From Deltaproteobacteria bacterium (GTDB taxonomy: Bacteria > Bdellovibrionota > UBA2394), in assembly GCA_017302715.1 (NCBI GenBank), contig JAFLCD010000001.1, positions 62,001 through 126,000 on the forward strand: 64,000 bases of DNA, written 5' to 3'. A model generated the notes under the pieces. That model saw only the letters and a program-made list of their open reading frames with translations, was not told the DNA's origin and did no database searches. Positions 1-64,000 of the stretch are shown here, piece after piece (position 1 is the stretch's first letter; each line of letters starts with the position of its first letter). A program made the translations under genes and the position numbers.

Positions 1-301
1 TCAGTCGCAACTTCGTCGAGGGGCTCGCTTAGTAGAAATTTTGAAGCAAGGCCAATACTCACCACTCTCTGTTCAAAAACAAGTGGCGATTATTTTTGCG
101 GCTACACAAGGTGCGCTGGATGATATTCCTGTAAACAAGCTAAAAGCTTTTGAAGATGGACTTATGTCTTATCTTGATGCCAACGCTTCAGATCTTTTGA
201 ATGAAATTTCTACAAAGAAAGTTTTGAGCGATGAATTAAAGCCAAGATTAACTGCAGCGATTCAAAAATTTAAATCCAACTTTTCTTATACAAAAGAATA
301 A
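1..301 (+). CDS. atpA: ATP synthase F1 subunit alpha, C-terminal end (partial)
   Basis: This is the 3' end of the alpha subunit of the F1 catalytic head; the gene begins before the window. Reading from base 2 gives a continuous frame containing the segment RGARLVEILKQGQYSPL, which is typical of the alpha-subunit C-terminal helical domain, followed by about 75 residues of helix up to the TAA stop at 299-301. The next gene, atpG, starts 11 bp downstream, giving the standard alpha-gamma-beta-epsilon order. Identity is secure from motif and context; nothing can be said about the catalytic part, which lies outside. Confidence 0.95.
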   Translation, partial: QSQLRRGARLVEILKQGQYSPLSVQKQVAIIFAATQGALDDIPVNKLKAFEDGLMSYLDANASDLLNEISTKKVLSDELKPRLTAAIQKFKSNFSYTKE

Positions 302-312
302 AGGTTTAGCGA

Positions 313-2618
<2,306 letters not shown>

Positions 2619-2620
2619 CG

Positions 2621-2872
2621 ATGCAAGTTTCTTTGGCCACACCTGAGAAAATAATTTTCTCAGGTTCTGCTGATGACGTTTTGCTTATTGCAGACAAAGG
2701 GCAAATTAATTTGCTCGATCGGCATGCAAATCTCATTACTCTTGTTCGAAAAGGTCCCATCACCTTAAAGGCCGCTACTGGAGTTTTAAAATTTCAAGTG
2801 GGTGATGGAGTTCTTAAAGTCGAAGATAATAAAGTTTCGATTTTGTGTGGCGAAATTTCGGCGAGCGCTTAA
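2621..2872 (+). CDS. atpC: ATP synthase F1 subunit epsilon, short form
   Basis: Epsilon joins the shaft to the c-ring and in many bacteria inhibits ATP hydrolysis. This protein is only 83 residues: it covers the N-terminal beta-sandwich (pattern from VSLATPEKIIFSG to LCGEISAS) and stops where the two C-terminal helices of a usual 130-140 residue epsilon would begin. Those helices carry the inhibitory function, so this subunit should lack it. The frame is followed immediately by a convergent gene 8 bp away, leaving no room for a lost C-terminus in the same frame. A long perfect inverted repeat lies just inside the gene. Confidence 0.92.
   Translation: MQVSLATPEKIIFSGSADDVLLIADKGQINLLDRHANLITLVRKGPITLKAATGVLKFQVGDGVLKVEDNKVSILCGEISASA
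2641..2665. repeat. Perfect 25-nt palindrome inside the start of atpC
   Basis: Bases 2641-2665 form a perfect inverted repeat: a 12-base arm starting ACCTGAGAAAAT, one central A, then its exact reverse complement. As RNA it can fold into an 11-bp stem with a TAA loop. It starts 20 nt after the atpC start codon and codes for residues 7-15. There is no T-run after it, so it is not a standard terminator. Confidence 0.85.
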
Positions 2873-2880
2873 TTTTTCAT

Positions 2881-3483
2881 TTATTTTTTCTGCTGAAGTT
2901 GAATTTTAACTTCTACTTTTCCTGTCGCACTTTTCTGTATTTTTAATTCAATTTTCTTGTCAGGATTTTTAGCTTTTAAATCTGTCAGCTGTTTATCCAT
3001 ATTCGCGAGAAAAGTCTGTTTCTCAGGAAGTTTTTGAGTACTGCCAACCAGCGCGGACATCTTTTCATAGAGCGTTTCGAGATGTTTTTTAGCCTTCGGT
3101 GTTTCAGTCGCAGAATTTGTAGCAGAGAGATTGGCGGGTCGAGGTTGCTCTCCGGTTGTCTTTTTCTCGAGCAAAAATAAATCTCGTTTGTAAGTTCCTT
3201 CTTCTATTTGTCTTTGAATTTTTGTCCAAAGAGTTGAGAGCTGAAGGTATCTACTTTGAATAGATTGAAATCTAAATTTAGCAGCGGTCGTCTTTAGATC
3301 GACTGGCGTAATTCGAGCTAAAGAAGTTTTAAATTCTTGATGTTCTTTGGAGGGCTCTCGCTTTTGAACTCCAGCGAAGTATTGTTCGTAAAGAGATTGT
3401 ACCTTCTGCAAGCCGCGATCGACTTCAGTTAGCTTGGCATCAATATCAATTGAAGCTCCTGCCTTCGGTGATCTGCCGCCCAT
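2881..3483 (-). CDS. Small protein with MXAN_5187-type C-terminal domain
   Basis: This 200-residue soluble protein has no signal peptide. Its middle (about residues 60-105) contains KFRFQSIQSRYLQLSTLWTK followed by QIEEGTYKRDLF, which I recognise from a domain found at the C-terminus of myxobacterial MXAN_5187-like proteins and widespread in former delta-proteobacteria. Function is not established. The rest is charged and predicted helical, with a lysine/glutamine-rich end. It converges on atpC with 8 bp between stops. The family call is from memory of the motif and was not tested by search. Confidence 0.6.
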   Translation of the reverse strand: MGGRSPKAGASIDIDAKLTEVDRGLQKVQSLYEQYFAGVQKREPSKEHQEFKTSLARITPVDLKTTAAKFRFQSIQSRYLQLSTLWTKIQRQIEEGTYKRDLFLLEKKTTGEQPRPANLSATNSATETPKAKKHLETLYEKMSALVGSTQKLPEKQTFLANMDKQLTDLKAKNPDKKIELKIQKSATGKVEVKIQLQQKK

Positions 3484-3640
3484 CTCTCTATTTTACAGGC
3501 TGGATCGGATATCCCAAAGCTGCCCCGCGCGTGTCCCAGCGGAGAAGTAGCGAAGTCGCGAGAAGCTCTTGAAAATACATAGAAATATGCGATCTAGGTT
3601 GAGCATGAATCTTGCAGTTCATGAGGTTAAGGGGATTTTT

Positions 3641-5125
3641 ATGTTCGGACATAAGGGAGTTTTGCTTTTCACATCTATTGTTTTTATTGTGCCTCATCTC
3701 GCTTTTGCGGGTGATTACGATCGAATTCTTTTCGATCAAAACGGAAAACGAATCGATTTAACAACCTATCAAGCAAAAGATCCTTCCGTAGCTTTAACTT
3801 CAAAAGTAACGACAACGTGCGCAGAGTATCCAGATCATCCATGTATCAAATACAAAGTAATTGGCGATCCTTCAGTTACAACTCCAGAAAATATTTCTGC
3901 GATCGAGTCCGCATTTTCACTTTGGTCAAGCGTACAGCTCTATTCAAAATTTATAGATTTAAAATATGTTACAAATGGAATTTCTTCGACCATTCCGGAT
4001 TTAAAAGTTTACGAAGGTAGCGTTGCTACGAATTCAATTCAATTTGATGAATTTCAAAACCCTCTTATCGAGGGAGATTTTATTGTCTCGTTTATTCCTC
4101 CAGTTGATATGCAATTTGGAGACAAAGTTTTTTCAAAATCTTTTTCTTATGTTCGCCCCGATATTGCTAATTTAAAGGCAGAAACAAAATGGGCGGGAAT
4201 TTTTTTGAATCCAGCTTTAAAACCTGGGATTGATTATAATTTACAGGCCGTTGTTGCGTTTGAACTTGGTCGAATTTTAGGATTAGCTCCTTCTAATTTA
4301 TTAGGTTCTGCGATGTATCCCATTCGCTCAAGCAAAAGTACTTTAGCTACTTTAAATGGAGACGATATGTTTTGGATTTCTTCTCTCTACCCGCCTACTG
4401 GATTTTCAAAAACCGTCGGAAGCATTAGCGGAAAAATTTTAGATGGAAAAGATGGAGCTCCGTTTAAAGGCGCAATCGTAGAATTGTTAGCCGCTGAAAA
4501 GCTTGCTGACTTCGTTAAGTCTCCTGACCGATCGATGTTAGCGCTGTCCACTTACTCAAGAGACGAAGGTAAGTTCGAATTCAAGGCCGTGCCCGTTGGC
4601 AAATATATTTTAATTATTGAACCTCTCCCCGTAGGTCGCGTTGCCTTAAATCTTTTTGATTCTTGGCTGCAGTTTTTTACGACATCAACAGATTTTGAAA
4701 CGGAATTTTATGACGGAGCTAAAAGAGAGTCGAATCATGAGGCTATTTTTTCGTTTACTCCGCAAGCTATTTACTACGCTGCAACATTAGGAGTGGTGGT
4801 AGAACAAAATACAACTAAGGTCACCGTGATTACAAATTCAGCGAATACAAAGAATGAAACGATATCAGCCGAAGGATCTTCAAATGAAACTCTATCTTCG
4901 GTTGTAGCGGGCGAAACGGGAGATCTATCAAAAGATGTTCAGTTGTCGCCAGGAAATGATTTAAATGCGGGGCTTATTGGAGGTTGCGGAATGATAGAAA
5001 ATTCTTCAGTAGAAAATTTTAGTTTTCTTATTCCACTAGGCTTAATTTTTGCTTTATTCCTGCTGCTTCGGTCTCGATCGGATCAGAGAGCAAAATCGTA
5101 TCGTTCTGGATTCCGCCAATTCTAA
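3641..5125 (+). CDS. Exported matrixin-like protein with lost zinc ligands and C-terminal anchor
   Basis: The protein is 494 residues when started at the ATG at 3641, which has a clear AAGGGGA ribosome site and gives a signal peptide ending near LAFAG. Residues 207-217 (FELGRILGLAP) align with the matrixin zinc motif HExxHxxGxxH: Glu208 and Gly214 remain, but the three histidines are Phe207, Arg211 and Pro217. A Met-turn (SAMYP, near 225) and the usual following GDD...LYPP stretch are present, so the fold is recognisable and the active site is lost. A carboxypeptidase-regulatory/Cna-B-like domain follows (about 265-380). The end is a Ser/Asn/Thr-rich linker, Gly-Gly-Cys-Gly, one membrane helix and an Arg-rich tail. 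The last 98 bp overlap the convergent cpaF-like gene. Confidence 0.75.
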   Translation: MFGHKGVLLFTSIVFIVPHLAFAGDYDRILFDQNGKRIDLTTYQAKDPSVALTSKVTTTCAEYPDHPCIKYKVIGDPSVTTPENISAIESAFSLWSSVQLYSKFIDLKYVTNGISSTIPDLKVYEGSVATNSIQFDEFQNPLIEGDFIVSFIPPVDMQFGDKVFSKSFSYVRPDIANLKAETKWAGIFLNPALKPGIDYNLQAVVAFELGRILGLAPSNLLGSAMYPIRSSKSTLATLNGDDMFWISSLYPPTGFSKTVGSISGKILDGKDGAPFKGAIVELLAAEKLADFVKSPDRSMLALSTYSRDEGKFEFKAVPVGKYILIIEPLPVGRVALNLFDSWLQFFTTSTDFETEFYDGAKRESNHEAIFSFTPQAIYYAATLGVVVEQNTTKVTVITNSANTKNETISAEGSSNETLSSVVAGETGDLSKDVQLSPGNDLNAGLIGGCGMIENSSVENFSFLIPLGLIFALFLLLRSRSDQRAKSYRSGFRQF

Positions 5126-6305
5126 CGATTTCAGAAATTTTACGTTTTCCATCCGTATCGCGCTTAAGCTGAACAATGATGTTCACAGCTTGTGCAATTT
5201 GCCGTCGCGCAGACGGAACAGTAACGCCAACTCCAGCGGCTAACAATAAACTTTCTAATCGGCTCAGTGCCTCACGCGTAGAATTTGAATGCAAAGTTGT
5301 CATGGAGCCCGAGTGACCAGTGTTGAGTGCTTGCATCATTTCAAATGCTTCCACACCTCTCACTTCACTAACAATCAAACGTGAAGGTCGCATTCTTAGA
5401 CATTCTACAACAGCCGATCGCAGCTGACCTCTTCCGCTTTCGATTGCTATTGCGTGAGGATGGGGCCAATCGGTTTCAGCTTCTTCTTCAACGATCACGA
5501 GCCTCTCTGTTGGATCAATTTGTTCGACGAGACTACGAAGTAAAACAGTTTTTCCTGTGGATGTTCCGCCAGAAATTACAATGCTTTGTTTTTCTTTAAG
5601 AGCTCGTTTTAAAAAATCAATTTGATCAACGCTTCCAAATCCAGTTTTTAAAAGTTGATCGAGAGAAAGAACATTTTGTTTTGCTTTTCGAATCGAAAGA
5701 TGTGGAGCTTCAGCGATCGGAGGAAGTGCCGCTTGCATTCTCAAGGTTCGGTTCAGTCGCCAAGAAGCCCAGCCAGAATTTTTTCCAGTGTAAGATTCAA
5801 TTTTTTTCTGAAGAAAATCATTTGAAGAAAATTTCCAAGGAGTTTTTAAAAGCATGCCGCGCCAATCTACATAAATTTGATCAGCTCCGTTGATCATAAT
5901 TTCATCAAATTCTTTTTCTGAAAGTAGGTAGTTAAAAAATTCTTCATCATTAGATGGCTGCGCTAAAAACTCAGGAGCTTGCGAAGCCTGTTGTTCATCG
6001 ATTTCAAATAAAATTTGATGACCTCGAATTTGAATTTCATCGCTCGAGGCTAATTTAGATTCTAGAGAAATATTTTTCTTATTTAATTTTATATCTTGAA
6101 TGCGGTCGGCGTTGACAATCCACCACTGATCTTCTGCAAATTTAATTTCAAAATGAAATGGCTTATCGAGATCTTTTAAACAGACATCGGCTGAATCAGT
6201 TGTGCCGATAGTGATACTGTCATTTTCAAGTTGTACGACTCGCTTTCGATAGCGAGCGGGTGTTTCACTTGAAACTTTCTCTGCGATGGTAAGCTTGATC
6301 TTCAT
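5028..6305 (-). CDS. cpaF: CpaF-type secretion ATPase with N-terminal FHA-like domain
   Basis: This is a hexameric ATPase of the VirB11/GspE superfamily, CpaF branch, which powers Tad pili or related export systems from the cytoplasmic face. In 425 residues I see an FHA-like beta domain (1-105; SITIGTTDSADVCLKD), the N-terminal CpaF domain (about 115-215, with the DEIMINGADQIYVDW stretch), Walker A GGTSTGKT at 246-253, and Walker B/His box (RLIVSEVRG ... NTGHSGSMTTLHSNS). FHA domains bind phosphothreonine, suggesting control by a Ser/Thr kinase (inference). No other Tad genes (CpaE, TadB, TadC, secretin) lie next to it. Its 3' end overlaps the preceding convergent gene by 98 bp. Confidence 0.85.
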   Translation of the reverse strand: MKIKLTIAEKVSSETPARYRKRVVQLENDSITIGTTDSADVCLKDLDKPFHFEIKFAEDQWWIVNADRIQDIKLNKKNISLESKLASSDEIQIRGHQILFEIDEQQASQAPEFLAQPSNDEEFFNYLLSEKEFDEIMINGADQIYVDWRGMLLKTPWKFSSNDFLQKKIESYTGKNSGWASWRLNRTLRMQAALPPIAEAPHLSIRKAKQNVLSLDQLLKTGFGSVDQIDFLKRALKEKQSIVISGGTSTGKTVLLRSLVEQIDPTERLVIVEEEAETDWPHPHAIAIESGRGQLRSAVVECLRMRPSRLIVSEVRGVEAFEMMQALNTGHSGSMTTLHSNSTREALSRLESLLLAAGVGVTVPSARRQIAQAVNIIVQLKRDTDGKRKISEIVRIGGIQNDTILLSDPIETEAAGIKQKLSLVE

Positions 6306-6308
6306 TTG

Positions 6309-6545
6309 TTAATCGCATTTGCCCGTATACTGGTTAATGGTGCATCCGCTTGGATTTGAATTTTGAGATCGACTAACGCTGCAAACCTCCGGGCTGCCTA
6401 TAGCGACAGATCCATTGAGGGGAACAGAGCTTCCATTAGATGCGGAATTTGGCATTGGTGTGCCGCTTACTCCACCGCAACGCAGATCTTCTCCACATCC
6501 GGAGAGGGTTAATAAAATGAATCCGAATAAGAAAATTGATTTCAT
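6309..6545 (-). CDS. Small cysteine-containing lipoprotein
   Basis: This 78-residue protein starts at the ATG at 6545, which has a GAGG ribosome site. It has a signal sequence with lipobox LSGC (Cys17 to be lipidated). The mature part has four more cysteines (23, 55, 68, 77) in a Ser/Gly/Asn-rich sequence, so two disulfides are possible. It lies 3 bp upstream of the cpaF-like gene on the same strand and is probably co-transcribed with it. I do not recognise the family. A longer in-frame reading to 6626 lacks a ribosome site and would hide the signal peptide. Confidence 0.65.
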   Translation of the reverse strand: MKSIFLFGFILLTLSGCGEDLRCGGVSGTPMPNSASNGSSVPLNGSVAIGSPEVCSVSRSQNSNPSGCTINQYTGKCD

Positions 6546-6685
6546 GATCCTCAATAAAGCAAATAGAATGCCCATTAAAAGCGGTCTTAAGAGCCTTTCT
6601 GCCCTGCCCCTATGCAAAAAAGTCACAGAAATCTGACTTTATTTCAGGGTCAGGGAGTAAGATAGAAGTTGGATAAGTTGTGGGA

Positions 6686-7573
6686 ATGTCTTCAGAAGTA
6701 TCACTAAATTTGCCGCCGCCAGGCCCCTTTGGTCGAGGCTTCGATCCTTATAAAATTTCGATTCGAGTGATCGCCGTTTGCGTTGTTATTTCCCTTCTTA
6801 TTCATCTTTTAATTTTAATTTTTGCAGCGAGATATCAACCGTTCGCTGACAAGACATTAGAGACGGATCGAATTCCCATAGAAATCAATGTGCCCAATCA
6901 AATTTTAGACAGCATTCAGACGCTTCAAAAGTCTGCAGAAAAAACTCCGGAAGATGCAAAATTTGCGAGTGATCGAAATTTAAAAGCAGATGAAGAAACA
7001 AGTCCGCAGAGTGCTCCCACTTCTGTTCCACAAATTCGCGCTCAACCGAAATCTTCTCCCAGAGCTCAGACAAAAAAATCTAATGAAGGCATCGGAGAAA
7101 AAACAAAATTTTCGATTAGCCAAAAAGAAATGATGGAGGATGGCACTTTAGAGCAAGAGACACTTTCTCCTTCAGCTATTAATTCACCAGGATTTTTAAA
7201 TCGTTTGAAATTAGGTGAGCAGCTCAAATTAAATGCGAGAGAATTCGATTACGGCCAATACATCATCAGAATGAAAAATAAGCTTGTTCAACAGTGGAAT
7301 CCCAATAATACATTTAGCCCTCAGATGGTGAACTACAACGAAATTCGCGTGGAAATCGCGGTCATTTTGAACAAACTAGGTGAGATCGTAGAGCTGAGAA
7401 CTCTAAATCCTTCGATTTTTAATGCTTACGATCAAGAGGCTTTACGAGCGTTGCGAGAGTCGGGACCATTCCCAAATCCACCTAAATCCCTCATTCAAGA
7501 TGATGGATTTGTCTATATGCCCTGGAGTTTTACATTCTCTATCCGGCAATGGGGTGGGCCTCGTGTCGAGTAG
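6686..7573 (+). CDS. TonB-like protein (energy transducer family C-terminal domain)
   Basis: The architecture is that of TonB/TolA-like proteins: a short cytoplasmic Pro-rich start, one membrane helix (about residues 30-50), a charged periplasmic linker (60-150), and a C-terminal domain (about 195-295) with the pattern YIIRMKNKLVQQWNP, VAVILN-like strand, and DQEALRALRESGPFPNPP, typical of TonB-family C-terminal domains. It may pass energy to an outer-membrane receptor or act in a TolA-like role. No ExbB/ExbD or receptor gene is nearby. Start chosen at the ATG at 6686; an in-frame GTG at 6680 is possible. The last 35 bp overlap the next, convergent gene. Confidence 0.75.
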   Translation: MSSEVSLNLPPPGPFGRGFDPYKISIRVIAVCVVISLLIHLLILIFAARYQPFADKTLETDRIPIEINVPNQILDSIQTLQKSAEKTPEDAKFASDRNLKADEETSPQSAPTSVPQIRAQPKSSPRAQTKKSNEGIGEKTKFSISQKEMMEDGTLEQETLSPSAINSPGFLNRLKLGEQLKLNAREFDYGQYIIRMKNKLVQQWNPNNTFSPQMVNYNEIRVEIAVILNKLGEIVELRTLNPSIFNAYDQEALRALRESGPFPNPPKSLIQDDGFVYMPWSFTFSIRQWGGPRVE

Positions 7574-8216
7574 ATAAATTTTCATTTAAATCTACGGAAT
7601 GAATGGCTGCGTAAATCATTTGCCCATAGAGTTTTGCAGCGGCTCGCGCGGAATAAATAAAATCTTCTTCTTCTTTTCCATCAGAAATATTTTGATCGAT
7701 TAGATTTTCTAAATATTTATTGTGAGTAATATTCACAAGACTTCTATTCGAAACAAATGAAGTCGATTCTTTGGGAACGCCAATTCTTTCAAGCGCCTTT
7801 AAGTAGCCTCGACCTGCGGCTGGGTGCATCGATTCCAAATGATAAAAATATCCTAGGAAAGCGGGGATGGATTTTTGTTGAAGTAAATAATGACCAAAGC
7901 CTATGAAGGCCGCAGTTTCAGGAAGCGGGCGGCGATCAAAAATTTGAGAGGCGTCGATACCAAGAAACTTTAAATCGTTAACAAGAACTTGCTCTAAGTC
8001 GGCTTCGAAATTTACAATTTTAGAAAACAATTTCGATATAGATTTTTGAATAAATAAAATATCTCGAGTTTGAATCGCGAGCTCAAGCAAGATAGCTTTA
8101 TAGTGTTCAATATTCATTTCACGCAAAAGAATGCGTTTAAAACCCTCAGACTTGGACATTTCTACAAAGGCTTTTTGCCATTCATATTTGATTCGTTCGA
8201 TTTTGGATGTTGTCAT
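7539..8216 (-). CDS. Heme-oxygenase-fold protein with incomplete metal site
   Basis: This soluble 225-residue helical protein resembles the heme-oxygenase/TENA-like superfamily. I aligned it by eye with the clearer family member at 21953-22666: the shared anchor NDLKxLG and the later xLE motif line up. Compared with the diiron ligand set of that protein, Glu71, Glu128 and His165 are kept, but three ligands appear as Leu74, Leu169 and Leu172. It may bind heme or another ligand instead (for example through His38 in EHYKAILLE), or be a non-catalytic relative. Neighbours give no pathway. Function unknown; the fold is a moderate-confidence inference. Confidence 0.5.
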   Translation of the reverse strand: MTTSKIERIKYEWQKAFVEMSKSEGFKRILLREMNIEHYKAILLELAIQTRDILFIQKSISKLFSKIVNFEADLEQVLVNDLKFLGIDASQIFDRRPLPETAAFIGFGHYLLQQKSIPAFLGYFYHLESMHPAAGRGYLKALERIGVPKESTSFVSNRSLVNITHNKYLENLIDQNISDGKEEEDFIYSARAAAKLYGQMIYAAIHSVDLNENLSTRHEAHPIAG

Positions 8217-8388
8217 TGAGATGAATCTAAATCTGAATACTCAAAATAAAAACTGACTCACCCTGACAGCGCCATTTAGATAATTTATTGAAATTATTAA
8301 AGATTTTAGAATTTACAGGTCTTTAAATTTTTTGAATCTTAAAAACTTAGAGATATCAGGGATTTAACTGCCTTACACAAATCGGGTT

Positions 8389-8406
8389 TGACCGAAACTG
8401 ACCGAA
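8389..8406. repeat. 10-bp-phased direct repeat TGACCGAA x2
   Basis: TGACCGAA occurs at 8389-8396 and again at 8399-8406, exactly 10 bp apart, so both copies would face the same side of the helix. This is a possible activator-binding site for the small gene at 8656. Two copies of an 8-mer could be chance. Confidence 0.35.
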
Positions 8407-8440
8407 TATAAATTTTTTTTGTTTAGTTTTTCACAATCCT

Positions 8441-8495
8441 CGACAGAGACTGTCGATCAACCACATCTTTCTTCACAGTCCGCGACAAGATTGTC
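8441..8495. promoter_or_regulatory. Pair of palindromes, candidate operator
   Basis: CGACAGAGACTGTCG (8441-8455) is a perfect palindrome with 6-bp arms. GACAAGATTGTC (8484-8495) is a second, with 5-bp arms. Aligned they share CGACA...TGTC. Their centres are about 42 bp apart, close to four helical turns, as expected for two dimers on one face of DNA. The regulator is unknown; the neighbouring STAND-type regulator gene at 8909-12199 is one candidate. Confidence 0.4.
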
Positions 8496-8655
8496 TCAGC
8501 AAAAAGTAGCGAACTAGGCGTTTGAACGAACTTTTTGCGAATCTATTCGGCCCTAAACCCTCAAGTTAAAATTAATTATCGCTACCAAATGGAGGGCTAT
8601 TTGGCAGCGCATACATAAAGTTTGGTCGTTTTTTTAAGGTAGGGAGGGAAAAATA

Positions 8656-8919
8656 ATGAAAAGTTTTACTTACGGCATTTTAGTTGCGAGCGCTTTACAG
8701 ATTTTTGGTTTTACGACAGCCGCTTTGGGTGGGGATCATCAAGGACCTACGTCACCTCCGGTAGAAATGACTCCACCGCCAACTATTGATTCTGCGTCTA
8801 TTGCTGAAGCTAAACCAGTTCGTATGAACTTAAGTGGTGTCAACTACACCTGTACGCCTGAGCTGCAAGAAGACCTAGATTGGTCGCAGCTCTTTCCAGA
8901 TCTGCGATCTAACCCATAG
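8656..8919 (+). CDS. Small exported proline-containing protein
   Basis: This 87-residue protein has an excellent ribosome site and a signal peptide (about residues 1-25, ending near TTAALGG). The mature part of about 60 residues starts with a Pro-rich stretch (31-43) and ends in an acidic tail with one cysteine (Cys66). I know no family for it. It follows the longest regulatory gap in the window and converges with a large STAND-type regulator, overlapping it by 11 bp. A secreted peptide or small envelope protein are both possible. Confidence 0.6.
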   Translation: MKSFTYGILVASALQIFGFTTAALGGDHQGPTSPPVEMTPPPTIDSASIAEAKPVRMNLSGVNYTCTPELQEDLDWSQLFPDLRSNP

Positions 8920-11900
8920 TCTTTTGATATTTAGTAGATTTTCCTTTGCCGGTGATTTTGATAAGGCCGCGATCGAGTAGACTTTTGAGTTCCTGTTTAG
9001 CAGAGGTCGAACTTATTTTAAGTAAATTTTGAATAGAATTTCGATCTATAAACTCATTGTTTTTCAAGAATTCTAGAATCCATCTTTCGCGTTCAGATAA
9101 ATCATCGGCTGAATTTTTTAAGCTTAAGATTGCATACTTAAGCGAGTGACTGACAAAATATTTACCGCCATCTTCCTGAATCATTTCCTCTAATTTTGTT
9201 TCTTTTAAAATCTCTCGAATTCTTTTGATCGACGTATAAATTCGCGAGTCATGTACAAGTGGATTATAAGTTTCATGCCAAACGAGAACTGTTAAATCTT
9301 CTTTAGAAAATTTCTCACCCGCTCTCTCAAGTAAAAATCTAAGCAAATGAGTGAGTAAGTACTTTCCTTTAATTGAAAAATTTAATTTTGCAGCCCGAAC
9401 TTCAGATTTAATGTCGTCAAAAATGATATCAAATTTATTTGTATTAAGCTCCGGCAATTGATTTTCAAAATAAACAGAGGCACTTTGATTGGTTTTTAAA
9501 ACAACCTCTCGAATCCCGCCTATTCCTGCCAAACTTAAGATCTTATCAAAATAATTTTTCTGATGAGGTAAAATGGAAACTTTAGAAGATCGTTTGGTTT
9601 GAACGGTGAATGATTCTAAAATTTCGTAAAAATAGGCGTGAGGCTTTTTGGGGTTCAAAGATCTAAGGCTCTTTTCAAACTCCTGTTGGTCTCCTAATTT
9701 TAAGTTGGCAATCGCTAAAAGAGCTTTTATAAATTCCTCGTCTTCGTGAGAGTCAAATTTATTCAATAACAACGAGGCATTTTGCAATATTCCCAATGCA
9801 TCTGCATTTCGATTCGAATTTAGCTCTAAAAGAGCTAATGCCAAGAGGCATCTAAACTCCCAAATAAAGTACTCATACTTTTTTGAAGTACTTAATGCCT
9901 GCAGCAAGAGCAGCTTGCCAGCCTGCAATTTGCCTTGAACTAGAAAATGATATCCAAGCAGGCATCGATAAGCGGTTGTAATATCTAAATCAGTAGTTTC
10001 TTTAAAAAATTCTAAAAAATCAGGCGCAAGAGTCTCAAGTTCTACGGGAAATTTTTCTAGAAAGTTAATTTCCATCAGATTTAAATGGAGACGAATCAAA
10101 GATCCTTCTGACAATTGACTTCTTTCCACGCGACTGGCCGCATTCCATTTAAATTTATTCCAGCCCCCCTGAAGCCTGATGGTTAAAAAATCGTAGAGCT
10201 GCTTTAGAACAATCCCGCTTTCTGGGTCGTCTTTCAGTGCTGAGGATCCAGATATTTTTCTTAAAACTTCTAAGGCGCCTTGAAAATTTCCAGAACCAAT
10301 ATGAAGATAAACCAGTCTTCTTATTCTTTGAAATTCGTCTCGGCCCATAGGTCCATTAACATTTGAATTGATTATGCTTATAAGAATTTGTTCAGATTTT
10401 TTGAATTGCCCCTGCCCTATTAAATGAGTAGAAAAAAATAACTGGCAAAAGCTGACGACTCTAAGCAATCCAAGTTTTTCTGCCCTGTCTAGGACCTTCT
10501 TTTTTTCGATTAATGCTTGATCAACATTTCCTAAATCGTATTCACAGGTCCATGCGTTTGATTCAGCCACAAGTTCAACGGAAACAATTCTATTCAGACG
10601 ATAAATAGGAATGGCAAGGCGGTAACTGGCTGCCGCTTTTTTTTGATTCCCTATAATATGAAAATAAAGGCCCTCATAAATATAATAATCGGCCCAAAGA
10701 TAATGGGTTTGGTGGACGCATTTATTTAAAAGCAAATGAGCTTGATCCAATAGGCTTTTGCATAAACTTGGATTTTTAGTACAAACAAATTCTGCCTTAT
10801 AAAGTAGGGCCTGAAGATGGGATGGCTCATGTGGCTCACATTTTTCTAAAATTCTATCGAGCAATTGAATCGATTCATCAAATTTTGAAATCAGAAAATA
10901 ACTTCTTCCGAGTGCTAAATAAATTTGAAATCTCTCATCATCTCCCACAGATTTTAAAAGTGCAGCTTCGAGTTCTGGAATCGGATCTTCAAGGCGATTC
11001 AAATAATTAAATACGGCTCGTCTCACCAACAAGCTTTCGATAGAAAGCATTTCAACAAGTGGATCGCTCAGCTTTAAAAAATCTGAAAATTCACCATTTT
11101 TTTCCATCTCTTTTGCGATAAATTCAAACTCTTTAGCAGCCTCAGAAATTTGATTCGTTTGTAAAAATTGCCAGACGCTTTCTTTTTTTGATAAATAAGA
11201 ATCCTTAGATTTTAAAATATTGAGAATTTCGGTGCGTTGAACAGATTGAAAATCTTTGCAAATTTCGCGAATGAATTCTTTGATCTCGTCGATGAGAACC
11301 GGATTATCCATCGACTGAATAAATCCAAGACCGAGCAACATATGTCGTTCACGAATAGAAAAAGAATTAATAATTTCTTTTTCCAGGCTTAAATCGAATT
11401 CAATAAATCCAGCTAATTGAATTTTTTCTTTAAGCTCTGGAATAAATGAATCCAAAATTCTGCTGAAATATTTATTTTTTACTTCGGTGAAGTTTTTTTC
11501 GACATCTGTTTCGGCGAGTGGACGGCCTTCGATGATGGCCGGAGAAAGCATCATCTTTAGTAAAAAAGGATTGCCGCCGCATGCATTGAAAATTTTTCTC
11601 TTTAAACCTTCTGCATCTTCAGCGGGAACCTGTACTCGAGACTTTTCGATGAGCTTTTCAACTTCTTCTAAATTAAGTCCATTCCATTTAATAATTCCTG
11701 CATCCATAATAAGCGTAGGATCCAGTTCTGGAATAGCGGCGCAAGTCATCACGATGGTTGCTTCGGTAATATTTTTTAAAATAAAATCGAGCCAAGATTT
11801 TCCGTCTTGAATTCGATCGACTCCGTCTAAGAGCAAAAGAATTTTTTCTTCATTGCAGAGTTTTAAAATCTCATCTTGCAAACTTGGCAACTGTCTCAAT

Positions 11901-12199
11901 GCATCGGGGTGATCAAAGGCCATGACGACGCCGATTTCTTCGGCAATTTTTTGAATAGCCGAAAGCAGATTGGTATCTGCAGAAAACGAAATAAGATGCG
12001 CGCGCTTGCCCGACATTTTAGAGGTCGTTAGAAGTTGCTGCATCAACGTGGTTCTGCCGGTGAGTGGGCGTCCGCGAATAAAAACAACGCGATAATGTTG
12101 TGTTTCTTCTTCTATTTTATCGAGGCCGGCGGTCAGCCAGACCTGAGAAGGCGGCAGAGAAACAAGACGATCTTTTAGTTTTTCAAGAGCGATACTCAA
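8909..12199 (-). CDS. STAND-type ATPase regulator with helical repeats and two winged helices
   Basis: The 1096-residue protein has an N-terminal NTPase (about 1-290): a P-loop-like GRPLTGRT at 43-50, with Arg49 in place of the usual Lys, and Walker B ILLLLDGVD near 120. A long helical-repeat region of TPR type follows (about 380-850; LALGRSYFLISKFDESIQLL, LRLQGGWNKF). Near 930-1020 is an OmpR/SARP-like winged helix (SRIYTSIKRIREIL), and the last 60 residues form a second winged helix (ERERWILEFLKN ... LLDRGLIKITGKGK). This plan matches MalT/AfsR-like signal-sensing transcription factors. The two DNA-binding domains at the C-terminus are unusual. The target is unknown. Confidence 0.8.
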   Translation of the reverse strand: MSIALEKLKDRLVSLPPSQVWLTAGLDKIEEETQHYRVVFIRGRPLTGRTTLMQQLLTTSKMSGKRAHLISFSADTNLLSAIQKIAEEIGVVMAFDHPDALRQLPSLQDEILKLCNEEKILLLLDGVDRIQDGKSWLDFILKNITEATIVMTCAAIPELDPTLIMDAGIIKWNGLNLEEVEKLIEKSRVQVPAEDAEGLKRKIFNACGGNPFLLKMMLSPAIIEGRPLAETDVEKNFTEVKNKYFSRILDSFIPELKEKIQLAGFIEFDLSLEKEIINSFSIRERHMLLGLGFIQSMDNPVLIDEIKEFIREICKDFQSVQRTEILNILKSKDSYLSKKESVWQFLQTNQISEAAKEFEFIAKEMEKNGEFSDFLKLSDPLVEMLSIESLLVRRAVFNYLNRLEDPIPELEAALLKSVGDDERFQIYLALGRSYFLISKFDESIQLLDRILEKCEPHEPSHLQALLYKAEFVCTKNPSLCKSLLDQAHLLLNKCVHQTHYLWADYYIYEGLYFHIIGNQKKAAASYRLAIPIYRLNRIVSVELVAESNAWTCEYDLGNVDQALIEKKKVLDRAEKLGLLRVVSFCQLFFSTHLIGQGQFKKSEQILISIINSNVNGPMGRDEFQRIRRLVYLHIGSGNFQGALEVLRKISGSSALKDDPESGIVLKQLYDFLTIRLQGGWNKFKWNAASRVERSQLSEGSLIRLHLNLMEINFLEKFPVELETLAPDFLEFFKETTDLDITTAYRCLLGYHFLVQGKLQAGKLLLLQALSTSKKYEYFIWEFRCLLALALLELNSNRNADALGILQNASLLLNKFDSHEDEEFIKALLAIANLKLGDQQEFEKSLRSLNPKKPHAYFYEILESFTVQTKRSSKVSILPHQKNYFDKILSLAGIGGIREVVLKTNQSASVYFENQLPELNTNKFDIIFDDIKSEVRAAKLNFSIKGKYLLTHLLRFLLERAGEKFSKEDLTVLVWHETYNPLVHDSRIYTSIKRIREILKETKLEEMIQEDGGKYFVSHSLKYAILSLKNSADDLSERERWILEFLKNNEFIDRNSIQNLLKISSTSAKQELKSLLDRGLIKITGKGKSTKYQKTMG

Positions 12200-12330
12200 T
12201 CGCGACCATTTCTATCATAGGCCTCTGAATTCGGACATATGGCCAAGAAAGAAAATTTTTAATACCTTGAAATTACTAGATTTTTTAAATCAGACATTTT
12301 TAAAAAGTGAGCGCTCTTTTAATAAAAGTT

Positions 12331-12346
12331 AGTGTTTTAAGACACT
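12331..12346 (-). terminator. Weak hairpin after gcvPB, possible terminator
   Basis: An inverted repeat AGTGT/ACACT with a 6-nt loop lies 28 bp after the gcvPB stop. Read on the minus strand it is followed by AACTTTTATT. The stem is short and AT-rich, so this is only a possible terminator. A second palindrome, GAGCGCTC, with A/T-rich flanks sits at about 12303-12320, upstream of the STAND gene. Nothing else is visible in 12200-12373. Confidence 0.3.
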
Positions 12347-12373
12347 TACAAACAAATCCAATTGTCAGTTTAA

Positions 12374-13873
12374 CTAGGCTCGCGACCAACGAAGGCGAGG
12401 CTGCTTTTGAGCGCGAAGCTCATCAAGTCGCTCTCTAAAAACTCGAGTCGGTGCGGTTTTTAAAATCTCTGGAGTGGATTTTGCCTCTTTTGCAATTTGA
12501 ATCATCACATCACAAAACTGATCGAGAGTTTCTTTTGTTTCGCTCTCCGTTGGCTCAATCATCATCGCGCCATGAACCACGAGTGGAAAATAAACAGTCA
12601 TCGGATGGTAGCCGTAATCCATAAGTCGTTTTGCGATATCCAAAGTTTTGATCCCGAAATCCTCTTGAATTTTGTCCGACAAAACAACTTCATGCATGCA
12701 AGTTGTATCAAACGGAATGTCGTAGTGACCGCGCAAGCGATGACGAATGTAGTTCGCATTCAAAACGGCCGCCGTCGCCATCTGTTGAATATAAGTAGAG
12801 TCTTCAGTGGCGCCGATCGAAAGCATATAAGCCAAAGCGCGCACATGAATTGAAAAATTTCCAAAGTATCCGCTCATTCGTCCCATCGTATGAGGCAAAT
12901 CATAATTAAAAATAAACCCGTCGCCTTTTTTCTCAACCACAGGAAGCGGAAGAAATTTTTTCAAATCTTCACGAACGCCAACGGGTCCGGCTCCGGGACC
13001 GCCACCGCCGTGCGGAGTTGAAAAAGTTTTGTGCACATTGATATGCATAATATCGACGCCAAGATCTGCGGGACGAACAATACCCATGATGGCGTTAAAG
13101 TTTGCGCCATCCATATAAAAAATTCCATCCACCTTATGAATGAGCTCCGCAATCTTATGAATATTTTTTTCGTAAAGTCCGAGCGTATTTGGATTTGTCA
13201 TCATGATGCCGGCTACATCTTGATCGATGAGTTTTTCGATATCTTCGATTTCAACCACTCCACTTGGGCCAGTTGGAATGGGAACAATTTCATAGCCCAC
13301 CATTGCGCAAGTCGCGGGATTTGTTCCATGCGCCGAATCAGGGATCAAAACTTTTGTTTTTTTAGATTTCTTCGCTTCATGATAAGCGCGCATGATTTTC
13401 ATGCCAGCGTATTCGCCGTGTGCTCCCGCGTTGGGTTGAAAAGTAAAAGCTGCAAGTCCCGTAACCGACGACAACAATTGTCCGAGTTGAAATTGAATCG
13501 AGAGTGCGGGCTGCAGAAATTTTTCTGGCCACAGAGGATGCAAATTAGAAATTCCAGGAATCTTAGCAACCTCTTCGTTAATTTTCGGATTATATTTCAT
13601 CGTGCAAGAGCCAAGGGGATAAAATCCCGTATCGATGCTGTAATTTTTTTGAGAGAGACGAACAAAATGTCTCACGACTTCGTTTTCAGAAATTTCTGGA
13701 AAATCTAGAACCGCGTCTCGAATTTGATCTTTTGGCAAAACTTTCGAAGCTTCTACGCGAGGTACTGTAAGTGTAGGAAGAGAATACCCGATCCGACCAG
13801 GATGCGATCTTTCAAAAAGCGTGGCTTCTTCTGGTGAGAGAACAGAGCCAACGGTATCTTCAAGTAAACTCAT
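12374..13873 (-). CDS. gcvPB: Glycine dehydrogenase (decarboxylating) subunit 2
   Basis: This is the PLP-binding half of the split P-protein of the glycine cleavage system. P-protein decarboxylates glycine and passes the aminomethyl group to lipoyl GcvH. The PLP lysine motif is visible in INVHKTFSTPHGGGGPG. The start at 13873 (MSLLEDTVGSV) gives 499 residues, the usual length, and a 4-nt ATGA overlap with gcvPA; an in-frame extension to 13960 would overlap gcvPA by 91 bp. It is the last gene of gcvT-H-PA-PB. The L-protein (dihydrolipoyl dehydrogenase) is not in this window. Confidence 0.95.
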   Translation of the reverse strand: MSLLEDTVGSVLSPEEATLFERSHPGRIGYSLPTLTVPRVEASKVLPKDQIRDAVLDFPEISENEVVRHFVRLSQKNYSIDTGFYPLGSCTMKYNPKINEEVAKIPGISNLHPLWPEKFLQPALSIQFQLGQLLSSVTGLAAFTFQPNAGAHGEYAGMKIMRAYHEAKKSKKTKVLIPDSAHGTNPATCAMVGYEIVPIPTGPSGVVEIEDIEKLIDQDVAGIMMTNPNTLGLYEKNIHKIAELIHKVDGIFYMDGANFNAIMGIVRPADLGVDIMHINVHKTFSTPHGGGGPGAGPVGVREDLKKFLPLPVVEKKGDGFIFNYDLPHTMGRMSGYFGNFSIHVRALAYMLSIGATEDSTYIQQMATAAVLNANYIRHRLRGHYDIPFDTTCMHEVVLSDKIQEDFGIKTLDIAKRLMDYGYHPMTVYFPLVVHGAMMIEPTESETKETLDQFCDVMIQIAKEAKSTPEILKTAPTRVFRERLDELRAQKQPRLRWSRA

Positions 13874-15207
13874 AGATTTTGTTTGAGGAAGCTCGCCACT
13901 TTGTCCAAATCTTGAGGTTTGTGAAGTTCGCTGACGTGTATCAATAGTTTGTTCTTCCATGCTGGATTAAATCTCCCTAAATCAACTCCGCAAACCCAAC
14001 CCTCATTCGCTGCTTGCTCAACAATGGCAGATGCAGGCTTTGTCGTCTCAACGACGAACTCATTAAATGTCGGAGAATTTGAAATCGAAAGTTTAGTTTC
14101 AGTTCGAATTTTATTTTTAAGGTATTCGCACAAACTTAGATTTTGAGAAGCAAGTTCTTTCAATCCTTGTTTGCCGAGTGTCGCCATATGAATAAGTCCG
14201 GCGAGCATATTTAAATTATTATTCGTGCAAATATTTGAAGTCGCTTTTTCGCGACGAATAAATTGCTCTCGCGTTGCAAAAGTTAAAGTGTAAGAGCGTC
14301 GACCTTTCGTATCGACCGTTTCACCGACCAATCGTCCAGGCAACTGGCGTAAATATTCATTTCGAGTTGTAAAAATTCCAAACGAAGATCCGCCAAGATA
14401 GGCGGCGTTTCCAAAACTCTGTCCTTCAGCTGTTACGATATGAGCGCCAAAAGCTCCAGGTCCTCGAAGAATTCCAAAGCTGATAGGTTCCATCGTCGAT
14501 GTAACCCAAAGTGTTTCAGATTTTTGAATCCATTCGCCGATTTGAGAATAATCCTCGATGACTCCAAAAATATTTGGACTCTGGGTCACTAAAATATCTG
14601 CGCCAGATTGAAGAATTTTTTCAAGCTTCACTAAATCGATATGGTCTTTTTCAATATCAATCTTTTCGATTCGATCTTTAAACTCTTCGCAATACGTTCG
14701 AATCGTCTGCTCATAAAAAGGATGGAGCGCTCCAGACAATAAAATTTTTCCTGAAGATTTTTTCTTCAGACGAATTCCCATAAGCACGCCCTCGGCAAGG
14801 GCTGTAGCTCCGTCATACATCGAGGCATTTGAAAGCTCGGTTTCGGTTAACTGACAGGCCAAAGTTTGAAATTCAAAAATCGCCTGCAAAGTTCCTTGAG
14901 AAATTTCTGGTTGATAAGGCGTATACGAAGTCGCAAACTCAGATCTTCCCTGCAAAAATGGAACGATCGAAGGAATATCGTGTGCGTAAATTCCACAGCC
15001 TGCAAAATTTAATTTAGGCAAAGTGGAGAGCTGAGAAATCTGTTTAAATGTTTCTCGCAACTCCATTTCAGATTGAGCTGGAGGATAATTTAATTTTTTT
15101 GCGCGAAGTTGAGCGGGGATGTGAGTGAAAAGTTCTTCTGTATTTTTAAACCCGATAGCATCCAAAAGTTGTTTTTGGTCCTCGCGGGCTTGAGGAATAT
15201 ATTTCAT
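13870..15207 (-). CDS. gcvPA: Glycine dehydrogenase (decarboxylating) subunit 1
   Basis: This is the N-terminal half of the split P-protein, which pairs with GcvPB to form the active heterotetramer. The 445-residue length and segments such as YTPYQPEISQGTLQAIFEFQ and the SFGNAAYLGGSSFG region are characteristic. It overlaps gcvH upstream and gcvPB downstream by the same 4-nt ATGA arrangement, so the genes are very likely translationally coupled. The split form is typical of Firmicutes, archaea and many delta-type lineages, unlike the fused P-protein of E. coli. Confidence 0.95.
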   Translation of the reverse strand: MKYIPQAREDQKQLLDAIGFKNTEELFTHIPAQLRAKKLNYPPAQSEMELRETFKQISQLSTLPKLNFAGCGIYAHDIPSIVPFLQGRSEFATSYTPYQPEISQGTLQAIFEFQTLACQLTETELSNASMYDGATALAEGVLMGIRLKKKSSGKILLSGALHPFYEQTIRTYCEEFKDRIEKIDIEKDHIDLVKLEKILQSGADILVTQSPNIFGVIEDYSQIGEWIQKSETLWVTSTMEPISFGILRGPGAFGAHIVTAEGQSFGNAAYLGGSSFGIFTTRNEYLRQLPGRLVGETVDTKGRRSYTLTFATREQFIRREKATSNICTNNNLNMLAGLIHMATLGKQGLKELASQNLSLCEYLKNKIRTETKLSISNSPTFNEFVVETTKPASAIVEQAANEGWVCGVDLGRFNPAWKNKLLIHVSELHKPQDLDKVASFLKQNL

Positions 15208-15635
15208 TTCTTTTTCGAAATGAGTTTTAAATATTCTGCAGAAGGTAAAAGTTGTTCTAGCTCTTTTTCATCCGAAAGTTCGATTTTGACCATCCAACCT
15301 TCACCGTAAGGATCTTCGTTCACGTGTTCAGCGTTATTTGGCAATTTGCCATTTACTTCTAAAACCTCGCCACTCACTGGAGCGAAAAGTTCAGCCACTG
15401 TTTTAAGAGAATCGACGGTTCCAAAAACTTTTCCGGCAACATAAGAATCACCTTCTTCTGGAAGTTCAACATAAGTGATATCGCCCAGTGCGTTCTGTGC
15501 GTAATCTGTAATTCCGATGACAGCAGTACCGTCTTCGATTCGCGCCCACTCGTGATTTTTTGTATAAAGTAAATGCTCGGGAACTTTCATTCCTGGTTCT
15601 TTTGTTGATTTACCTGATTTTGCTTCGCTCGCCAT
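15204..15635 (-). CDS. gcvH: Glycine cleavage system H protein
   Basis: GcvH carries the lipoyl arm that moves the aminomethyl group among the P, T and L proteins. The lipoyl lysine lies in the motif GTVDSLKTVAELFAPVSGEV. The start at 15635 has a good AGAGGA ribosome site and gives 143 residues, with about 15 extra residues (rich in Lys/Ser) before the normal beginning MKVPEHLLYTKNHEW. The shorter start at 15590 has a poorer ribosome site. Its stop overlaps the gcvPA start by 4 nt. Confidence 0.95.
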   Translation of the reverse strand: MASEAKSGKSTKEPGMKVPEHLLYTKNHEWARIEDGTAVIGITDYAQNALGDITYVELPEEGDSYVAGKVFGTVDSLKTVAELFAPVSGEVLEVNGKLPNNAEHVNEDPYGEGWMVKIELSDEKELEQLLPSAEYLKLISKKK

Positions 15636-15652
15636 ATTTTTCCTCTAAGTGA

Positions 15653-16771
15653 TTAAGCCGTTTTTTTCAGCGATTTTTTTGCACCCTGCACCCTCGCTGT
15701 TGTCACAAATGGGGTCGCTGTCAGCACAGCCTCTCTCTGTTTTCCGCCACTTTCAAGCATAAAAATGAAACCCGTTTCTAGCGGAACATTTATCTGGGAA
15801 AGATCGATCAGTGCAAGGCCGATGCCAACTTTTTTTACAGGCGAAGTTGATCCGCTCGTAAGCCATCCCACCCGTTTTCCGTTCCAAAAGAGACTTTCAT
15901 CTGCTCTCATGGGCTTAGGAGTCTGGCTTTGCACTGCAACCGCTTTATATCGGGGGGCTAGCCGAGCTTTTTCAACACCGACAAAACTAGAATTTAAATT
16001 CGTCGCAAAGGCCGAAAAAGTCTCCATGGGGCGAAGTTGATCTGAAAGCTCGTGCCCATAAAGTGGAAAGCCTACTTCGAGTCGCAAGGTATCCCGCGCC
16101 CCAAGCCCGATAGGAAGCCCACCTTTTTTTTCAAGCTGCATCCAAAAATTCATGGCTTCTTCAACGGGCAAAAAAACTTCAAAGCCATCTTCACCGGTAT
16201 AGCCGGTACGTCCGACGATCCAGCCATTTTTGGGCTGATAGAATGCATAATATTTCAGCTCGAGAGCTTGAGGAAAAATATCCTTCATTATTTCGACGGC
16301 GCGCGGGCCTTGAATAGCGATGAGAGCTGTTTTCTCGCTGACATCTTCAAGCGTTACCTGAAAGCCCGAGCTTAGACTTTTCATATGTGCAAAATCTTTA
16401 TCTATATTAGAGGCGTTTACGACGACCCAATAATTCTCGGAGTCGAATTTATAAACGATGATGTCATCGACGATGGTGCCGTCGTCTTTAAGCAAAAGGC
16501 AGTACTGCGCCTTAAAATGAATCAGATTTTCAAACGGTCTCGTGCAAGTTTTGGTCAAATAAGCGGTCGCATCTTTGCCGCGCACCCAAAATTCACCCAT
16601 ATGCGAAACATCGAAAATCCCTACATCTTTGCGAACTGCAAGGTGTTCCTTCATCATTCCACCCGAAGTTGAATCATAAGAAATAGGCATATCGTAGCCC
16701 GCAAAAGGCGCCATTCGGGCTTGTAACTCAAGATGCCGTGCGTGAAGGGGCGTTTTCTTCAAAGCTTGCAT
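15653..16771 (-). CDS. gcvT: Aminomethyltransferase (glycine cleavage T protein)
   Basis: T-protein transfers the methylene group from GcvH-bound aminomethyl to tetrahydrofolate, releasing ammonia. The 372 residues begin with the family signature (KKTPLHARHLELQARMAPFAGYDMP) and include VSHMGEFWVRGKDA, GRTGYTGEDGFEVF and RDTLRLEVGFPLYGHEL, the folate-binding core. It is the first gene of the gcv operon, 17 bp before gcvH. The 107 bp upstream is shared with the divergent hpnH gene; I see no glycine riboswitch there, so control is probably by protein. Confidence 0.96.
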   Translation of the reverse strand: MQALKKTPLHARHLELQARMAPFAGYDMPISYDSTSGGMMKEHLAVRKDVGIFDVSHMGEFWVRGKDATAYLTKTCTRPFENLIHFKAQYCLLLKDDGTIVDDIIVYKFDSENYWVVVNASNIDKDFAHMKSLSSGFQVTLEDVSEKTALIAIQGPRAVEIMKDIFPQALELKYYAFYQPKNGWIVGRTGYTGEDGFEVFLPVEEAMNFWMQLEKKGGLPIGLGARDTLRLEVGFPLYGHELSDQLRPMETFSAFATNLNSSFVGVEKARLAPRYKAVAVQSQTPKPMRADESLFWNGKRVGWLTSGSTSPVKKVGIGLALIDLSQINVPLETGFIFMLESGGKQREAVLTATPFVTTARVQGAKKSLKKTA

Positions 16772-16841
16772 TTTTTTCTCCGCTCAAAAGTTTACAGAAT
16801 CTTTAATCAAGGCTTAGATCGATCTTTAATACTATTGAAAG

Positions 16842-16863
16842 CGATTGCCCCCCTGGTCAATCG
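16842..16863. promoter_or_regulatory. Inverted repeat between gcvT and hpnH, candidate operator
   Basis: CGATTG (16842-16847) and CAATCG (16858-16863) form an inverted repeat with a 10-bp C/G-rich spacer. It lies in the 107-bp divergent promoter region, and the right arm overlaps a TTGACC that could serve as a -35 box for the gcv operon. The regulator is unknown. Confidence 0.35.
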
Positions 16864-16878
16864 ATATCAGGAGAAAGA

Positions 16879-18000
16879 ATGTCAGTACCTGTTTCTCAAA
16901 TGTGGACGGTCGCATCTTATGTGATCAAACAAAAATTGATGGGCCGAAAGCGATATCCTTTGGTGTTAATGCTCGAGCCGCTCTTTCGTTGCAACTTATC
17001 GTGCGCGGGCTGTGGAAAAATTCAGTACCCCGACCATATTTTGAAAAAAGTTTTGAGTGCCGACCAATGTTTGGCCGCAGCAGATGAATGTGGAGCTCCA
17101 ATTGTGAGCATTCCTGGTGGCGAACCGCTTCTTCATCCCGAGATGCCTCAACTTGTCGAAGGTTTGGTTGCGCGTAAAAAATATATTTATTTATGTACGA
17201 ACGCGATTTTACTTAAATCTAAAATCGATCAATACAAAGCCACAAAATATCTGACGTTTTCGGTTCATATGGACGGATTGCAAGAAGAGCATGATGAAGC
17301 CGTTTGTCGCGATGGAACTTATGCCAAAGCGATCGAAGGAATCAAAGAAGCTTTGAAGCGCGGATTTCGTGTGACGACCAACACCACGCTTTTTGATGGA
17401 GCGAAGTCCGAGCGCGTTCGCGAATTTTTTGATGAGATGATGAAGCTAGGAGTTGAAGGGATGATGGTTTCTCCTGGATATTCTTATTCAAAAGCCCCCG
17501 ATCAAAATCATTTTTTAAAACGTCAAAAAACTTTTAAATTGTTTAGAGAGATTTTTTTTAACGGAAAGAAATCTTGGAGATTCAATCAGTCTCCTCTTTT
17601 CATTGAATATCTTGCGGGCTCAAGACACTTTGAATGCACGCCTTGGGGAAATCCAACTTACAATATTTTTGGATGGCAAAAACCCTGCTACTTACTTCAA
17701 GACGGATACGTAAAAACTTTTAATGAACTTCTTGAAACGACGAACTGGGATAATTACGGACGCAAGTCTGGTAATCCTGCATGCCAAGATTGCATGGTCC
17801 ACTGCGGTCATGAACCAACAGCCGTTGATTACACATTTGGAACAGCTAAAGGATTTTGGGGAACGGTGAAGGCCACTTTGTCTGGACCTAAAATTCACGC
17901 CCCTGATTCACCCATTTTTCCATTTATGTCGAAGCCAAAAAACTTTGTATCCGAGTACGAGCAGTCTGAAAATTCTGAGAAAGTGATGAAAAATGGCTAA
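16879..18000 (+). CDS. hpnH: HpnH-like radical SAM protein (adenosylhopane synthase)
   Basis: HpnH joins an adenosyl group to diploptene, the first step of hopanoid side-chain extension. The radical SAM cluster motif CNLSCAGC gives Cys38, Cys42 and Cys45; SIPGGEPLLHP and the C-terminal cysteine group (CQDCMVHCGHEP) are characteristic of HpnH among radical SAM proteins. Length 373 residues is normal. A good AGGAGAAAG ribosome site precedes the ATG. No squalene-hopene cyclase or other hpn gene is in the window, so the pathway must be completed elsewhere or the substrate may differ. The next gene overlaps it by 8 nt. Confidence 0.88.
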   Translation: MSVPVSQMWTVASYVIKQKLMGRKRYPLVLMLEPLFRCNLSCAGCGKIQYPDHILKKVLSADQCLAAADECGAPIVSIPGGEPLLHPEMPQLVEGLVARKKYIYLCTNAILLKSKIDQYKATKYLTFSVHMDGLQEEHDEAVCRDGTYAKAIEGIKEALKRGFRVTTNTTLFDGAKSERVREFFDEMMKLGVEGMMVSPGYSYSKAPDQNHFLKRQKTFKLFREIFFNGKKSWRFNQSPLFIEYLAGSRHFECTPWGNPTYNIFGWQKPCYLLQDGYVKTFNELLETTNWDNYGRKSGNPACQDCMVHCGHEPTAVDYTFGTAKGFWGTVKATLSGPKIHAPDSPIFPFMSKPKNFVSEYEQSENSEKVMKNG

Positions 18001-18346
18001 TGCATTTGAAAAAAGAGAATTTGTGCAGGGCGTTTCTCTTCGTGTAAGCGACGCAGATTTTTATGATGGATTAAGAGCTGTAGTCGATTATCGAGGCGAC
18101 TGCAAAATTTTGCTCAAAGACGGATCAGAAGCTGAAGGGTATATTTTTAATTTTACAAAACTCTGTGTGGATTTGATACCTGTTGATAGTGAGCAGAGAA
18201 AATCTTTTCTTATTTCAAACATCGCTGAAATTATTTTTTCCGGAGCGGATGCCGCTGCAGGAAAATCTTGGGAAGATTGGATGAAGCGAAAAGCTGCACA
18301 GAAATCTCATCAAGCTGCTTCTTCTGATGCGGCTTCGCATGCCTAA
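17993..18346 (+). CDS. Small conserved-looking protein coupled to hpnH
   Basis: This 117-residue soluble protein overlaps hpnH by 8 nt (ATGGCTAA) and is probably co-translated. The core (about residues 20-95) has short alternating strands, YRGDCKILLKDGSEAEGYIFN, then ISNIAEIIFSG and GKSWEDWMKRK, suggesting a small SH3/Sm-like beta barrel. I recall similar small proteins in other bacteria but no assigned function. The Ala/Ser-rich tail looks disordered. Its link to HpnH is inferred from the overlap only. Confidence 0.7.
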   Translation: MANAFEKREFVQGVSLRVSDADFYDGLRAVVDYRGDCKILLKDGSEAEGYIFNFTKLCVDLIPVDSEQRKSFLISNIAEIIFSGADAAAGKSWEDWMKRKAAQKSHQAASSDAASHA

Positions 18347-19070
18347 TTCTGAAAAAAAGCTCGCAGGTAAAATTGCCATCATCACAGGAGGAGCTCGCGG
18401 AATTGGCGCTGCCACGGCCGAACTTTTTATCTCTGAAGGTGCTAAAGTAATTATTACAAGTAGAACAAGCTCCGAGCTCGGAGAAGCGAGCTTGAGACTT
18501 CAAAAAGAATTTGGAGAAGATAAAATATTTTCCGTGGTAACCGATGTGAGTCGCGAAAAAGATGTTCTCAATTTATTTGACGCCACTGAGAAAAAGTTTG
18601 GAACTCCTTCAATTTTAATTAACAATGCCGCTATTTTTATTGGAAAGTCGGTTACAGAGATGAGCGTGTCTGAGTGGGATGAAACGATGGCGGTCAATGT
18701 GCGAGGAAGTTTTTTGTGCGCGCGTGAATCTTTTAAGCGAATGAAGCCCGGAGGTGCGATCGTCAATATCAGTTCTTTGGCAGGCGTAAGAGGTACCGAT
18801 AAATTTTTAAATTTTACTGCTTACACAACGAGCAAGTTTGGCGTCGTCGGAATGACAGAGAATTTAGCTGTCGAAGGTAAAGCTCTCGGAATTCGCGTAA
18901 ATTGTGTAGCTCCCGGCGCAGTAGAAACTGAAATGCTTCGCAAGGCAGCTCCGGGATTAAAAACTCAAACTAAACCCTCGGATATCGCGAAAGTTATTTT
19001 AACTTTGTGCGATGACAAAGAATCTAAAAATGTAACGGGATCTGTTATCGAATTATTCACTAACGTTTAG
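18339..19070 (+). CDS. Short-chain dehydrogenase/reductase (SDR)
   Basis: This NAD(P)-dependent oxidoreductase of the classical SDR family has 243 residues. Seen are the Rossmann motif TGGARGIG (16-23), the NNAA motif, the catalytic Ser in NISSLAG and the YTTSK (Tyr-x3-Lys) pair, and a PG motif followed by VETEML. The start at 18339 gives an 8-nt overlap with the previous gene. The pyruvoyl-tetrahydropterin synthase gene follows after 9 bp, so a sepiapterin-reductase role is possible; a hopanoid or sugar substrate is equally possible. Substrate cannot be read from sequence. Confidence 0.85.
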   Translation: MPNSEKKLAGKIAIITGGARGIGAATAELFISEGAKVIITSRTSSELGEASLRLQKEFGEDKIFSVVTDVSREKDVLNLFDATEKKFGTPSILINNAAIFIGKSVTEMSVSEWDETMAVNVRGSFLCARESFKRMKPGGAIVNISSLAGVRGTDKFLNFTAYTTSKFGVVGMTENLAVEGKALGIRVNCVAPGAVETEMLRKAAPGLKTQTKPSDIAKVILTLCDDKESKNVTGSVIELFTNV

Positions 19071-19079
19071 GAGATCGAG

Positions 19080-19493
19080 ATGTCGATTGTTTATCTTAGT
19101 CGTCGCGCCACATTCTGTGCTTCTCATAGACTTCATTCCGAAAAGCTTTCTCCAGCTGAAAATAAAAAATTATTTGGAAAATGTAATAGCGCGAACGGGC
19201 ACGGTCACAATTATATTTTAGAAGTAATCATTTGCGGGCAACTTAATCCGAAAACGGGAATTGTGATGGATTTAACGAAGCTAAAAAAAATTATCGAAGA
19301 TTCTGTTGTGGCTCGAGTCGATCACAAAAATCTCAATCTTGATGTCAGAGAGTTTAAATCTTTAAATCCGACGGCTGAAAATATGGCCGTTGTTTTTTGG
19401 GAATGGCTGGAAGAGGCCTTGCCTAAAGACTTGCTTTACGAGGTTCGTCTTCACGAAACCGAAAACAATATCGCTATTTACAGGGGCGAATAG
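19080..19493 (+). CDS. 6-pyruvoyl-tetrahydropterin synthase, animal-like type
   Basis: This zinc enzyme converts dihydroneopterin triphosphate to 6-pyruvoyl-tetrahydropterin in tetrahydrobiopterin synthesis. In 137 residues it has zinc ligands His16, His41 and His43, catalytic Cys35 in the spacing GKCNSANGHGHNY, the Asp-His pair in VDHKNLNLDV and the pterin-anchoring Glu in HETENN. The C-x5-HGHNY spacing and flanking residues match the animal BH4 enzyme closely and differ from QueD, which has C-x3-HGH. A BH4 role is therefore more likely than queuosine. folE, supplying the substrate, is at 51415. The SDR just upstream could be the final reductase. Confidence 0.88.
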   Translation: MSIVYLSRRATFCASHRLHSEKLSPAENKKLFGKCNSANGHGHNYILEVIICGQLNPKTGIVMDLTKLKKIIEDSVVARVDHKNLNLDVREFKSLNPTAENMAVVFWEWLEEALPKDLLYEVRLHETENNIAIYRGE

Positions 19494-19588
19494 GTCGCTT
19501 CATCGATTTTCATAAATAAATTAGGAGATAGTCGAGGGCTGTGATAACAATGCATCTTCTTAATTTTTCCGTGCCCGTGGCTTAAAAC

Positions 19589-19613
19589 CTTTTGGGGCAA
19601 AACTCCTCAAAAG
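19589..19613 (+). terminator. Hairpin between the pterin synthase and rhlE
   Basis: CTTTTGGGG and CCTCAAAAG form a 9-bp stem (one G-U pair) with a 7-nt loop, about 95 bp after the pterin synthase stop and 68 bp before the rhlE start. A short TTT follows. It could end the upstream operon or be part of a structured rhlE leader, as some cold-responsive helicase mRNAs have. A second small hairpin (GGGAA/TTCCC around T5) lies just upstream of the rhlE ribosome site. Confidence 0.35.
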
Positions 19614-19680
19614 TTTCTGTAAAAAATTAAGTTTATTAAATTAAGCCCGGGAATTTTTTTCCCAGAAAGTAGAACAGACC

Positions 19681-21027
19681 ATGAAATCATTTAATGATAT
19701 TTCTTTGCCAGAACCATTACAGCGCGCTTTGAGCGAGCTTAAATTTACAACTCCAACTCCCATTCAAGCGAGCGCTATACCCATCGCTCTTGAAGGAAAA
19801 GATTTAATCGGCTGCGCTCAGACGGGGACTGGAAAAACAGCGGCCTTCGCGATTCCAATCGTTGTTCATTTATTAAATGGAAACGACTCAAGAGCTTTGA
19901 TTATTACTCCCACTCGTGAGCTTGCGGATCAAGTAGCTGAAGTTTGCGCAAAACTTTCTCGTTACGTTAAGGGACTAAATGGAATCGCTTTATTGATTGG
20001 TGGAATGAGCATGCAACGACAAGTTCGTGCACTCGACCGCGATCCAAAAATTATTGTAGCAACTCCTGGTCGATTGAATGATCACCTTGAGCGTGGAAAT
20101 GTAAACATTAAAAAAGTTCGCATTGTGGTGATGGATGAAGCCGATCGAATGTTGGATATGGGTTTTGCTCCTCAAATCGAAGAAATTTTTAGTCAAGTTC
20201 CCAAAGAAAGACAGACGCTTTTATTTTCGGCTACTTTGCCAAAAAATATTATGAAGCTTGTAGGTCAGTATATGAATAACCCTGAACGCGTAAGCACAGG
20301 CGAAGTTGAAAAACCTGTTTCTAGAATTGTTCAGAAGCACCTTGAAATGAGTGGAAGCGAGAAGAAAGACCGATTGATATCGGAGCTTAAAAATCGCCAA
20401 GGTTTAGTTTTAGTTTTTGCTCGAACAAAAATGCGAACAGATCGTTTGGCGAAAAATTTGCGAGCCTCGCAAATTGAATGCGTTCAAATTCACGGTGGAC
20501 GTTCACAATCTCAGCGAATGACCGCACTCGATGTTTTTAGAAGAGGCGAAACCAGAATCATGATCGCTACAGATGTGGCCGCACGTGGTTTGGATATTCC
20601 CGCCATTTCTCATGTCATTAATTTTGATCTTCCACAAACTTCTGAAGATTATATTCATCGCATTGGCCGAACCGCTCGAGCCGGCGCAGAAGGTGAAGCT
20701 TTAAGTTTTGTTACTCCAGAAGAAAAAGGATTTTGGAGATCTCTTTCGTTAGGTACCAAAGATGGTGAGTCGGCAAAAAATCCTAATCATCGTGGTGGCG
20801 GCTCGAATCAATCAGGCAAAAAACATTTTCGTGGAAGCAACAGACCAAGTGGAAATTCTCATCGATCAGATGATCGAAACCCATCGTTTGGTGGCGGGCC
20901 TAAAAAGAAAAGATTCGGCGGAGGTAGTGCTCGATTTCGTAAAGGTCCAAAATCACATGCAACCGGTGGCGGGTTTGGCGATAAGCCAAAAAAAGCTGCG
21001 GGCGGCCGCGGTTTTTTCGCTTCCTAA
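19681..21027 (+). CDS. rhlE: DEAD-box RNA helicase, RhlE-like
   Basis: This ATP-dependent RNA helicase probably acts in ribosome assembly, RNA decay or cold adaptation. The 448-residue protein has the Q-motif region (FNDISLPEPL ... TPIQ), Walker A AQTGTGKT, PTREL, TPGR, DEAD (VMDEADRMLDMGF), SAT, and the domain 2 motifs ATDVAARGLDIP and HRIGRTARAG. The last 90 residues are a Gly/Arg/Lys/Ser-rich basic tail, as in RhlE proteins. It has a 187-bp leader and appears monocistronic. Confidence 0.93.
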   Translation: MKSFNDISLPEPLQRALSELKFTTPTPIQASAIPIALEGKDLIGCAQTGTGKTAAFAIPIVVHLLNGNDSRALIITPTRELADQVAEVCAKLSRYVKGLNGIALLIGGMSMQRQVRALDRDPKIIVATPGRLNDHLERGNVNIKKVRIVVMDEADRMLDMGFAPQIEEIFSQVPKERQTLLFSATLPKNIMKLVGQYMNNPERVSTGEVEKPVSRIVQKHLEMSGSEKKDRLISELKNRQGLVLVFARTKMRTDRLAKNLRASQIECVQIHGGRSQSQRMTALDVFRRGETRIMIATDVAARGLDIPAISHVINFDLPQTSEDYIHRIGRTARAGAEGEALSFVTPEEKGFWRSLSLGTKDGESAKNPNHRGGGSNQSGKKHFRGSNRPSGNSHRSDDRNPSFGGGPKKKRFGGGSARFRKGPKSHATGGGFGDKPKKAAGGRGFFAS

Positions 21028-21087
21028 GCAGGTTTAATTCAAATTTAACACTTTCAAGTTTTCTACTCTTGAATTTATAAATAAAAA

Positions 21088-21099
21088 TTGTTTATAAAT
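21088..21099. promoter_or_regulatory. 12-bp motif TTGTTTATAAAT upstream of response regulator
   Basis: TTGTTTATAAAT lies 24 bp before the start of the double-receiver gene. The same 12 bases occur at 23471-23482 in the divergent promoter of the acyltransferase/regulator genes. A similar ATTTATAAAT lies just upstream. The region is AT-rich, and I did not exhaustively count other copies in the window. Confidence 0.4.
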
Positions 21100-21123
21100 A
21101 GAGGGGAGGAGATTTGAGAGGCC

Positions 21124-22014
21124 ATGGCTTCAACGTCAATAAAGATTCTTTTAGTAGAAAGCGAATCTCGAGATTCTTCTTTAATGTTAACTTTGTTAGG
21201 AGAATCTTCTCAACCGCGCTTCGAAACTAAGAATGTTAGTGCTTTGAGTGAGGCTCTTAAAGCGCTTGGTGAAGAAAAGTTTGGAGTTATTCTTCTCAAT
21301 CTCAATTTAAAAGATTCGGAAGGACTTCAGACGCTTACCAAAATTCTTACAAAATTTTCTCATACACCTGTCATTGTAATTAACGGAGCAGATGATGAAG
21401 CTCTGATGGCTAGAATGATGAAGTCCGGTGCTCAAGATTATTGGACTAAAGCACAAGTTGGCGCTCGTTTTATGAGTAGATCAATTGGATTGGCTGTGGA
21501 GCGTTTTAAATCTGTATCTCCACAAGTTTCGATGGCAGAGGCGATTAAAAGTAAAAATGCTGACGATCTTTCTAAGAAAGTTTCAGATGCTAAAATAGAG
21601 CAACGAGTCGGCGGCCGGCGTGAAAAAGTTTTAGTTGCTGAAGACGAAGAAGAAATTCTTCAAATTATTTTAAAACGTTTAGAGAAATTAGGATTTTCAG
21701 AAGTGGTTTCGGTTTCAAATGGAATGGAAGCTTACAATACTTGCATTGCTAAGATGAATCAGCATGAAAGCTTTGATGTCATTATTTCAGATTGGAAAAT
21801 GCCGCGGCTTAGTGGATTAGAATTTCTCACTAAAGTCCGCGGCAATATTCACTTAAAAGACACGCCGTTCATGATGATCACAGGAATGGATGAACGCGAT
21901 AATGTAAAAGAAGCGGCTGAGCACAAAGTTTCAGAATATCTCGTAAAGCCATTTAAGCTGGAAGACTTCGACCGTAAGATTGAAGGTCTTCTTCGCTCCT
22001 CGAAAAAGCGTTGA
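21124..22014 (+). CDS. Two-receiver response regulator with an inactive first receiver
   Basis: The 296-residue protein contains two CheY-like receiver domains and no output domain. The second (about 165-290) is complete: acidic pair AEDEEE, phosphoacceptor Asp223 in IISDWKMP, Thr in MITGMDE and Lys in LVKPFK. In the first (5-125) the phosphoacceptor position is Asn59 (LLNLNLKDSEGL), the acidic pair is Glu-Ser, and the switch Thr is Asn, so it should not be phosphorylated, though Lys (DYWTK) remains. It may act by protein contact. Its 3' end overlaps the convergent oxidase gene by 62 bp. Confidence 0.88.
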   Translation: MASTSIKILLVESESRDSSLMLTLLGESSQPRFETKNVSALSEALKALGEEKFGVILLNLNLKDSEGLQTLTKILTKFSHTPVIVINGADDEALMARMMKSGAQDYWTKAQVGARFMSRSIGLAVERFKSVSPQVSMAEAIKSKNADDLSKKVSDAKIEQRVGGRREKVLVAEDEEEILQIILKRLEKLGFSEVVSVSNGMEAYNTCIAKMNQHESFDVIISDWKMPRLSGLEFLTKVRGNIHLKDTPFMMITGMDERDNVKEAAEHKVSEYLVKPFKLEDFDRKIEGLLRSSKKR

Positions 22015-22666
22015 TATCAGAAACTTGAGAAATAATTTCTGCTAGGATCATTCGATACAAATCTGAACTTTGTTTTAGACTCTGAAGAATGATATCTGCT
22101 TCTGTAGGGGCAGCCATACTTAGTTTTTCAAAGGCCTCTGCAAGATGTCCGTCATCTTCTTGTGAATGAACTTTCCAAAACGTTGCGGTCTTTTCTCCAA
22201 ATGCTTTGCAAACTTGCCCATAGACGTCTTTTCCTGCTGTCGAAGATATTCCTTCAAGACAAAGAATGTATCCGTAGAGAGCGAGCGGATGTGCATAATC
22301 TATTAAATAGTATTGAGACTGATAAAAAGCAGACGTCATTGAAGATTCTGGAAATTGAGAAATGGGGTATCCCAAATGTTTAAGGTCATTAAGCGCTAAA
22401 ATCTCATGCGATCTTTCTTCTTTCATATGATCGAGGCAGCGCAGGTGAAATTTATTTTGTGATAATGAAAATCGTGCCGCTGATAACGATAGCAGTCGTG
22501 TAGAGTGACATACAAAATGATAAGTTTGCGCAAGCCATCGCGCGTAAGCTTCTCGATTTTGCCACGGAAACTTGTTGTAAATTTTTTGAAGAAGAACCAT
22601 TTCTCGATTAAAAGCTTCCTTAATTTTCTGACTGGTCATTTCATTTTTATTTTCTGTCGTATTCAT
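21953..22666 (-). CDS. Heme-oxygenase-like diiron oxidase (HDO superfamily)
   Basis: This soluble helical protein of 237 residues carries the full metal-ligand pattern of heme-oxygenase-like diiron enzymes: Glu84-x2-His87 (EERSHE), Glu138 (CLEG), then His167-x3-Asp171-x2-His174 (HSQEDDGH). Known members oxidise fatty acids, amino acids or similar substrates (UndA, CADD, SznF types). The substrate here is unknown. It follows the GNAT-like gene by 19 bp with a strong AAGGAGGG site, so both are made together and an acyl product of the first enzyme is a natural candidate substrate (inference). The end overlaps the response regulator gene by 62 bp. Confidence 0.8.
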   Translation of the reverse strand: MNTTENKNEMTSQKIKEAFNREMVLLQKIYNKFPWQNREAYARWLAQTYHFVCHSTRLLSLSAARFSLSQNKFHLRCLDHMKEERSHEILALNDLKHLGYPISQFPESSMTSAFYQSQYYLIDYAHPLALYGYILCLEGISSTAGKDVYGQVCKAFGEKTATFWKVHSQEDDGHLAEAFEKLSMAAPTEADIILQSLKQSSDLYRMILAEIISQVSDINAFSRSEEDLQSYGRSLPA

Positions 22667-22685
22667 TTTCCCTCCTTGAATAATT

Positions 22686-23384
22686 TTACGCTGCAGCTTG
22701 AGACTTTAGCGCGATCCCAAGCGGATCATTTTTTGTTAGCCAAAATTTTTCTACAAATTCTATCTCTGGATTTTGCTCTTCGATGCATTGACCTTTAAAA
22801 AATCCAATAATATCGACTGCCACATTGTGAAGATTCAAATCTGAAGCCAGGCACTTGGCACCTTTTCGATAGAGCATCTCATTCACTTTTCTTTCGTTGC
22901 GAGTAACGGATGTAATCGCTTGAGCAGAGGAGGCAGCAAAAAGTCGAAGGCCTAAACTACAGATGACATCTGCCAAAGAAATTCCAACGACTGAGCGTCT
23001 CCAATCGGGATTGACATACAGATACTCCATCGTCATCACCTGTTGAACACCTTCATTTTTTAATATTTCAAAAACTTTTGGTGGATAGGTTTTAAAGTAG
23101 GGATGCTCAAGGTGAGCGTTCCAATTCAAATTGAAAATGGAATAGGCTTGCAGCCCGATGACTTCGCTTCGATTTAAAAAAAGCCCTGCGACAATGCTTT
23201 GTCGAATGAAGTCTGGGGAGACAACTTGAGCATCACTTGAGAGTTCTTGAAATGTGCCTTCCCAGCCTTTTTTCCACGTTTCATAGAGCAGGCCCTGTTC
23301 TTTTATAAAGCCATCCACCGCTTGTCGGCCATCAAAGACGAAGTATTGAAGAGCGTTCAGCGCCTCTTTCTTTTCGGTTTGCAT
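22686..23384 (-). CDS. GNAT-fold acyltransferase, N-acyl-amino-acid-synthase-like
   Basis: The 232-residue protein starts at the ATG at 23384, which has a very strong GGGAGGGG site. Residues 119-141 (beginning MEYLYVNPDWRR, then VVGISLADVI) fit the GNAT strand 4, acyl-carrier pyrophosphate loop and helix; residues 161-180 (TRNERKVNEMLYRKGAKCL) fit the following Asn/Tyr-containing helix typical of GNAT and FeeM/autoinducer-synthase-like proteins. It is longer than simple N-acetyltransferases. Candidate products are N-acyl amino acids or related acylated signals. First gene of a two-gene operon with the diiron oxidase, divergent from two regulatory genes. Confidence 0.65.
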   Translation of the reverse strand: MQTEKKEALNALQYFVFDGRQAVDGFIKEQGLLYETWKKGWEGTFQELSSDAQVVSPDFIRQSIVAGLFLNRSEVIGLQAYSIFNLNWNAHLEHPYFKTYPPKVFEILKNEGVQQVMTMEYLYVNPDWRRSVVGISLADVICSLGLRLFAASSAQAITSVTRNERKVNEMLYRKGAKCLASDLNLHNVAVDIIGFFKGQCIEEQNPEIEFVEKFWLTKNDPLGIALKSQAAA

Positions 23385-23470
23385 TCTTTCCCCTCCCAAG
23401 GATTCCCTGCCAAAACATTGATTTTGCTAAAGAAAATTTTGGGGCGGCTTAAGCAATATGTAAATACAAT

Positions 23471-23515
23471 TTGTTTATAAATCTCGAACTTAACTAAAAT
23501 TTGATATATAAACAA
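23471..23515. promoter_or_regulatory. Divergent promoter with inverted TTGTTTATA sites
   Basis: TTGTTTATAAAT at 23471-23482 and its inverted partial copy TATAAACAA at 23507-23515 lie between the acyltransferase gene (leftward) and the sensor-like gene (rightward). The two TTGTTTATA halves face each other, with centres 36 bp apart. The 12-mer is identical to the one before the response regulator. The XRE protein encoded at 24215 is a plausible binder (inference). Confidence 0.45.
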
Positions 23516-23534
23516 AAAGCATTTATAACACATC

Positions 23535-24218
23535 ATGCTAGAAAAGCACCTAAATCAAGACACTTCCCATATTTCTTCACAGGTAATTCGGTTAAATGAA
23601 ATCGTGCAAAAGTTTGGAAGTCTTTTGGCCGCCAGTGGAATGAAAATTAACACTCGCCTTCGGTCGACGGCGAGAAAGCAAATCGCAACGATGGAATTAA
23701 GTCAGCTGACGGCACTAGTGAATCATTTTGAAAAATATGTGAACCTGATCGAACAGGCCTACAACAGAAAAGTTAATATTTTAGATTCAAAGCAACTCAC
23801 TTGGGCGTGTCTTCAATATTTAAAACTCAAACCCTGTCATGATGCTTTTGATAAAATTGAAGATGACCACGTCATTGAAATTTATAATAATGACCACATA
23901 CAAATTTTTAGAAATTTAAAATTTTTTGAACTTTGCAGTTATTCAGTTTACGAAATTTTAATTTTTGATTGGCCTACACTTTACTACCGAGATGAAAATA
24001 TTCTTCAGGAAATTTTTCAACAGACTCAGCGCGCACTTACAGAGAAATTAGGGACTGAATTTTATTCTGGAATTCCGCCGCATATTCTGCGAGAGAGATT
24101 TTCTGAGGAACAGAGGAGTTTCAGAATAGAAATGGGAATGCATTCACCACTTTATAATTTAGACAATTCAAAACAACCCGAAGCCGTGCTTCTTACATTG
24201 AAAGCTACTCGCATATGA
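23535..24218 (+). CDS. Unknown protein, possible sensor partner of the XRE regulator
   Basis: I do not recognise this 227-residue soluble protein. The N-terminal third (1-85) is helical, including a basic stretch near 37-50. The middle (about 85-165) has a mixed strand/helix pattern (HVIEIYNNDHIQIF, YEILIFDWPTLY) rather like a PAS or other small-ligand sensor domain. There is no HTH motif. Its stop overlaps the start of the XRE gene by 4 nt (ATGA), so the two are co-translated. No clear ribosome site precedes the ATG; the mRNA may be nearly leaderless. A ligand-sensing role in the cluster is inference. Confidence 0.6.
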   Translation: MLEKHLNQDTSHISSQVIRLNEIVQKFGSLLAASGMKINTRLRSTARKQIATMELSQLTALVNHFEKYVNLIEQAYNRKVNILDSKQLTWACLQYLKLKPCHDAFDKIEDDHVIEIYNNDHIQIFRNLKFFELCSYSVYEILIFDWPTLYYRDENILQEIFQQTQRALTEKLGTEFYSGIPPHILRERFSEEQRSFRIEMGMHSPLYNLDNSKQPEAVLLTLKATRI

Positions 24219-24508
24219 AACACAAAGGACAAAGTCTTTTTACAGAACTTGGAAACTATTTAAAAACAAAGCGATTGGCCGCAAAACTCAGTCAAAGCGA
24301 TGCAAGTAAAGCGCTAGGATACTCCGGCCCACAATTCATTTCGAATTTTGAGCGCGGTCTGTGTGCTCCGCCCATTGGAAAATTAAAAATCTTAGTCGAT
24401 CTTTATAATATTTCTCATAAAGAGCTCACTTATCTTTTAATGAAAGAGCAGCGTAAATATATTGATTTTCATTTATCGAGGACGAAAAGCGCTAGGAAAA
24501 AAGCTTAA
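24215..24508 (+). CDS. XRE-family helix-turn-helix regulator
   Basis: This 97-residue DNA-binding protein has an XRE/Cro-type HTH across residues 10-65: LGNYLKTKRLAAKLSQSDASK, then PQFISNFERG and PPIGKLKILVDLY. The basic C-terminal tail (RTKSARKKA) could add DNA contact. It overlaps the upstream unknown gene by 4 nt. The divergent TTGTTTATA sites at 23471-23515 are candidate targets. Confidence 0.88.
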   Translation: MKHKGQSLFTELGNYLKTKRLAAKLSQSDASKALGYSGPQFISNFERGLCAPPIGKLKILVDLYNISHKELTYLLMKEQRKYIDFHLSRTKSARKKA

Positions 24509-24539
24509 GTTTTTTTTAATTTCAGACCAACTTCTAAAG

Positions 24540-24557
24540 CGTAGTTCATGAACGACG
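24540..24557. repeat. 18-bp near-perfect palindrome around GTTCATGAAC
   Basis: CGTAGTTCATGAACGACG has only one mismatched pair and a perfect 10-bp core. It lies 31 bp after the XRE stop and about 90 bp before the membrane-protein gene at 24649. It could be an operator for that gene. The 24509-24648 gap holds nothing else I can identify. Confidence 0.35.
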
Positions 24558-24648
24558 TTATTCTGTATGGAAGTTGCGTCGATGAGACCCTAACCACTTA
24601 GAAGGTCACAGTATTTAAAACTCTGAGAGTTCGAGGTAGAATTAAGAT

Positions 24649-25188
24649 ATGTGGCTTATTATCCAAATTGCTGCCGGGGTATTTGCGGGATTACTGGTCT
24701 ACCGGTTTGTTGATAAAAATCCTGGCGCAGCCAAGGATTTCGTTCTTGGTGCGATTAAATGGACACTTTTTGTTGGAGTTATTGGCTTAATAGTTTGGAC
24801 CGTTTTGATTGGCATCATATGGGTTTATCAAAAATTATCAGAATCACCTTGGATCCTTGGTTTAATCATTGGAATCCCAGCCAGCATGATTGGCTATGGC
24901 CTAATTACTTTTCTTTTGGAAAGGGTCGCCAAAAAATCTGAAGACCCAAGTGACCTCGTTGGTAAATGTTTGGAGTTTTTCTTTCAAATTTTTCGTTACG
25001 TTGCCGTTATTGGAGTTGCCCTAATCGGCGGCATAGTAGTTTTCGGAATGTCCGTTGCCGTTATTGGAGCGAAAGAACCATGGGATTCAGTGTGGTCAAT
25101 CCTTTTAAGCATTGTTGCCACCATTGTTATTGGATTTGGAGTTTTCAAGGGAACGAGAACAAAATCACAAGTCCCTACCTCTCAATAA
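24649..25188 (+). CDS. Integral membrane protein of unknown function
   Basis: The 179-residue protein appears to have four or five membrane helices (about residues 2-20, 33-58, 65-88, 110-138, 148-167) with a charged loop near 92-105 (ERVAKKSEDPSDLVGK). I find no motif of a known transporter. A GAGG ribosome site precedes the ATG. It lies downstream of the tRNA-Arg 3' end on the opposite strand. No integrase or direct repeat marks it as an inserted element. Confidence 0.65.
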   Translation: MWLIIQIAAGVFAGLLVYRFVDKNPGAAKDFVLGAIKWTLFVGVIGLIVWTVLIGIIWVYQKLSESPWILGLIIGIPASMIGYGLITFLLERVAKKSEDPSDLVGKCLEFFFQIFRYVAVIGVALIGGIVVFGMSVAVIGAKEPWDSVWSILLSIVATIVIGFGVFKGTRTKSQVPTSQ

Positions 25189-25212
25189 TTATTTAATCTT
25201 GGATTTAAAATT

Positions 25213-25286
25213 CGTGCCCAGGAGGACTTGAACCTCCGACCCTCAGATTAGAAATCTGATGCTCTATCCAGCTGAGCTATGGGCAC
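25213..25286 (-). tRNA. tRNA-Arg (anticodon UCU)
   Basis: The minus strand folds into a full cloverleaf of 74 nt: acceptor GTGCCCA/TGGGCAC, D stem GCTC/GAGC, anticodon stem TCAGA/TCTGA with loop TTTCTAA (anticodon TCT, positions 34-36), a 5-nt variable loop, and T arm GGAGG-TTCAAGT-CCTCC. The discriminator base is G. CCA is not encoded, so it must be added after transcription. Confidence 0.96.
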
Positions 25287-25390
25287 ACGATAAATATCGA
25301 AATCACTATATACGAGGTCTTAGGAAATTCAGCAATAAACGGTATGAAACTTGCATTAAATCGGGAATGAACATATTTAGAAACGGGCAA

Positions 25391-26164
25391 ATGATGTATC
25401 GAAAGCTCTTTTACTTTATTGGCGCAATACTCATCGGCATCTCCTCCATAGCCTCTGCCCGCGCCGATATCGCTGATCATCGAACATTTTCTGATGCGAT
25501 TAATATTCCCACATGGCGAGATGAGTTTATTTTGCGAGCGGCCTTACTTGCTGCAAATGAGAGACGGATGGGCGACAAGGAAAGCTATTTAGAAAAAGTT
25601 TTAAAGAGTTTAGATCAGCGAGGTTTTTTATCGGTAGTTGCTCGAATTTCAACAAATGATGCTAAGACTCAGCCTGCTCGATTTCGAGTGAGCATCGGAT
25701 CAGATGAGCCTTCTAAAACGGGTCCCCAACTTTTGATGAAACTCACCAACGCCGGCTATCCGGACGGAGAGAATTGGATTGAAATTATTGAAGCCAAGCC
25801 CACCGAGATTCGAACTTATGATTCTACGATAGCTGCATCTCATTTTCATTATTCTGAAGATTTTAAAATGAGTGAATCTTATGGAAGAAGTGCTCTCAGC
25901 ACATTCATTGTTCCGGTAGTTTTAGGAAAATATTTAAATCAATTTGCAGGTGTTGTTGAGATTCCCAATCGAACACAAATTTTAGAAAGACTTATCAAGG
26001 CGACGATAAGTTCAAGTTTAAGTGCGACGTCTTCTTACGAGTATGCCCCTTCAACTTTGCAGTCAGATACGATGTCCGCAGGCTCCGGCAACTCGAGGTT
26101 TAAACTGAACAGATATTTCTCTGGCCCCACCTGCGAGAGAATTATTTTTAAGATTGCAGGATAG
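25391..26164 (+). CDS. Exported protein of unknown function
   Basis: Started at the ATG pair at 25391/25394, the protein is 257 residues with a clear signal peptide (KLFYFIGAILIGISSIASARA) and a mature domain of about 230 residues. An upstream in-frame reading to 25259 runs into the tRNA gene and is rejected; a start at 25367 is possible. I recognise no family. The mature part mixes strands and helices, with His-containing stretch ASHFHYSED and a Ser-rich segment near the end. Two exported PlsC-like proteins follow on the same strand. Confidence 0.6.
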   Translation: MMYRKLFYFIGAILIGISSIASARADIADHRTFSDAINIPTWRDEFILRAALLAANERRMGDKESYLEKVLKSLDQRGFLSVVARISTNDAKTQPARFRVSIGSDEPSKTGPQLLMKLTNAGYPDGENWIEIIEAKPTEIRTYDSTIAASHFHYSEDFKMSESYGRSALSTFIVPVVLGKYLNQFAGVVEIPNRTQILERLIKATISSSLSATSSYEYAPSTLQSDTMSAGSGNSRFKLNRYFSGPTCERIIFKIAG

Positions 26165-26277
26165 TCATCCGCTGAAAGCTCTTTAAAACCTAATCTGGAG
26201 CATTTTATTTAGAAATTTCATGCACTGCGTCAAAAACTCTTGCTAAAGGCAAGCCGTCTTTGAGATTCAAGATATAG

Positions 26278-29250
26278 GTGGGTAGTAGGGGAAAAGCATA
26301 TTCTGTTAGGGTTCTTAACGCGTTTCGCGTTTTTATTTTAGTCTCCATTTTTTGTTTTTCATTTTCGGTAAAAACTTTCGGTCAACCCGATCCCGATTTT
26401 ACCGTTTATCAACCGAGCAAATTTTTTAAAGAGTTTTCTTCAGAGTATTTTCCAGAGATGGATAAAATTAATCCTCAAACTTATCCAGAGTTTCAAAACT
26501 TTGTTAATTTTCTAGATCGTCATGGAATTCCATTTTCGATTGGTACGAACGCGAACAAGCAAACTATTTTTGAGCTTTATCTTCCGGATGTAAATCGACC
26601 CGAAGGTCAAACGCCTCCTACGATCGGCGCTTCTCGAGAGCGCGAAGTCGGTAATCTTTATTTTTTAATGCATGATGTGGTTCATCACATCGTTGGAATT
26701 CCCGGGCCACGATTGACGGATTTAAAAAACCGAGAAGCTGCAAAGAAAAAACTAATCGATATCATGTTGATGAAAGAGCAAGTAGCAACCTCTCACTCAC
26801 TCATGGATTATGTTCGCTATTATTGGAATTGGCGTGATGAAGTGCGACACGGAAAATTGCGACCTGATTTCGAAAGATTGAATCGCGGAGCCTTTCCGTT
26901 TGGCGACATTCCCCGAGATGACTATGTCGAAATTATTGGACACTTTGTTCATGGTCGAACGTGGGAATATTCTAAAATTCTTAGAAAATATTTAGATGCT
27001 GGAATTACAGAGGAAGCGAGACGCGCTGGCATTCCTAATCCTGCGCAGAATTTTAGTAAATTTTTAGGATTTAAGGGCGAAGCTTTAGCTTACAAGTTTT
27101 TAGTTCCGATTGTTGAACCCATTTTAGCTCGATATCGCGAAGTGGGTTACTGGGGATTTTTGAAATATTCAGAAGCGATGGCGGATTTCATGCTTCAAGA
27201 CTGGTATGTGGAGTGGGCCGATCGCTTTCATTTTGGATATTCATTTGACGAATTAGAGGCTCGTGGCGCTGATGCACTCAAAAAATTAAAAAGCGGAGAG
27301 CATTTAGGAGATGCTAACCCAGCAAAGCCGTACGAATTTGATCTTCGCTATCTTCAAAATCAGATCGCGCTTTTTGGAAGAAGAGTCATGGAAGTGCGGG
27401 AGTTAGGACGTCAGGGAAATTCACGAGCTGATTTCAGTGCACAGGATGCATCGAGACTAAAATATTTTTATGATGAAGCTGCAAAATTAAGCGATGAGCT
27501 TCGAGAAGCAAATGTTGATGCGCTAAATGAAAAGCAGATTGAAACTTGGAAATCCAAATTTCATTCACAAATGGAAAATTGCCAAAAAGAATTTTCAATA
27601 GAAAAATATATTCCATTTAAAATTCGCCAACCCTTTATTAATTACGACCGTTATTGGTTCGATATGACCGCGCTTGCGATGCCCCGATATGGGCATAATT
27701 CTGCAGGCTCTAGTCCCGGCGGAATTAAAGAAATGGTGGTTATGGATCGCGAGGCTCAAAAAAGTTTTTGGGGATTTGCACGCGCGAAGATGAAGGATTG
27801 GTATATGCGAAATATTATCGGCATTCCCGATCTTTGGGATTTTCAAAAAGACTTGGCTGCCGATTATGAAAAAGCTCAGGAGGCCGTTAAGCCCACTGAA
27901 TTTAAGTCGAGTCCAGAAAATCTTCCCGTTTATATTCAGCGCCTAAGAAAATTGGCCGAGGCTGTCTCTCAACAGGTTGAGCTTGTGGTGCTTCCACAAA
28001 TTTTAGAAGGAATCCAACTTGATATAGAAACAAGAGATGCGATCAAAGAGAGCTTGGACGGGTTCAATTATGTAACAACTTTGAGAACGCTTGAGCTTGA
28101 AGCATTGTACGAGAATACTTTTGAGAAAAAGGGAACCACTCGTTCTCCTTCTACATTATTGAGAAATCAGGAATTACGCTTACATCAATTTTTTAGCCGA
28201 TCTTATGATCTCATTTTAGAATTGCTGGATGCCAATGAACAAAAGCAGTCACCAGAAAAATTGAAAGCAATAGCTGAAAAATTACAGCAAATTAATCGAA
28301 TAGGTTTAACTGTTAGGGGGGAATTTCCCGCGTTAGGAACTGCGAAAGATATTGCGGAAATCTTGCCAGTAAATGGAAGTGTTAAGTTTACGATTCCTCC
28401 GTTTATAAAAAAAGTTTTGTACGGAAGCAAAGTTTCAAGCACGGAGCTTCTCAGTAAATTATCTGTTTCAAGTTTGTGGCGTGCTGGAAATCAATATGAT
28501 GTGAAGTTGACTGGTTGGGATCCCGTCGATGCACCTCGTGACGGCGGCGTTTTTGTTTTAGCTCTTAATCATGAGCAAGGCCCCATTGATTCGGTCATAG
28601 GAATTCAAGCTCTCAAGAAAATGGGTGCAACGAGAGTTATTTTGTTGGCCACTCGCTCTGCGATGCAGGTTTATCAAAGAAAAAATTATATTGAGTCGGA
28701 TGTTGTTTTTATCGAGGACGAAAAGCCTGTTGATCAGTTACTTCAAAAAATTTCTTCAGCAAAAAATGAAAAAATTGGAGTTCTTATTTTTCCTGAGGGA
28801 GTTATCACTAATCAAAAAACTTGGTCTCCTATGTCTGCTAAACCTGGAGCCTTTGTTTTGGCGAGGCGAGCGGCGGCAAAATTATTAGGAATTAAGTCCG
28901 TATACTTCATCACAGGTCAGCACAATGGCCTCGAACATTTTACAAACGAGTCTCGAGCCTCTTACAATTTAAATTTAGAAGCTCCTCAGTTGGTGCCTTC
29001 AACTTCTGTCTCTGAGAATGATGAGTGGGTGAATCAGCAGCGACTTCAATTTGAGAACCGCCTAAACCAAAATCGAAGCAACCAGCTTATTGATTTAATT
29101 CATCGAAGACTTATTCCTGGAACCAAAGCTTTAGCGACTTCACCGCTTAAACCTTATTTGCAGTTTAAGGATTGGTTTAGCCCCTCTGTAATTAAAAAAT
29201 GCGCTCGACCTTTAGAAATTATCGGTAAACAAAAAGCAAAACCGAACTAA
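26278..29250 (+). CDS. Large exported protein with C-terminal PlsC-like acyltransferase domain
   Basis: The 990-residue protein starts with GTG and has an N-terminal hydrophobic segment (about 15-33) that looks like a signal peptide, cleaved near TFG-QP. An N-terminal unknown domain (about 45-330) carries MHDVVHHIVG with His132, Asp133, His136 and His137, a possible metal site. A helical middle follows. The C-terminal part (about 730-960) resembles PlsC/LPLAT acyltransferases: LNHEQGPID (His765, Asp771) and FPEG (838-841). The His-Asp spacing is HX5D, one residue longer than the usual HX4D. If exported, it would act outside the cytoplasm, where acyl-CoA and acyl-ACP are absent. The next gene encodes a related domain. 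Confidence 0.65.
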   Translation: MGSRGKAYSVRVLNAFRVFILVSIFCFSFSVKTFGQPDPDFTVYQPSKFFKEFSSEYFPEMDKINPQTYPEFQNFVNFLDRHGIPFSIGTNANKQTIFELYLPDVNRPEGQTPPTIGASREREVGNLYFLMHDVVHHIVGIPGPRLTDLKNREAAKKKLIDIMLMKEQVATSHSLMDYVRYYWNWRDEVRHGKLRPDFERLNRGAFPFGDIPRDDYVEIIGHFVHGRTWEYSKILRKYLDAGITEEARRAGIPNPAQNFSKFLGFKGEALAYKFLVPIVEPILARYREVGYWGFLKYSEAMADFMLQDWYVEWADRFHFGYSFDELEARGADALKKLKSGEHLGDANPAKPYEFDLRYLQNQIALFGRRVMEVRELGRQGNSRADFSAQDASRLKYFYDEAAKLSDELREANVDALNEKQIETWKSKFHSQMENCQKEFSIEKYIPFKIRQPFINYDRYWFDMTALAMPRYGHNSAGSSPGGIKEMVVMDREAQKSFWGFARAKMKDWYMRNIIGIPDLWDFQKDLAADYEKAQEAVKPTEFKSSPENLPVYIQRLRKLAEAVSQQVELVVLPQILEGIQLDIETRDAIKESLDGFNYVTTLRTLELEALYENTFEKKGTTRSPSTLLRNQELRLHQFFSRSYDLILELLDANEQKQSPEKLKAIAEKLQQINRIGLTVRGEFPALGTAKDIAEILPVNGSVKFTIPPFIKKVLYGSKVSSTELLSKLSVSSLWRAGNQYDVKLTGWDPVDAPRDGGVFVLALNHEQGPIDSVIGIQALKKMGATRVILLATRSAMQVYQRKNYIESDVVFIEDEKPVDQLLQKISSAKNEKIGVLIFPEGVITNQKTWSPMSAKPGAFVLARRAAAKLLGIKSVYFITGQHNGLEHFTNESRASYNLNLEAPQLVPSTSVSENDEWVNQQRLQFENRLNQNRSNQLIDLIHRRLIPGTKALATSPLKPYLQFKDWFSPSVIKKCARPLEIIGKQKAKPN

Positions 29251-29265
29251 TTTTTAGGGGCGAAT

Positions 29266-30576
29266 TTGTCCAAAACTTTTCGATCCTTCATTTTTATTCT
29301 GCTGTTTTTTGAGTCTTCTTATGCCTCTATTTATTTAGAAAAACTTTCTGAGTATAAAAATAATATTCATACTCAGCTGGGTGAAATTGTTATTCCACAA
29401 ATTCAAAGTTCATCTTTGACGGTTGAACAAAAAGATGAAGTTCGAGGTGTGCTCAAAAGATTTGGTGTGCAAATAGATCGAATAACCGAAGAATTTAAAT
29501 CCCTTTATCAAAAAACTTATTATCCCCCATCATCTGGCGAAGTTTTGCAGTCGACGGTTCTTCAGCGAAGAGAGGAGCAATTTGCTATTCAAGTGGAAAG
29601 GGTATTTAGAGATATTTTTCATCTTTTAAATGATTTGGAGAAACCAGATCGTTGGAAAATACGAATGCAAAGTATTGAATCCGAAGTAAGTGACTTAGAG
29701 CACTCACAGATGAAATGGAAAATGTCGATTGATCTTAAATTGTGGATGCAGCAATTCTTTCCAATCCGAAGAGAAAGATTTTTTCAGCTCGCTCAAGCTG
29801 CGACAAATTTACTACCCCTACCTTGGAAGACAACGCAGTTAGAAAGGCTTGAGAAAATTTCGCTTAAGAATTTTCTCAGAAAAGACACCGCCATCGAAAT
29901 CAGCGGAGTGGATAAAAATAAAATAGCAAGTGACCCAAGTATTTTACTGCTCGCTATTAATCATGAGCATGGAATTTTTGAATTGAAGTTGGCGATCGAG
30001 TTACTGCGACAGTATGGAGCTGACAAAATTTTTCTCTTAACAGCGCGGCACGCGTGGCCAAAGTATGCAAAGAATAAAAAGCAGGAGTTTTCTCTCATTT
30101 TTCCTGAAGATGGAGATCCCGCTAAGCAACTAGAGGCGCGCTTGCAAAATTCAAATCGGGTAGGCGTGATTGTTTGTCCCGAGGGTCTTTTGCCCCATAC
30201 TCACACGTGGTTTCCTCTTTCGGTAAAGCCTGGAATTTTTGTGATGGCGAGAAGATTGGCCGTGCGACTTGCAGATCGAGTGCGGGTTTATTTTGTTCCT
30301 ACAAAATATAACGGACTAGAAGTTTTAACTTCTGAAGAGAAGGTTTCTGTTCGTGTTGACGTTAAAGATCCTGAGAAAGTTCCATCTGATGCGATTAGTA
30401 AACCAGATGAGTGGGTAAACTCTCGGCGATTGTTCTATGAAAATTGGATTAATGAGACGCGCGGTGGATATATTCAAATTGATCTGGTTCACAGAACTTA
30501 TGTTCCTGAAACAGATTTACCCGTCGCGCGTCCGCTTCAATATTGTGTCGCTCAGTTAAAAAAACTTTTGCGATAA
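29266..30576 (+). CDS. Exported PlsC-like protein, paralogue of the preceding gene's C-terminus
   Basis: This 436-residue protein starts at TTG with an AGGGGCG site, 15 bp after the preceding gene. A signal peptide is evident (FRSFIFILLFFESSYA). After a coiled-coil-like region (about 20-170) comes a domain clearly related to the C-terminus of the upstream protein: INHEHGIFE (His233, Glu239) and CPEG (304-307), then a shared DEWVN...RL...EN...N ending. The catalytic Asp position is Glu and the spacing is again one residue long, so activity is uncertain. The pair probably works together. Confidence 0.65.
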   Translation: MSKTFRSFIFILLFFESSYASIYLEKLSEYKNNIHTQLGEIVIPQIQSSSLTVEQKDEVRGVLKRFGVQIDRITEEFKSLYQKTYYPPSSGEVLQSTVLQRREEQFAIQVERVFRDIFHLLNDLEKPDRWKIRMQSIESEVSDLEHSQMKWKMSIDLKLWMQQFFPIRRERFFQLAQAATNLLPLPWKTTQLERLEKISLKNFLRKDTAIEISGVDKNKIASDPSILLLAINHEHGIFELKLAIELLRQYGADKIFLLTARHAWPKYAKNKKQEFSLIFPEDGDPAKQLEARLQNSNRVGVIVCPEGLLPHTHTWFPLSVKPGIFVMARRLAVRLADRVRVYFVPTKYNGLEVLTSEEKVSVRVDVKDPEKVPSDAISKPDEWVNSRRLFYENWINETRGGYIQIDLVHRTYVPETDLPVARPLQYCVAQLKKLLR

Positions 30577-31569
30577 TTAACTTTTCGATTTCAAACTATT
30601 TAGCTGATCTGACTTCGCCTGCTTTTCAACAGCATCCATCATGTCTTTAATTTGATCGTATTCTTTCTTCATCGAAGCTTGAATTTCGAGAAGCTTTTTA
30701 ACGACCACTTTCTTTTTAATTTCAAGTTTGGGATCTGGTCTTAAGTCAGTCATACAAACGAGAGCACTTAACTTAGTCATGATACCAACGACGTCGGTCA
30801 TTCCCGAAATCCAAGATTTCATTTCGGGCTTCATCGATGGACCTGAATAATTTGGATCATCTGAATTCCCACCGTCTGTTTTAAACATTTTTGTCTCTAG
30901 AAGAATTTTGCTGAATGCGTTCCAGCGAGTATTGAGTTTGTAAACTCCGTTAGCTTCTTTGGGCAAAGAATTTCCTAAAAGTGCCCAAGCCATATCATAT
31001 TTAAATCGAAGTCCGACTTCTGCAATTTGATTAAACATAATATAGAAATTTTCTGGATTGGCGTTGCCGCACATATAGGCTGTTAGATATCTTCCAAACT
31101 CTCGAATGGCATAGGCCACATCAAGTTTTGTCAGCGTAGAAAAATAACTGTTCTTTGAGCTGATGATTTTAAATTCAATCTGTGGCCCAACTTTTTTCAT
31201 ATAATGTTTTACGCCATAGAATTTTAAAGTTTCCAAAAAAACTTTTGCCGCGATTAACTCTGCACTTCCATTTTTTCGAGCAATCAGCGAGCCGTCATTT
31301 CCGTAACCATATGGATCCATGTATCCAGGATCCAAAGGTCCATTGGATGGATCGGAAGGAAATTGATCGGGTGAAGTTGTCTCATCAGGACCTGCCAAAG
31401 TAAGGCGTTGGTGAGCTTCTTGATCTAAGGTCTGTGGAAATTCATCTTGAAGCACATAAGAAAGATAAGAGTCGACTCTTGCCTCTTGCCCCGGAGTCAG
31501 CGCAAATGTCTCCATCCCCATGATTAAAAATAAAACACCTGAATACAGTGATAGACTGCGTAATCTCAT
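30577..31569 (-). CDS. Exported protein of unknown function
   Basis: This 330-residue protein has a signal peptide (about 1-24, ending ETFALT). The mature part begins with an acidic Asp/Pro/Gly-rich stretch (55-95) followed by a mainly helical domain (100-310) ending in a Lys-rich coiled-coil-like tail. One cysteine pair (CGNA near 165; CMTD near 278) could form a disulfide. I recognise no family. It converges on the PlsC-like pair with adjacent stops and no spacer. Confidence 0.6.
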   Translation of the reverse strand: MRLRSLSLYSGVLFLIMGMETFALTPGQEARVDSYLSYVLQDEFPQTLDQEAHQRLTLAGPDETTSPDQFPSDPSNGPLDPGYMDPYGYGNDGSLIARKNGSAELIAAKVFLETLKFYGVKHYMKKVGPQIEFKIISSKNSYFSTLTKLDVAYAIREFGRYLTAYMCGNANPENFYIMFNQIAEVGLRFKYDMAWALLGNSLPKEANGVYKLNTRWNAFSKILLETKMFKTDGGNSDDPNYSGPSMKPEMKSWISGMTDVVGIMTKLSALVCMTDLRPDPKLEIKKKVVVKKLLEIQASMKKEYDQIKDMMDAVEKQAKSDQLNSLKSKS

Positions 31570-31811
31570 TGAACCCCCCTCTGGTTAATGCGATCCAAAC
31601 CTAAGAATTTAAAATTTAAGAAACCCCTCAGTCTTTACGCTACGCAACATCTCAGTGCGCAATCAAGGCTTTGTGAATTCGCTAAATCAGATTTTTGAGA
31701 GATAAACGCCGAAAGACCTGCATGTGTTTATTAAAATGCCAATAATTTCATATACTTAATATATTGGTCGCCTCCTTTACAGACCTTAAAGGCTGTGGTA
31801 ATTATTTGCCT

Positions 31812-31842
31812 CCGGAATTTCTTGTCCAAAGAAATCCTTCGG
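31812..31842 (+). promoter_or_regulatory. Hairpin in the carD leader
   Basis: ATTTCTT (31817-31823) pairs with AAGAAAT (31829-31835) around a 5-nt loop. The stem can extend outward through CCGG with CC and GG after a small bulge. It lies about 65-95 nt before the carD start. It could be a leader structure that controls carD or the isoprenoid genes behind it. Confidence 0.35.
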
Positions 31843-31855
31843 GGACCGTTCTATT

Positions 31856-31902
31856 AGTAAGTGAGTAAGAGTTTCAGTGTGAATAAGTAAGTAACGAGTA
31901 AG
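31856..31902 (+). repeat. Four AGTAAG repeats just before carD
   Basis: AGTAAG begins at 31856, 31864, 31886 and 31897. The last copy merges with the AAGGGG ribosome site of carD. The spacing is uneven, so slipped-strand origin or a protein or RNA binding array are both possible. Confidence 0.45.
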
Positions 31903-31907
31903 GGGTA

Positions 31908-32489
31908 ATGAGTATAATGAGAGCACAAAAAATCGCAGTTCGTGGGACCGCATTCGCCAAATCCATCCAACCAAAAGTTAAGCCAGCTAAAACAGAAAAA
32001 CCTATAACTTTTGAAGTTGGACAAAAAGTTGTTTATCCAGCTTATGGTGTCGGACAAATTCAATCGATTGAATCCAAAGAAATTGCTGGATCCTCGATAT
32101 CTTTTTATATGATTCGCGTTTTGGAGAGCGACGTCACTGTGATGGTTCCCCTTAATAAAGTTGAAAATGTGGGTGTTCGCCCCATCGCCACTCAAGGCGA
32201 AGTCAAAGAAGTTTATTCGATGCTCAAAGATAAAAAAGTGATTGTGGAACAGACTACATGGAATCGTCGTCATCGAGAATATATGGAAAAAATTAAAACC
32301 GGTTCCATTTTTGAAATTGCAGAAGTCTTAAGAGATCTCTGTGTTCTTCGTGCCGATAAAGTTCTTTCGTTTGGTGAAAAGAAAATGCTCGAACTCGCGA
32401 AAGGTTTGCTCGTTAAAGAGTTAGCTATCGCCGAAGTCACCGACGAACCTACAGTCGAAGCTCAAATCGAAACTATTTATACAACCTAA
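31908..32489 (+). CDS. carD: CarD/CdnL-family RNA polymerase-binding regulator
   Basis: CarD proteins bind the RNA polymerase beta subunit and stabilise open promoter complexes. After a basic N-terminal tail (1-40), residues 42-95 form the RNAP-interacting Tudor-like domain (FEVGQKVVYPAYGVGQIQ ... MVPLNKVENVGVRP), and 100-185 form the helical DNA-contact domain (WNRRHREYMEKIKTGS, LSFGEKKMLELAKGLLVKEL). Length 193 is normal for the long-tailed type. An in-frame ATG at 31917 is better spaced from the AAGGGG site and may be the true start. The stop overlaps the ispD start by 1 nt. Confidence 0.93.
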   Translation: MSIMRAQKIAVRGTAFAKSIQPKVKPAKTEKPITFEVGQKVVYPAYGVGQIQSIESKEIAGSSISFYMIRVLESDVTVMVPLNKVENVGVRPIATQGEVKEVYSMLKDKKVIVEQTTWNRRHREYMEKIKTGSIFEIAEVLRDLCVLRADKVLSFGEKKMLELAKGLLVKELAIAEVTDEPTVEAQIETIYTT

Positions 32490-33184
32490 TGTCAGTGAAA
32501 CTTTCTGCTGTTGTCGTAGCGGCGGGGAGAAGCCAGCGATTCAATCAGGCTCGCGAGGGTGATTCCTCACGCCTATCGAAGCAACTCGCTTCATGGGATG
32601 GAAAGCCGCTCTTCGTTCATACGCTTGAGGCACTTTCAGTTTTACCTATCATTGAATGGTCACTCGTCATTCATCCCGACGAAGAAGACGTGATTCGCGA
32701 GAATTTAAATAAATTTTTTTCAGACTTAAAAATTAAAATCGTAAATGGTGGAAAGCGCCGCCAAGATTCGGTTCGAAATGGACTCGAAGCTTTAGAAGCT
32801 TGCGATATGGTTTTGATCCACGATGCTGCAAGACCGTTTTTATCTTCAGATTTTTTAAAAAATATTTTTGAGAAAGCAAAATCTGTAGACGCACTTATTC
32901 CAACGATGCCCATTGTTGAGACGCTAAAAGAAATTGATAGCACGGGTAAGGTTTTGCGAACGCAGGATCGAAATCGATTTGTGCGAGTGCAAACGCCGCA
33001 GTTTTTTAAATTTGATTTGATCATGGCGGCCCATGAAAAATTAAAAAATTCTTCCGAAGATTTTACAGATGATGCCGCGGTAATGGAAGCTTGTGGATAT
33101 GTTGTGCAAACCGCGAGCGGAATCTTAGAGAATATTAAGGTGACTCTACCTGAAGATCTTCGCTCGAGAGGTATTCATGTTTGA
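32489..33184 (+). CDS. ispD: 2-C-methyl-D-erythritol 4-phosphate cytidylyltransferase
   Basis: IspD makes CDP-methylerythritol, the third step of the MEP isoprenoid pathway. The N-terminal nucleotide-binding loop VVVAAGRSQRF carries a short insertion before the conserved Lys-Gln (SKQL). VNGGKRRQDSVRNGLEAL, VLIHDAARPF, and RVQTPQFFKFDL are all family motifs. Length 231 is normal. It overlaps carD by 1 nt and ispF by 8 nt, so isoprenoid precursor supply and CarD are made from one mRNA. Confidence 0.95.
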   Translation: MSVKLSAVVVAAGRSQRFNQAREGDSSRLSKQLASWDGKPLFVHTLEALSVLPIIEWSLVIHPDEEDVIRENLNKFFSDLKIKIVNGGKRRQDSVRNGLEALEACDMVLIHDAARPFLSSDFLKNIFEKAKSVDALIPTMPIVETLKEIDSTGKVLRTQDRNRFVRVQTPQFFKFDLIMAAHEKLKNSSEDFTDDAAVMEACGYVVQTASGILENIKVTLPEDLRSRGIHV

Positions 33185-33662
33185 TGGTTTAAGAATCGGA
33201 AGTGGCTTCGATGTTCATCCTTTTAAAGAGGGTCGGCCCCTTATTTTAGGTGGAGTTCATATTCCGCATTCAAAAGGTCTCGAGGGACATTCGGATGCAG
33301 ATGCTCTTATCCATGCAGTGGTGGATTCTATTTTGGGGGCTTTAGGTTTAGGAGATATCGGTCAGCACTTTTCTCCTTCGAATCCTCGATGGAAGGATGC
33401 GGCGAGCTCAAAGTTTTTAGAGTACGCCTGCGAAAAACTTGAGGAGCGAAATGGAAAAATTCTTTCGATCGATACGACGATTTTGGCCGAAGAGCCCAAA
33501 ATGGCTCCTCATTACGAAAGCATGAGAAAAAATTTAGCGAATATTTTAAAAATTTCGATCGATCGAGTTTCTGTAAAGGCAACGACGACCGAAAAACTCG
33601 GTTTTGTGGGTAGGTCCGAAGGCATAGCCGCTCAGGCCACCTGTCTTTTGCACCTATCTTAA
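33177..33662 (+). CDS. ispF: 2-C-methyl-D-erythritol 2,4-cyclodiphosphate synthase
   Basis: IspF forms the cyclic diphosphate in the MEP pathway. The zinc and metal motifs GSGFDVHPF (Asp12, His14), HSDADALIHAVVDSILGALGLGDIG, and KATTTEKLGFVGRSEGIAAQA are complete in 161 residues. It follows ispD with an 8-nt overlap, a common ispDF arrangement. Products feed hopanoid (see hpnH), quinone and undecaprenyl synthesis. Confidence 0.97.
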   Translation: MFDGLRIGSGFDVHPFKEGRPLILGGVHIPHSKGLEGHSDADALIHAVVDSILGALGLGDIGQHFSPSNPRWKDAASSKFLEYACEKLEERNGKILSIDTTILAEEPKMAPHYESMRKNLANILKISIDRVSVKATTTEKLGFVGRSEGIAAQATCLLHLS

Positions 33663-33704
33663 TCTGGGCCCGCGTTCGCTCTTCTGCTAAAACATGAGAA
33701 CTTT

Positions 33705-35147
33705 ATGACTCAGACGCGAACACGCTTTGCTCCTTCTCCTTCTGGATTTTTGCACCTTGGAAATGCACGAACCGCGCTCTTTGCTTTTTTATTTGCAAAG
33801 CATACCGGCGGCAGATTTATTTTACGGATCGAAGATACGGATCTCGAGCGAATCGTAGCAGGATCTGAAGTTGGAATTTTACAAGATTTGAAATGGCTGA
33901 AGCTCGAGTGGGATGAAGGTCCAGATCGAGGAGGCCCACTGGGGCCTTATCGTTGCTCGGAGCGGATGCATATTTATGAAGCTCAATTAAAGCGAATTCA
34001 AAAAGAGACTCGTGTTTACAGATGCTTTTGTAGTCCTGATCAGCTTGATCAAGATCGAAAGCTTTTATCGTCTCAGAAAAAAGTTATTAAATACGTCGGT
34101 CGTTGTTTAAATCTTTCCGAAGCTCAAGCGACTGAAAAAGCAAAGACCACACCGTATGTTTGGCGAATGCATGTGCCCGAAGGTGCACCCGTAGCAATTG
34201 AAGATATCGTTCGAGGTCATGTTGAAATGCAGCGCGATGTTCTAGGGGACTTCGTTATTTTTAGATCGACAGGAGTTCCGGTCTTTTTATTTCAAAATGC
34301 TATTGATGATGCGCTTCAGGAAATGACTCACGTCATTCGGGGCGAGGATCATTTGTCGAATACTTTTCGACAAGTTCTTATATACGACGCACTCAAATTA
34401 AAAGTTCCTACTTTCTCTCACCTTCCGATGATTGGTGCTGAAGACGGTGGAAAATTAAGTAAGCGATTAGGAAGTCTTTCGATCAAAGAACTTCGTGAAG
34501 AAGGATTTTTACCTCAAGGTATTACAAATTATCTCGCACTGCTGGGATGGTCGCCTGGAGACACGGCCGTTACGGGAGAAAAATTTAATCTTGAAGAGCT
34601 CGGAAAAGCTTTTGATCTTAATCGCGTTCACAAGGGTCGTGCACTTTTTGATTTCCAAAAGTTGAGATTTTTAAATCAGCAGCATTTGCATGATTTAAAT
34701 TTAGATCAGTTATTAGAACTCGCACCCTGCAAACTGCTTGATTGGAGCGCAGAGTGGAAAAGCGCCATTGAGCTTGTTAAGCACGACGCTGCAACGGTGA
34801 ATGATCTTTATAAAGTTGAAAGTTTTTTAAATAAGCCGAGCTTCGATCAAAATGAAGCAGCTCAGAAAATTTTGAAAACCGACAATGCTCGCAAAGCATT
34901 GGAGATGGGAATTTCTGAATTCAAAACAAAGGTTCACCAAAATCCAGCAGTTGAAATTTCTTTAAAAGAAAGTATTCAATCAGTGGGCAAAGCCATCGGA
35001 CTTAAAGGAAAGGATCTCTTTTTTCCATTTCGAGTGGCGATCACGGGCGTGGAGGCAGGACCCGAACTGATTCCACTCGCTAAAATTTTGGGTGCTCCCG
35101 AGGTTCAAAGCCGACTCGAAAAAGCTTTTGAATATTCTAAAGCTTAG
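33705..35147 (+). CDS. gltX: Glutamyl-tRNA synthetase
   Basis: This class I aminoacyl-tRNA synthetase charges tRNA-Glu (and tRNA-Gln if it is non-discriminating, which needs GatCAB). The HIGH-type motif is in SPSGFLHLGNARTALFA; the KMSKS-type motif is KLSKRLGS. FILRIEDTD and VIRGEDHL are further signatures. Length 480 is normal. It follows ispF by 42 bp and precedes uvrB by 48 bp on the same strand. Confidence 0.96.
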   Translation: MTQTRTRFAPSPSGFLHLGNARTALFAFLFAKHTGGRFILRIEDTDLERIVAGSEVGILQDLKWLKLEWDEGPDRGGPLGPYRCSERMHIYEAQLKRIQKETRVYRCFCSPDQLDQDRKLLSSQKKVIKYVGRCLNLSEAQATEKAKTTPYVWRMHVPEGAPVAIEDIVRGHVEMQRDVLGDFVIFRSTGVPVFLFQNAIDDALQEMTHVIRGEDHLSNTFRQVLIYDALKLKVPTFSHLPMIGAEDGGKLSKRLGSLSIKELREEGFLPQGITNYLALLGWSPGDTAVTGEKFNLEELGKAFDLNRVHKGRALFDFQKLRFLNQQHLHDLNLDQLLELAPCKLLDWSAEWKSAIELVKHDAATVNDLYKVESFLNKPSFDQNEAAQKILKTDNARKALEMGISEFKTKVHQNPAVEISLKESIQSVGKAIGLKGKDLFFPFRVAITGVEAGPELIPLAKILGAPEVQSRLEKAFEYSKA

Positions 35148-35195
35148 GGCGTGGCCTCCTAAAGACAAGAGGATTGCGCGAAGACAATTTTTATC

Positions 35196-37196
35196 ATGGA
35201 ACGCACTGAAACATTTCAACTTGTTTCGTCTTACACTCCTAAAGGCAGTCAGCCTAAGGCGATAGAAGTTTTGTCAAAAAATCTGAAAGCGGGAGTGAAG
35301 GATCAGGTTCTCTTAGGGATCACGGGTTCAGGAAAAACTTTTACGATGGCAAATGTTATCGCGACGGTGAATAAACCCACACTCGTGATGGCGCACAATA
35401 AAACTTTAGCAGCTCAACTTTATATGGAGCTTCGAGAGTTGTTTCCAAAAAATGCTGTCGAGTATTTTGTTAGTTTTTATGATTATTATCAGCCCGAGGC
35501 TTACGTTCCTTCGAGTGATACTTATATTGAGAAAGATTCAGCGATTAACGAGACGATTGACAAAATGCGACACGCCGCCACTCGCTCGCTGCTTGAGAGA
35601 AACGATGTCATTATTGTTTCTTCGGTTTCTTGCATCTACGGGCTCGGCTCTCCCGAAGCTTATTACGGAATGCTTTTACATGTGCAGGCCGACCAGGAGA
35701 TGCCACGAAAAGATATTATTTCAAAGTTGGTATTGATTGGTTATCAGAGAAATGACTTTGATTTTTCTCGCGGAACTTTTCGAGTGCGCGGAGATACGAT
35801 CGATGTTTTTCCGGCGTCCGAAGAATCGAGAGGATTTCGAATTGAACTCTTTGGCGATCATGTTGAAAGTTTGTCAGAGATCGATGCGCTTACAGGTCAA
35901 AATATTCGAAAGCTTTCAAAAATTTCGGTTTATCCAACCAGTCACTATGTCACTCCTCCAGAGACAATCAAAAAAGCTATTGCGACCATTCAAATGGAAC
36001 TCGATCGACACATCGTCGATATGAAAAACTCTGGAAAGGTTTTAGAAGCTAAGCGCATTGAGCAGAGAACCAAATTTGATTTGGAGATGCTTGAGCAGGC
36101 TGGATTTTGTTTGGGCATAGAAAATTATTCGAGGCATTTAACGGGCCGAGCGCCCGGCGAACCTCCGTACACTCTCTTTGATTATTTTCCGAAAGATTTT
36201 CTGCTGGTTTTAGATGAGAGCCATGCAACGGTTCCGCAAATTGGCGGAATGTATAAGGGCGATCGCTCTCGAAAAATGACTTTGGTGGATCATGGATTTC
36301 GATTGCCGTCGGCTTTAGATAATCGACCTCTCCAATTTTCTGAATTTCTAACGCGTATCAATCAGACGATTTATGTCTCAGCTACTCCTGCTAATTATGA
36401 ACTCGATTTAGCGAAGGGCCATTTAGTTGAGCAGATTATTCGGCCAACGGGCTTGTTGGACCCACAAATTGAAGTGAAACCTGCAAAGAATCAGGTGGAT
36501 TATTTAATTAAAGAGCTTCATCCACAAATTGCAAAAAAAGAACGAACACTTGTGACGACGCTCACAAAAAAAAGTGCGGAGAACCTGACAGAATATTTGC
36601 AGTCACTTGGATTTAAAGTTCGCTATATGCACGCGGATGTCGAAACTTTAGAGCGATCTCAATTGCTAAAGGAACTTCGCTTAGGCGTTTACGATATTTT
36701 GGTTGGAATTAATTTGCTTCGAGAGGGTTTGGATTTACCTGAAGTGAGTTTGGTTGCAATTTTAGATGCCGATAAAGAGGGATTTTTAAGATCCACTCGC
36801 TCGCTTTTGCAAACCTGCGGTCGTGCTGCCAGAAATGCAAACGGTCGAGTGATCATGTTTGCCGATGAAGTCACTGAATCTATGGAAGCGGCAATTAAAG
36901 AAACTGAACGAAGGCGACAGATTCAAATTGCCTACAATGAAAAGCATGGCATCACTCCAGGAACGATTTCGACTCCAATTTTAAAGTCTCTTCAAGAAGT
37001 GGCCAAAGAAGCTGGCTTCATTGAAATGCCAGTGGCGATCGCTGAGGATCTTGAAAGTTTGGGCAACGATCTTCAAAAATTGGAAGCTGAGAAAAAGCAG
37101 GCGGTCAAAGAATTAGATTTCGAAAAGGCGGCGAAGATTCGTGATAGAATTTTAGCATTGAAGCGATTGGCGGTTGTCGATCCAACAGGAGCCTAA
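35196..37196 (+). CDS. uvrB: UvrABC system protein B (excision repair helicase)
   Basis: UvrB verifies DNA damage and loads UvrC in nucleotide excision repair. The 666-residue protein has Walker A GITGSGKT, the beta-hairpin region ([19 protein letters not shown]), [15 protein letters not shown], the helicase motifs [26 protein letters not shown] (partly shown), QTCGRAARN, and the C-terminal UVR domain ([22 protein letters not shown]). Length is normal. uvrC starts 1 bp after its stop. Confidence 0.98.
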
Positions 37197-37197
37197 G

Positions 37198-39057
37198 TTG
37201 GAAGATCTCAATGAAGAAAAAATTATAACAAAAGATCAGTTGGGAGAAGTCCCTAAGGCGACTGGAATCTATCTTTTTCACGGTCGCACCAAAGATTCTG
37301 CCGAAGAAAGCATTCTTTATATAGGAAAAGCAAAGTCGCTTTATTCTCGTGTGCGACAATATTTTATTGGAGACACGGACAAGCGGCCTTTTGTTCAATT
37401 TATTCGTTCGAAAGCAGATCGAATTCAGTACATCGTTGTCAAAACAGAGCAAGATGCGCTTTTACTTGAGAACGAGCTCATCAAAAAACATAAGCCTCCT
37501 TATAATATTTCTCTTAAAGACGACAAAAGATATTTAAGTCTAAGACTCGATCTTAAACATGAATGGCCAAAGATCGATGTCGTTCGAAAAATTTTAAAAG
37601 ATAAGGCTGTTTATCTTGGACCTTTTTCTTCGGCAACTCGATTGCGTGAAACTTTAGATTTCATGCAGAAAATTTTTCCACTTAGAACTTGCTCTGATCA
37701 TAAACTTTATAATCGCTCTAGGCCTTGCATTGAGTATGAGATTAAGCGCTGTGTTGCGCCTTGCGTAAATTATGTGACGAAAGAGCAATATACCGAACTC
37801 GTTCAGGGCGCGATGATGTTTTTGAAAGGAAAAAACGAAGAGCTGGTCTTAAAATTGGGAGAGGCCATGGAAGTGGCTGCGAACGACGACAGATTTGAAG
37901 AGGCGGCTTTAATTCGAGATAAGGTTTCAGCGATTCGTACAACTTTAGATTCTCAGTCCGTAATCGGAGTAAAACAATTTCAATTGGGAATTAATCAAGA
38001 TGTTATCGGTTTTGCATCTCAAACAGAGTTTGCAGTTGTAGCCATTTTATTTGTTCGAAACGGAATTATTTTTGATAAGCGAATTATTGAATTTAAAAAT
38101 ATCAAGCTCGATCGAGAAAGTTTCATGATTGAATTTTTAGAGCGTTACTATTCGTCGGAAGTTTTTGTTCCAGATGAAATTTTACTTCCATTTTCTCTAA
38201 ATGACGAAGCGATCGAAATTGATTCGAAAGTTATATATCCAAAATCCGAAGAAAAAAGAAATTTCATCGATATCGCAAACAAGAATGCTCAAATTCACTT
38301 GGAATCTCGATTTAAGAAATTAAAAAATCTTGAGCAAACTTTAGCGGGCCTTCAAAAATTAATTTCTCTAAAAAAATTGCCGCAAACCATAGATTGTATT
38401 GATATATCTCATCATCAGGGTTTAGAGACCGTCGCCTCCGTGGTGAGATTTCAAGACGGTGTTCCTTTCAAAAATGGATACAGAAAAATAAAAATGAAAG
38501 TGGATCAAATCGATGATTTTCAATCGATGAAAGAGGCAGTGGAGAGAAGATATAAAACTTTAGATGATCTTCCAGATTTAATTGTTATCGATGGAGGCAA
38601 AGGGCAGCTCACATCGGCTTATGAAATTTTGAAACAAAATACTTGGCTTGAAAATGTAGATTTAGTTTCGCTCGCTAAAGCGAGGGATCAAGAAGGAATT
38701 GATCCACTCAATCCTCAAAACAGGGAAAGAATATTTAAGCCCCATCAAAAAAATCCTATTTTATTGAAAGCTGACTCTAACGAAGAATTATTGCTTCGTT
38801 ATCTTCGAGATGAAGCTCATCGTTTTGCCATTACTTATCATCGATTTCGAAAAGATAAGCTTATTTCTACCTCAGTCTTAGATGAGGTAGAGGGGATGAA
38901 TGAGAAATACAAACTGAAGTTGCTGACGCGCTTTGGTGGGATCGAAGAAATTCGTGAAGCAAATGACGAAGATTTAGTGGCTGTCATTCCAAAAAAGTTG
39001 ATCCCTTCGCTTCGATTGACTTTGCAATCGAAGTTCAGAGAACCTGAGGAGGCATGA
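37198..39057 (+). CDS. uvrC: UvrABC system protein C (excision repair nuclease)
   Basis: UvrC cuts DNA on both sides of the lesion held by UvrB. The N-terminal GIY-YIG domain is seen as GIYLFHGR ... ILYIGKAKSLYSRVRQYF; the UVR motif as DDRFEEAALIRDKVSAI; the C-terminal RNase H-like nuclease as CIDISHHQG and LIVIDGGKGQ; then a helix-hairpin-helix end. The TTG at 37198 has an ideal AGGAG site 6 nt upstream, giving 619 residues; the in-frame upstream ATG lies inside uvrB. Direct coupling to uvrB is less common than scattered uvr genes. Confidence 0.96.
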   Translation: MEDLNEEKIITKDQLGEVPKATGIYLFHGRTKDSAEESILYIGKAKSLYSRVRQYFIGDTDKRPFVQFIRSKADRIQYIVVKTEQDALLLENELIKKHKPPYNISLKDDKRYLSLRLDLKHEWPKIDVVRKILKDKAVYLGPFSSATRLRETLDFMQKIFPLRTCSDHKLYNRSRPCIEYEIKRCVAPCVNYVTKEQYTELVQGAMMFLKGKNEELVLKLGEAMEVAANDDRFEEAALIRDKVSAIRTTLDSQSVIGVKQFQLGINQDVIGFASQTEFAVVAILFVRNGIIFDKRIIEFKNIKLDRESFMIEFLERYYSSEVFVPDEILLPFSLNDEAIEIDSKVIYPKSEEKRNFIDIANKNAQIHLESRFKKLKNLEQTLAGLQKLISLKKLPQTIDCIDISHHQGLETVASVVRFQDGVPFKNGYRKIKMKVDQIDDFQSMKEAVERRYKTLDDLPDLIVIDGGKGQLTSAYEILKQNTWLENVDLVSLAKARDQEGIDPLNPQNRERIFKPHQKNPILLKADSNEELLLRYLRDEAHRFAITYHRFRKDKLISTSVLDEVEGMNEKYKLKLLTRFGGIEEIREANDEDLVAVIPKKLIPSLRLTLQSKFREPEEA

Positions 39058-39683
39058 TTTCACTTTTTATAGCGAGCCTTTTACAAATTGGAGCGGTCGG
39101 TGATTATTGGAAGCCAAAGATGCCTCCGCAACCTTATTTAGGATTTCATGCCGCGACTTTTCCCGACAGAATTACTACTTCAAATGGTACAACCGAAGAT
39201 ACGATCACTCGTCGTAAAAAATTCATCTCCCTAGCAGCACCTTTTGAGTTTTATTCAATTGAAATGCAAGATCTGAGACCGATTCCGATTCTTTTTCTTC
39301 CCGAAGTTTTTTTGCATCAAAACTTAGTGATGTTTAATTTAGCAGTTGGACCCGAGCTCAATGTAGAGCTTACAAAAAACTTTTATCCAACGGGAATGTT
39401 TGGTGGAATTCAGGGCGGATTTTTTGGACTTTGGTATTACAGTCCTGGCACTCATTACAATGATGATGGACGGCTTTTTACCGCATCTGATCAGTTTTCT
39501 TACGGCTTTCTTGTGAATACTTATTTTGGACCTAGTTTTGATATTTTAGGAAAATTTTTATTTAAGCTTCAATTCAATCCAAAATTTTATTTTGGAAATA
39601 TTTCAAGACATACTATGCGAATGTCGAACACAAAATTTGCAGGCATGACTTGGGGAATCAATTTACAAGTTCAAGGGCTTTAG
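39054..39683 (+). CDS. Outer-membrane-like protein of unknown function
   Basis: The 209-residue protein overlaps the uvrC stop by 4 nt (ATGA). It has a short hydrophobic start (MISLFIASLLQIGAVG) that may be a weak signal peptide, followed by alternating aromatic and small residues in many short strands (for example GGFFGLWYYSPG, YGFLVNTYFGPSF), as in small beta-barrel outer-membrane proteins. I recognise no family, and its link with DNA repair is only positional. Confidence 0.65.
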   Translation: MISLFIASLLQIGAVGDYWKPKMPPQPYLGFHAATFPDRITTSNGTTEDTITRRKKFISLAAPFEFYSIEMQDLRPIPILFLPEVFLHQNLVMFNLAVGPELNVELTKNFYPTGMFGGIQGGFFGLWYYSPGTHYNDDGRLFTASDQFSYGFLVNTYFGPSFDILGKFLFKLQFNPKFYFGNISRHTMRMSNTKFAGMTWGINLQVQGL

Positions 39684-40687
39684 TTCGCAACAATCAACTG
39701 AGAAATTTCTTGCAGAGCTTCCATTTCGGATCTCCAGTAAGAAGGCGTTCCAAAATTAGCAAACACATTGGCAAATGCTGGATCTTCCCATCTCCTCGCG
39801 ATCCATGCTGAATAATGGATGATGCGAAGTCCTCGCAGTGGTTCGATTAAATTTAAACTCGTATAATCAAATTCATTCATTTGCTCGTAAGTAGAAAGTA
39901 AAATATTTCTTTGGCGAAGGCTTTCTTCGTCTCTTCCTCGCAAAATCATCCAGACATCCTGAACGGGCGGCGCAATCATCATATCGTCAAAATCTAGAAA
40001 AAAAGGCGCTTCACCTTCCCAAAGTGTATTTCCTAAATGACAATCTCCGTGCACTACCTGAGCCTTCACATTTTTCAAAAGTGGCTCGCAACGATTTAAA
40101 AAATCTTCGGTTAAATTTTGATAATGGGAACGAGTCTGTGGATCTATGAATTTAGAATCTAAAATAAATTTTAAGGATTCTCGACCCCATTTTTCAGTGG
40201 ATAATTTAAGTCTATGCCGAGCAGGCCATGTTCTGCCGATATTGTGAATGCGGCCGAGATATCTTCCGAGGGTTTCGATCTGAGTCGTAGACAATTCATC
40301 TAAGAGTCGGCCGCGAACTTTTGGAAAAACAGCGAACCAAATATTATCTGGAGATTGCGCGAGAGTTGTTACCTTGGAGAGTTTTGAAAATTTAGACTCG
40401 GCTAGTTCCAGAGGTGCGACGACAGGAATTTCTGCGGTTTTTAATTTTTTTAGAAACTCGTGCTCTTCGCCCAATTGAGCTTCGCTCCATCGGCCAGGCC
40501 GATAAAATTTTGTAACGACGAATGAATTATCTTCGAGCTCAATTTCGTAGACTCGATTTTCTAAGCTATTGAGAGCCATGATTCTGCCAGTCGCTCGAAT
40601 ATTTGGTTTAACTTTTGAGAGAGCCGCTTCGACAGAATCTAAGACTCTATCTGTCGTTAATTTATAAAAGCTTTCACTGAGGGACAT
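39680..40687 (-). CDS. srkA: SrkA/YihE-like stress-response kinase
   Basis: This Ser/Thr protein kinase of the APH-like fold protects E. coli against stress-induced death (SrkA, formerly RdoA). Seen: the nucleotide-loop region (LNSLENRVYEIELEDN), Lys in FVVTKFYRPGRW, the catalytic loop VVHGDCHLGNTLW, and the DFDD metal motif (PFFLDFDDM). Length 335 is close to the family's. It converges on the preceding gene with a 4-nt overlap and diverges from comEC across a 144-bp gap holding an 11-bp tandem repeat. Confidence 0.9.
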   Translation of the reverse strand: MSLSESFYKLTTDRVLDSVEAALSKVKPNIRATGRIMALNSLENRVYEIELEDNSFVVTKFYRPGRWSEAQLGEEHEFLKKLKTAEIPVVAPLELAESKFSKLSKVTTLAQSPDNIWFAVFPKVRGRLLDELSTTQIETLGRYLGRIHNIGRTWPARHRLKLSTEKWGRESLKFILDSKFIDPQTRSHYQNLTEDFLNRCEPLLKNVKAQVVHGDCHLGNTLWEGEAPFFLDFDDMMIAPPVQDVWMILRGRDEESLRQRNILLSTYEQMNEFDYTSLNLIEPLRGLRIIHYSAWIARRWEDPAFANVFANFGTPSYWRSEMEALQEISQLIVAN

Positions 40688-40742
40688 CTTTCAACGATAG
40701 AGATTGTAGGGACGGCAGGCAATCTCATCGGCCCGAATTTGT

Positions 40743-40764
40743 AATCCGGATAAAATCCGGATAA
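40743..40764. repeat. Tandem 11-bp repeat AATCCGGATAA x2
   Basis: AATCCGGATAA occurs twice with no spacer (40743-40753 and 40754-40764) in the divergent srkA/comEC promoter region. Each unit has a palindromic TCCGGA core and one unit is about one helical turn. This is a candidate operator array. Confidence 0.45.
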
Positions 40765-40831
40765 AAAATTTTTTAAAACCTGTTTTAATCATGACGGAGA
40801 ACTTGGCCGAATTTTTGCTTAGTAAAAGCCC

Positions 40832-42700
40832 ATGCTTAAAGGCCTTCATATCCCCCCTCTTTTGGCAGGATGGTTAGCTGCACTTTTGGGTGTTTATGCA
40901 TTTTTGCGACCCTCCCTCTTCCCCTCAGGATTTTGGCTACTCATCGGAGCTTTTTTACTTTTTCTCTTTAGTCGCTATCGTCTATTGATCGTATTATTTT
41001 TTTCTTTAGCCTTTGTAAGATCTTCTCTTCCTCTGTCTGAAGTCGCAGTCGCTCCTACTTTTGAGATTCCCCAAAAATTTAAACTTAAAGTCATCGAAAA
41101 GATTTCATATGGAGCTCTCGCAGAAATTTTGGAGGGTCCTTTAAAGTCTAAAATCGTAAAACTCCCAGCGGATGGAGCTTGTTCGGCAGGTTGCGAACTA
41201 GAAGGTGTTGCTCAACTGTTCCCCTTGTCACGCATCTCGCGGGATCGAAATCTCATTGCGCAGCTCAAGTGGGCGGATGAGCCGTCGCGAATATTAAAAT
41301 CTTCCGATCTGCGGCAAATCATTCGCAGCAAGATTTTTAATATTCTACAAACCGAAAGAGAGCCTTTGCATGGATTTAGACGAGCTCTTGTCCTTGGAGA
41401 TGGTAAAGGCATTCCTGCCCCCGCATGGGAGGCAATGAATTACTTAGGGCTCTCTCATCTTATGGTGATATCTGGCTCTCACTTAAGTTTTCTGATTTTG
41501 TGTCTTCTTTTTTTTAATAAAAAAATTTTTCAATTTTTTAGACTCAAGAAATTTATCTTTTCTCGAGCCCTACTTCTCATTCTTATTTCTATTTTTTATG
41601 TTCTTACTAATTTTGATATCTCTTTATCTCGTGCTTGGCTGACTTGTTTAGCAACTTTAGGCATGAGTTTATTTGTTCCATCCCTTCATCGGTACAGGCG
41701 GACAGAAATTTTGGCGGCAGTTGGCCTGGTCCTGCTTTTTTGGGACCCACACTCAGTCACTTCAACAACTTATCTCTTAAGCTTTGCAGCAACTTTTGCG
41801 CTTTTGATTTCGGAATTTTGGGGGGATCGATTTTTGTTAAATCAAAATCTATTTTGTAAATTATTCATCTATCTTTTTCTGCCTTACTTTATTTTATCCC
41901 CTCTTTGCTATTCACTTGGATTATTCATTCACCCGCTCTCGCCACTATTTAATTTTATTTTTCTTCCGATTTTTGGATTTGTGCTTGTTCCCGCGTCTTT
42001 AGGCAGCATTTTTATTCCGAGTTTAGAGAAATGGGCGAATCAACTTCTTCATTTCTATTTTGATGGGCTTAGATTTTTTGCAAAGTTTCTGGAAACGATT
42101 ACTCCTCGAATTCATTTGCCCACAAGTTATGCAATTCCGTTTTTATTTTTAATAATTATAATTTGTTTAGAGAAAGAGCGAAGTTTTAAAATTCGTAGCA
42201 TCTTTTTTTTAATCATTTCTCTGGTGTTCATAGGGTCAACTTGGATGCCTTGGGAAAAATTTCTAACCAAAACTCGGCAAGGAGTTGAATACCGCGCCAT
42301 CCATCTCGACAGATATTCTTCTGTCATTCTTCTAAAGATGGAAGATCAGAATATTTTACTGAGTTCAGGGAGTACGAAATATTGGAAATCTAGAATACTT
42401 CCTCACTTGCTAAGTGACTTTAGAAATTCAACGGATTTATGGATTTCATTTAATACATCTTCAAAAAGCCCTGAATATTTTAAAAATATACTAAATTGGA
42501 TTGATGTTCGGGCCATTTGGACACCCGCTCAGAAGTTCAAATCCCGTTTAGGTACTTGTTCGCCTCGATTTTGTCTTGAACTTGACACTCGAAGTCGAGG
42601 TCCGGGACAATTTCTTATTAGACAAAGGTTAGACGGAAGCATTCTAGAGGTGTTTTCGAAAGATTTGAGTGCCAAAAAAACTTATTTTTTGTTTAAATGA
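40832..42700 (+). CDS. comEC: ComEC/Rec2-like DNA uptake channel
   Basis: ComEC transports single-stranded DNA across the inner membrane during natural transformation. The 622-residue protein has N-terminal membrane helices, a short extracytoplasmic domain, and the Competence domain with its hallmark near residue 200 (LGLSHLMVISGSHLSFL) followed by about eight membrane helices to 460. The last 140 residues sit where a metallo-beta-lactamase-like domain is found in long ComEC proteins, but the metal motif HxHxDH is absent. Whether the cell is competent depends on other com genes not seen here. Confidence 0.85.
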   Translation: MLKGLHIPPLLAGWLAALLGVYAFLRPSLFPSGFWLLIGAFLLFLFSRYRLLIVLFFSLAFVRSSLPLSEVAVAPTFEIPQKFKLKVIEKISYGALAEILEGPLKSKIVKLPADGACSAGCELEGVAQLFPLSRISRDRNLIAQLKWADEPSRILKSSDLRQIIRSKIFNILQTEREPLHGFRRALVLGDGKGIPAPAWEAMNYLGLSHLMVISGSHLSFLILCLLFFNKKIFQFFRLKKFIFSRALLLILISIFYVLTNFDISLSRAWLTCLATLGMSLFVPSLHRYRRTEILAAVGLVLLFWDPHSVTSTTYLLSFAATFALLISEFWGDRFLLNQNLFCKLFIYLFLPYFILSPLCYSLGLFIHPLSPLFNFIFLPIFGFVLVPASLGSIFIPSLEKWANQLLHFYFDGLRFFAKFLETITPRIHLPTSYAIPFLFLIIIICLEKERSFKIRSIFFLIISLVFIGSTWMPWEKFLTKTRQGVEYRAIHLDRYSSVILLKMEDQNILLSSGSTKYWKSRILPHLLSDFRNSTDLWISFNTSSKSPEYFKNILNWIDVRAIWTPAQKFKSRLGTCSPRFCLELDTRSRGPGQFLIRQRLDGSILEVFSKDLSAKKTYFLFK

Positions 42701-42782
42701 CTATCTAAGTTTAACGGATTCACGTGAGTGATTCAAAAATAGAAGCGCTGTTTAGTCGGCGATTTAGAAGGAGTTTAAGATT

Positions 42783-43268
42783 ATGAATTTTCGAAATATT
42801 TTTAAGAGCGTTTTTATTTTAGGTAGCGTTTCGCTGGCCTTAACCGGATGTGCCATGAAAGGCGGTTCGGCTGGAGACGGAGTGAATGCCGAATATGGAT
42901 CAAGCGATACAAATGGAACTGGAATTGGCCTTGGCACACTTCAAAGAATTTATTTTGATTTTGATAAATCCAATATTTCTCCAGAAGCTGCAAAAGTATT
43001 GAAGTCGAATGCCGAAGCAATGCAAAAAGATCGAGCGATGAAAGTATTAGTTGAAGGTCATACCGATGATCGAGGAACGAATGAATACAATATCGCTTTA
43101 GGTGAGCGACGCGCCAAAATGACTTTAGATTATTTGGTATCGCTCGGAGTGGCTCGCAATCGGCTTGAGATGAAAAGCTGGGGCGAAGAAAAGCCATTGG
43201 ATACTGATAAAACAGAAGAAGCATTTGCAAGAAATCGTCGCGCCGAATTTGTAATTTTATCTAAGTAA
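42783..43268 (+). CDS. pal: Peptidoglycan-associated lipoprotein
   Basis: Pal is an outer-membrane lipoprotein that binds peptidoglycan and works with TolAB in envelope constriction. Signal peptide and lipobox LTGC (Cys23), a Gly/Ser linker, then the OmpA-like domain (about 55-160): RIYFDFDKSNISPEA, VEGHTDDRGTNEYN, GERRA and NRRAEFVI. The 161-residue length is typical. A good GAAGGAG site precedes the ATG. tolB, usually just upstream, is absent; comEC is there instead. cpoB follows after 7 bp. Confidence 0.95.
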   Translation: MNFRNIFKSVFILGSVSLALTGCAMKGGSAGDGVNAEYGSSDTNGTGIGLGTLQRIYFDFDKSNISPEAAKVLKSNAEAMQKDRAMKVLVEGHTDDRGTNEYNIALGERRAKMTLDYLVSLGVARNRLEMKSWGEEKPLDTDKTEEAFARNRRAEFVILSK

Positions 43269-43275
43269 TATAGAG

Positions 43276-43968
43276 ATGAAGTTTTTTTATTTTATTTTGA
43301 TAGCCGGCGTTTTCGCCGGCTGCGCTCAACGGCTGGATGAGTTCGAAGAGCGCACCAACGAGCTTCAAAAGAGAATTTCTCAGATGGAACATAAATCCGG
43401 ACTGCCGGTTGGTTCCGACCGAGAGCTTTTAGATTCTCAAAAGCTAGCTGACGTTCGTTCGCAGATGGCATCCATGCGAAATGATATGACAGTGATGTCT
43501 GGCAAAATGGAAGCTCTTGAGTACGAGAATAAGAATCTCAATCAACGTATGGATTCTCTAGCTTTAGAGCTCGAAAAACGAGGGGCTAAAACTGAGGGTC
43601 CTTCAGTTCCCGCGGCCGTGAACCCGGCTCCTCAAGATGCTGAATCGGCTTATCATGAGGCTTTAAAAGCCCATCAAGACGGAGACTTTAGTAAGGCTGA
43701 GAAGCTTTTTGAGGCCTTTGTACGTAAGTATCCTAAGAATTCTTTGGCTCCGAGCGCCCTTTTTTGGATCGGAGACGGCCATATGGCGGAAAAGTCCTAT
43801 AAAAAGGCTATTGTTAAGTTTCAGACGGTTATTGATAAGTATCCGAAGTCCGAAAAACGCTGCGAAGCTATGGATAAACAGATTTCTTGTCTTCAGGCCT
43901 TAAAAATGGAAAAAGAAGCCTCGGCGTTTCAAAAACTATACGCCGAGCAATGCTCTGCAAAGAAATAA
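43276..43968 (+). CDS. cpoB: Tol-Pal system protein CpoB (YbgF), lipoprotein form
   Basis: CpoB coordinates peptidoglycan synthesis with outer-membrane constriction in E. coli. Here 230 residues show a signal peptide with lipobox FAGC (Cys16), a coiled coil (20-100; heptads through ELQKRISQMEHK and MRNDMTVMSGKMEALE), a Pro/Ala linker, and a TPR domain (115-225; AYHEALKAHQDGDFSKAEKLF, PSALFWIGDGHMAEKSYKKA). The lipobox would anchor it to a membrane, unlike the soluble E. coli protein. It overlaps tsaD by 19 nt. Confidence 0.88.
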   Translation: MKFFYFILIAGVFAGCAQRLDEFEERTNELQKRISQMEHKSGLPVGSDRELLDSQKLADVRSQMASMRNDMTVMSGKMEALEYENKNLNQRMDSLALELEKRGAKTEGPSVPAAVNPAPQDAESAYHEALKAHQDGDFSKAEKLFEAFVRKYPKNSLAPSALFWIGDGHMAEKSYKKAIVKFQTVIDKYPKSEKRCEAMDKQISCLQALKMEKEASAFQKLYAEQCSAKK

Positions 43969-44990
43969 ATATACTCGCATTCGAATCTTCCTGTGACGAT
44001 ACGTCGGTTGCCCTTTTGCGTGCTTGCGAAGGTGACGAGTTTCCAAAGCTCATTTCTTTATCTGTTCAATCTCAGCAAGAGGTTCACGAAAAATACGGAG
44101 GAGTAGTTCCCGATTTAGCTTCGCGAGCCCATTTAAGAAATTTGCTTCCTTGTCTTAAAAAAGTTTTGGATGAATCAAAAATAAATTTGAGTGATGTCGA
44201 TCTGATGGCTTCGACTCATCAACCCGGGCTCATTGGCTGTTTATTGATTGGCCATTCGGCTGCGAAGGCGCTTTCTTTTTTATACGATAAGCCGCTTCTT
44301 TCTTGTCATCATATCGAGGGACATTTGATGTCTGTGTTTTTGGAGCATCGCCCGGCCTATCCTTTATTGGCGGCAGTTGTCTCTGGCGGGCATACGAGTT
44401 TGTATCTTGCAAAAAATCACGATGACTTTGAAAAACTCGGAGTTACTCTGGATGATGCAATTGGAGAAGCCTTCGATAAGGGTGCAAAAGTTTTAGGACT
44501 TCCATTTCCTGGCGGGCCAGAAATTGATCGACTGGCAAAGGAAGGAAATCCAACGCGATATAAATTTGGAAAAGTTCAGACAAAAAATTTAGATTTTAGT
44601 TTTAGTGGCCATAAGAGTGAATTGGTTCGACTCGTTCAGAGAGAGGGTGAAAATCTTCATCACGCCGATGCAGCAGCGAGTTATCAAAAAGCTCTCATCG
44701 ATCATCTGATGGATAAAATAGAAATAGCAATTAAATCTCATTCGGTTCGAGATTTGGCAATCGTAGGTGGAGTGGCCAGAAATTCTGAACTTCGCTTACG
44801 CCTTGAAGAATTAAAAAATAAAAATTCTATTTCGCAGTGGTATGCACCGAGCGCTCAGTTCTGCACGGACAATGCAGCCATGATCGGCGTTCTGGCTTAT
44901 AGAAAATATTTAAGAAAAGAATTTTCGAATTTATCTGAAGATGTGCATTCGACTTTTCGTCCAAACTCAAAAAAGAAAAAAATCGCATGA
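43950..44990 (+). CDS. tsaD: tRNA N6-adenosine threonylcarbamoyltransferase
   Basis: TsaD transfers threonylcarbamoyl to A37 of ANN-decoding tRNAs. The 346-residue protein has FESSCDDTSVAL, the metal-binding HHIEGH motif, VSGGHTSLY, FDKGAKVLGLPFPGGP and GGVARNSELR. The start at 43950 lies inside cpoB and gives the proper N-terminus (MLCKEINILAFESS). The stop overlaps rsmA by 4 nt. The partner genes tsaB and tsaE are not in this window. Confidence 0.96.
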   Translation: MLCKEINILAFESSCDDTSVALLRACEGDEFPKLISLSVQSQQEVHEKYGGVVPDLASRAHLRNLLPCLKKVLDESKINLSDVDLMASTHQPGLIGCLLIGHSAAKALSFLYDKPLLSCHHIEGHLMSVFLEHRPAYPLLAAVVSGGHTSLYLAKNHDDFEKLGVTLDDAIGEAFDKGAKVLGLPFPGGPEIDRLAKEGNPTRYKFGKVQTKNLDFSFSGHKSELVRLVQREGENLHHADAAASYQKALIDHLMDKIEIAIKSHSVRDLAIVGGVARNSELRLRLEELKNKNSISQWYAPSAQFCTDNAAMIGVLAYRKYLRKEFSNLSEDVHSTFRPNSKKKKIA

Positions 44991-45748
44991 GCCGTCAATA
45001 TCTTGGACAGAACTTTTTAATTGATGAAAGTATTCTAGAAAAAATTGCGAGTTTGTTTAAGCCTCCTGGTGAGTTTGGAGAAATTGGTCCAGGTCATGGA
45101 GAGCTCACCAAATATCTTTCAAAAAAATATTCTGATTTTACGGTTTTTGAAAAAGATAAGAATTTAGTTCCTCTTCACAAGACTTTAAAAAATTATCGCG
45201 TCGTTGAAGGTGATTTTTTAGATTGGGATTTTAATCTTCAAAATAAGCAAATAGAAAATTTTTCTTTTATAGGAAATCTCCCTTATGAGGCTGGAACGGC
45301 TATCGTCAAAAGAATTTGCGAGCGACCTTCGCAGGTTGTTCATTTTTTATTTCTTCTGCAGAAAGAAGTTGTTGAAAGGCTGTGCGCAAAACCTCATACG
45401 CGAGATTTTGGATCTTTGAGTGTACTCGTGCAGGGGCAGTTTGATGTCGAAGCTCTCGATATTGTTCGACCAGAGGCATTTAATCCCGCCCCTCAAGTGA
45501 TGTCTCAGTTGGTTGGCGGATTTCGACGTGAGAATGGAGCTCATCCGGTTAGCTCGAAATACAATCAATTTGTGCAATCTTGCTTTTTACATAAGAGAAA
45601 GACTTTTCGAAATGCGATCAAATCTAAATTTTCTAAAGAGAAAATCGATGAAGTTTTTCAAGACTTTGATTTAAAACCCACGGCGAGGGCCGAAGAGATC
45701 TCGGTTGATCTCTGGCCAGCATTGTTTAAAGCTTTTCAAGATGGCTAA
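44987..45748 (+). CDS. rsmA: 16S rRNA dimethyladenosine transferase
   Basis: RsmA (KsgA) dimethylates A1518 and A1519 near the 3' end of 16S rRNA. The sequence begins MSRQYLGQNFLIDESIL; the SAM-binding motif is EIGPGHGELTKYLS; the catalytic motif is FIGNLPYEAGTA. FNPAPQV and the C-terminal helical domain (CFLHKRKTFRNAI) are also typical. Length 253 is slightly short. It is flanked by a 4-nt overlap with tsaD and an 8-nt overlap with smpB. Confidence 0.95.
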   Translation: MSRQYLGQNFLIDESILEKIASLFKPPGEFGEIGPGHGELTKYLSKKYSDFTVFEKDKNLVPLHKTLKNYRVVEGDFLDWDFNLQNKQIENFSFIGNLPYEAGTAIVKRICERPSQVVHFLFLLQKEVVERLCAKPHTRDFGSLSVLVQGQFDVEALDIVRPEAFNPAPQVMSQLVGGFRRENGAHPVSSKYNQFVQSCFLHKRKTFRNAIKSKFSKEKIDEVFQDFDLKPTARAEEISVDLWPALFKAFQDG

Positions 45749-46229
45749 AGATAAAACACCAAAGCAGCCCGCAGAAAAAAATGCTGAAGGTTCGCTTTTA
45801 GCTGAAAATCGTAAGGCCAGATTTAATTATCATATTATCGAAACTTTTGAAGCGGGCCTCGTCTTGCAAGGCACCGAAGTCAAAGCTTGCCGCGCCGGAA
45901 AAGCAAATTTAACAGATGGTTATGCAGCCTTTCGAGGATCTGAACTTTTTATTCAGAATTTGCATATCAATGAATACTCTCATGGGAATCGAGAGAATCA
46001 TTCGCCGCGCAGAACGAGAAAACTACTTTTAAATAGAAGTGAAATCGTAAAACTTTTAACTCTGCTTAAGAGCGGGATGTCTCTTGTTCCACTAAAAATG
46101 TATGTGAAAAATTCTTATATTAAAATTCTTTTGGGGTTGGCGAAGGGTAAGAAAGCTTATGACAAGCGGGAAGATCTGAAAAAGAAAGATGCAGATCGAG
46201 AAATCGCCCGATCTGCATCTCGAAAATAA
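45741..46229 (+). CDS. smpB: SsrA-binding protein SmpB
   Basis: SmpB binds tmRNA and rescues stalled ribosomes. Starting at 45741 the protein has 162 residues: family motifs ARFNYHIIETFEAGLVLQGT and EVKACRAGKANLTDGYA, then HSPRRTRKLLLNR and LVPLKMYVKNSYIKI, and a basic C-terminal tail. The N-terminus (KDKTPKQPAEKNAEG) is an added polar stretch. The tmRNA gene (ssrA) is not next to it. The stop is followed directly by the convergent BI-1 gene. Confidence 0.95.
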   Translation: MAKDKTPKQPAEKNAEGSLLAENRKARFNYHIIETFEAGLVLQGTEVKACRAGKANLTDGYAAFRGSELFIQNLHINEYSHGNRENHSPRRTRKLLLNRSEIVKLLTLLKSGMSLVPLKMYVKNSYIKILLGLAKGKKAYDKREDLKKKDADREIARSASRK

Positions 46230-46982
46230 TTATCTCCTATCTCGAACTTTTCCTAAAAGTCTTAAGATTTCCATATAGAGCCAAACAAGAGTAATTAAAA
46301 TGGCGAATCCTGAATACCACTCCATATATTTAGGAGCGCGAGCGGCAACACCATTTTCAATTCTATCAAAGTCTAAAATAAAATTGAGAGACGCAATGAT
46401 GACAACGATAACGCTGAATGCAATTCCCACAGGACTTGAAGTGTGGATCATCGGGATTTGAATTCCAAACATTCCTAAAACCATCGAAGCAATATAGACA
46501 ATCGCGATGGCTCCCGTGGCTGCAAAAACTCCAATTTTGAATTTCTCAGTCGCTCGAATCCATCCACTTCGATAGGCAAACAAAAGAGAGAATAAAACTC
46601 CAAATGTGAGAAGCACAGCTTGAAAAACAATTCCTGGATACTGTCTTTCGAACATCAACGAAACACTTCCAAGCACAACACCTTGAATAGCTGCGTACAA
46701 TGGAGCCGTTGTGGGTGACCAAGAATGTTTAAAAATTGTAACGAAAGCGACGATGGCTCCTAAAATGGCAGAGCCAATAAGAACGCCAGTTGCTAAGCCG
46801 GCTTGTTCTGCAGGTAAGCCGATTAAAGTTCCCCAGGTTAAAGCGCTGGTAAGAAAACAAATGGCGATCAATGCGAAGGTTTTGTTAACGACACCCTTAA
46901 AGGTCATCACATCCGTTGAAGTAGTGAGCGCTGCTTCACGCGAAAAAAGATTATCTTTAAGAATTGGATTTGAAGATTGCAT
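46230..46982 (-). CDS. Bax inhibitor-1/YccA family membrane protein
   Basis: This multi-pass inner-membrane protein has seven predicted helices across 250 residues and the BI-1/YccA pattern (VVNKTFALIAICFLTSALTW near 30-50; SLNFILDFDRIENG near 205, holding the conserved Asp residues). Family members can act as pH-regulated calcium leak channels or partners of membrane proteases; the role here is unknown. The ATG at 46982 has an AAGGGA site; a longer reading to 47012 lacks one. Promoter region with rnhA is only 46 bp. Confidence 0.85.
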   Translation of the reverse strand: MQSSNPILKDNLFSREAALTTSTDVMTFKGVVNKTFALIAICFLTSALTWGTLIGLPAEQAGLATGVLIGSAILGAIVAFVTIFKHSWSPTTAPLYAAIQGVVLGSVSLMFERQYPGIVFQAVLLTFGVLFSLLFAYRSGWIRATEKFKIGVFAATGAIAIVYIASMVLGMFGIQIPMIHTSSPVGIAFSVIVVIIASLNFILDFDRIENGVAARAPKYMEWYSGFAILITLVWLYMEILRLLGKVRDRR

Positions 46983-47028
46983 AAAATTTCCCTTTCTAAA
47001 CACCAAGATCATAAGACAGATTTAAGAC

Positions 47029-47760
47029 TTGTCAAAGAATCAGCACCTTAAATTCATTGTATTTGCCGATGGAGCTTGCTCTGGCAATCCTGGGCCGGGT
47101 GGATGGGGTACCGTTATTTCAGACGGCCAGCATGTTTTAGAATTGGGCGGATTTGATGCGAACACCACCAACAATCGGATGGAGCTCGAGGCAGTTTTTC
47201 GCGCTTTAGAAAATATTCGATCCCGAAAAAATGAATTACCCATCAGCATTTATACCGATTCAAAATATGTCATCCATGGAATCACGCAGTGGATTTCAGG
47301 TTGGAAAAAAAATTCCTGGAAAACTGCTGCGAAAGAGGAAGTTAAGAACAAAGATCTTTGGATAAAATTGGACGATGTTTTTTCAAGTTTAAAAAAAATC
47401 TGCACTATCGAATGGAATCATGTAGACGGTCATTCAGGTATTCCCGGAAATGAACGTGTCGATGAAATCGCTTCCAGTTTTTCGAAGCATGAAGAAATTG
47501 ATCTCTATGATGGAGATTTAAAAAATTATAATGTTGATCTTTCGAACTTAGAAATTTCAAATCGGCCCGCGAAAAAAAAGTCGAAATCAAAAACGGGTGA
47601 AAAAGTTTTTTATTTGAGTTTAGTAAATGGAAAAGTTTTTCGAGATGAAACTTGGAAAGCTTGTGAGGCTCGAGTGAAAAATCAACGCGGCGCGAAGTTT
47701 AAGAAGTTTTCAACTCTCGAAGAAGAGCGAGCAATTTTAAATACTTGGAAAATTCCTTAA
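47029..47760 (+). CDS. rnhA: Ribonuclease HI with C-terminal hybrid-binding domain
   Basis: RNase HI cuts RNA in RNA-DNA hybrids. The N-terminal domain (about 5-150) has all four catalytic acids: Asp14 (FADGACSGN), Glu52 (MELEAV), Asp77 (YTDSKYV) and Asp145 (GNERVDE). A Lys/Ser-rich linker (178-192) leads to a C-terminal domain (193-236) with YLSLVNGKVFRDETWKACEA and AKFKKFSTLEEE, which matches the RNase H1 hybrid-binding (viroplasmin-like) domain. That domain is at the N-terminus in eukaryotic and most bacterial RNase H1 proteins, so the order is reversed. Translation starts at a TTG. Confidence 0.9.
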   Translation: MSKNQHLKFIVFADGACSGNPGPGGWGTVISDGQHVLELGGFDANTTNNRMELEAVFRALENIRSRKNELPISIYTDSKYVIHGITQWISGWKKNSWKTAAKEEVKNKDLWIKLDDVFSSLKKICTIEWNHVDGHSGIPGNERVDEIASSFSKHEEIDLYDGDLKNYNVDLSNLEISNRPAKKKSKSKTGEKVFYLSLVNGKVFRDETWKACEARVKNQRGAKFKKFSTLEEERAILNTWKIP

Positions 47761-47848
47761 CAACTCGCGTTGAGTGCGCCGCAGTAACGCGGTGCAAATC
47801 TTCAGCCTGCTACTGACAAAGTCTTTTTTTCTTCTTCATAATGTACAA

Positions 47849-48556
47849 ATGAAAAAGAATTTTTATCTTTGTACGTTTTTCTTCAATTTATTTTTGATTT
47901 TATTCGCCGCTCAAGACGTTCGGGCAGAAAAAATTTACACTTCAAAATTTTTAAGAAAGTTAGCCGAAAAGGCGGCGATCTTTTCGCCAGAAAGAAATGG
48001 TTCCAAGGCTATTTTGCTGGGAAGTGGAAGCGAGTCGACAGCCTATTTGATGCAGTTGGAACATAGATTTGCAAATCAAGATGGATACGTGGCTGTAAAA
48101 TTGGCAAATCAAGACGTATTAGATCGAAACGATTTACGTACAGCGCAATACATTTTTGCTACGAGATTGGAAGGCCAAAGACAACTACAGCAGATTGGAT
48201 GGAAGTATGCCGCCATCGATGATGCGGTAAAATTGAACTCAAAAGACATACCACTTATCCAGCGGTATATAGAAGGACCCACGGTCTCCACTTTTCTTTC
48301 GGAATATCGCAATTATGGTATTGATACCGAAGTTGTCAGCAAATTTGCTCACGAACTTAACTTCCGCACCAATAATATAAATTATCAGCTAAGGCAGCAG
48401 TTGAGGAAAGCTGGTGTAGATGCGCATAGTGTTCAGTTGGGAAACTTAGATTTAAATCCCTCAAATCTTATTATCAAATCCAAAACATTAAATTTTTTCA
48501 AGTTAACTAAACAGCAATTAGATCCGATAAGAGATGCAATTGTTATCGATTGGTAA
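47849..48556 (+). CDS. Exported protein-kinase-fold protein ending at the metal-binding motif
   Basis: The 235-residue protein begins with a signal peptide (about 1-26, ending AAQDVRA). The mature part shows kinase-fold landmarks in order: Gly-rich loop LLGSGSESTAY (57-66), Lys84 in GYVAVKLA, a hinge-like IQRYIEGPTVSTFL (137-150), catalytic loop LDLNPSNLI (Asp201, Asn206), and VIDW (Asp234) where DFG would be. The stop follows one residue later, so the C-lobe after the metal-binding Asp is missing. It may be a periplasmic small-molecule or protein kinase, or a truncated remnant. The catalytic residues are intact. Confidence 0.65.
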   Translation: MKKNFYLCTFFFNLFLILFAAQDVRAEKIYTSKFLRKLAEKAAIFSPERNGSKAILLGSGSESTAYLMQLEHRFANQDGYVAVKLANQDVLDRNDLRTAQYIFATRLEGQRQLQQIGWKYAAIDDAVKLNSKDIPLIQRYIEGPTVSTFLSEYRNYGIDTEVVSKFAHELNFRTNNINYQLRQQLRKAGVDAHSVQLGNLDLNPSNLIIKSKTLNFFKLTKQQLDPIRDAIVIDW

Positions 48557-48568
48557 TTTCTAAAAGAT

Positions 48569-49573
48569 TTAAGAAAACATTTTTGAAAAAATATTAATCA
48601 ACCTTGGCTCGAATCGCCAATTCTGTCCGCTGTGAGTGCCTGGATATTCGTTTATCTCAAAAGAAACTCCATGTTTTTTAAATTTTTCGGCGAGTTGGCG
48701 ATGTCCCCACTGAAGTCCGTATTCATCTTGAAGACCTGCTTCAAGCAAAATGAATTTTAGCTTTTTAATATTCTGAATATTTTTTTCAACCATATGAATG
48801 GGATCCCACTCTAAATATTTTTTCCAAATCTCAGGGATTATTTTTCCTGTGGTGGGTTCAAAAAAAAGATCTCCAAACAAGGGAGCCTTCGAAGGATTGG
48901 GCGCATAACAAGCCGCCATCGAAAGACTCATCAGAGCTTCGCCTTTAGAGCGTGGCAAACTTTTTGGATTCGGGTGATTTAAAAAATCTTCAACAAATTT
49001 GACTAAGCTTCCGGATTTTTCAAGCTCGCTCATCATCAAATTCACGCTTGGTAAATAAAGTGCTTCATAAAAACTATCCCCTGCCGATGAGCAAACAAAT
49101 TGGAATCGATCGGGTCGAAGAAATCCAGAAACGAGAGCTCCAAAGCCGCCGCTTGAATGTCCGGTCACTGCTCGAAAATTTGCCGAAGAGTAGGTGTGAA
49201 ATTCTTTATCTATGAGTGATGTGATTTCATCGCAAATATAGTCGCCATAATTTCCAAGTGAGGGAGAATTAATATACTGGCTGCAACCTAGTTTCGATGT
49301 GCCATCTGGGAAGGCGCCAATGAAAGCTGGCATTCGGCCTTCGCCAATCGCTCTATCAAAGCGAGTTTGAAGAGGAATTCCAAAGGCAGATTCGTCGCTC
49401 AAATAACTAGAGCCTTTGCTCGACCATCCCGCTAAAAAAACCACAACGGGGTAAGGCTCTTTACGTTTTTTATCGTAATTGGGTGGCAAATAAACTGGGC
49501 AAATGCGCTCATGGGCATCTCCCATAGGGAAGTCTTTAATGGCTTTGCTGCTGATTTTGAGCATTTCAATCAT
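48569..49573 (-). CDS. Esterase, alpha/beta hydrolase fold
   Basis: This enzyme resembles esterase D, feruloyl esterases and the antigen 85 group. The nucleophile elbow is VTGHSSGGFGAL (G-x-S-x-G). Earlier blocks are CPVYLPPNYD and PVVVFLAGW (oxyanion region). The C-terminal His is likely in YPGTHSGQNW, and an Asp in LLEAGLQDEYG may complete the triad. With the start at 49573 it has 334 residues and no obvious signal peptide; starts at 49636 or 49564 are also possible. It diverges from rlmI over about 60 bp. The substrate is unknown. Confidence 0.8.
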   Translation of the reverse strand: MIEMLKISSKAIKDFPMGDAHERICPVYLPPNYDKKRKEPYPVVVFLAGWSSKGSSYLSDESAFGIPLQTRFDRAIGEGRMPAFIGAFPDGTSKLGCSQYINSPSLGNYGDYICDEITSLIDKEFHTYSSANFRAVTGHSSGGFGALVSGFLRPDRFQFVCSSAGDSFYEALYLPSVNLMMSELEKSGSLVKFVEDFLNHPNPKSLPRSKGEALMSLSMAACYAPNPSKAPLFGDLFFEPTTGKIIPEIWKKYLEWDPIHMVEKNIQNIKKLKFILLEAGLQDEYGLQWGHRQLAEKFKKHGVSFEINEYPGTHSGQNWRFEPRLINIFSKMFS

Positions 49574-49634
49574 ATTCGACGAATAGCATGCATGAAGCTT
49601 TACGTGAAAGCTAAGACTGCTATAAGTGCCAACC

Positions 49635-50813
49635 ATGTCGACCCCAGCCAAAATATACTTAAAATCTCGCCACTGTGGCCCCGCACTTGGACGGCATCCT
49701 TGGGTGTTTTCTGATGTTATCGAAAAAATCGACGGCGAACCTAAAGATGGAGACGAAGTAAAAGTTTTTGGCGAAGGAAAGTTCATCGCCACAGGTTTTT
49801 TTAATTCTAAAAGCCAAATTCGGATTCGGCTTCTTGCTTGGGAAGATCGTTCTTTAGATGAAAGTTTTTTCGCGGAAAAAATCAAAGCGGCGTATGAGCT
49901 TCGAAAACAAATTGGTTTAGTGAAGGCAGATGCAGCTTATCGTTTTATTTATTCTGAGGGGGATGGCTTGTCAGGTTTGGTGGCCGATAGATTTGGAGAC
50001 TATTTAGTTTTGCAAATCACAAGCCTAGCTCTTTATGAGCGTCGCCATATGATTGCTAAGATTTTAGAAAAAATAGCTGAGCCAAAGGGAATTTTTCTAA
50101 AGGCTGAAAAAAATATTTCAACGGCAGAGGGTTTAAGTTCAGAGGATGAAATTTTATTTGGAAAAGTCCCTGAGGCTGCGGTTGAAGTCGCTGAAAATGA
50201 TATTCGATTTGAAGTGAATTTTCTTCACGGTCAAAAAACTGGATTCTATTGCGATCAGCGCGATAACAGAAAGGCTGCTGCTGCACTTGTTAAGGGAAAG
50301 AAAGTTCTCGATCTTTATTCCTACACGGGAGCTTTCGCTATGAATTTTGCAAAAGCTGGCGCTAAAGAAATTATCGCAGTCGATAGTTCTAAAGGCGCAA
50401 TCGAGCAGGCTCAAAAAAATGCGAAGCTCAATGGGATTTCAAATATAGATTTTCAAGTGAACGATGCTTTTGATTGGCTCAAAGAAAATGCAGATAAAAA
50501 ATTCGATTTGATTGTTTTAGATCCTCCTCGATTTGCTCCTTCGCGAGGCGCAAAAGAAAAAGCTCTTCGAACTTATTTTAAAATTAATGAAGAGGCACTT
50601 AAAGCTATTTCGCCTGGCGGTTATTTGGTGACTTGTAGTTGTTCAGGACAAATTTCGAGAGAAGATTTTGCATTTATGCTGGCGGGAGTGGCTCGACGTT
50701 CAAAAAGATTTGTTCAAGTTTTGGAGCAACGAGGCCAAGCCGCCGATCATCCTGTCTTAACGGCATGTCCTGAGACGGATTATCTGAAGACTTTTATTTG
50801 CCGCGTTTTATAA
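49635..50813 (+). CDS. rlmI: 23S rRNA (cytosine-5-)-methyltransferase, RlmI-like
   Basis: RlmI methylates C1962 of 23S rRNA. The 392-residue protein has an N-terminal PUA domain (KIYLKSRHCGPALGRHPWVF ... VFGEGKFIATGFFN), a linker domain (RFIYSEGDGLSGLVADRFGD), and a Rossmann methyltransferase with VLDLYSYTGAFAMNFAKAGA, LIVLDPPRFAPSR and the catalytic-Cys region YLVTCSCSGQ. An ATG at 49635 is preferred over an upstream GTG at 49626. The 3' end overlaps the convergent glycosylase gene by 20 bp. Confidence 0.93.
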   Translation: MSTPAKIYLKSRHCGPALGRHPWVFSDVIEKIDGEPKDGDEVKVFGEGKFIATGFFNSKSQIRIRLLAWEDRSLDESFFAEKIKAAYELRKQIGLVKADAAYRFIYSEGDGLSGLVADRFGDYLVLQITSLALYERRHMIAKILEKIAEPKGIFLKAEKNISTAEGLSSEDEILFGKVPEAAVEVAENDIRFEVNFLHGQKTGFYCDQRDNRKAAAALVKGKKVLDLYSYTGAFAMNFAKAGAKEIIAVDSSKGAIEQAQKNAKLNGISNIDFQVNDAFDWLKENADKKFDLIVLDPPRFAPSRGAKEKALRTYFKINEEALKAISPGGYLVTCSCSGQISREDFAFMLAGVARRSKRFVQVLEQRGQAADHPVLTACPETDYLKTFICRVL

Positions 50814-51366
50814 TTTTTTTTCGGTGCCTAGAGATTTCTGAGCTTTCTGAATCGTAAAATCTTAATTTTGCGTCTTTCCATTTTCCTGCGTAATCCACCC
50901 CAATTCGTTTGTCTGAGATGATTTTTTTTGGAGAGGGTCCTTGCGAAAAAAATATTTTATCGCTCGTAAGAAGTAGTCCGTTAACTTTTCGAGTAATTTT
51001 CATTCCTCGAGTGAACTTTCCCGGACCAGATAGTTTTAATTTTGAATCATCGAGAGATTCGGCTGCGCGAATGAGAACGGCTTCAGCTTCGTTTTCTTTT
51101 CCGGTGACTACATTGAACATTTCGTACATTCCATAGATAAAATAGACGTAGATATGTCCGCCCATTCCAAACATGACCTCGGTACGCGTAGTTCTGCCTT
51201 TAGCTGAATGACAGGCTAAATCGTGCGGGCCTATATAGGCTTCAGTTTCAACGATGCGAGCTTTTAGAAGTTTTTTTCCCACACGATGAACGAAAATTTT
51301 TCCGAGCAAATCCTTAGCCACTTCTTTCGCTGGGCGCTGATAAAAGCTTAAAGGCAGAGGTTTCAC
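50794..51366 (-). CDS. DNA-3-methyladenine glycosylase, AAG/MPG type
   Basis: This enzyme removes alkylated purines and hypoxanthine to start base excision repair. The 190-residue protein matches the AAG/MPG fold: SFYQRPAKEVAKDLLGKI, catalytic Glu in IVETEAYIG, HSAKGRTTRTEVMFG, the Tyr-rich IYVYFIYGMYEMFNVVTG, and SGPGKFTRGMKI. It diverges from folE over about 48 bp and overlaps rlmI at its 3' end. Confidence 0.93.
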   Translation of the reverse strand: MKPLPLSFYQRPAKEVAKDLLGKIFVHRVGKKLLKARIVETEAYIGPHDLACHSAKGRTTRTEVMFGMGGHIYVYFIYGMYEMFNVVTGKENEAEAVLIRAAESLDDSKLKLSGPGKFTRGMKITRKVNGLLLTSDKIFFSQGPSPKKIISDKRIGVDYAGKWKDAKLRFYDSESSEISRHRKKIIKRGK

Positions 51367-51414
51367 GAATTTACTTTACGATTTTTGAGTAAAAAGACTA
51401 GAAAAGAGGCCGTT

Positions 51415-51972
51415 ATGCTTGAGAAGAACCATGCCACCGATTCTGCCGAAGCTGCTGTTAAGGAGCTCATAAAACTTATCGGCGAAGATACAAATCGCGA
51501 AGGATTAAAGCGAACTCCTCACCGAGTCGTCAAATCTCTTCTCGAATTAACCTCGGGCTATAATCTGGATCCAAAATCTATTCTTTCAACCACGTTCACC
51601 GAGAAGTGTAACGAAATGGTGGTGGTGAGAAATATTCAATTTTGGTCGCTGTGTGAGCATCATATGCTTCCGTTTCACGGAACAGCGACAGTGGGCTATC
51701 TGCCTAAAGATAGAATTGTAGGCCTTTCAAAAATTGGAAGGCTTGTTCATTGTTTTGCGCGGCGTCTTCAAGTCCAAGAAAGAATGACTGAAGAAATTGC
51801 CAACGCTCTTCAAGAAAATCTAAGTCCTTATGGGGTTGGAGTGATCGTGCGTGCCACTCATACGTGTATGGAAATGCGCGGCGTAAAAACAGCCGCGGAG
51901 ATGATGACAAGTTGTTTACTTGGTCAGTTTCGTGAGCCTGCTACTCGGTCTGAATTTTTAGCGCTGAGATAA
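51415..51972 (+). CDS. folE: GTP cyclohydrolase I
   Basis: FolE opens GTP to 7,8-dihydroneopterin triphosphate, the entry to folate and to tetrahydrobiopterin. Zinc and active-site residues are in SLCEHHMLPFHG and HTCMEMRG; REGLKRTPHRVVK and KIGRLVHCFARRLQVQERM are typical. Starting at 51415 with an AGAGG site the length is 185. Together with the animal-type pyruvoyl-tetrahydropterin synthase at 19080 it may supply a BH4 pathway as well as folate. Confidence 0.95.
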   Translation: MLEKNHATDSAEAAVKELIKLIGEDTNREGLKRTPHRVVKSLLELTSGYNLDPKSILSTTFTEKCNEMVVVRNIQFWSLCEHHMLPFHGTATVGYLPKDRIVGLSKIGRLVHCFARRLQVQERMTEEIANALQENLSPYGVGVIVRATHTCMEMRGVKTAAEMMTSCLLGQFREPATRSEFLALR

Positions 51973-51973
51973 A

Positions 51974-52810
51974 TTATTTCAAACCAATTTCCCGAAGTCT
52001 CTCGGTCAAATAAGAATCTGCCGTGTGAGTTTCGGACAAACGAACCTCAGGTGTCGGATGCAAAAATAAAGGCATTGAATACCGAGGTAATTTTGCAGCT
52101 TCTCCGCTTGGATTAACCACTCGATGTGTTGTTGATTTGTAAAATTTTTGACTCGCCATCTGAAGCATATCGCCAACATTGATCACAATATCTCCCCAAT
52201 CTCCGGGCACATCGTGCCACTGACCAGCGACATCCTTTACTTGAAGTCCCATCGCTGTCGAAGCGGGAAGCAAAGTGATGATATTAATATCTTCATGAGC
52301 GGCAGCGCGAATGGCACCCGCGGGTTCCTGCCCTGAAAGTGGTGGATAATGAATAATTCTAAAAAGATTTTTAGGACTTTCTTTCACCATCTTAGAAAGC
52401 GGCATCGAAAATTCAGAGCGAATATCTGACGGTGTTTGTTCATCTAACCAATCGAGCAAAATTTTTCCAAGCTTCATCAACTCATTGAAAAGTTCTAAAG
52501 ATCTTTCACTCACTTCTTTAGGAAGCGCGTGACCTGGATAGATATGATAAAATTCTTTTAAATCTTTGATGGGAGAATCTTTTGCGTTCTCGGAGGCGAA
52601 TGGAAAATAACCCACCTGAGCTTTTTTATCGTAAAGATAATTATGTTTTGCCTCGTTTGCGAAAAACTTTTTCCAATCATCATAAACACTTTGGATGAGT
52701 GATGCAGAAATTGGATGATGCGTGACCACGCCGAACCCCGTTTTTTGAAGAGATTCTGCAAATCGAAAAGACGCGTTTTTTTCGCGAAAATCTACTTTGA
52801 GAATATTCAT
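51974..52810 (-). CDS. 2-oxoglutarate/Fe(II) oxygenase, isopenicillin-N-synthase-like
   Basis: The protein is 278 residues with the double-stranded beta-helix metal site: His and Asp in AAHEDINIITLL, the distal His in STTHRVVNP, and the 2OG-binding Arg-x-Ser in RYSMPLFLHP. An N-terminal DIOX_N-like region has FAESLQKTGFGVVTHHP. Members oxidise very diverse substrates, so the reaction is unknown. Good AGGAGAG site. It lies 12 bp downstream of the TPR gene on the same strand and is likely co-transcribed. Its stop is 1 bp from the folE stop on the other strand. Confidence 0.88.
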   Translation of the reverse strand: MNILKVDFREKNASFRFAESLQKTGFGVVTHHPISASLIQSVYDDWKKFFANEAKHNYLYDKKAQVGYFPFASENAKDSPIKDLKEFYHIYPGHALPKEVSERSLELFNELMKLGKILLDWLDEQTPSDIRSEFSMPLSKMVKESPKNLFRIIHYPPLSGQEPAGAIRAAAHEDINIITLLPASTAMGLQVKDVAGQWHDVPGDWGDIVINVGDMLQMASQKFYKSTTHRVVNPSGEAAKLPRYSMPLFLHPTPEVRLSETHTADSYLTERLREIGLK

Positions 52811-52822
52811 GAGCTCTCCTGC

Positions 52823-54130
52823 CTAATTGCCTACACCTTGAAGCAGTTTCTCTCGTTCTTGTCGAACTTTCTCTAGAAGATACGCTTTGAGATTCGCGAT
52901 AGCTTCGGCTTCAAATAGGCTCTCCGATTTCAAATTTTCTAAAGAGTTCTGCAGATCTAGCATCATTTTGTCTGACTTTTCAGGATGGGCTCCGATGTGA
53001 TTTTTTCCGACACCTAAACTTACTAACTGTGCAGTATCTAAGAGTGATTCAAAACGAAATTGAATCTGTCGAATTTTGAAGTTGAGAGGTGAATCAAGTT
53101 TAATAATTTGAGTTAAATCAAGCATTGGCTCAACCCAATCTCGGTCAAAAACTTTCTCTAAATAAATTTCTTCTTCAGAAAGTCGCGTCAGACTTTGTTG
53201 ATCTGCGATGCTTAGTTGATCGCGCCATCGACGTAATTGATTTTGGACTTCTTTTAACTTCTGAGTCTTTGGCAAAAGCGGGTTTGAAAGAAGGCTTAAA
53301 ATTTCTTTTAAATTTTTTAAACTTCGATTTTCTCGATCCTTGAAAGTTAAGAGGTAGGCTTCTGTTTGAGAAATGAGTTGGTTGAGTTCTGTATTTTTTG
53401 CAAGTCTCTCTTGTCGCTCAGGACTGTCTTCACTAATGAGTCGAACTGGATTTTCTAAATTTCGTTCAGATTTTTTTGCTACTAACTTTTCTCTCGTATG
53501 AGAGACCGCTTCTAAAAATAAATTATGTTGAGACGGCGAGGCATTTTTTAAAGCTCTTTCATAAGACTCAAGTGCGTGTTCTAAATAAATCGCTGATGAT
53601 TGTCCTTGTGCTTCGATTTTTTGTGCCCACTCGCCATAAAAATTTCCCAAGCGAACGTCGATGCTAGCATCCTCAGGTCTGTATTTTTTTGAAATTGTAA
53701 AATGAGCTTCAGCGTCTGCAAATTTCTCGAGTCCAACAAAGCTTTCAGCCAAAAGATAATGAGCGCGACTTAAAACGATTCTATAAGAATGCTCGGCTGG
53801 ATTTTCAGTTTCAGCAAAACGCGCAATAAGGTGTTCTAAAAATGGGATCGCTTCTTCATATTTTTTTACCGCATTATAAGCTTCAGCTATTTGCAGATGA
53901 AGATCGGCATATTCAGAAACACTTATTTGAAATTCAGTTCGTGAGTGAAGAATATCTAGTAAGTAGGGGATAGCCTCTGCGGGTCGCGAGGCTCGTAATG
54001 CCTCATTAGCAGATGCAAGCTTTCGAGTAAGAGCTGTGCATTCTGAAAATGGTTTAATATTTGCAGCTTGAGCGTCGTTGGTGATTAACCAACCTAAAAA
54101 AGTTAGAAAGTAAAAAAAACGCGCTCTCAT
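52823..54130 (-). CDS. Exported TPR and coiled-coil protein
   Basis: This 435-residue protein has a signal peptide (FFYFLTFLGWLITNDAQA), TPR repeats across about 25-215 (YADLHLQIAEAYNAVKKYEEAIPFL, RAHYLLAESFVGLEKFADAEAHF, YGEWAQKIEAQGQ), and a long helical, probably coiled-coil, C-terminal part (230-430). It is predicted to be periplasmic or membrane-associated and to serve as a scaffold. No specific family is recognised. The 2OG oxygenase gene follows after 12 bp. Confidence 0.75.
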   Translation of the reverse strand: MRARFFYFLTFLGWLITNDAQAANIKPFSECTALTRKLASANEALRASRPAEAIPYLLDILHSRTEFQISVSEYADLHLQIAEAYNAVKKYEEAIPFLEHLIARFAETENPAEHSYRIVLSRAHYLLAESFVGLEKFADAEAHFTISKKYRPEDASIDVRLGNFYGEWAQKIEAQGQSSAIYLEHALESYERALKNASPSQHNLFLEAVSHTREKLVAKKSERNLENPVRLISEDSPERQERLAKNTELNQLISQTEAYLLTFKDRENRSLKNLKEILSLLSNPLLPKTQKLKEVQNQLRRWRDQLSIADQQSLTRLSEEEIYLEKVFDRDWVEPMLDLTQIIKLDSPLNFKIRQIQFRFESLLDTAQLVSLGVGKNHIGAHPEKSDKMMLDLQNSLENLKSESLFEAEAIANLKAYLLEKVRQEREKLLQGVGN

Positions 54131-54224
54131 AAGGGTACCTTATGAGGACTTTAACTAGCGCTTTTTAGAAGAAAAGCAAGGGGCTAAAGGTCGGATTTCA
54201 TCAGTAGTTATAGGGTCTTAGAAG

Positions 54225-54713
54225 CTAACGAGATACTTCTGACTTTTTAATGATGCTCAAAACTCCGTCGGCCTCCAAAACTGCCGTATGAATTTCGCTG
54301 AAGTGATGAACTCCTTGTTTTCTTAAAAGAGTTACAAGCTCTTCGGTCGTTAATCGCTCTCTATAGAGATTCTTTTTTACAACTTCGCCGTTATGAACAA
54401 GCAGAGTTGGAGTGCCTTCAAAAAAGCGACTGAAAAGCTTGCTGTGAAAGTTAAGTTCTGAAAGTCCCCAACTTAAAAAAATTAAAGTTACCGAAAGAAT
54501 CAGGCCGCCGACGAGTGAGTTATCTCCTGCGTTCATCGAATTTTGTACGGCATTACTAATCAAAAGAATGACAACAAATTCGGTCGGGCTCATTTGTCCG
54601 AGCTGTCTTTTGCCTGCCAGTCTTAGTAAAAACAAGATTGCTAAAAAAATAATGGTGCCGCGAACAATGAGTTCCGTTGGAGAAACACTCATATCGATTA
54701 ATTGATTCCACAT
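54225..54713 (-). CDS. YetF/YcaP-like membrane protein (DUF421)
   Basis: This 162-residue protein has three N-terminal membrane helices (about 15-35, 40-58, 65-85) with the family stretch LLRLAGKRQLGQMSPTEFVV, and a C-terminal cytoplasmic domain (100-160) starting near FEGTPTLLVHNGEVVKKNL with the ERLTTEELVTLLRKQGV signature. Function of the family is not established. It is the last gene of the ppk1 operon, 12 bp after the DUF486 gene. Confidence 0.88.
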   Translation of the reverse strand: MWNQLIDMSVSPTELIVRGTIIFLAILFLLRLAGKRQLGQMSPTEFVVILLISNAVQNSMNAGDNSLVGGLILSVTLIFLSWGLSELNFHSKLFSRFFEGTPTLLVHNGEVVKKNLYRERLTTEELVTLLRKQGVHHFSEIHTAVLEADGVLSIIKKSEVSR

Positions 54714-54725
54714 AAAACTTCGCTC

Positions 54726-55052
54726 TCACTTTCTAAAAATAAAAAATGCGCCTAAGGCGATAAATGAAAATCCAACCAAGGTATTCCATTTGAAATCTTC
54801 TTTGAGATAAAAAACTGAGAAAAAGGCAAAGACAACTAGTGTAATGACTTCTTGAATAGTCTTTAATTGAGCTGCTGAAAATTGGGAGTGGCCTATTCGA
54901 TTTGCGGGAACTTGAAGGCAGTATTCAAAAAAAGCGATGAACCACGATATGAGAATGACTTTAAAAAGTGGCGATTCTTTAAATTTAAGATGTCCATACC
55001 ATGCGAAGGTCATGAAAATATTGGAGAGCGTTAAAAGAATAATCGCTGTCAC
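54726..55052 (-). CDS. DUF486 small membrane protein
   Basis: This 108-residue protein has four membrane helices (about 3-20, 28-48, 66-83, 87-106), with FAWYGHLKF and FFEYCLQVPANRIGH in the conserved middle of DUF486, a family related to drug/metabolite transporter halves. Function unknown. It lies 3 bp after the histidine phosphatase gene. Confidence 0.85.
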   Translation of the reverse strand: MTAIILLTLSNIFMTFAWYGHLKFKESPLFKVILISWFIAFFEYCLQVPANRIGHSQFSAAQLKTIQEVITLVVFAFFSVFYLKEDFKWNTLVGFSFIALGAFFIFRK

Positions 55053-55055
55053 AAA

Positions 55056-55523
55056 TTATTTTCGACCCGCATCTTGAAAGATGTTTTTTAGAAAAATCTC
55101 ATCGGAAACCAAATTCATTTCGATCAACCCAGCTTTTTTTAAATCGAGAGGCTCGCGAATGGCTTTATACAGAAAAGTGGGGATCCAATCTCCGTGAGAG
55201 CATATCACACAAAAATCAGCAGCTTCTGTTTTCCACCAATCCATAAACTTTTCAACTCGAGCTAAAAATTCTTTTTCATTTTCTTTTAAGTCTCGCTCAT
55301 CAAGCAAATCCATGGTTTCAAATTTACCAATAGCTGCAATTGTTTCTTGGCAGCGAATTTTCGGGCTTGAAAAAGCCTGGGGATTTTTTACAGAATAATT
55401 TTCTGCAAAGAATTTTTTTAACCGAGCCACCTGCTCTATGCCTTTTTCATCGAGCCCATTGTCAAGTGATCGCTCGCTAGTATCTCGGTGAGCGTGACGT
55501 AAAATGATGAGAGTTTTTTTCAT
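55056..55523 (-). CDS. SixA-like histidine phosphatase
   Basis: This 155-residue enzyme belongs to the histidine phosphatase (phosphoglycerate mutase) superfamily. The catalytic motif is ILRHAHRD; the second conserved His is in ICSHGDWIP; LDEKGIEQVARLKKF and SSPKIRCQETIAAI are typical of SixA-type proteins, which dephosphorylate phosphohistidines on signalling proteins. The substrate here could be a phosphoprotein or a small phosphate ester. It starts 2 bp after the ppk1 stop, so a link with polyphosphate metabolism is possible. Confidence 0.85.
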   Translation of the reverse strand: MKKTLIILRHAHRDTSERSLDNGLDEKGIEQVARLKKFFAENYSVKNPQAFSSPKIRCQETIAAIGKFETMDLLDERDLKENEKEFLARVEKFMDWWKTEAADFCVICSHGDWIPTFLYKAIREPLDLKKAGLIEMNLVSDEIFLKNIFQDAGRK

Positions 55524-55525
55524 AA

Positions 55526-57658
55526 CTATTCTTTTCTGCTAAGAACAGTGCCTTTATATCCCTGCTCTGCGATTTCTTGAAAGATAGCTTGAGCACTTAA
55601 AGCTTTTCTTGTTTTTAAGGGGGAAGACGCAAATTTATCTTCTGGACGAATGGATGAAGAATTTCTTTTTTTCCAAATCCCTTGAGGCGTAAGTTCTCGC
55701 GCTTTCACGGTATCTAAAAGATAGGCTGGAATAATAATATCTTCAACATACTGATAGAGAATGGGATCTAAAACTGGAAAGGCCAATTCAAGCCGAGAAA
55801 AGAAATTTCGAGGCATCCAATCCGCGCTCGAAAAATAAAGAGCCTTAGAATCTCCAAAATAATAAATTCGACTATGTTCTAAAAATCGATCAACGATGCT
55901 TACGACTCGAATGTTCTCACTGAGGCCCTTTACTCCCGGAATCAGCGAACAAGCGCCACGTACAATAAGATCAACCTGAACCCCCGCTTGAGAAGCCTTA
56001 TAAAGTTGTGCAATCACGGCTTCATCTACGAGAGCATTCACTTTAGCGACGATACGAGCTTTTCGTCCGGCCTTGGCGGCTTCTGTCTCGGCATCAATGA
56101 GACTCAAAAGTTTTTTGTGTAATCTTAAGGGAGCTGAAACAAGTAGACGAAAATTTGAAGGAACTTTTCCATTCCAAACCGAATCGAAAAAGTGTCGAGC
56201 ATCAGCACCGATTTCTTGATTACTCGTAACAATCGCAAGATCGGTATATTGCCGAGCAGTGAGTGCATTATAATTTCCTGTAGAAAGATGCGTATAAAAT
56301 CTTAAACCATCAGATTCTCTTCGAGTAACAAGAGCGACTTTAGCGTGAAGTTTTAATTTTCCAAATCCAAATCCAACTTCAACCCCGGCCTGACGAAGCT
56401 CGTCTGCTAATTTTAAATTATTGAGTTCGTCAAATCGTGCGCGAAGTTCAATCATCACGCGAATTCGTTTTTTCTTAGCAGCTTTTTTCAAAGCGTCGAC
56501 GACAAGGGAAAGTGTATCCACTCTGTAAACGGTCTGCTCGATGGTTTCTACTTTTGGATCGTCGCAGGCATATTTGATCCAACTGACAAATCCATCAAAT
56601 GAATCGTAAGGATGATGAAAGAGATAATCATTCTGTCGAAGCTTTTCAAAAATTCCCTCTGTGTTTCGAAAGGGTCGTGGCAGAAAAGGTTTTAGCGGTG
56701 GAAAACGTAAATTTTTTGTCGATTGATTCTCCGGAATTTGATGATAGAGCCCCCAAAGTCCATGCATGCAAAGAGTCTTTAGCACTTCAGAAATTTGACC
56801 AGGTTCAAATTTAAAATATTGAGCTGATCTCTGAAGGGTCGGCATTGAAATATTTCCCGTCCATTGAAGACGAACGGGCCTTCCTTTGTCGCGAACACGT
56901 AAGTTTGATTTTACGACATCGGGCACAGACTCCGTATCTTCATAAGCGAGATCCAAGCTAAAATCTGCATCGCGAGTCATTCTTAAAATTCCTGGAGGAG
57001 ATTTTTGAGAAAATGCTTCTGCTAAGTGAGTAATCAATAAATCATCTAAGAAGAAAACGAAGAGCTCTCCATTTGATTGCTTTGAAAAATATACAAGTGG
57101 CAAAGATCGAGGAATTCTAAACCAAGTATTTGCATCGCCGAGAACACCCATCTGTAAATTTTCCAGGGTTGAAATTTGAGCAGTCGAAAAAATTTCTGGA
57201 GAAGTTAAGGAGGGTAAAATTTGCTCCTTAAAAATATTTCTTCCTACCGTGTGCGTAGGATCGTCAGGCTTAGATCGACGGATCAGAAAAATTTTATGTG
57301 ACTGCAAGCCAGCGGCTAAAAGATCGAGAGTCTCGGTTTGCCTGCGACCAAATTGAGTCACGGCTTCGATCAAATTCATTCGAATGCGAGTCAGAGACTT
57401 AAGGAGCTTTGGATCGTGCCTTCGAGCTTGCTGAATGGATCGATTAAGCGACGAAAAACGGATCATGAAAAACTCATCTAAATTTGAGGCCGTAATCGCC
57501 AAAAATTTTGTTCGTTCTAAAATGGGATTCGTGGTCAGACGCGCCTCTGCGAGAACTCTGTCGTTGAACTGCAGCCAACTGAGGTCTCGATGGATAAAAG
57601 GGGATTTTTTATCCACTAAAAGCGAGGGCATCGTCGGTAGTGAAAATCCCGTTTCCAT
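55526..57658 (-). CDS. ppk1: Polyphosphate kinase 1
   Basis: PPK1 makes polyphosphate from ATP, at the membrane in many species. The protein is 710 residues from the ATG at 57658. It begins FIHRDLSWLQFNDRVLAEA and ITASNLDEFFMIR (N and H domains). Catalytic histidines are in KLHAKVALVTRR and LEHSRIYYFG, with FYTHLSTGNYN and RMTRDADFSLD. It diverges from ppx over 67 bp and heads an operon with the SixA-like, DUF486 and DUF421 genes. Confidence 0.96.
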   Translation of the reverse strand: METGFSLPTMPSLLVDKKSPFIHRDLSWLQFNDRVLAEARLTTNPILERTKFLAITASNLDEFFMIRFSSLNRSIQQARRHDPKLLKSLTRIRMNLIEAVTQFGRRQTETLDLLAAGLQSHKIFLIRRSKPDDPTHTVGRNIFKEQILPSLTSPEIFSTAQISTLENLQMGVLGDANTWFRIPRSLPLVYFSKQSNGELFVFFLDDLLITHLAEAFSQKSPPGILRMTRDADFSLDLAYEDTESVPDVVKSNLRVRDKGRPVRLQWTGNISMPTLQRSAQYFKFEPGQISEVLKTLCMHGLWGLYHQIPENQSTKNLRFPPLKPFLPRPFRNTEGIFEKLRQNDYLFHHPYDSFDGFVSWIKYACDDPKVETIEQTVYRVDTLSLVVDALKKAAKKKRIRVMIELRARFDELNNLKLADELRQAGVEVGFGFGKLKLHAKVALVTRRESDGLRFYTHLSTGNYNALTARQYTDLAIVTSNQEIGADARHFFDSVWNGKVPSNFRLLVSAPLRLHKKLLSLIDAETEAAKAGRKARIVAKVNALVDEAVIAQLYKASQAGVQVDLIVRGACSLIPGVKGLSENIRVVSIVDRFLEHSRIYYFGDSKALYFSSADWMPRNFFSRLELAFPVLDPILYQYVEDIIIPAYLLDTVKARELTPQGIWKKRNSSSIRPEDKFASSPLKTRKALSAQAIFQEIAEQGYKGTVLSRKE

Positions 57659-57725
57659 CAAGTGACACTAATACTGACTTCTTTTTGAGCCCAGGGTCAT
57701 GTTAATCTTCTGTGAAGGGAGCTAA

Positions 57726-59234
57726 ATGCGCTTAGCTATTGTAGATTTAGGGACCAACTCCGTGCGCTTTGATGTTCATGAGCTTGGCCCCGACAACCAA
57801 ATCTTTCATTTGCATCGCGAGAAACTGATGATTCGCCTCGGGGAAGGCGTGTTTTTGAAGCACCGATTGAGCAGGCGCTCAATCGATCTTTGCATAGAAG
57901 CTTTTCAAAGTTTTAAAAAAACCATCGAAGACTTTAGGGTGTTGCGAGTTGTCGCATTTGGAACAAGCGCACTGAGAGAAGCTAAAGATGGGGACCGTTT
58001 AATTAGAGAAATAAAAAAGAAAACCGGAATCTCAATTCAAATTATCTCAGGAAGTGAGGAAGCTCGCCTTATTTCGCGTGGCGTGATTGCAAATGAAACA
58101 AATTTGCGAGGCAGATTTGCACTTGTCGATATTGGAGGGGGCAGCACTGAAGTTACCGTTTGTAGTGGAAAGAAAATTTTAAGATCAGCAAGTTTTCCTT
58201 TAGGGACAGCAAGACTTCAGCAAGTTTTTTTAAAATCAATTCCTCCGGATGAAGGCACTGAAAAAAAAGCTAGTCCCATTGATTTACTGAGACGACACAT
58301 TCGCGGAGTTTTACTTTATCAATTGGTTTCTGAGGACTGGCCCAAAGTACGAAAAATTTTAGGCTCGAGCGGAACAGTGAGAGCTCTCCATAAAATTTTA
58401 TCTCCTCATAGTGACAAAGATGTCATCGAGAAAAAATCTTTATCTGATTTAGTAAAGCGTATGAGTAAAATGAATCGTGCTCAACTTTCTAAAATTCCAG
58501 GAATGGAATCTCGACGTATCGATATGATTTTATCCGGCGCAATTTTATTAGAAGAGTGTATGAATGCGCTGCATGCAGAAGAAGTTCAAATGACTGAGTT
58601 TTCATTGCGAGATGGAATTTTAGATGAGCAGATGGAAATTTTGCGCGATAGAAAAAAGCTTTTGAAATACGATCCTCTAAATGATCTTTACGATACAGCC
58701 AAAGATCTTGGATGCAACGAGCTCGAAATTTTTCAAAGCCAAAAAATAGCTGAAGATCTTTTTAACCGATTAAAACCGCTGCATCGCTTAGATTCAAAAT
58801 GGAAAATTTATTTATTGGCTGCAGCTATTTTGCACGACACGGGTAAAGCCATCAGCCCTATCGATTCTTCTTATCATTCATTTTATGTGGCTCGCTATGC
58901 AGACGTGCCCGCATTCGAGGACTGGGAATCTAAATTAATTGCTGAGCTTTGTGCCGAACATAAAAACGGAAAAATTCAAAAGAAAGATCTGCCTTGGAAA
59001 AAGAATGAAGGTCTTCAAAGAGTTTTTTTGAAGCTGCTCGCCATTTTGAGAATTTCAACGGCGTTTTCGTATCAAAGACGCTCCTCTATTTTAATTGATC
59101 AAGTGCGAATGGATTCCAAAAAAGTAGTTATTAAATTTTCAAAACGACATCGTCCTGACCTAGGTATTTTAAGAGCTGATCAAAAACGACAACTTTTCGA
59201 AGAAGTTTTTAAACGGGAGTTAATGCTTGGCTAA
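57726..59234 (+). CDS. ppx: Exopolyphosphatase/pppGpp phosphatase (Ppx/GppA)
   Basis: Ppx/GppA proteins shorten polyphosphate and can convert pppGpp to ppGpp. The 502-residue protein has two actin-fold domains (IVDLGTNSVRFDVHEL; FGTSALREA; IISGSEEARLISRGV; LVDIGGGSTEVTV) and a C-terminal HD-type domain (about 310-490; LLAAAILHDTGKAIS). Good GGGAG site before the ATG. It is divergent from ppk1, making a full synthesis/degradation pair controlled from one short promoter region. The DOMON-like gene overlaps its end by 8 nt. Confidence 0.94.
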   Translation: MRLAIVDLGTNSVRFDVHELGPDNQIFHLHREKLMIRLGEGVFLKHRLSRRSIDLCIEAFQSFKKTIEDFRVLRVVAFGTSALREAKDGDRLIREIKKKTGISIQIISGSEEARLISRGVIANETNLRGRFALVDIGGGSTEVTVCSGKKILRSASFPLGTARLQQVFLKSIPPDEGTEKKASPIDLLRRHIRGVLLYQLVSEDWPKVRKILGSSGTVRALHKILSPHSDKDVIEKKSLSDLVKRMSKMNRAQLSKIPGMESRRIDMILSGAILLEECMNALHAEEVQMTEFSLRDGILDEQMEILRDRKKLLKYDPLNDLYDTAKDLGCNELEIFQSQKIAEDLFNRLKPLHRLDSKWKIYLLAAAILHDTGKAISPIDSSYHSFYVARYADVPAFEDWESKLIAELCAEHKNGKIQKKDLPWKKNEGLQRVFLKLLAILRISTAFSYQRRSSILIDQVRMDSKKVVIKFSKRHRPDLGILRADQKRQLFEEVFKRELMLG

Positions 59235-59763
59235 TTCATCAGTATCCGAGTTTAAGTTGGTTCCTTTTAAAGAGAATGAATTATTTTCTATTTTAGGAAT
59301 CATAGATTGTTCACCTCAAAAAATTCACGTGGGATTTTTGGTAGAAGGTCCTCTCAAAGATCTGATCATTCCAAAGATGTCCATTAAGCCACAAAAAAAA
59401 GATAAACTTTGGGAACAGACCTGCTTTGAAATTTTTCTTTCTGAAAAAAGTGCGGACAAATATTTTGAATTGAATTTCTCTCCTTCAAGGGACTGGGCTA
59501 TTTATTCTTTTGATGATTATCGAGAGCTCGGTGCGAGCGGTCGATTGAAGACTTTTAACGCTCCAGAGATCGCAATGGAAACCTCGAAGCACGAACTAAA
59601 AATTGAAATTCTTTTAGATAATCCAACGGGCTTAGCAAAAAAAGATTTAGATATTGGGATCACGGCAGTTCTTCAGGAAAAAAATTTAGAAAAAACTTTT
59701 TGGGCGCTTACGCATCTTTCGGCCGAACCTGATTTTCATAAACGCGATACATTTGTACTTTAG
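59227..59763 (+). CDS. DOMON-like domain protein
   Basis: This 178-residue protein matches the bacterial DOMON-like type known from many proteobacteria: WEQTCFEIFLSEKSADKYFELNFSPSRDWAIYSFDDY (shown in parts) is its hallmark. DOMON-fold domains can bind heme or sugars; no function is proven for this group. It starts at a TTG with a GGGAG site and overlaps ppx by 8 nt, so it is co-expressed with the exopolyphosphatase. There is no signal peptide. Confidence 0.8.
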   Translation: MANSSVSEFKLVPFKENELFSILGIIDCSPQKIHVGFLVEGPLKDLIIPKMSIKPQKKDKLWEQTCFEIFLSEKSADKYFELNFSPSRDWAIYSFDDYRELGASGRLKTFNAPEIAMETSKHELKIEILLDNPTGLAKKDLDIGITAVLQEKNLEKTFWALTHLSAEPDFHKRDTFVL

Positions 59764-59764
59764 A

Positions 59765-59804
59765 CAAAAAAAATCGGGAGGGCTTTTTAGGGCACCTCCC
59801 GATT
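59765..59804 (-). terminator. Rho-independent terminator of the RRM gene
   Basis: AATCGGGAGG (59772-59781) pairs perfectly with CCTCCCGATT (59795-59804). On the minus strand the stem is followed by eight T residues, as expected for a strong terminator of the RRM gene that ends at 59841. On the plus strand there is no T-run. Confidence 0.9.
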
Positions 59805-59840
59805 CGAACTGAAAAAATTTTCAGCAATTTTGGTTAGCGA

Positions 59841-60215
59841 TTACCAGCGTCGTCCGCCGCCGCCTCCGCCACCAAAACCTCGGCCTCCTCCGCCGCCGCC
59901 TTCACGACGACCGCCGCCTCCGCCGCCACCGAATCCACGGCCACCACCGCCGCCACCAGTTCGTGGAGCTTGTGGACGAGCTTCGGATACAGTCAGTTTT
60001 CGACCTTCGAAATCTTTTTCATTCAAAGATTGAACTGCGTTCGCTGCTTCTTCATCAGAAGACATTTCAACGAAACCAAAGCCTTTGCTTCGGCCGCTAT
60101 CGCGATCGGTTATAACTTTTGCTGATTCTACAGTGCCCGCTGATGCGAACAAAGATTGAAGAGCTTCGTCAGTTGCTGAAAAGGGAAGATTCCCTACGTA
60201 TAGTTTTTTACCCAT
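59841..60215 (-). CDS. RNA-binding protein with RRM and glycine-rich tail
   Basis: This 124-residue protein has one RRM (about 2-80) with RNP2 KLYVGNLPF and RNP1 KGFGFVEM, and a Gly-rich tail with Arg and Phe (GGGGRGFGGGGGGGRREG pattern) similar to cyanobacterial and plant cold-induced RRM proteins. Such proteins act as RNA chaperones. The AAGGAGG site is strong and a good terminator follows. Its 5' region is long; cold or stress control is likely by analogy with the family. Confidence 0.93.
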   Translation of the reverse strand: MGKKLYVGNLPFSATDEALQSLFASAGTVESAKVITDRDSGRSKGFGFVEMSSDEEAANAVQSLNEKDFEGRKLTVSEARPQAPRTGGGGGGRGFGGGGGGGRREGGGGGGRGFGGGGGGGRRW

Positions 60216-60325
60216 TGTTTCCTCCTTAGGATCTGGGACCGCTAAGAGAGGACATAAGTACCATACTTAAAACCAGAGCTCTGACGCGGACATGTCACGG
60301 CAGATTTTTTCAAATCACGCCGATC

Positions 60326-60348
60326 GTTATTTACTTTCTATAAATAAC
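60326..60348. repeat. Inverted repeat GTTATTTA-N7-TAAATAAC
   Basis: GTTATTTA (60326-60333) and TAAATAAC (60341-60348) form an 8-bp inverted repeat with a 7-bp spacer, about 110 bp before the RRM start. It may be an operator or a leader hairpin of the RRM mRNA. Confidence 0.4.
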
Positions 60349-60496
60349 ATATTTCGCAAACCAGCAGTTAAATTATTTGTTGATTTTACTAAGTCCTAAC
60401 TTATGGCCAGGCGCGCCTAACCTGCATCTGCAGTGATTTTAAAGGCTTAGCGTCATCCTTTGACTGGCTTTTTCACTGAGGCTGGGGCCCCTTCGT

Positions 60497-60514
60497 CCGT
60501 ATAATCCGTATAAT
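60497..60514 (+). promoter_or_regulatory. Tandem CCGTATAAT, candidate double -10 element
   Basis: CCGTATAAT occurs twice in tandem (60497-60505 and 60506-60514), about 40 bp before the start of the carboxypeptidase gene. Each copy has the consensus -10 hexamer TATAAT, so two overlapping start points 9 bp apart are possible. No clear -35 box is obvious. Confidence 0.5.
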
Positions 60515-60550
60515 AAGAGGGTAAGCGGCCATTTTACTGGGGGAGGATGT

Positions 60551-61876
60551 ATGAAATTAGCTGTTATAGCGGCACTTCTGTTCGCAAATTCTATTCTAAA
60601 TTTAGAAGCCGCTGATGTCTCAGAGGGCGTATTTATAAATTCCAATCAAAATTTTCTAGAAGAAGCTTCAAAAAATTCTTTATGGACGATCGATCATCGC
60701 TCCAGCAAAGGATTCGAAGTCTATGGACCGACAGGATTAAAGAATCAATTGAGGGCGCAAAGTATTTCTTTCACAGATCTTGATAAAGAAAATTTTTTTA
60801 AAGAGAAATTTTCTGATTATCCAAGTTTCGAAGATCTTACTCAAACCCTGATGGATATTCATGCTGCTTATCCCGATCTCACTGAATTAACATCAGCTGG
60901 AAAAACAAATGAAGGTCGAGAGCTTTGGGTCATGCAAATTTCTAAGCATATTTTAGATTCAGCACTTCTTCCTGAGGTGAAATATATTTCGAGTATGCAT
61001 GGCAATGAAATCACAGGCCGAGAATTGATGGTTTTGCTGATGCAGGATCTACTTGCGAATTACGGAAAAGACGAAAAAATTACTTCTCTCATTAACAACT
61101 CTCGAATTTTTATTATACCCTCGATGAATCCCGACGGCAGCTCAAAGTCGCGTCGAGGCAATGCAAACAATATGGATCTCAATCGAAATTTTCCAGATTT
61201 CTCAACGAGCGATAACGAAAATTCCCTCATCGGTAGAGAAGTTGAAACGCAAGCGATTATGAATTTTCAATCTGAACGGCATTTCGCGCTCTCTGCTAAT
61301 TTTCATGGAGGAGCTGAAGTCGTCAATTATATGTGGGATGGATTTAAGGATCAGCATCCCTTGCATTCTTTGCTTAAGGATATTTCTCTAACTTACGCAG
61401 AGAAAGTTTCTTATATGAAAAATTCAAAGGAATTTGAAAATGGAATCACCAATGGCTTTGAGTGGTATCAAGTAAATGGCGGAATGCAGGACTGGAGTTA
61501 TTTTTGGTACGGCGACACTCAGTTTACGATCGAGCTTTCAGAAAAAAAATGGCCAAGCTATTCGATGATTCCTCATTATTATATGGAGAATCGTGAATCT
61601 CTCATTCAGTTTCTACAAACAGTACATCAGGGCGCTGGAGTTATTTATTTACAATCCGAAGTGAACGGCGTTGTGAACATACTTAAAGATATGGGGCCAG
61701 ATTTAGATAAGAAAAATTTAGGTGCCTATCCGCTAAAAAATTCTTACTTCTATAAAGTTTTAGAGCCCGGCAAATATATTTTCGTCATTGATCGAGGCAA
61801 TGACGAATTCGATCGAGCTGAAGTTGAAATAAAAGCCGGCACTATTTATAGCGGCGGAAATTTCGTTTACTTTTAA
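60551..61876 (+). CDS. Exported M14 zinc carboxypeptidase
   Basis: The 441-residue protein has a signal peptide (about 1-21) and an M14 carboxypeptidase domain (about 95-345): zinc ligands His150 and Glu153 in SSMHGNEITGREL, substrate-binding NRNFP (MDLNRNFPD), the third zinc His in SANFHGGAEV, and the catalytic Glu in FTIELSEKKWP. A transthyretin-like beta domain follows (about 355-440), as in the carboxypeptidase N/E subfamily, which removes C-terminal Lys/Arg. It probably acts in the periplasm or outside on peptides. The last 4 bp overlap the convergent typA gene. Confidence 0.92.
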   Translation: MKLAVIAALLFANSILNLEAADVSEGVFINSNQNFLEEASKNSLWTIDHRSSKGFEVYGPTGLKNQLRAQSISFTDLDKENFFKEKFSDYPSFEDLTQTLMDIHAAYPDLTELTSAGKTNEGRELWVMQISKHILDSALLPEVKYISSMHGNEITGRELMVLLMQDLLANYGKDEKITSLINNSRIFIIPSMNPDGSSKSRRGNANNMDLNRNFPDFSTSDNENSLIGREVETQAIMNFQSERHFALSANFHGGAEVVNYMWDGFKDQHPLHSLLKDISLTYAEKVSYMKNSKEFENGITNGFEWYQVNGGMQDWSYFWYGDTQFTIELSEKKWPSYSMIPHYYMENRESLIQFLQTVHQGAGVIYLQSEVNGVVNILKDMGPDLDKKNLGAYPLKNSYFYKVLEPGKYIFVIDRGNDEFDRAEVEIKAGTIYSGGNFVYF

Positions 61877-63753
61877 GCGTCTTCGCCTCGGTTTACCGAA
61901 CGCATATTTTGCGCGAGAATTTTTTTACGAATTCGAATCGACTTCGGAGTGATTTCGATCCACTCATCGGCCTCGATCCACTCTAAGCAATCTTCGAGTG
62001 ACATTTTTCGAGTTCCAGCCAAATGCACGAGCGCTTCTAAGTGTGAAGCTCGCATATTCGTTAATTTTTTCTCGCGACAAACGTTGACGTTAATGTCTTC
62101 GTTTTTATTCGCCTCACCGACGATCATTCCCTCATAAACCATCACACCTGGATCAAAGAAAAACATCCCGCGATCTTCAAGGCCACGAATGGCATACTCG
62201 GTTGTGGGGCCAGAGCGATCGGCAATCAAAGATCCACTCGTTCTGTGTAAAATCTCTCCTTTATAAGGAAAAAATCCGTGAAACAAAGTGCTAAACAATC
62301 CTTCGCCTCGAGTAAGCGTTAAATATTTGGAGCGAACGCCAAGCAATCCCCGAGTTGGAATTTCAATCATCAAGCGAACGCGTTTACTTCCTTGAGAAGA
62401 AGTTCCGCCGAGTTGCTCATAAGAAGTCAGAATTCCTTTTCGCTGTTGAAACAACGAGGTGACATCGCCTGCCGCTTCTTCAGGTAAATCCAAGACAGCT
62501 TTTTCAAATGGCTCTAAGCGATTACCTGCTTCGTCTTTCGTAAAAAGCACGAGAGGCTTTCCAACCATGAATTCAAAACCTTCGCGTCTCATCTGTTCGA
62601 TAAGAATTGCAAATTGAAGTTCACCTCGACCAAGCAGACGAATCTGATCAGGTTGATCTGTCTCTTCAAATCGAATCGCCACATTTTGTCGGCACTCACG
62701 CAATAATCGATCCCTTAATTTTCGAGACTGAATGGCCTCACCTTCCTGACCAGAAAAAGGAGAGGTATTGACGGAAAACAACATCCCCAAAGTTGGTTTT
62801 TCAACGGTGATTCTTGGAAGAGTTTCTACAGAAGCAGAGCCAGCAAGCGTGTCACCAATTTCAAAATGTTCGGAGCCTGAGATAAGTCCAATGTCTCCTG
62901 CTTCTAGTTCTTCAACTTCAGATTGCTTGAGTCCGTCGAATGTATTGATCTGAGTCACTGTAAAATTTTCGTCAACGTTGGATCCGGCGGCGTTAATTCC
63001 TTTGCGAACCATTTTTTGATTTCGTTTTGCGCTTCCAGAGATCACACGTCCGATAGCGAGTCGGCCGACATAATCTGAATAAGCTAAGTTTGAAATCATC
63101 ATGCTGAAATCTGCGCTCGCATTAATCTTTGGAGCGGGAATCGTTTTCAAAATCAAATCAAAGAGAGGTTCGAGCGAGCCTTTTTCTTTTCCAGAAATTA
63201 AATTGGGAATTCTCTCAAAGTCCGTCGTACACCAGCCGGCTCGAGCGCAGGCGTAGACGATGGGAAAATCAGCTTGTTCTTCGTTTGCACCAAGCTCGAC
63301 AAATAAATCGAAAGTTTGATTTACGACTTCTTTAATTCGACTGCCATCTTCGCACTCGCGTCGATCGACTTTATTAATGACTAAGATCACTTTGTGACCT
63401 CTAGCTAAAGCTTTTTCTAAAACGAAACGAGTTTGGGGAAGCGGACCTTCGGCGGCGTCGACTAAGAGCAAAGCTCCGTCGACCATTCCGATGATACGTT
63501 CAACTTCTCCACCGAAGTCTGCGTGTCCAGGAGTGTCGACGATATTGATTTTAGCGTCTTTCACATGAATCGCAGCATTTTTAGCGCGAATGGTAATTCC
63601 TCTTTCGCGTTCAAGATCCATAGAATCCATCACGCGATCGCTTAATTCTTCGTGAGATTTAAAAGTTCCTGCCTGACGGAGCATATAATCCACCAAAGTG
63701 GTTTTTCCGTGGTCAACGTGGGCGACAATGCAAATGTTTCGAATATTTTTCAT
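61873..63753 (-). CDS. typA: Ribosome-associated GTPase TypA/BipA
   Basis: TypA/BipA is an EF-G-like GTPase that assists 50S assembly and stress adaptation, especially in the cold. The 626-residue protein has G1 [13 protein letters not shown], switch [13 protein letters not shown]3 [13 protein letters not shown]4 VINKVDRR, and the BipA C-terminal domain ([22 protein letters not shown]). Length is normal. It diverges from the permease over 36 bp. Confidence 0.97.
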
Positions 63754-63789
63754 AGTGTTTTTCTGTCTAAAGACTTTTAATTATGCCTG

Positions 63790-64000
63790 ATGGATCCGGA
63801 GGATAGCAAAGCCAGAATCGATTTCATTAAGCGTGAAGCTATCGCAGGTATTACGACCTTTGTCACGATGGCTTATATCGTTATTGTGAACCCTGCCATC
63901 CTCTCGAGTGATGGAACCGGCATGAGTTTTTCGGGAGTCATGACGGCCACCGTTGTCTTGGCCTTTGTTTCGACTTTGGCGATGGGTCTTTATGCAAAAC
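63790..64000 (+). CDS. NCS2/AzgA-type purine permease, N-terminal part (partial)
   Basis: The gene runs off the window end. The first 70 residues are readable from the ATG at 63790 with GGATC-like purines inside the start region: FIKREAIAGITTFVTMAYIV, then VNPAILSSDGTGMSFSGVMTA, which matches the first and second membrane helices of AzgA-like adenine/guanine/hypoxanthine permeases. Substrate specificity cannot be read from this part. Confidence 0.82.
   Translation, partial: MDPEDSKARIDFIKREAIAGITTFVTMAYIVIVNPAILSSDGTGMSFSGVMTATVVLAFVSTLAMGLYAK

Follow-up and report, generated by a model that had tools for sequence, protein, structure and literature searches.

A gene for an acyltransferase, one for a heme-oxygenase-like diiron oxidase (HDO), one for a 227-aa PAS-domain partner, and one for an XRE-type regulator form a conserved four-gene module across the Bdellovibrionota, and we describe here the copy found in a 64,000-nucleotide stretch of DNA (the window). 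The combination of a LuxI-type synthase fold, an O2-using oxidase, and a sensor and DNA-binding protein of its own suggests that the module probably makes, and may sense, an oxidized fatty-acyl small molecule. Literature searches returned no description of such a module. The module would endow this predatory phylum with an acyl-metabolite pathway of its own and, possibly, with a first signal synthase-receptor pair, as none is named in the literature searched.

All five open reading frames of the cluster proposed by the sequence-only reading are confirmed at their coordinates in the window. The acyltransferase gene (22686..23384, minus strand; 232 aa from an ATG start, with an alternative upstream TTG giving 237 aa) and the HDO gene (21953..22666, minus strand) are separated by 19 bp and both carry GGAGG-type ribosome sites, which bears out the tight operon with strong ribosome sites that had been described. 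The PAS gene (23535..24218, plus strand) and the XRE gene (24215..24508, plus strand; 97 aa) are transcribed divergently from this operon and overlap by 4 bp, in agreement with the co-translated pair of the same reading. The gene for a response regulator with two Response_reg stretches (21124..22014, plus strand) indeed converges with the HDO gene, with an overlap of 62 bp. The five-gene cluster itself stands only in part: four genes make up the conserved module, whereas the two-receiver gene lies outside it. We rejected the two-receiver protein as a core component, since its gene is a conserved neighbor of the module, adjoining the HDO gene, only in the closest relative (L061). Scans for RNA elements at the locus found none except a downstream tRNA, and those for sigma-70 promoters and terminators gave chance-level matches only.

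The 2.39-Mb genome contains just three copies of the 12-bp motif TTGTTTATAAAT. One copy is part of an inverted repeat in the divergent promoter between the acyltransferase and PAS genes (23461..23525), and a second is part of an inverted repeat 5' of the two-receiver gene (21073..21099); both repeats are candidate operators. The third copy lies upstream of a gene for an HlyD-type efflux adaptor. The presence of the motif at both the divergent promoter and the receiver-gene upstream region hints that the module and the two-receiver gene may belong to a shared regulon.

The grouping of the module genes extends throughout the phylum. Related loci were retrieved with a narrower HDO alignment as the query; a search for them with the single acyltransferase sequence found nothing, and tblastn with this one protein gave no acyltransferase match on plasmids. 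Within the Bdellovibrionota the acyltransferase family was sought by profile. We read 99 acyltransferase loci of the phylum and counted neighbors within 3.5 kb. Some oxidase was present within this distance at 89 of the 99 loci, an HDO at 76, and the PAS partner at 70, and XRE relatives were found near the acyltransferase at 45. By our arithmetic, for a 3-Mb genome that encodes only a few HDOs, an HDO neighbor would be expected by chance at about 2% of loci, so the grouping is far beyond chance. The 10 loci that lack an oxidase include one Bdellovibrio clade of seven. The set spans these 99 loci and 16 families with gene order and strand shuffled. Of the check suggested earlier, for the same gene set and a conserved order in other Bdellovibrionota, the gene set held and the order did not; the possibility, also raised there, that the genes are not neighbors in relatives was not realized. 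The HDO and PAS counts, along with the gene fusions described below, led us to reject the idea of incidental neighbors.

The acyltransferase family is present in 107 of 291 sampled genomes, with one to four module copies per genome, each usually accompanied by its own regulators. One copy resides in the complete genome of Bdellovibrio qaytius (CP025734.1, L106) and another is plasmid borne (L190). The module is widespread, though patchily distributed, in predatory Bdellovibrio-type bacteria and exchanged horizontally among them, with 37 family changes on the tree. Genes for PBP2, RodA, SLT, and thioredoxin flank the Bdellovibrio copies and look like a mere chromosomal site.

The acyltransferase defines a new family, one that no database names. 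It has no family match in Pfam or NCBIfam, and a PDB sequence search with its profile gave chance-level matches only. The LuxI family (PF00765) has no match at the locus and none in a Pfam search of 31 acyltransferase members; the FeeM family (PF21926) matches another gene of the genome and none of the 31, and profile-profile similarity to it is weak, with an E value of 9e-4 in one comparison. Foldseek matches of its AlphaFold2 model (pLDDT 91.6) include FeeM, BjaI, RpaI, LasI, and EsaI, with chains of the FeeM structure 2g0b at ranks 2, 11, 12, and 15, and the earlier description of the protein as GNAT-like is supported by a modeled GNAT fold nearest FeeM and the acyl-homoserine lactone (AHL) synthases. 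The fold is insufficient to assign the reaction because TM-scores are only 0.45 to 0.63, with general GNAT proteins scoring similarly to AHL synthases, and because AAC(2')-Ia, an aminoglycoside acetyltransferase, ranks first by E value.

The oxidase was correctly recognized as a heme-oxygenase-like diiron protein: it passes the Pfam family PF14518 (35.6 bits against a cutoff of 28.9; E value, 1.1e-8), its profile matches 3dde and MboA, and its predicted metal ligands are complete. Residues E84, H87, E138, H167, D171, and H174 are conserved at 98 to 100% in 74 relatives and, after the known pattern of UndA and SznF, are the predicted diiron ligands. The HDO is not the only occupant of its slot, which holds either an HDO, a membrane fatty-acid desaturase (FA_desaturase), or an FAD oxidase (FAD_binding_4), and the oxidase has been replaced repeatedly on the tree. 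Fusions join the acyltransferase to an HDO (L132) and to an FAD oxidase (L155). An acyl substrate is favored because a fatty-acid desaturase swaps into the HDO slot. HDOs, desaturases, and flavin oxidases are thus interchangeable partners of one acyltransferase family, which offers a strong handle on HDO substrates.

What had been called an unknown sensor-like protein can be refined to a protein with N-terminal helices and a PAS domain, a likely sensor. Its AlphaFold2 model (pLDDT 93) contains a helical domain followed by a domain whose strand and helix order and Foldseek matches to the PAS domains of HIF2a, ARNT, and NifL give a PAS fold. Sequence profiles are nearly silent on this protein, with no family match in Pfam or NCBIfam, chance-level matches only in a PDB search with its profile, PAS_9 reached by just 2 of 28 members (best E value, 0.12), and one weak match (E value, 0.012) to the LuxR autoinducer-binding family PF03472 among the same 28. 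The XRE protein matches HTH_3 (E value, 5.6e-8).

Collectively, we consider it probable that acyl transfer and O2-dependent oxidation yield an oxidized acyl product under dedicated PAS/XRE control, for which the mycobacterial Tyz pathway offers a precedent in its two enzymatic steps. Counting against this reading are the missing sequence match to PF00765 and PF21926, the loci that lack an oxidase, the PAS paralogues found apart from acyltransferases, and the lack of a conserved exporter. The acyltransferase, with its modeled fold, would transfer a fatty-acyl moiety, donated by acyl-ACP or acyl-CoA, onto an amino acid or a small amine. The HDO, or elsewhere the desaturase or FAD oxidase, would then use O2 to oxidize or desaturate the conjugate or the acyl donor, a step suggested by the intact metal sites, the oxidase swaps, and the fusions. 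The divergent PAS protein and XRE would control the operon through the inverted repeats lying between. In the simplest form of this control, which we propose tentatively, the PAS domain would bind the oxidized acyl product and change XRE repression, giving a feedback or signal loop without LuxR. It is possible, though rather doubtful, that the module represents a new class of cell-cell signaling, in which a LuxI-fold synthase and an interchangeable O2-dependent oxidase make an oxidized acyl signal that is read by a PAS protein working with a separate XRE. If true, more than one in three of the sampled Bdellovibrionota genomes would carry this class, whose synthase family no family model detects.

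The same genes could instead tailor lipids under O2 or redox control, with a modified membrane amino-lipid as the product and the PAS protein as a heme- or flavin-type sensor that induces the operon when O2 is available. The matches of the PAS protein include a heme PAS and the FAD-binding one of NifL, every partner oxidase requires O2 or acts in redox chemistry, and histidine kinases take the place of the PAS protein in one family (f9). However, residues that would bind heme or flavin could not be assigned in the PAS protein, and the pattern of a single PAS/XRE pair dedicated to each enzyme set, together with the many orphan PAS paralogues located away from acyltransferases, is more suggestive of ligand receptors, so we regard lipid tailoring as somewhat unlikely. 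We find it unlikely that the product is a secreted bioactive compound, such as a surfactant or an antimicrobial directed at prey or competitors, that the PAS/XRE pair merely regulates. Patchy distribution and horizontal exchange, including onto a plasmid, are typical of such clusters, and the motif copy 5' of the efflux adaptor gene would fit export, but the clusters are very small, have no conserved exporter or resistance gene among the module loci, and number one to four per genome, in most cases with separate regulators for each.

A further reading, in which the GNAT protein is a plain acetyltransferase or a toxin with XRE as its antitoxin and the HDO is incidental, would account for the GNAT fold, the AAC(2')-Ia match, and the nearby XRE gene, yet it is highly improbable: the frequency of the HDO, the fusions to either of two oxidase types, and the repeated swaps exclude an incidental HDO, the XRE gene is joined to the PAS gene and not to the acyltransferase, and the acyltransferase matches no family. 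A toxin-antitoxin or defense system is likewise unsupported, as PADLOC returned only generic HTH and receiver matches elsewhere and none to the acyltransferase or the PAS protein.

Among known systems, the HDOs UndA, SznF, BesC, and MboA share with the HDO of the module PF14518 and a complete predicted ligand set, but the latter belongs to a phylum-specific subfamily with an acyltransferase partner gene. In the plasmid collection, the HDOs from beyond the phylum that come closest are those of gammaproteobacterial "thermostable hemolysin"-AMP-binding-HDO-SDR operons (Pseudoalteromonas, Vibrio, and Citrobacter plasmids), some of which have as neighbors a response regulator gene and a kinase-like, ATP-binding one; the literature searched gave no function for them. 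These operons differ in that their first protein is PF12261 and in having an extra adenylating enzyme and SDR, and kinship of the acyltransferase with PF12261 was rejected, as hhalign found no profile similarity. FeeM shares the fold, and true FeeM-family proteins of the Bdellovibrionota likewise share operons with HDOs (at L183 and L184), but the acyltransferase fails the FeeM sequence profile. Like LuxI/LuxR systems, the module has a synthase of the LasI, EsaI, BjaI, and RpaI fold and a regulator gene divergent from it; unlike them, its synthase does not match PF00765, an oxidase is attached, and the place of LuxR is taken by a receptor-like PAS protein and a distinct HTH_3 XRE. The acyl-oxazolone pathways TyzA-TyzC-TyzB of Mycobacterium tuberculosis and OxzA-OxzB of Pseudoalteromonas rubra also place a FeeM/BjaI-like acyltransferase next to an O2-dependent oxidase, which in the case of TyzA desaturates N-acyl-tyrosine (PMC10404671). 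In these pathways a flavoprotein of the nitroreductase family serves as the oxidase and a ThiF cyclase is required, whereas the oxidase of the module is an HDO, a desaturase, or an FAD_binding_4 protein, no cyclase is seen in the module at this locus, and a PAS/XRE pair is attached.

The sequence-only reading placed five open reading frames at this locus, and their arrangement was borne out. The acyltransferase gene (22686 to 23384, minus strand) and the gene for the heme-oxygenase-like diiron oxidase (HDO; 21953 to 22666, minus strand) lie 19 bp apart, the genes for a 227-aa partner (23535 to 24218, plus strand) and an XRE regulator (24215 to 24508, plus strand) form a co-translated pair overlapping by 4 bp, and a lineage-specific two-receiver gene (21124 to 22014, plus strand) converges with the HDO gene over 62 bp. 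Pfam recognized the HDO (PF14518), the XRE protein, and both receiver domains; the acyltransferase and the partner had no family match in Pfam or NCBIfam. Elsewhere in the window, as read by eye, 16879 to 19493 contains, in order, a radical-SAM gene resembling that of the hopanoid enzyme HpnH, a 117-aa open reading frame, an SDR gene, and a QueD/PTPS-like gene, and a 990-aa open reading frame (26278 to 29250) has a putative PlsC-like acyltransferase region, also read by eye, towards its C terminus.

The proposed likeness of the acyltransferase to FeeM is upheld by a structural model built from a 15-sequence alignment (pLDDT 91.6, pTM 0.89). A Foldseek search of the PDB with this model returned AAC(2')-Ia first and then FeeM, BjaI, RpaI, LasI, and EsaI, with E values around 1e-6, TM-scores of about 0.45 to 0.63, and identities of 8 to 16%. 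Because the PF00765 (AHL synthase) and PF21926 (FeeM) profiles do not match it, the acyltransferase is set apart by sequence as its own family, with a predicted AHL-synthase/FeeM fold; a single hhalign comparison with FeeM relatives gave an E value of 9e-4. W37, F59, R61, R129, R162, and G175 are kept in 86 to 95% of 99 family members, in which we recognized no acetyl-CoA loop pattern by our own reading. An enzyme of this fold class very probably makes an acylated small molecule.

The HDOs look active, since E84, H87, E138, H167, D171, and H174 are 98 to 100% conserved among 74 sequences with the spacing seen in the known HDO ligands (UndA and SznF). A second HDO-like gene (7539 to 8216, minus strand; profile E value of 4e-8) has no E-xx-H and H-xxx-D-xx-H metal motifs recognizable by eye and is likely an inactive paralogue. 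By profile, the nearest solved relatives of the HDO are 3dde, of unknown function, and MboA of mangotoxin biosynthesis, reported as an acetylenase (PMC13185094).

When 97 relatives were searched with single proteins, 32 genomes had the acyltransferase and 31 the partner, mostly in the same place; a profile search across the phylum detected the acyltransferase in 107 of 291 genomes, representing 57 of 163 genera. With profiles built in this analysis, we annotated the neighborhoods of 99 acyltransferase loci, which span 16 families. These loci came mostly from the higher-scoring share of about 130 matches, and weak relatives are therefore under-represented. The expectation that the gene set recurs in other Bdellovibrionota held, but conserved order held mainly for the acyltransferase and HDO genes, which are mostly on the same strand and close or overlapping (61 acyltransferase first, 8 HDO first); the remaining order is variable. 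The PAS partner lies within 3.5 kb at 70 of the 99 loci, and an XRE relative is near 45. In family f9, 5 of the 17 loci have the partner and 12 have a histidine-kinase gene, with the kinase domains confirmed by Pfam at one (L087). In a named genome collection, 14 of 15 loci bear Bdellovibrionota-group names, including the complete Bdellovibrio qaytius genome, and the 15th is a MAG with the gene order of a Bdellovibrionota genome (L104/L064). All four genes are also present on a plasmid from Bdellovibrio sp. HM001. One genome (G075) has four acyltransferase copies and the whole module twice, side by side (L070, 4705 to 12228). A single Bdellovibrio acyltransferase clade (L079, L082, L119, L134, L135, L137, and L143) has lost the oxidase and PAS neighbors; at L079 the next gene encodes a glutathione-S-transferase-like protein.

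An oxidase lies within 3.5 kb of the acyltransferase at 89 of the 99 loci (76 HDO; 14 desaturase, 4 of them alongside an HDO; 3 FAD oxidase). Where the HDO is absent or accompanied, the extra gene encodes a membrane fatty-acid desaturase or a FAD_binding_4 oxidase. Five desaturases checked all have the first two His boxes, and three have the third, HxxHH; two desaturase-type copies stand side by side at L130. Fusions also occur, of the acyltransferase with an HDO (L132, 458 aa) and with a FAD oxidase (L155, 770 aa). On a quick acyltransferase tree with long branches, which leaves exact counts uncertain, the desaturase label needs 8 changes, of which supported branches force at least 4, and the label for taxonomic family switches 37 times; horizontal exchange of the module and repeated oxidase replacement are therefore probable. 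Because unrelated oxidases, one a fatty-acid desaturase, share this slot, we argue that their common substrate would carry an acyl chain.

The acyltransferase-HDO pairing also recurs independently in PF21926 (FeeM-family) proteins of the phylum, which form two-gene operons with HDOs at L183 (136 to 1620; 24-bp gap) and L184 (648 to 2070; overlapping) and a divergent pair at L186; one of the relatives with such an operon, family member G004, has no gene of the window's acyltransferase family. On Pseudoalteromonas, Citrobacter, and Vibrio plasmids, we observed operons of "thermostable hemolysin" (PF12261), AMP-binding, HDO, and SDR genes (L191, 3784 to 7352; L192, 3829 to 7363; L194, 3783 to 7386; L195, 3782 to 7352). 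Genes for TPR, response-regulator, and ATP-binding (kinase-like) proteins come after some of these operons, and at L195 the HDO is fused to the AMP-binding protein.

The partner was modeled with a pLDDT of 93; helices at its N terminus precede a C-terminal domain that, in structure, best matches the PAS domains of HIF2a, ARNT, and NifL. Paralogues without an acyltransferase are common, with five in one genome (G072, L204 to L208) and others at L096 to L099; an XRE gene accompanies L206, the only such case in G072, and L098. The L206 paralogue adjoins a BamA/Omp85-type gene. By analogy, these orphans resemble orphan LuxR receptors. An inverted repeat with TTGTTTATAAAT lies between the acyltransferase and PAS genes, and a second inverted repeat, upstream of the gene for the two-receiver protein, includes the same 12-mer. 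Exactly three copies exist in the 2.39-Mb genome, where a reversed control pattern is absent; the third copy precedes a gene for a HlyD-type membrane-fusion (efflux) adaptor by about 150 bp (L198, 1501 to 2603, contig C14). With up to one mismatch, the window has 6 sites, more than any of 100 shuffles. These sites suggest, without proving, a small XRE regulon with the two-receiver gene as a member. The motif is not evident in the closest relative (L061).

From the enzyme families and precedent, we propose that acyl transfer would be followed by O2-dependent oxidation, as in the Tyz acyl-oxazolone pathway of M. tuberculosis (PMC10404671). The oxidase probably acts on the acylated product or its acyl donor. 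That the PAS protein senses the product as a ligand is the weakest part of this mechanism, and we put it forward tentatively. A literature search, with many journals outside its coverage, found no description of the module, which could possibly be a new signaling class. Although sequence tests do not assign it to LuxI, FeeM, LuxR, or Tyz and its Pseudoalteromonas rubra counterpart Oxz, the module would work as known acyltransferase-oxidase pairs do, and its layout is that of a signal system.
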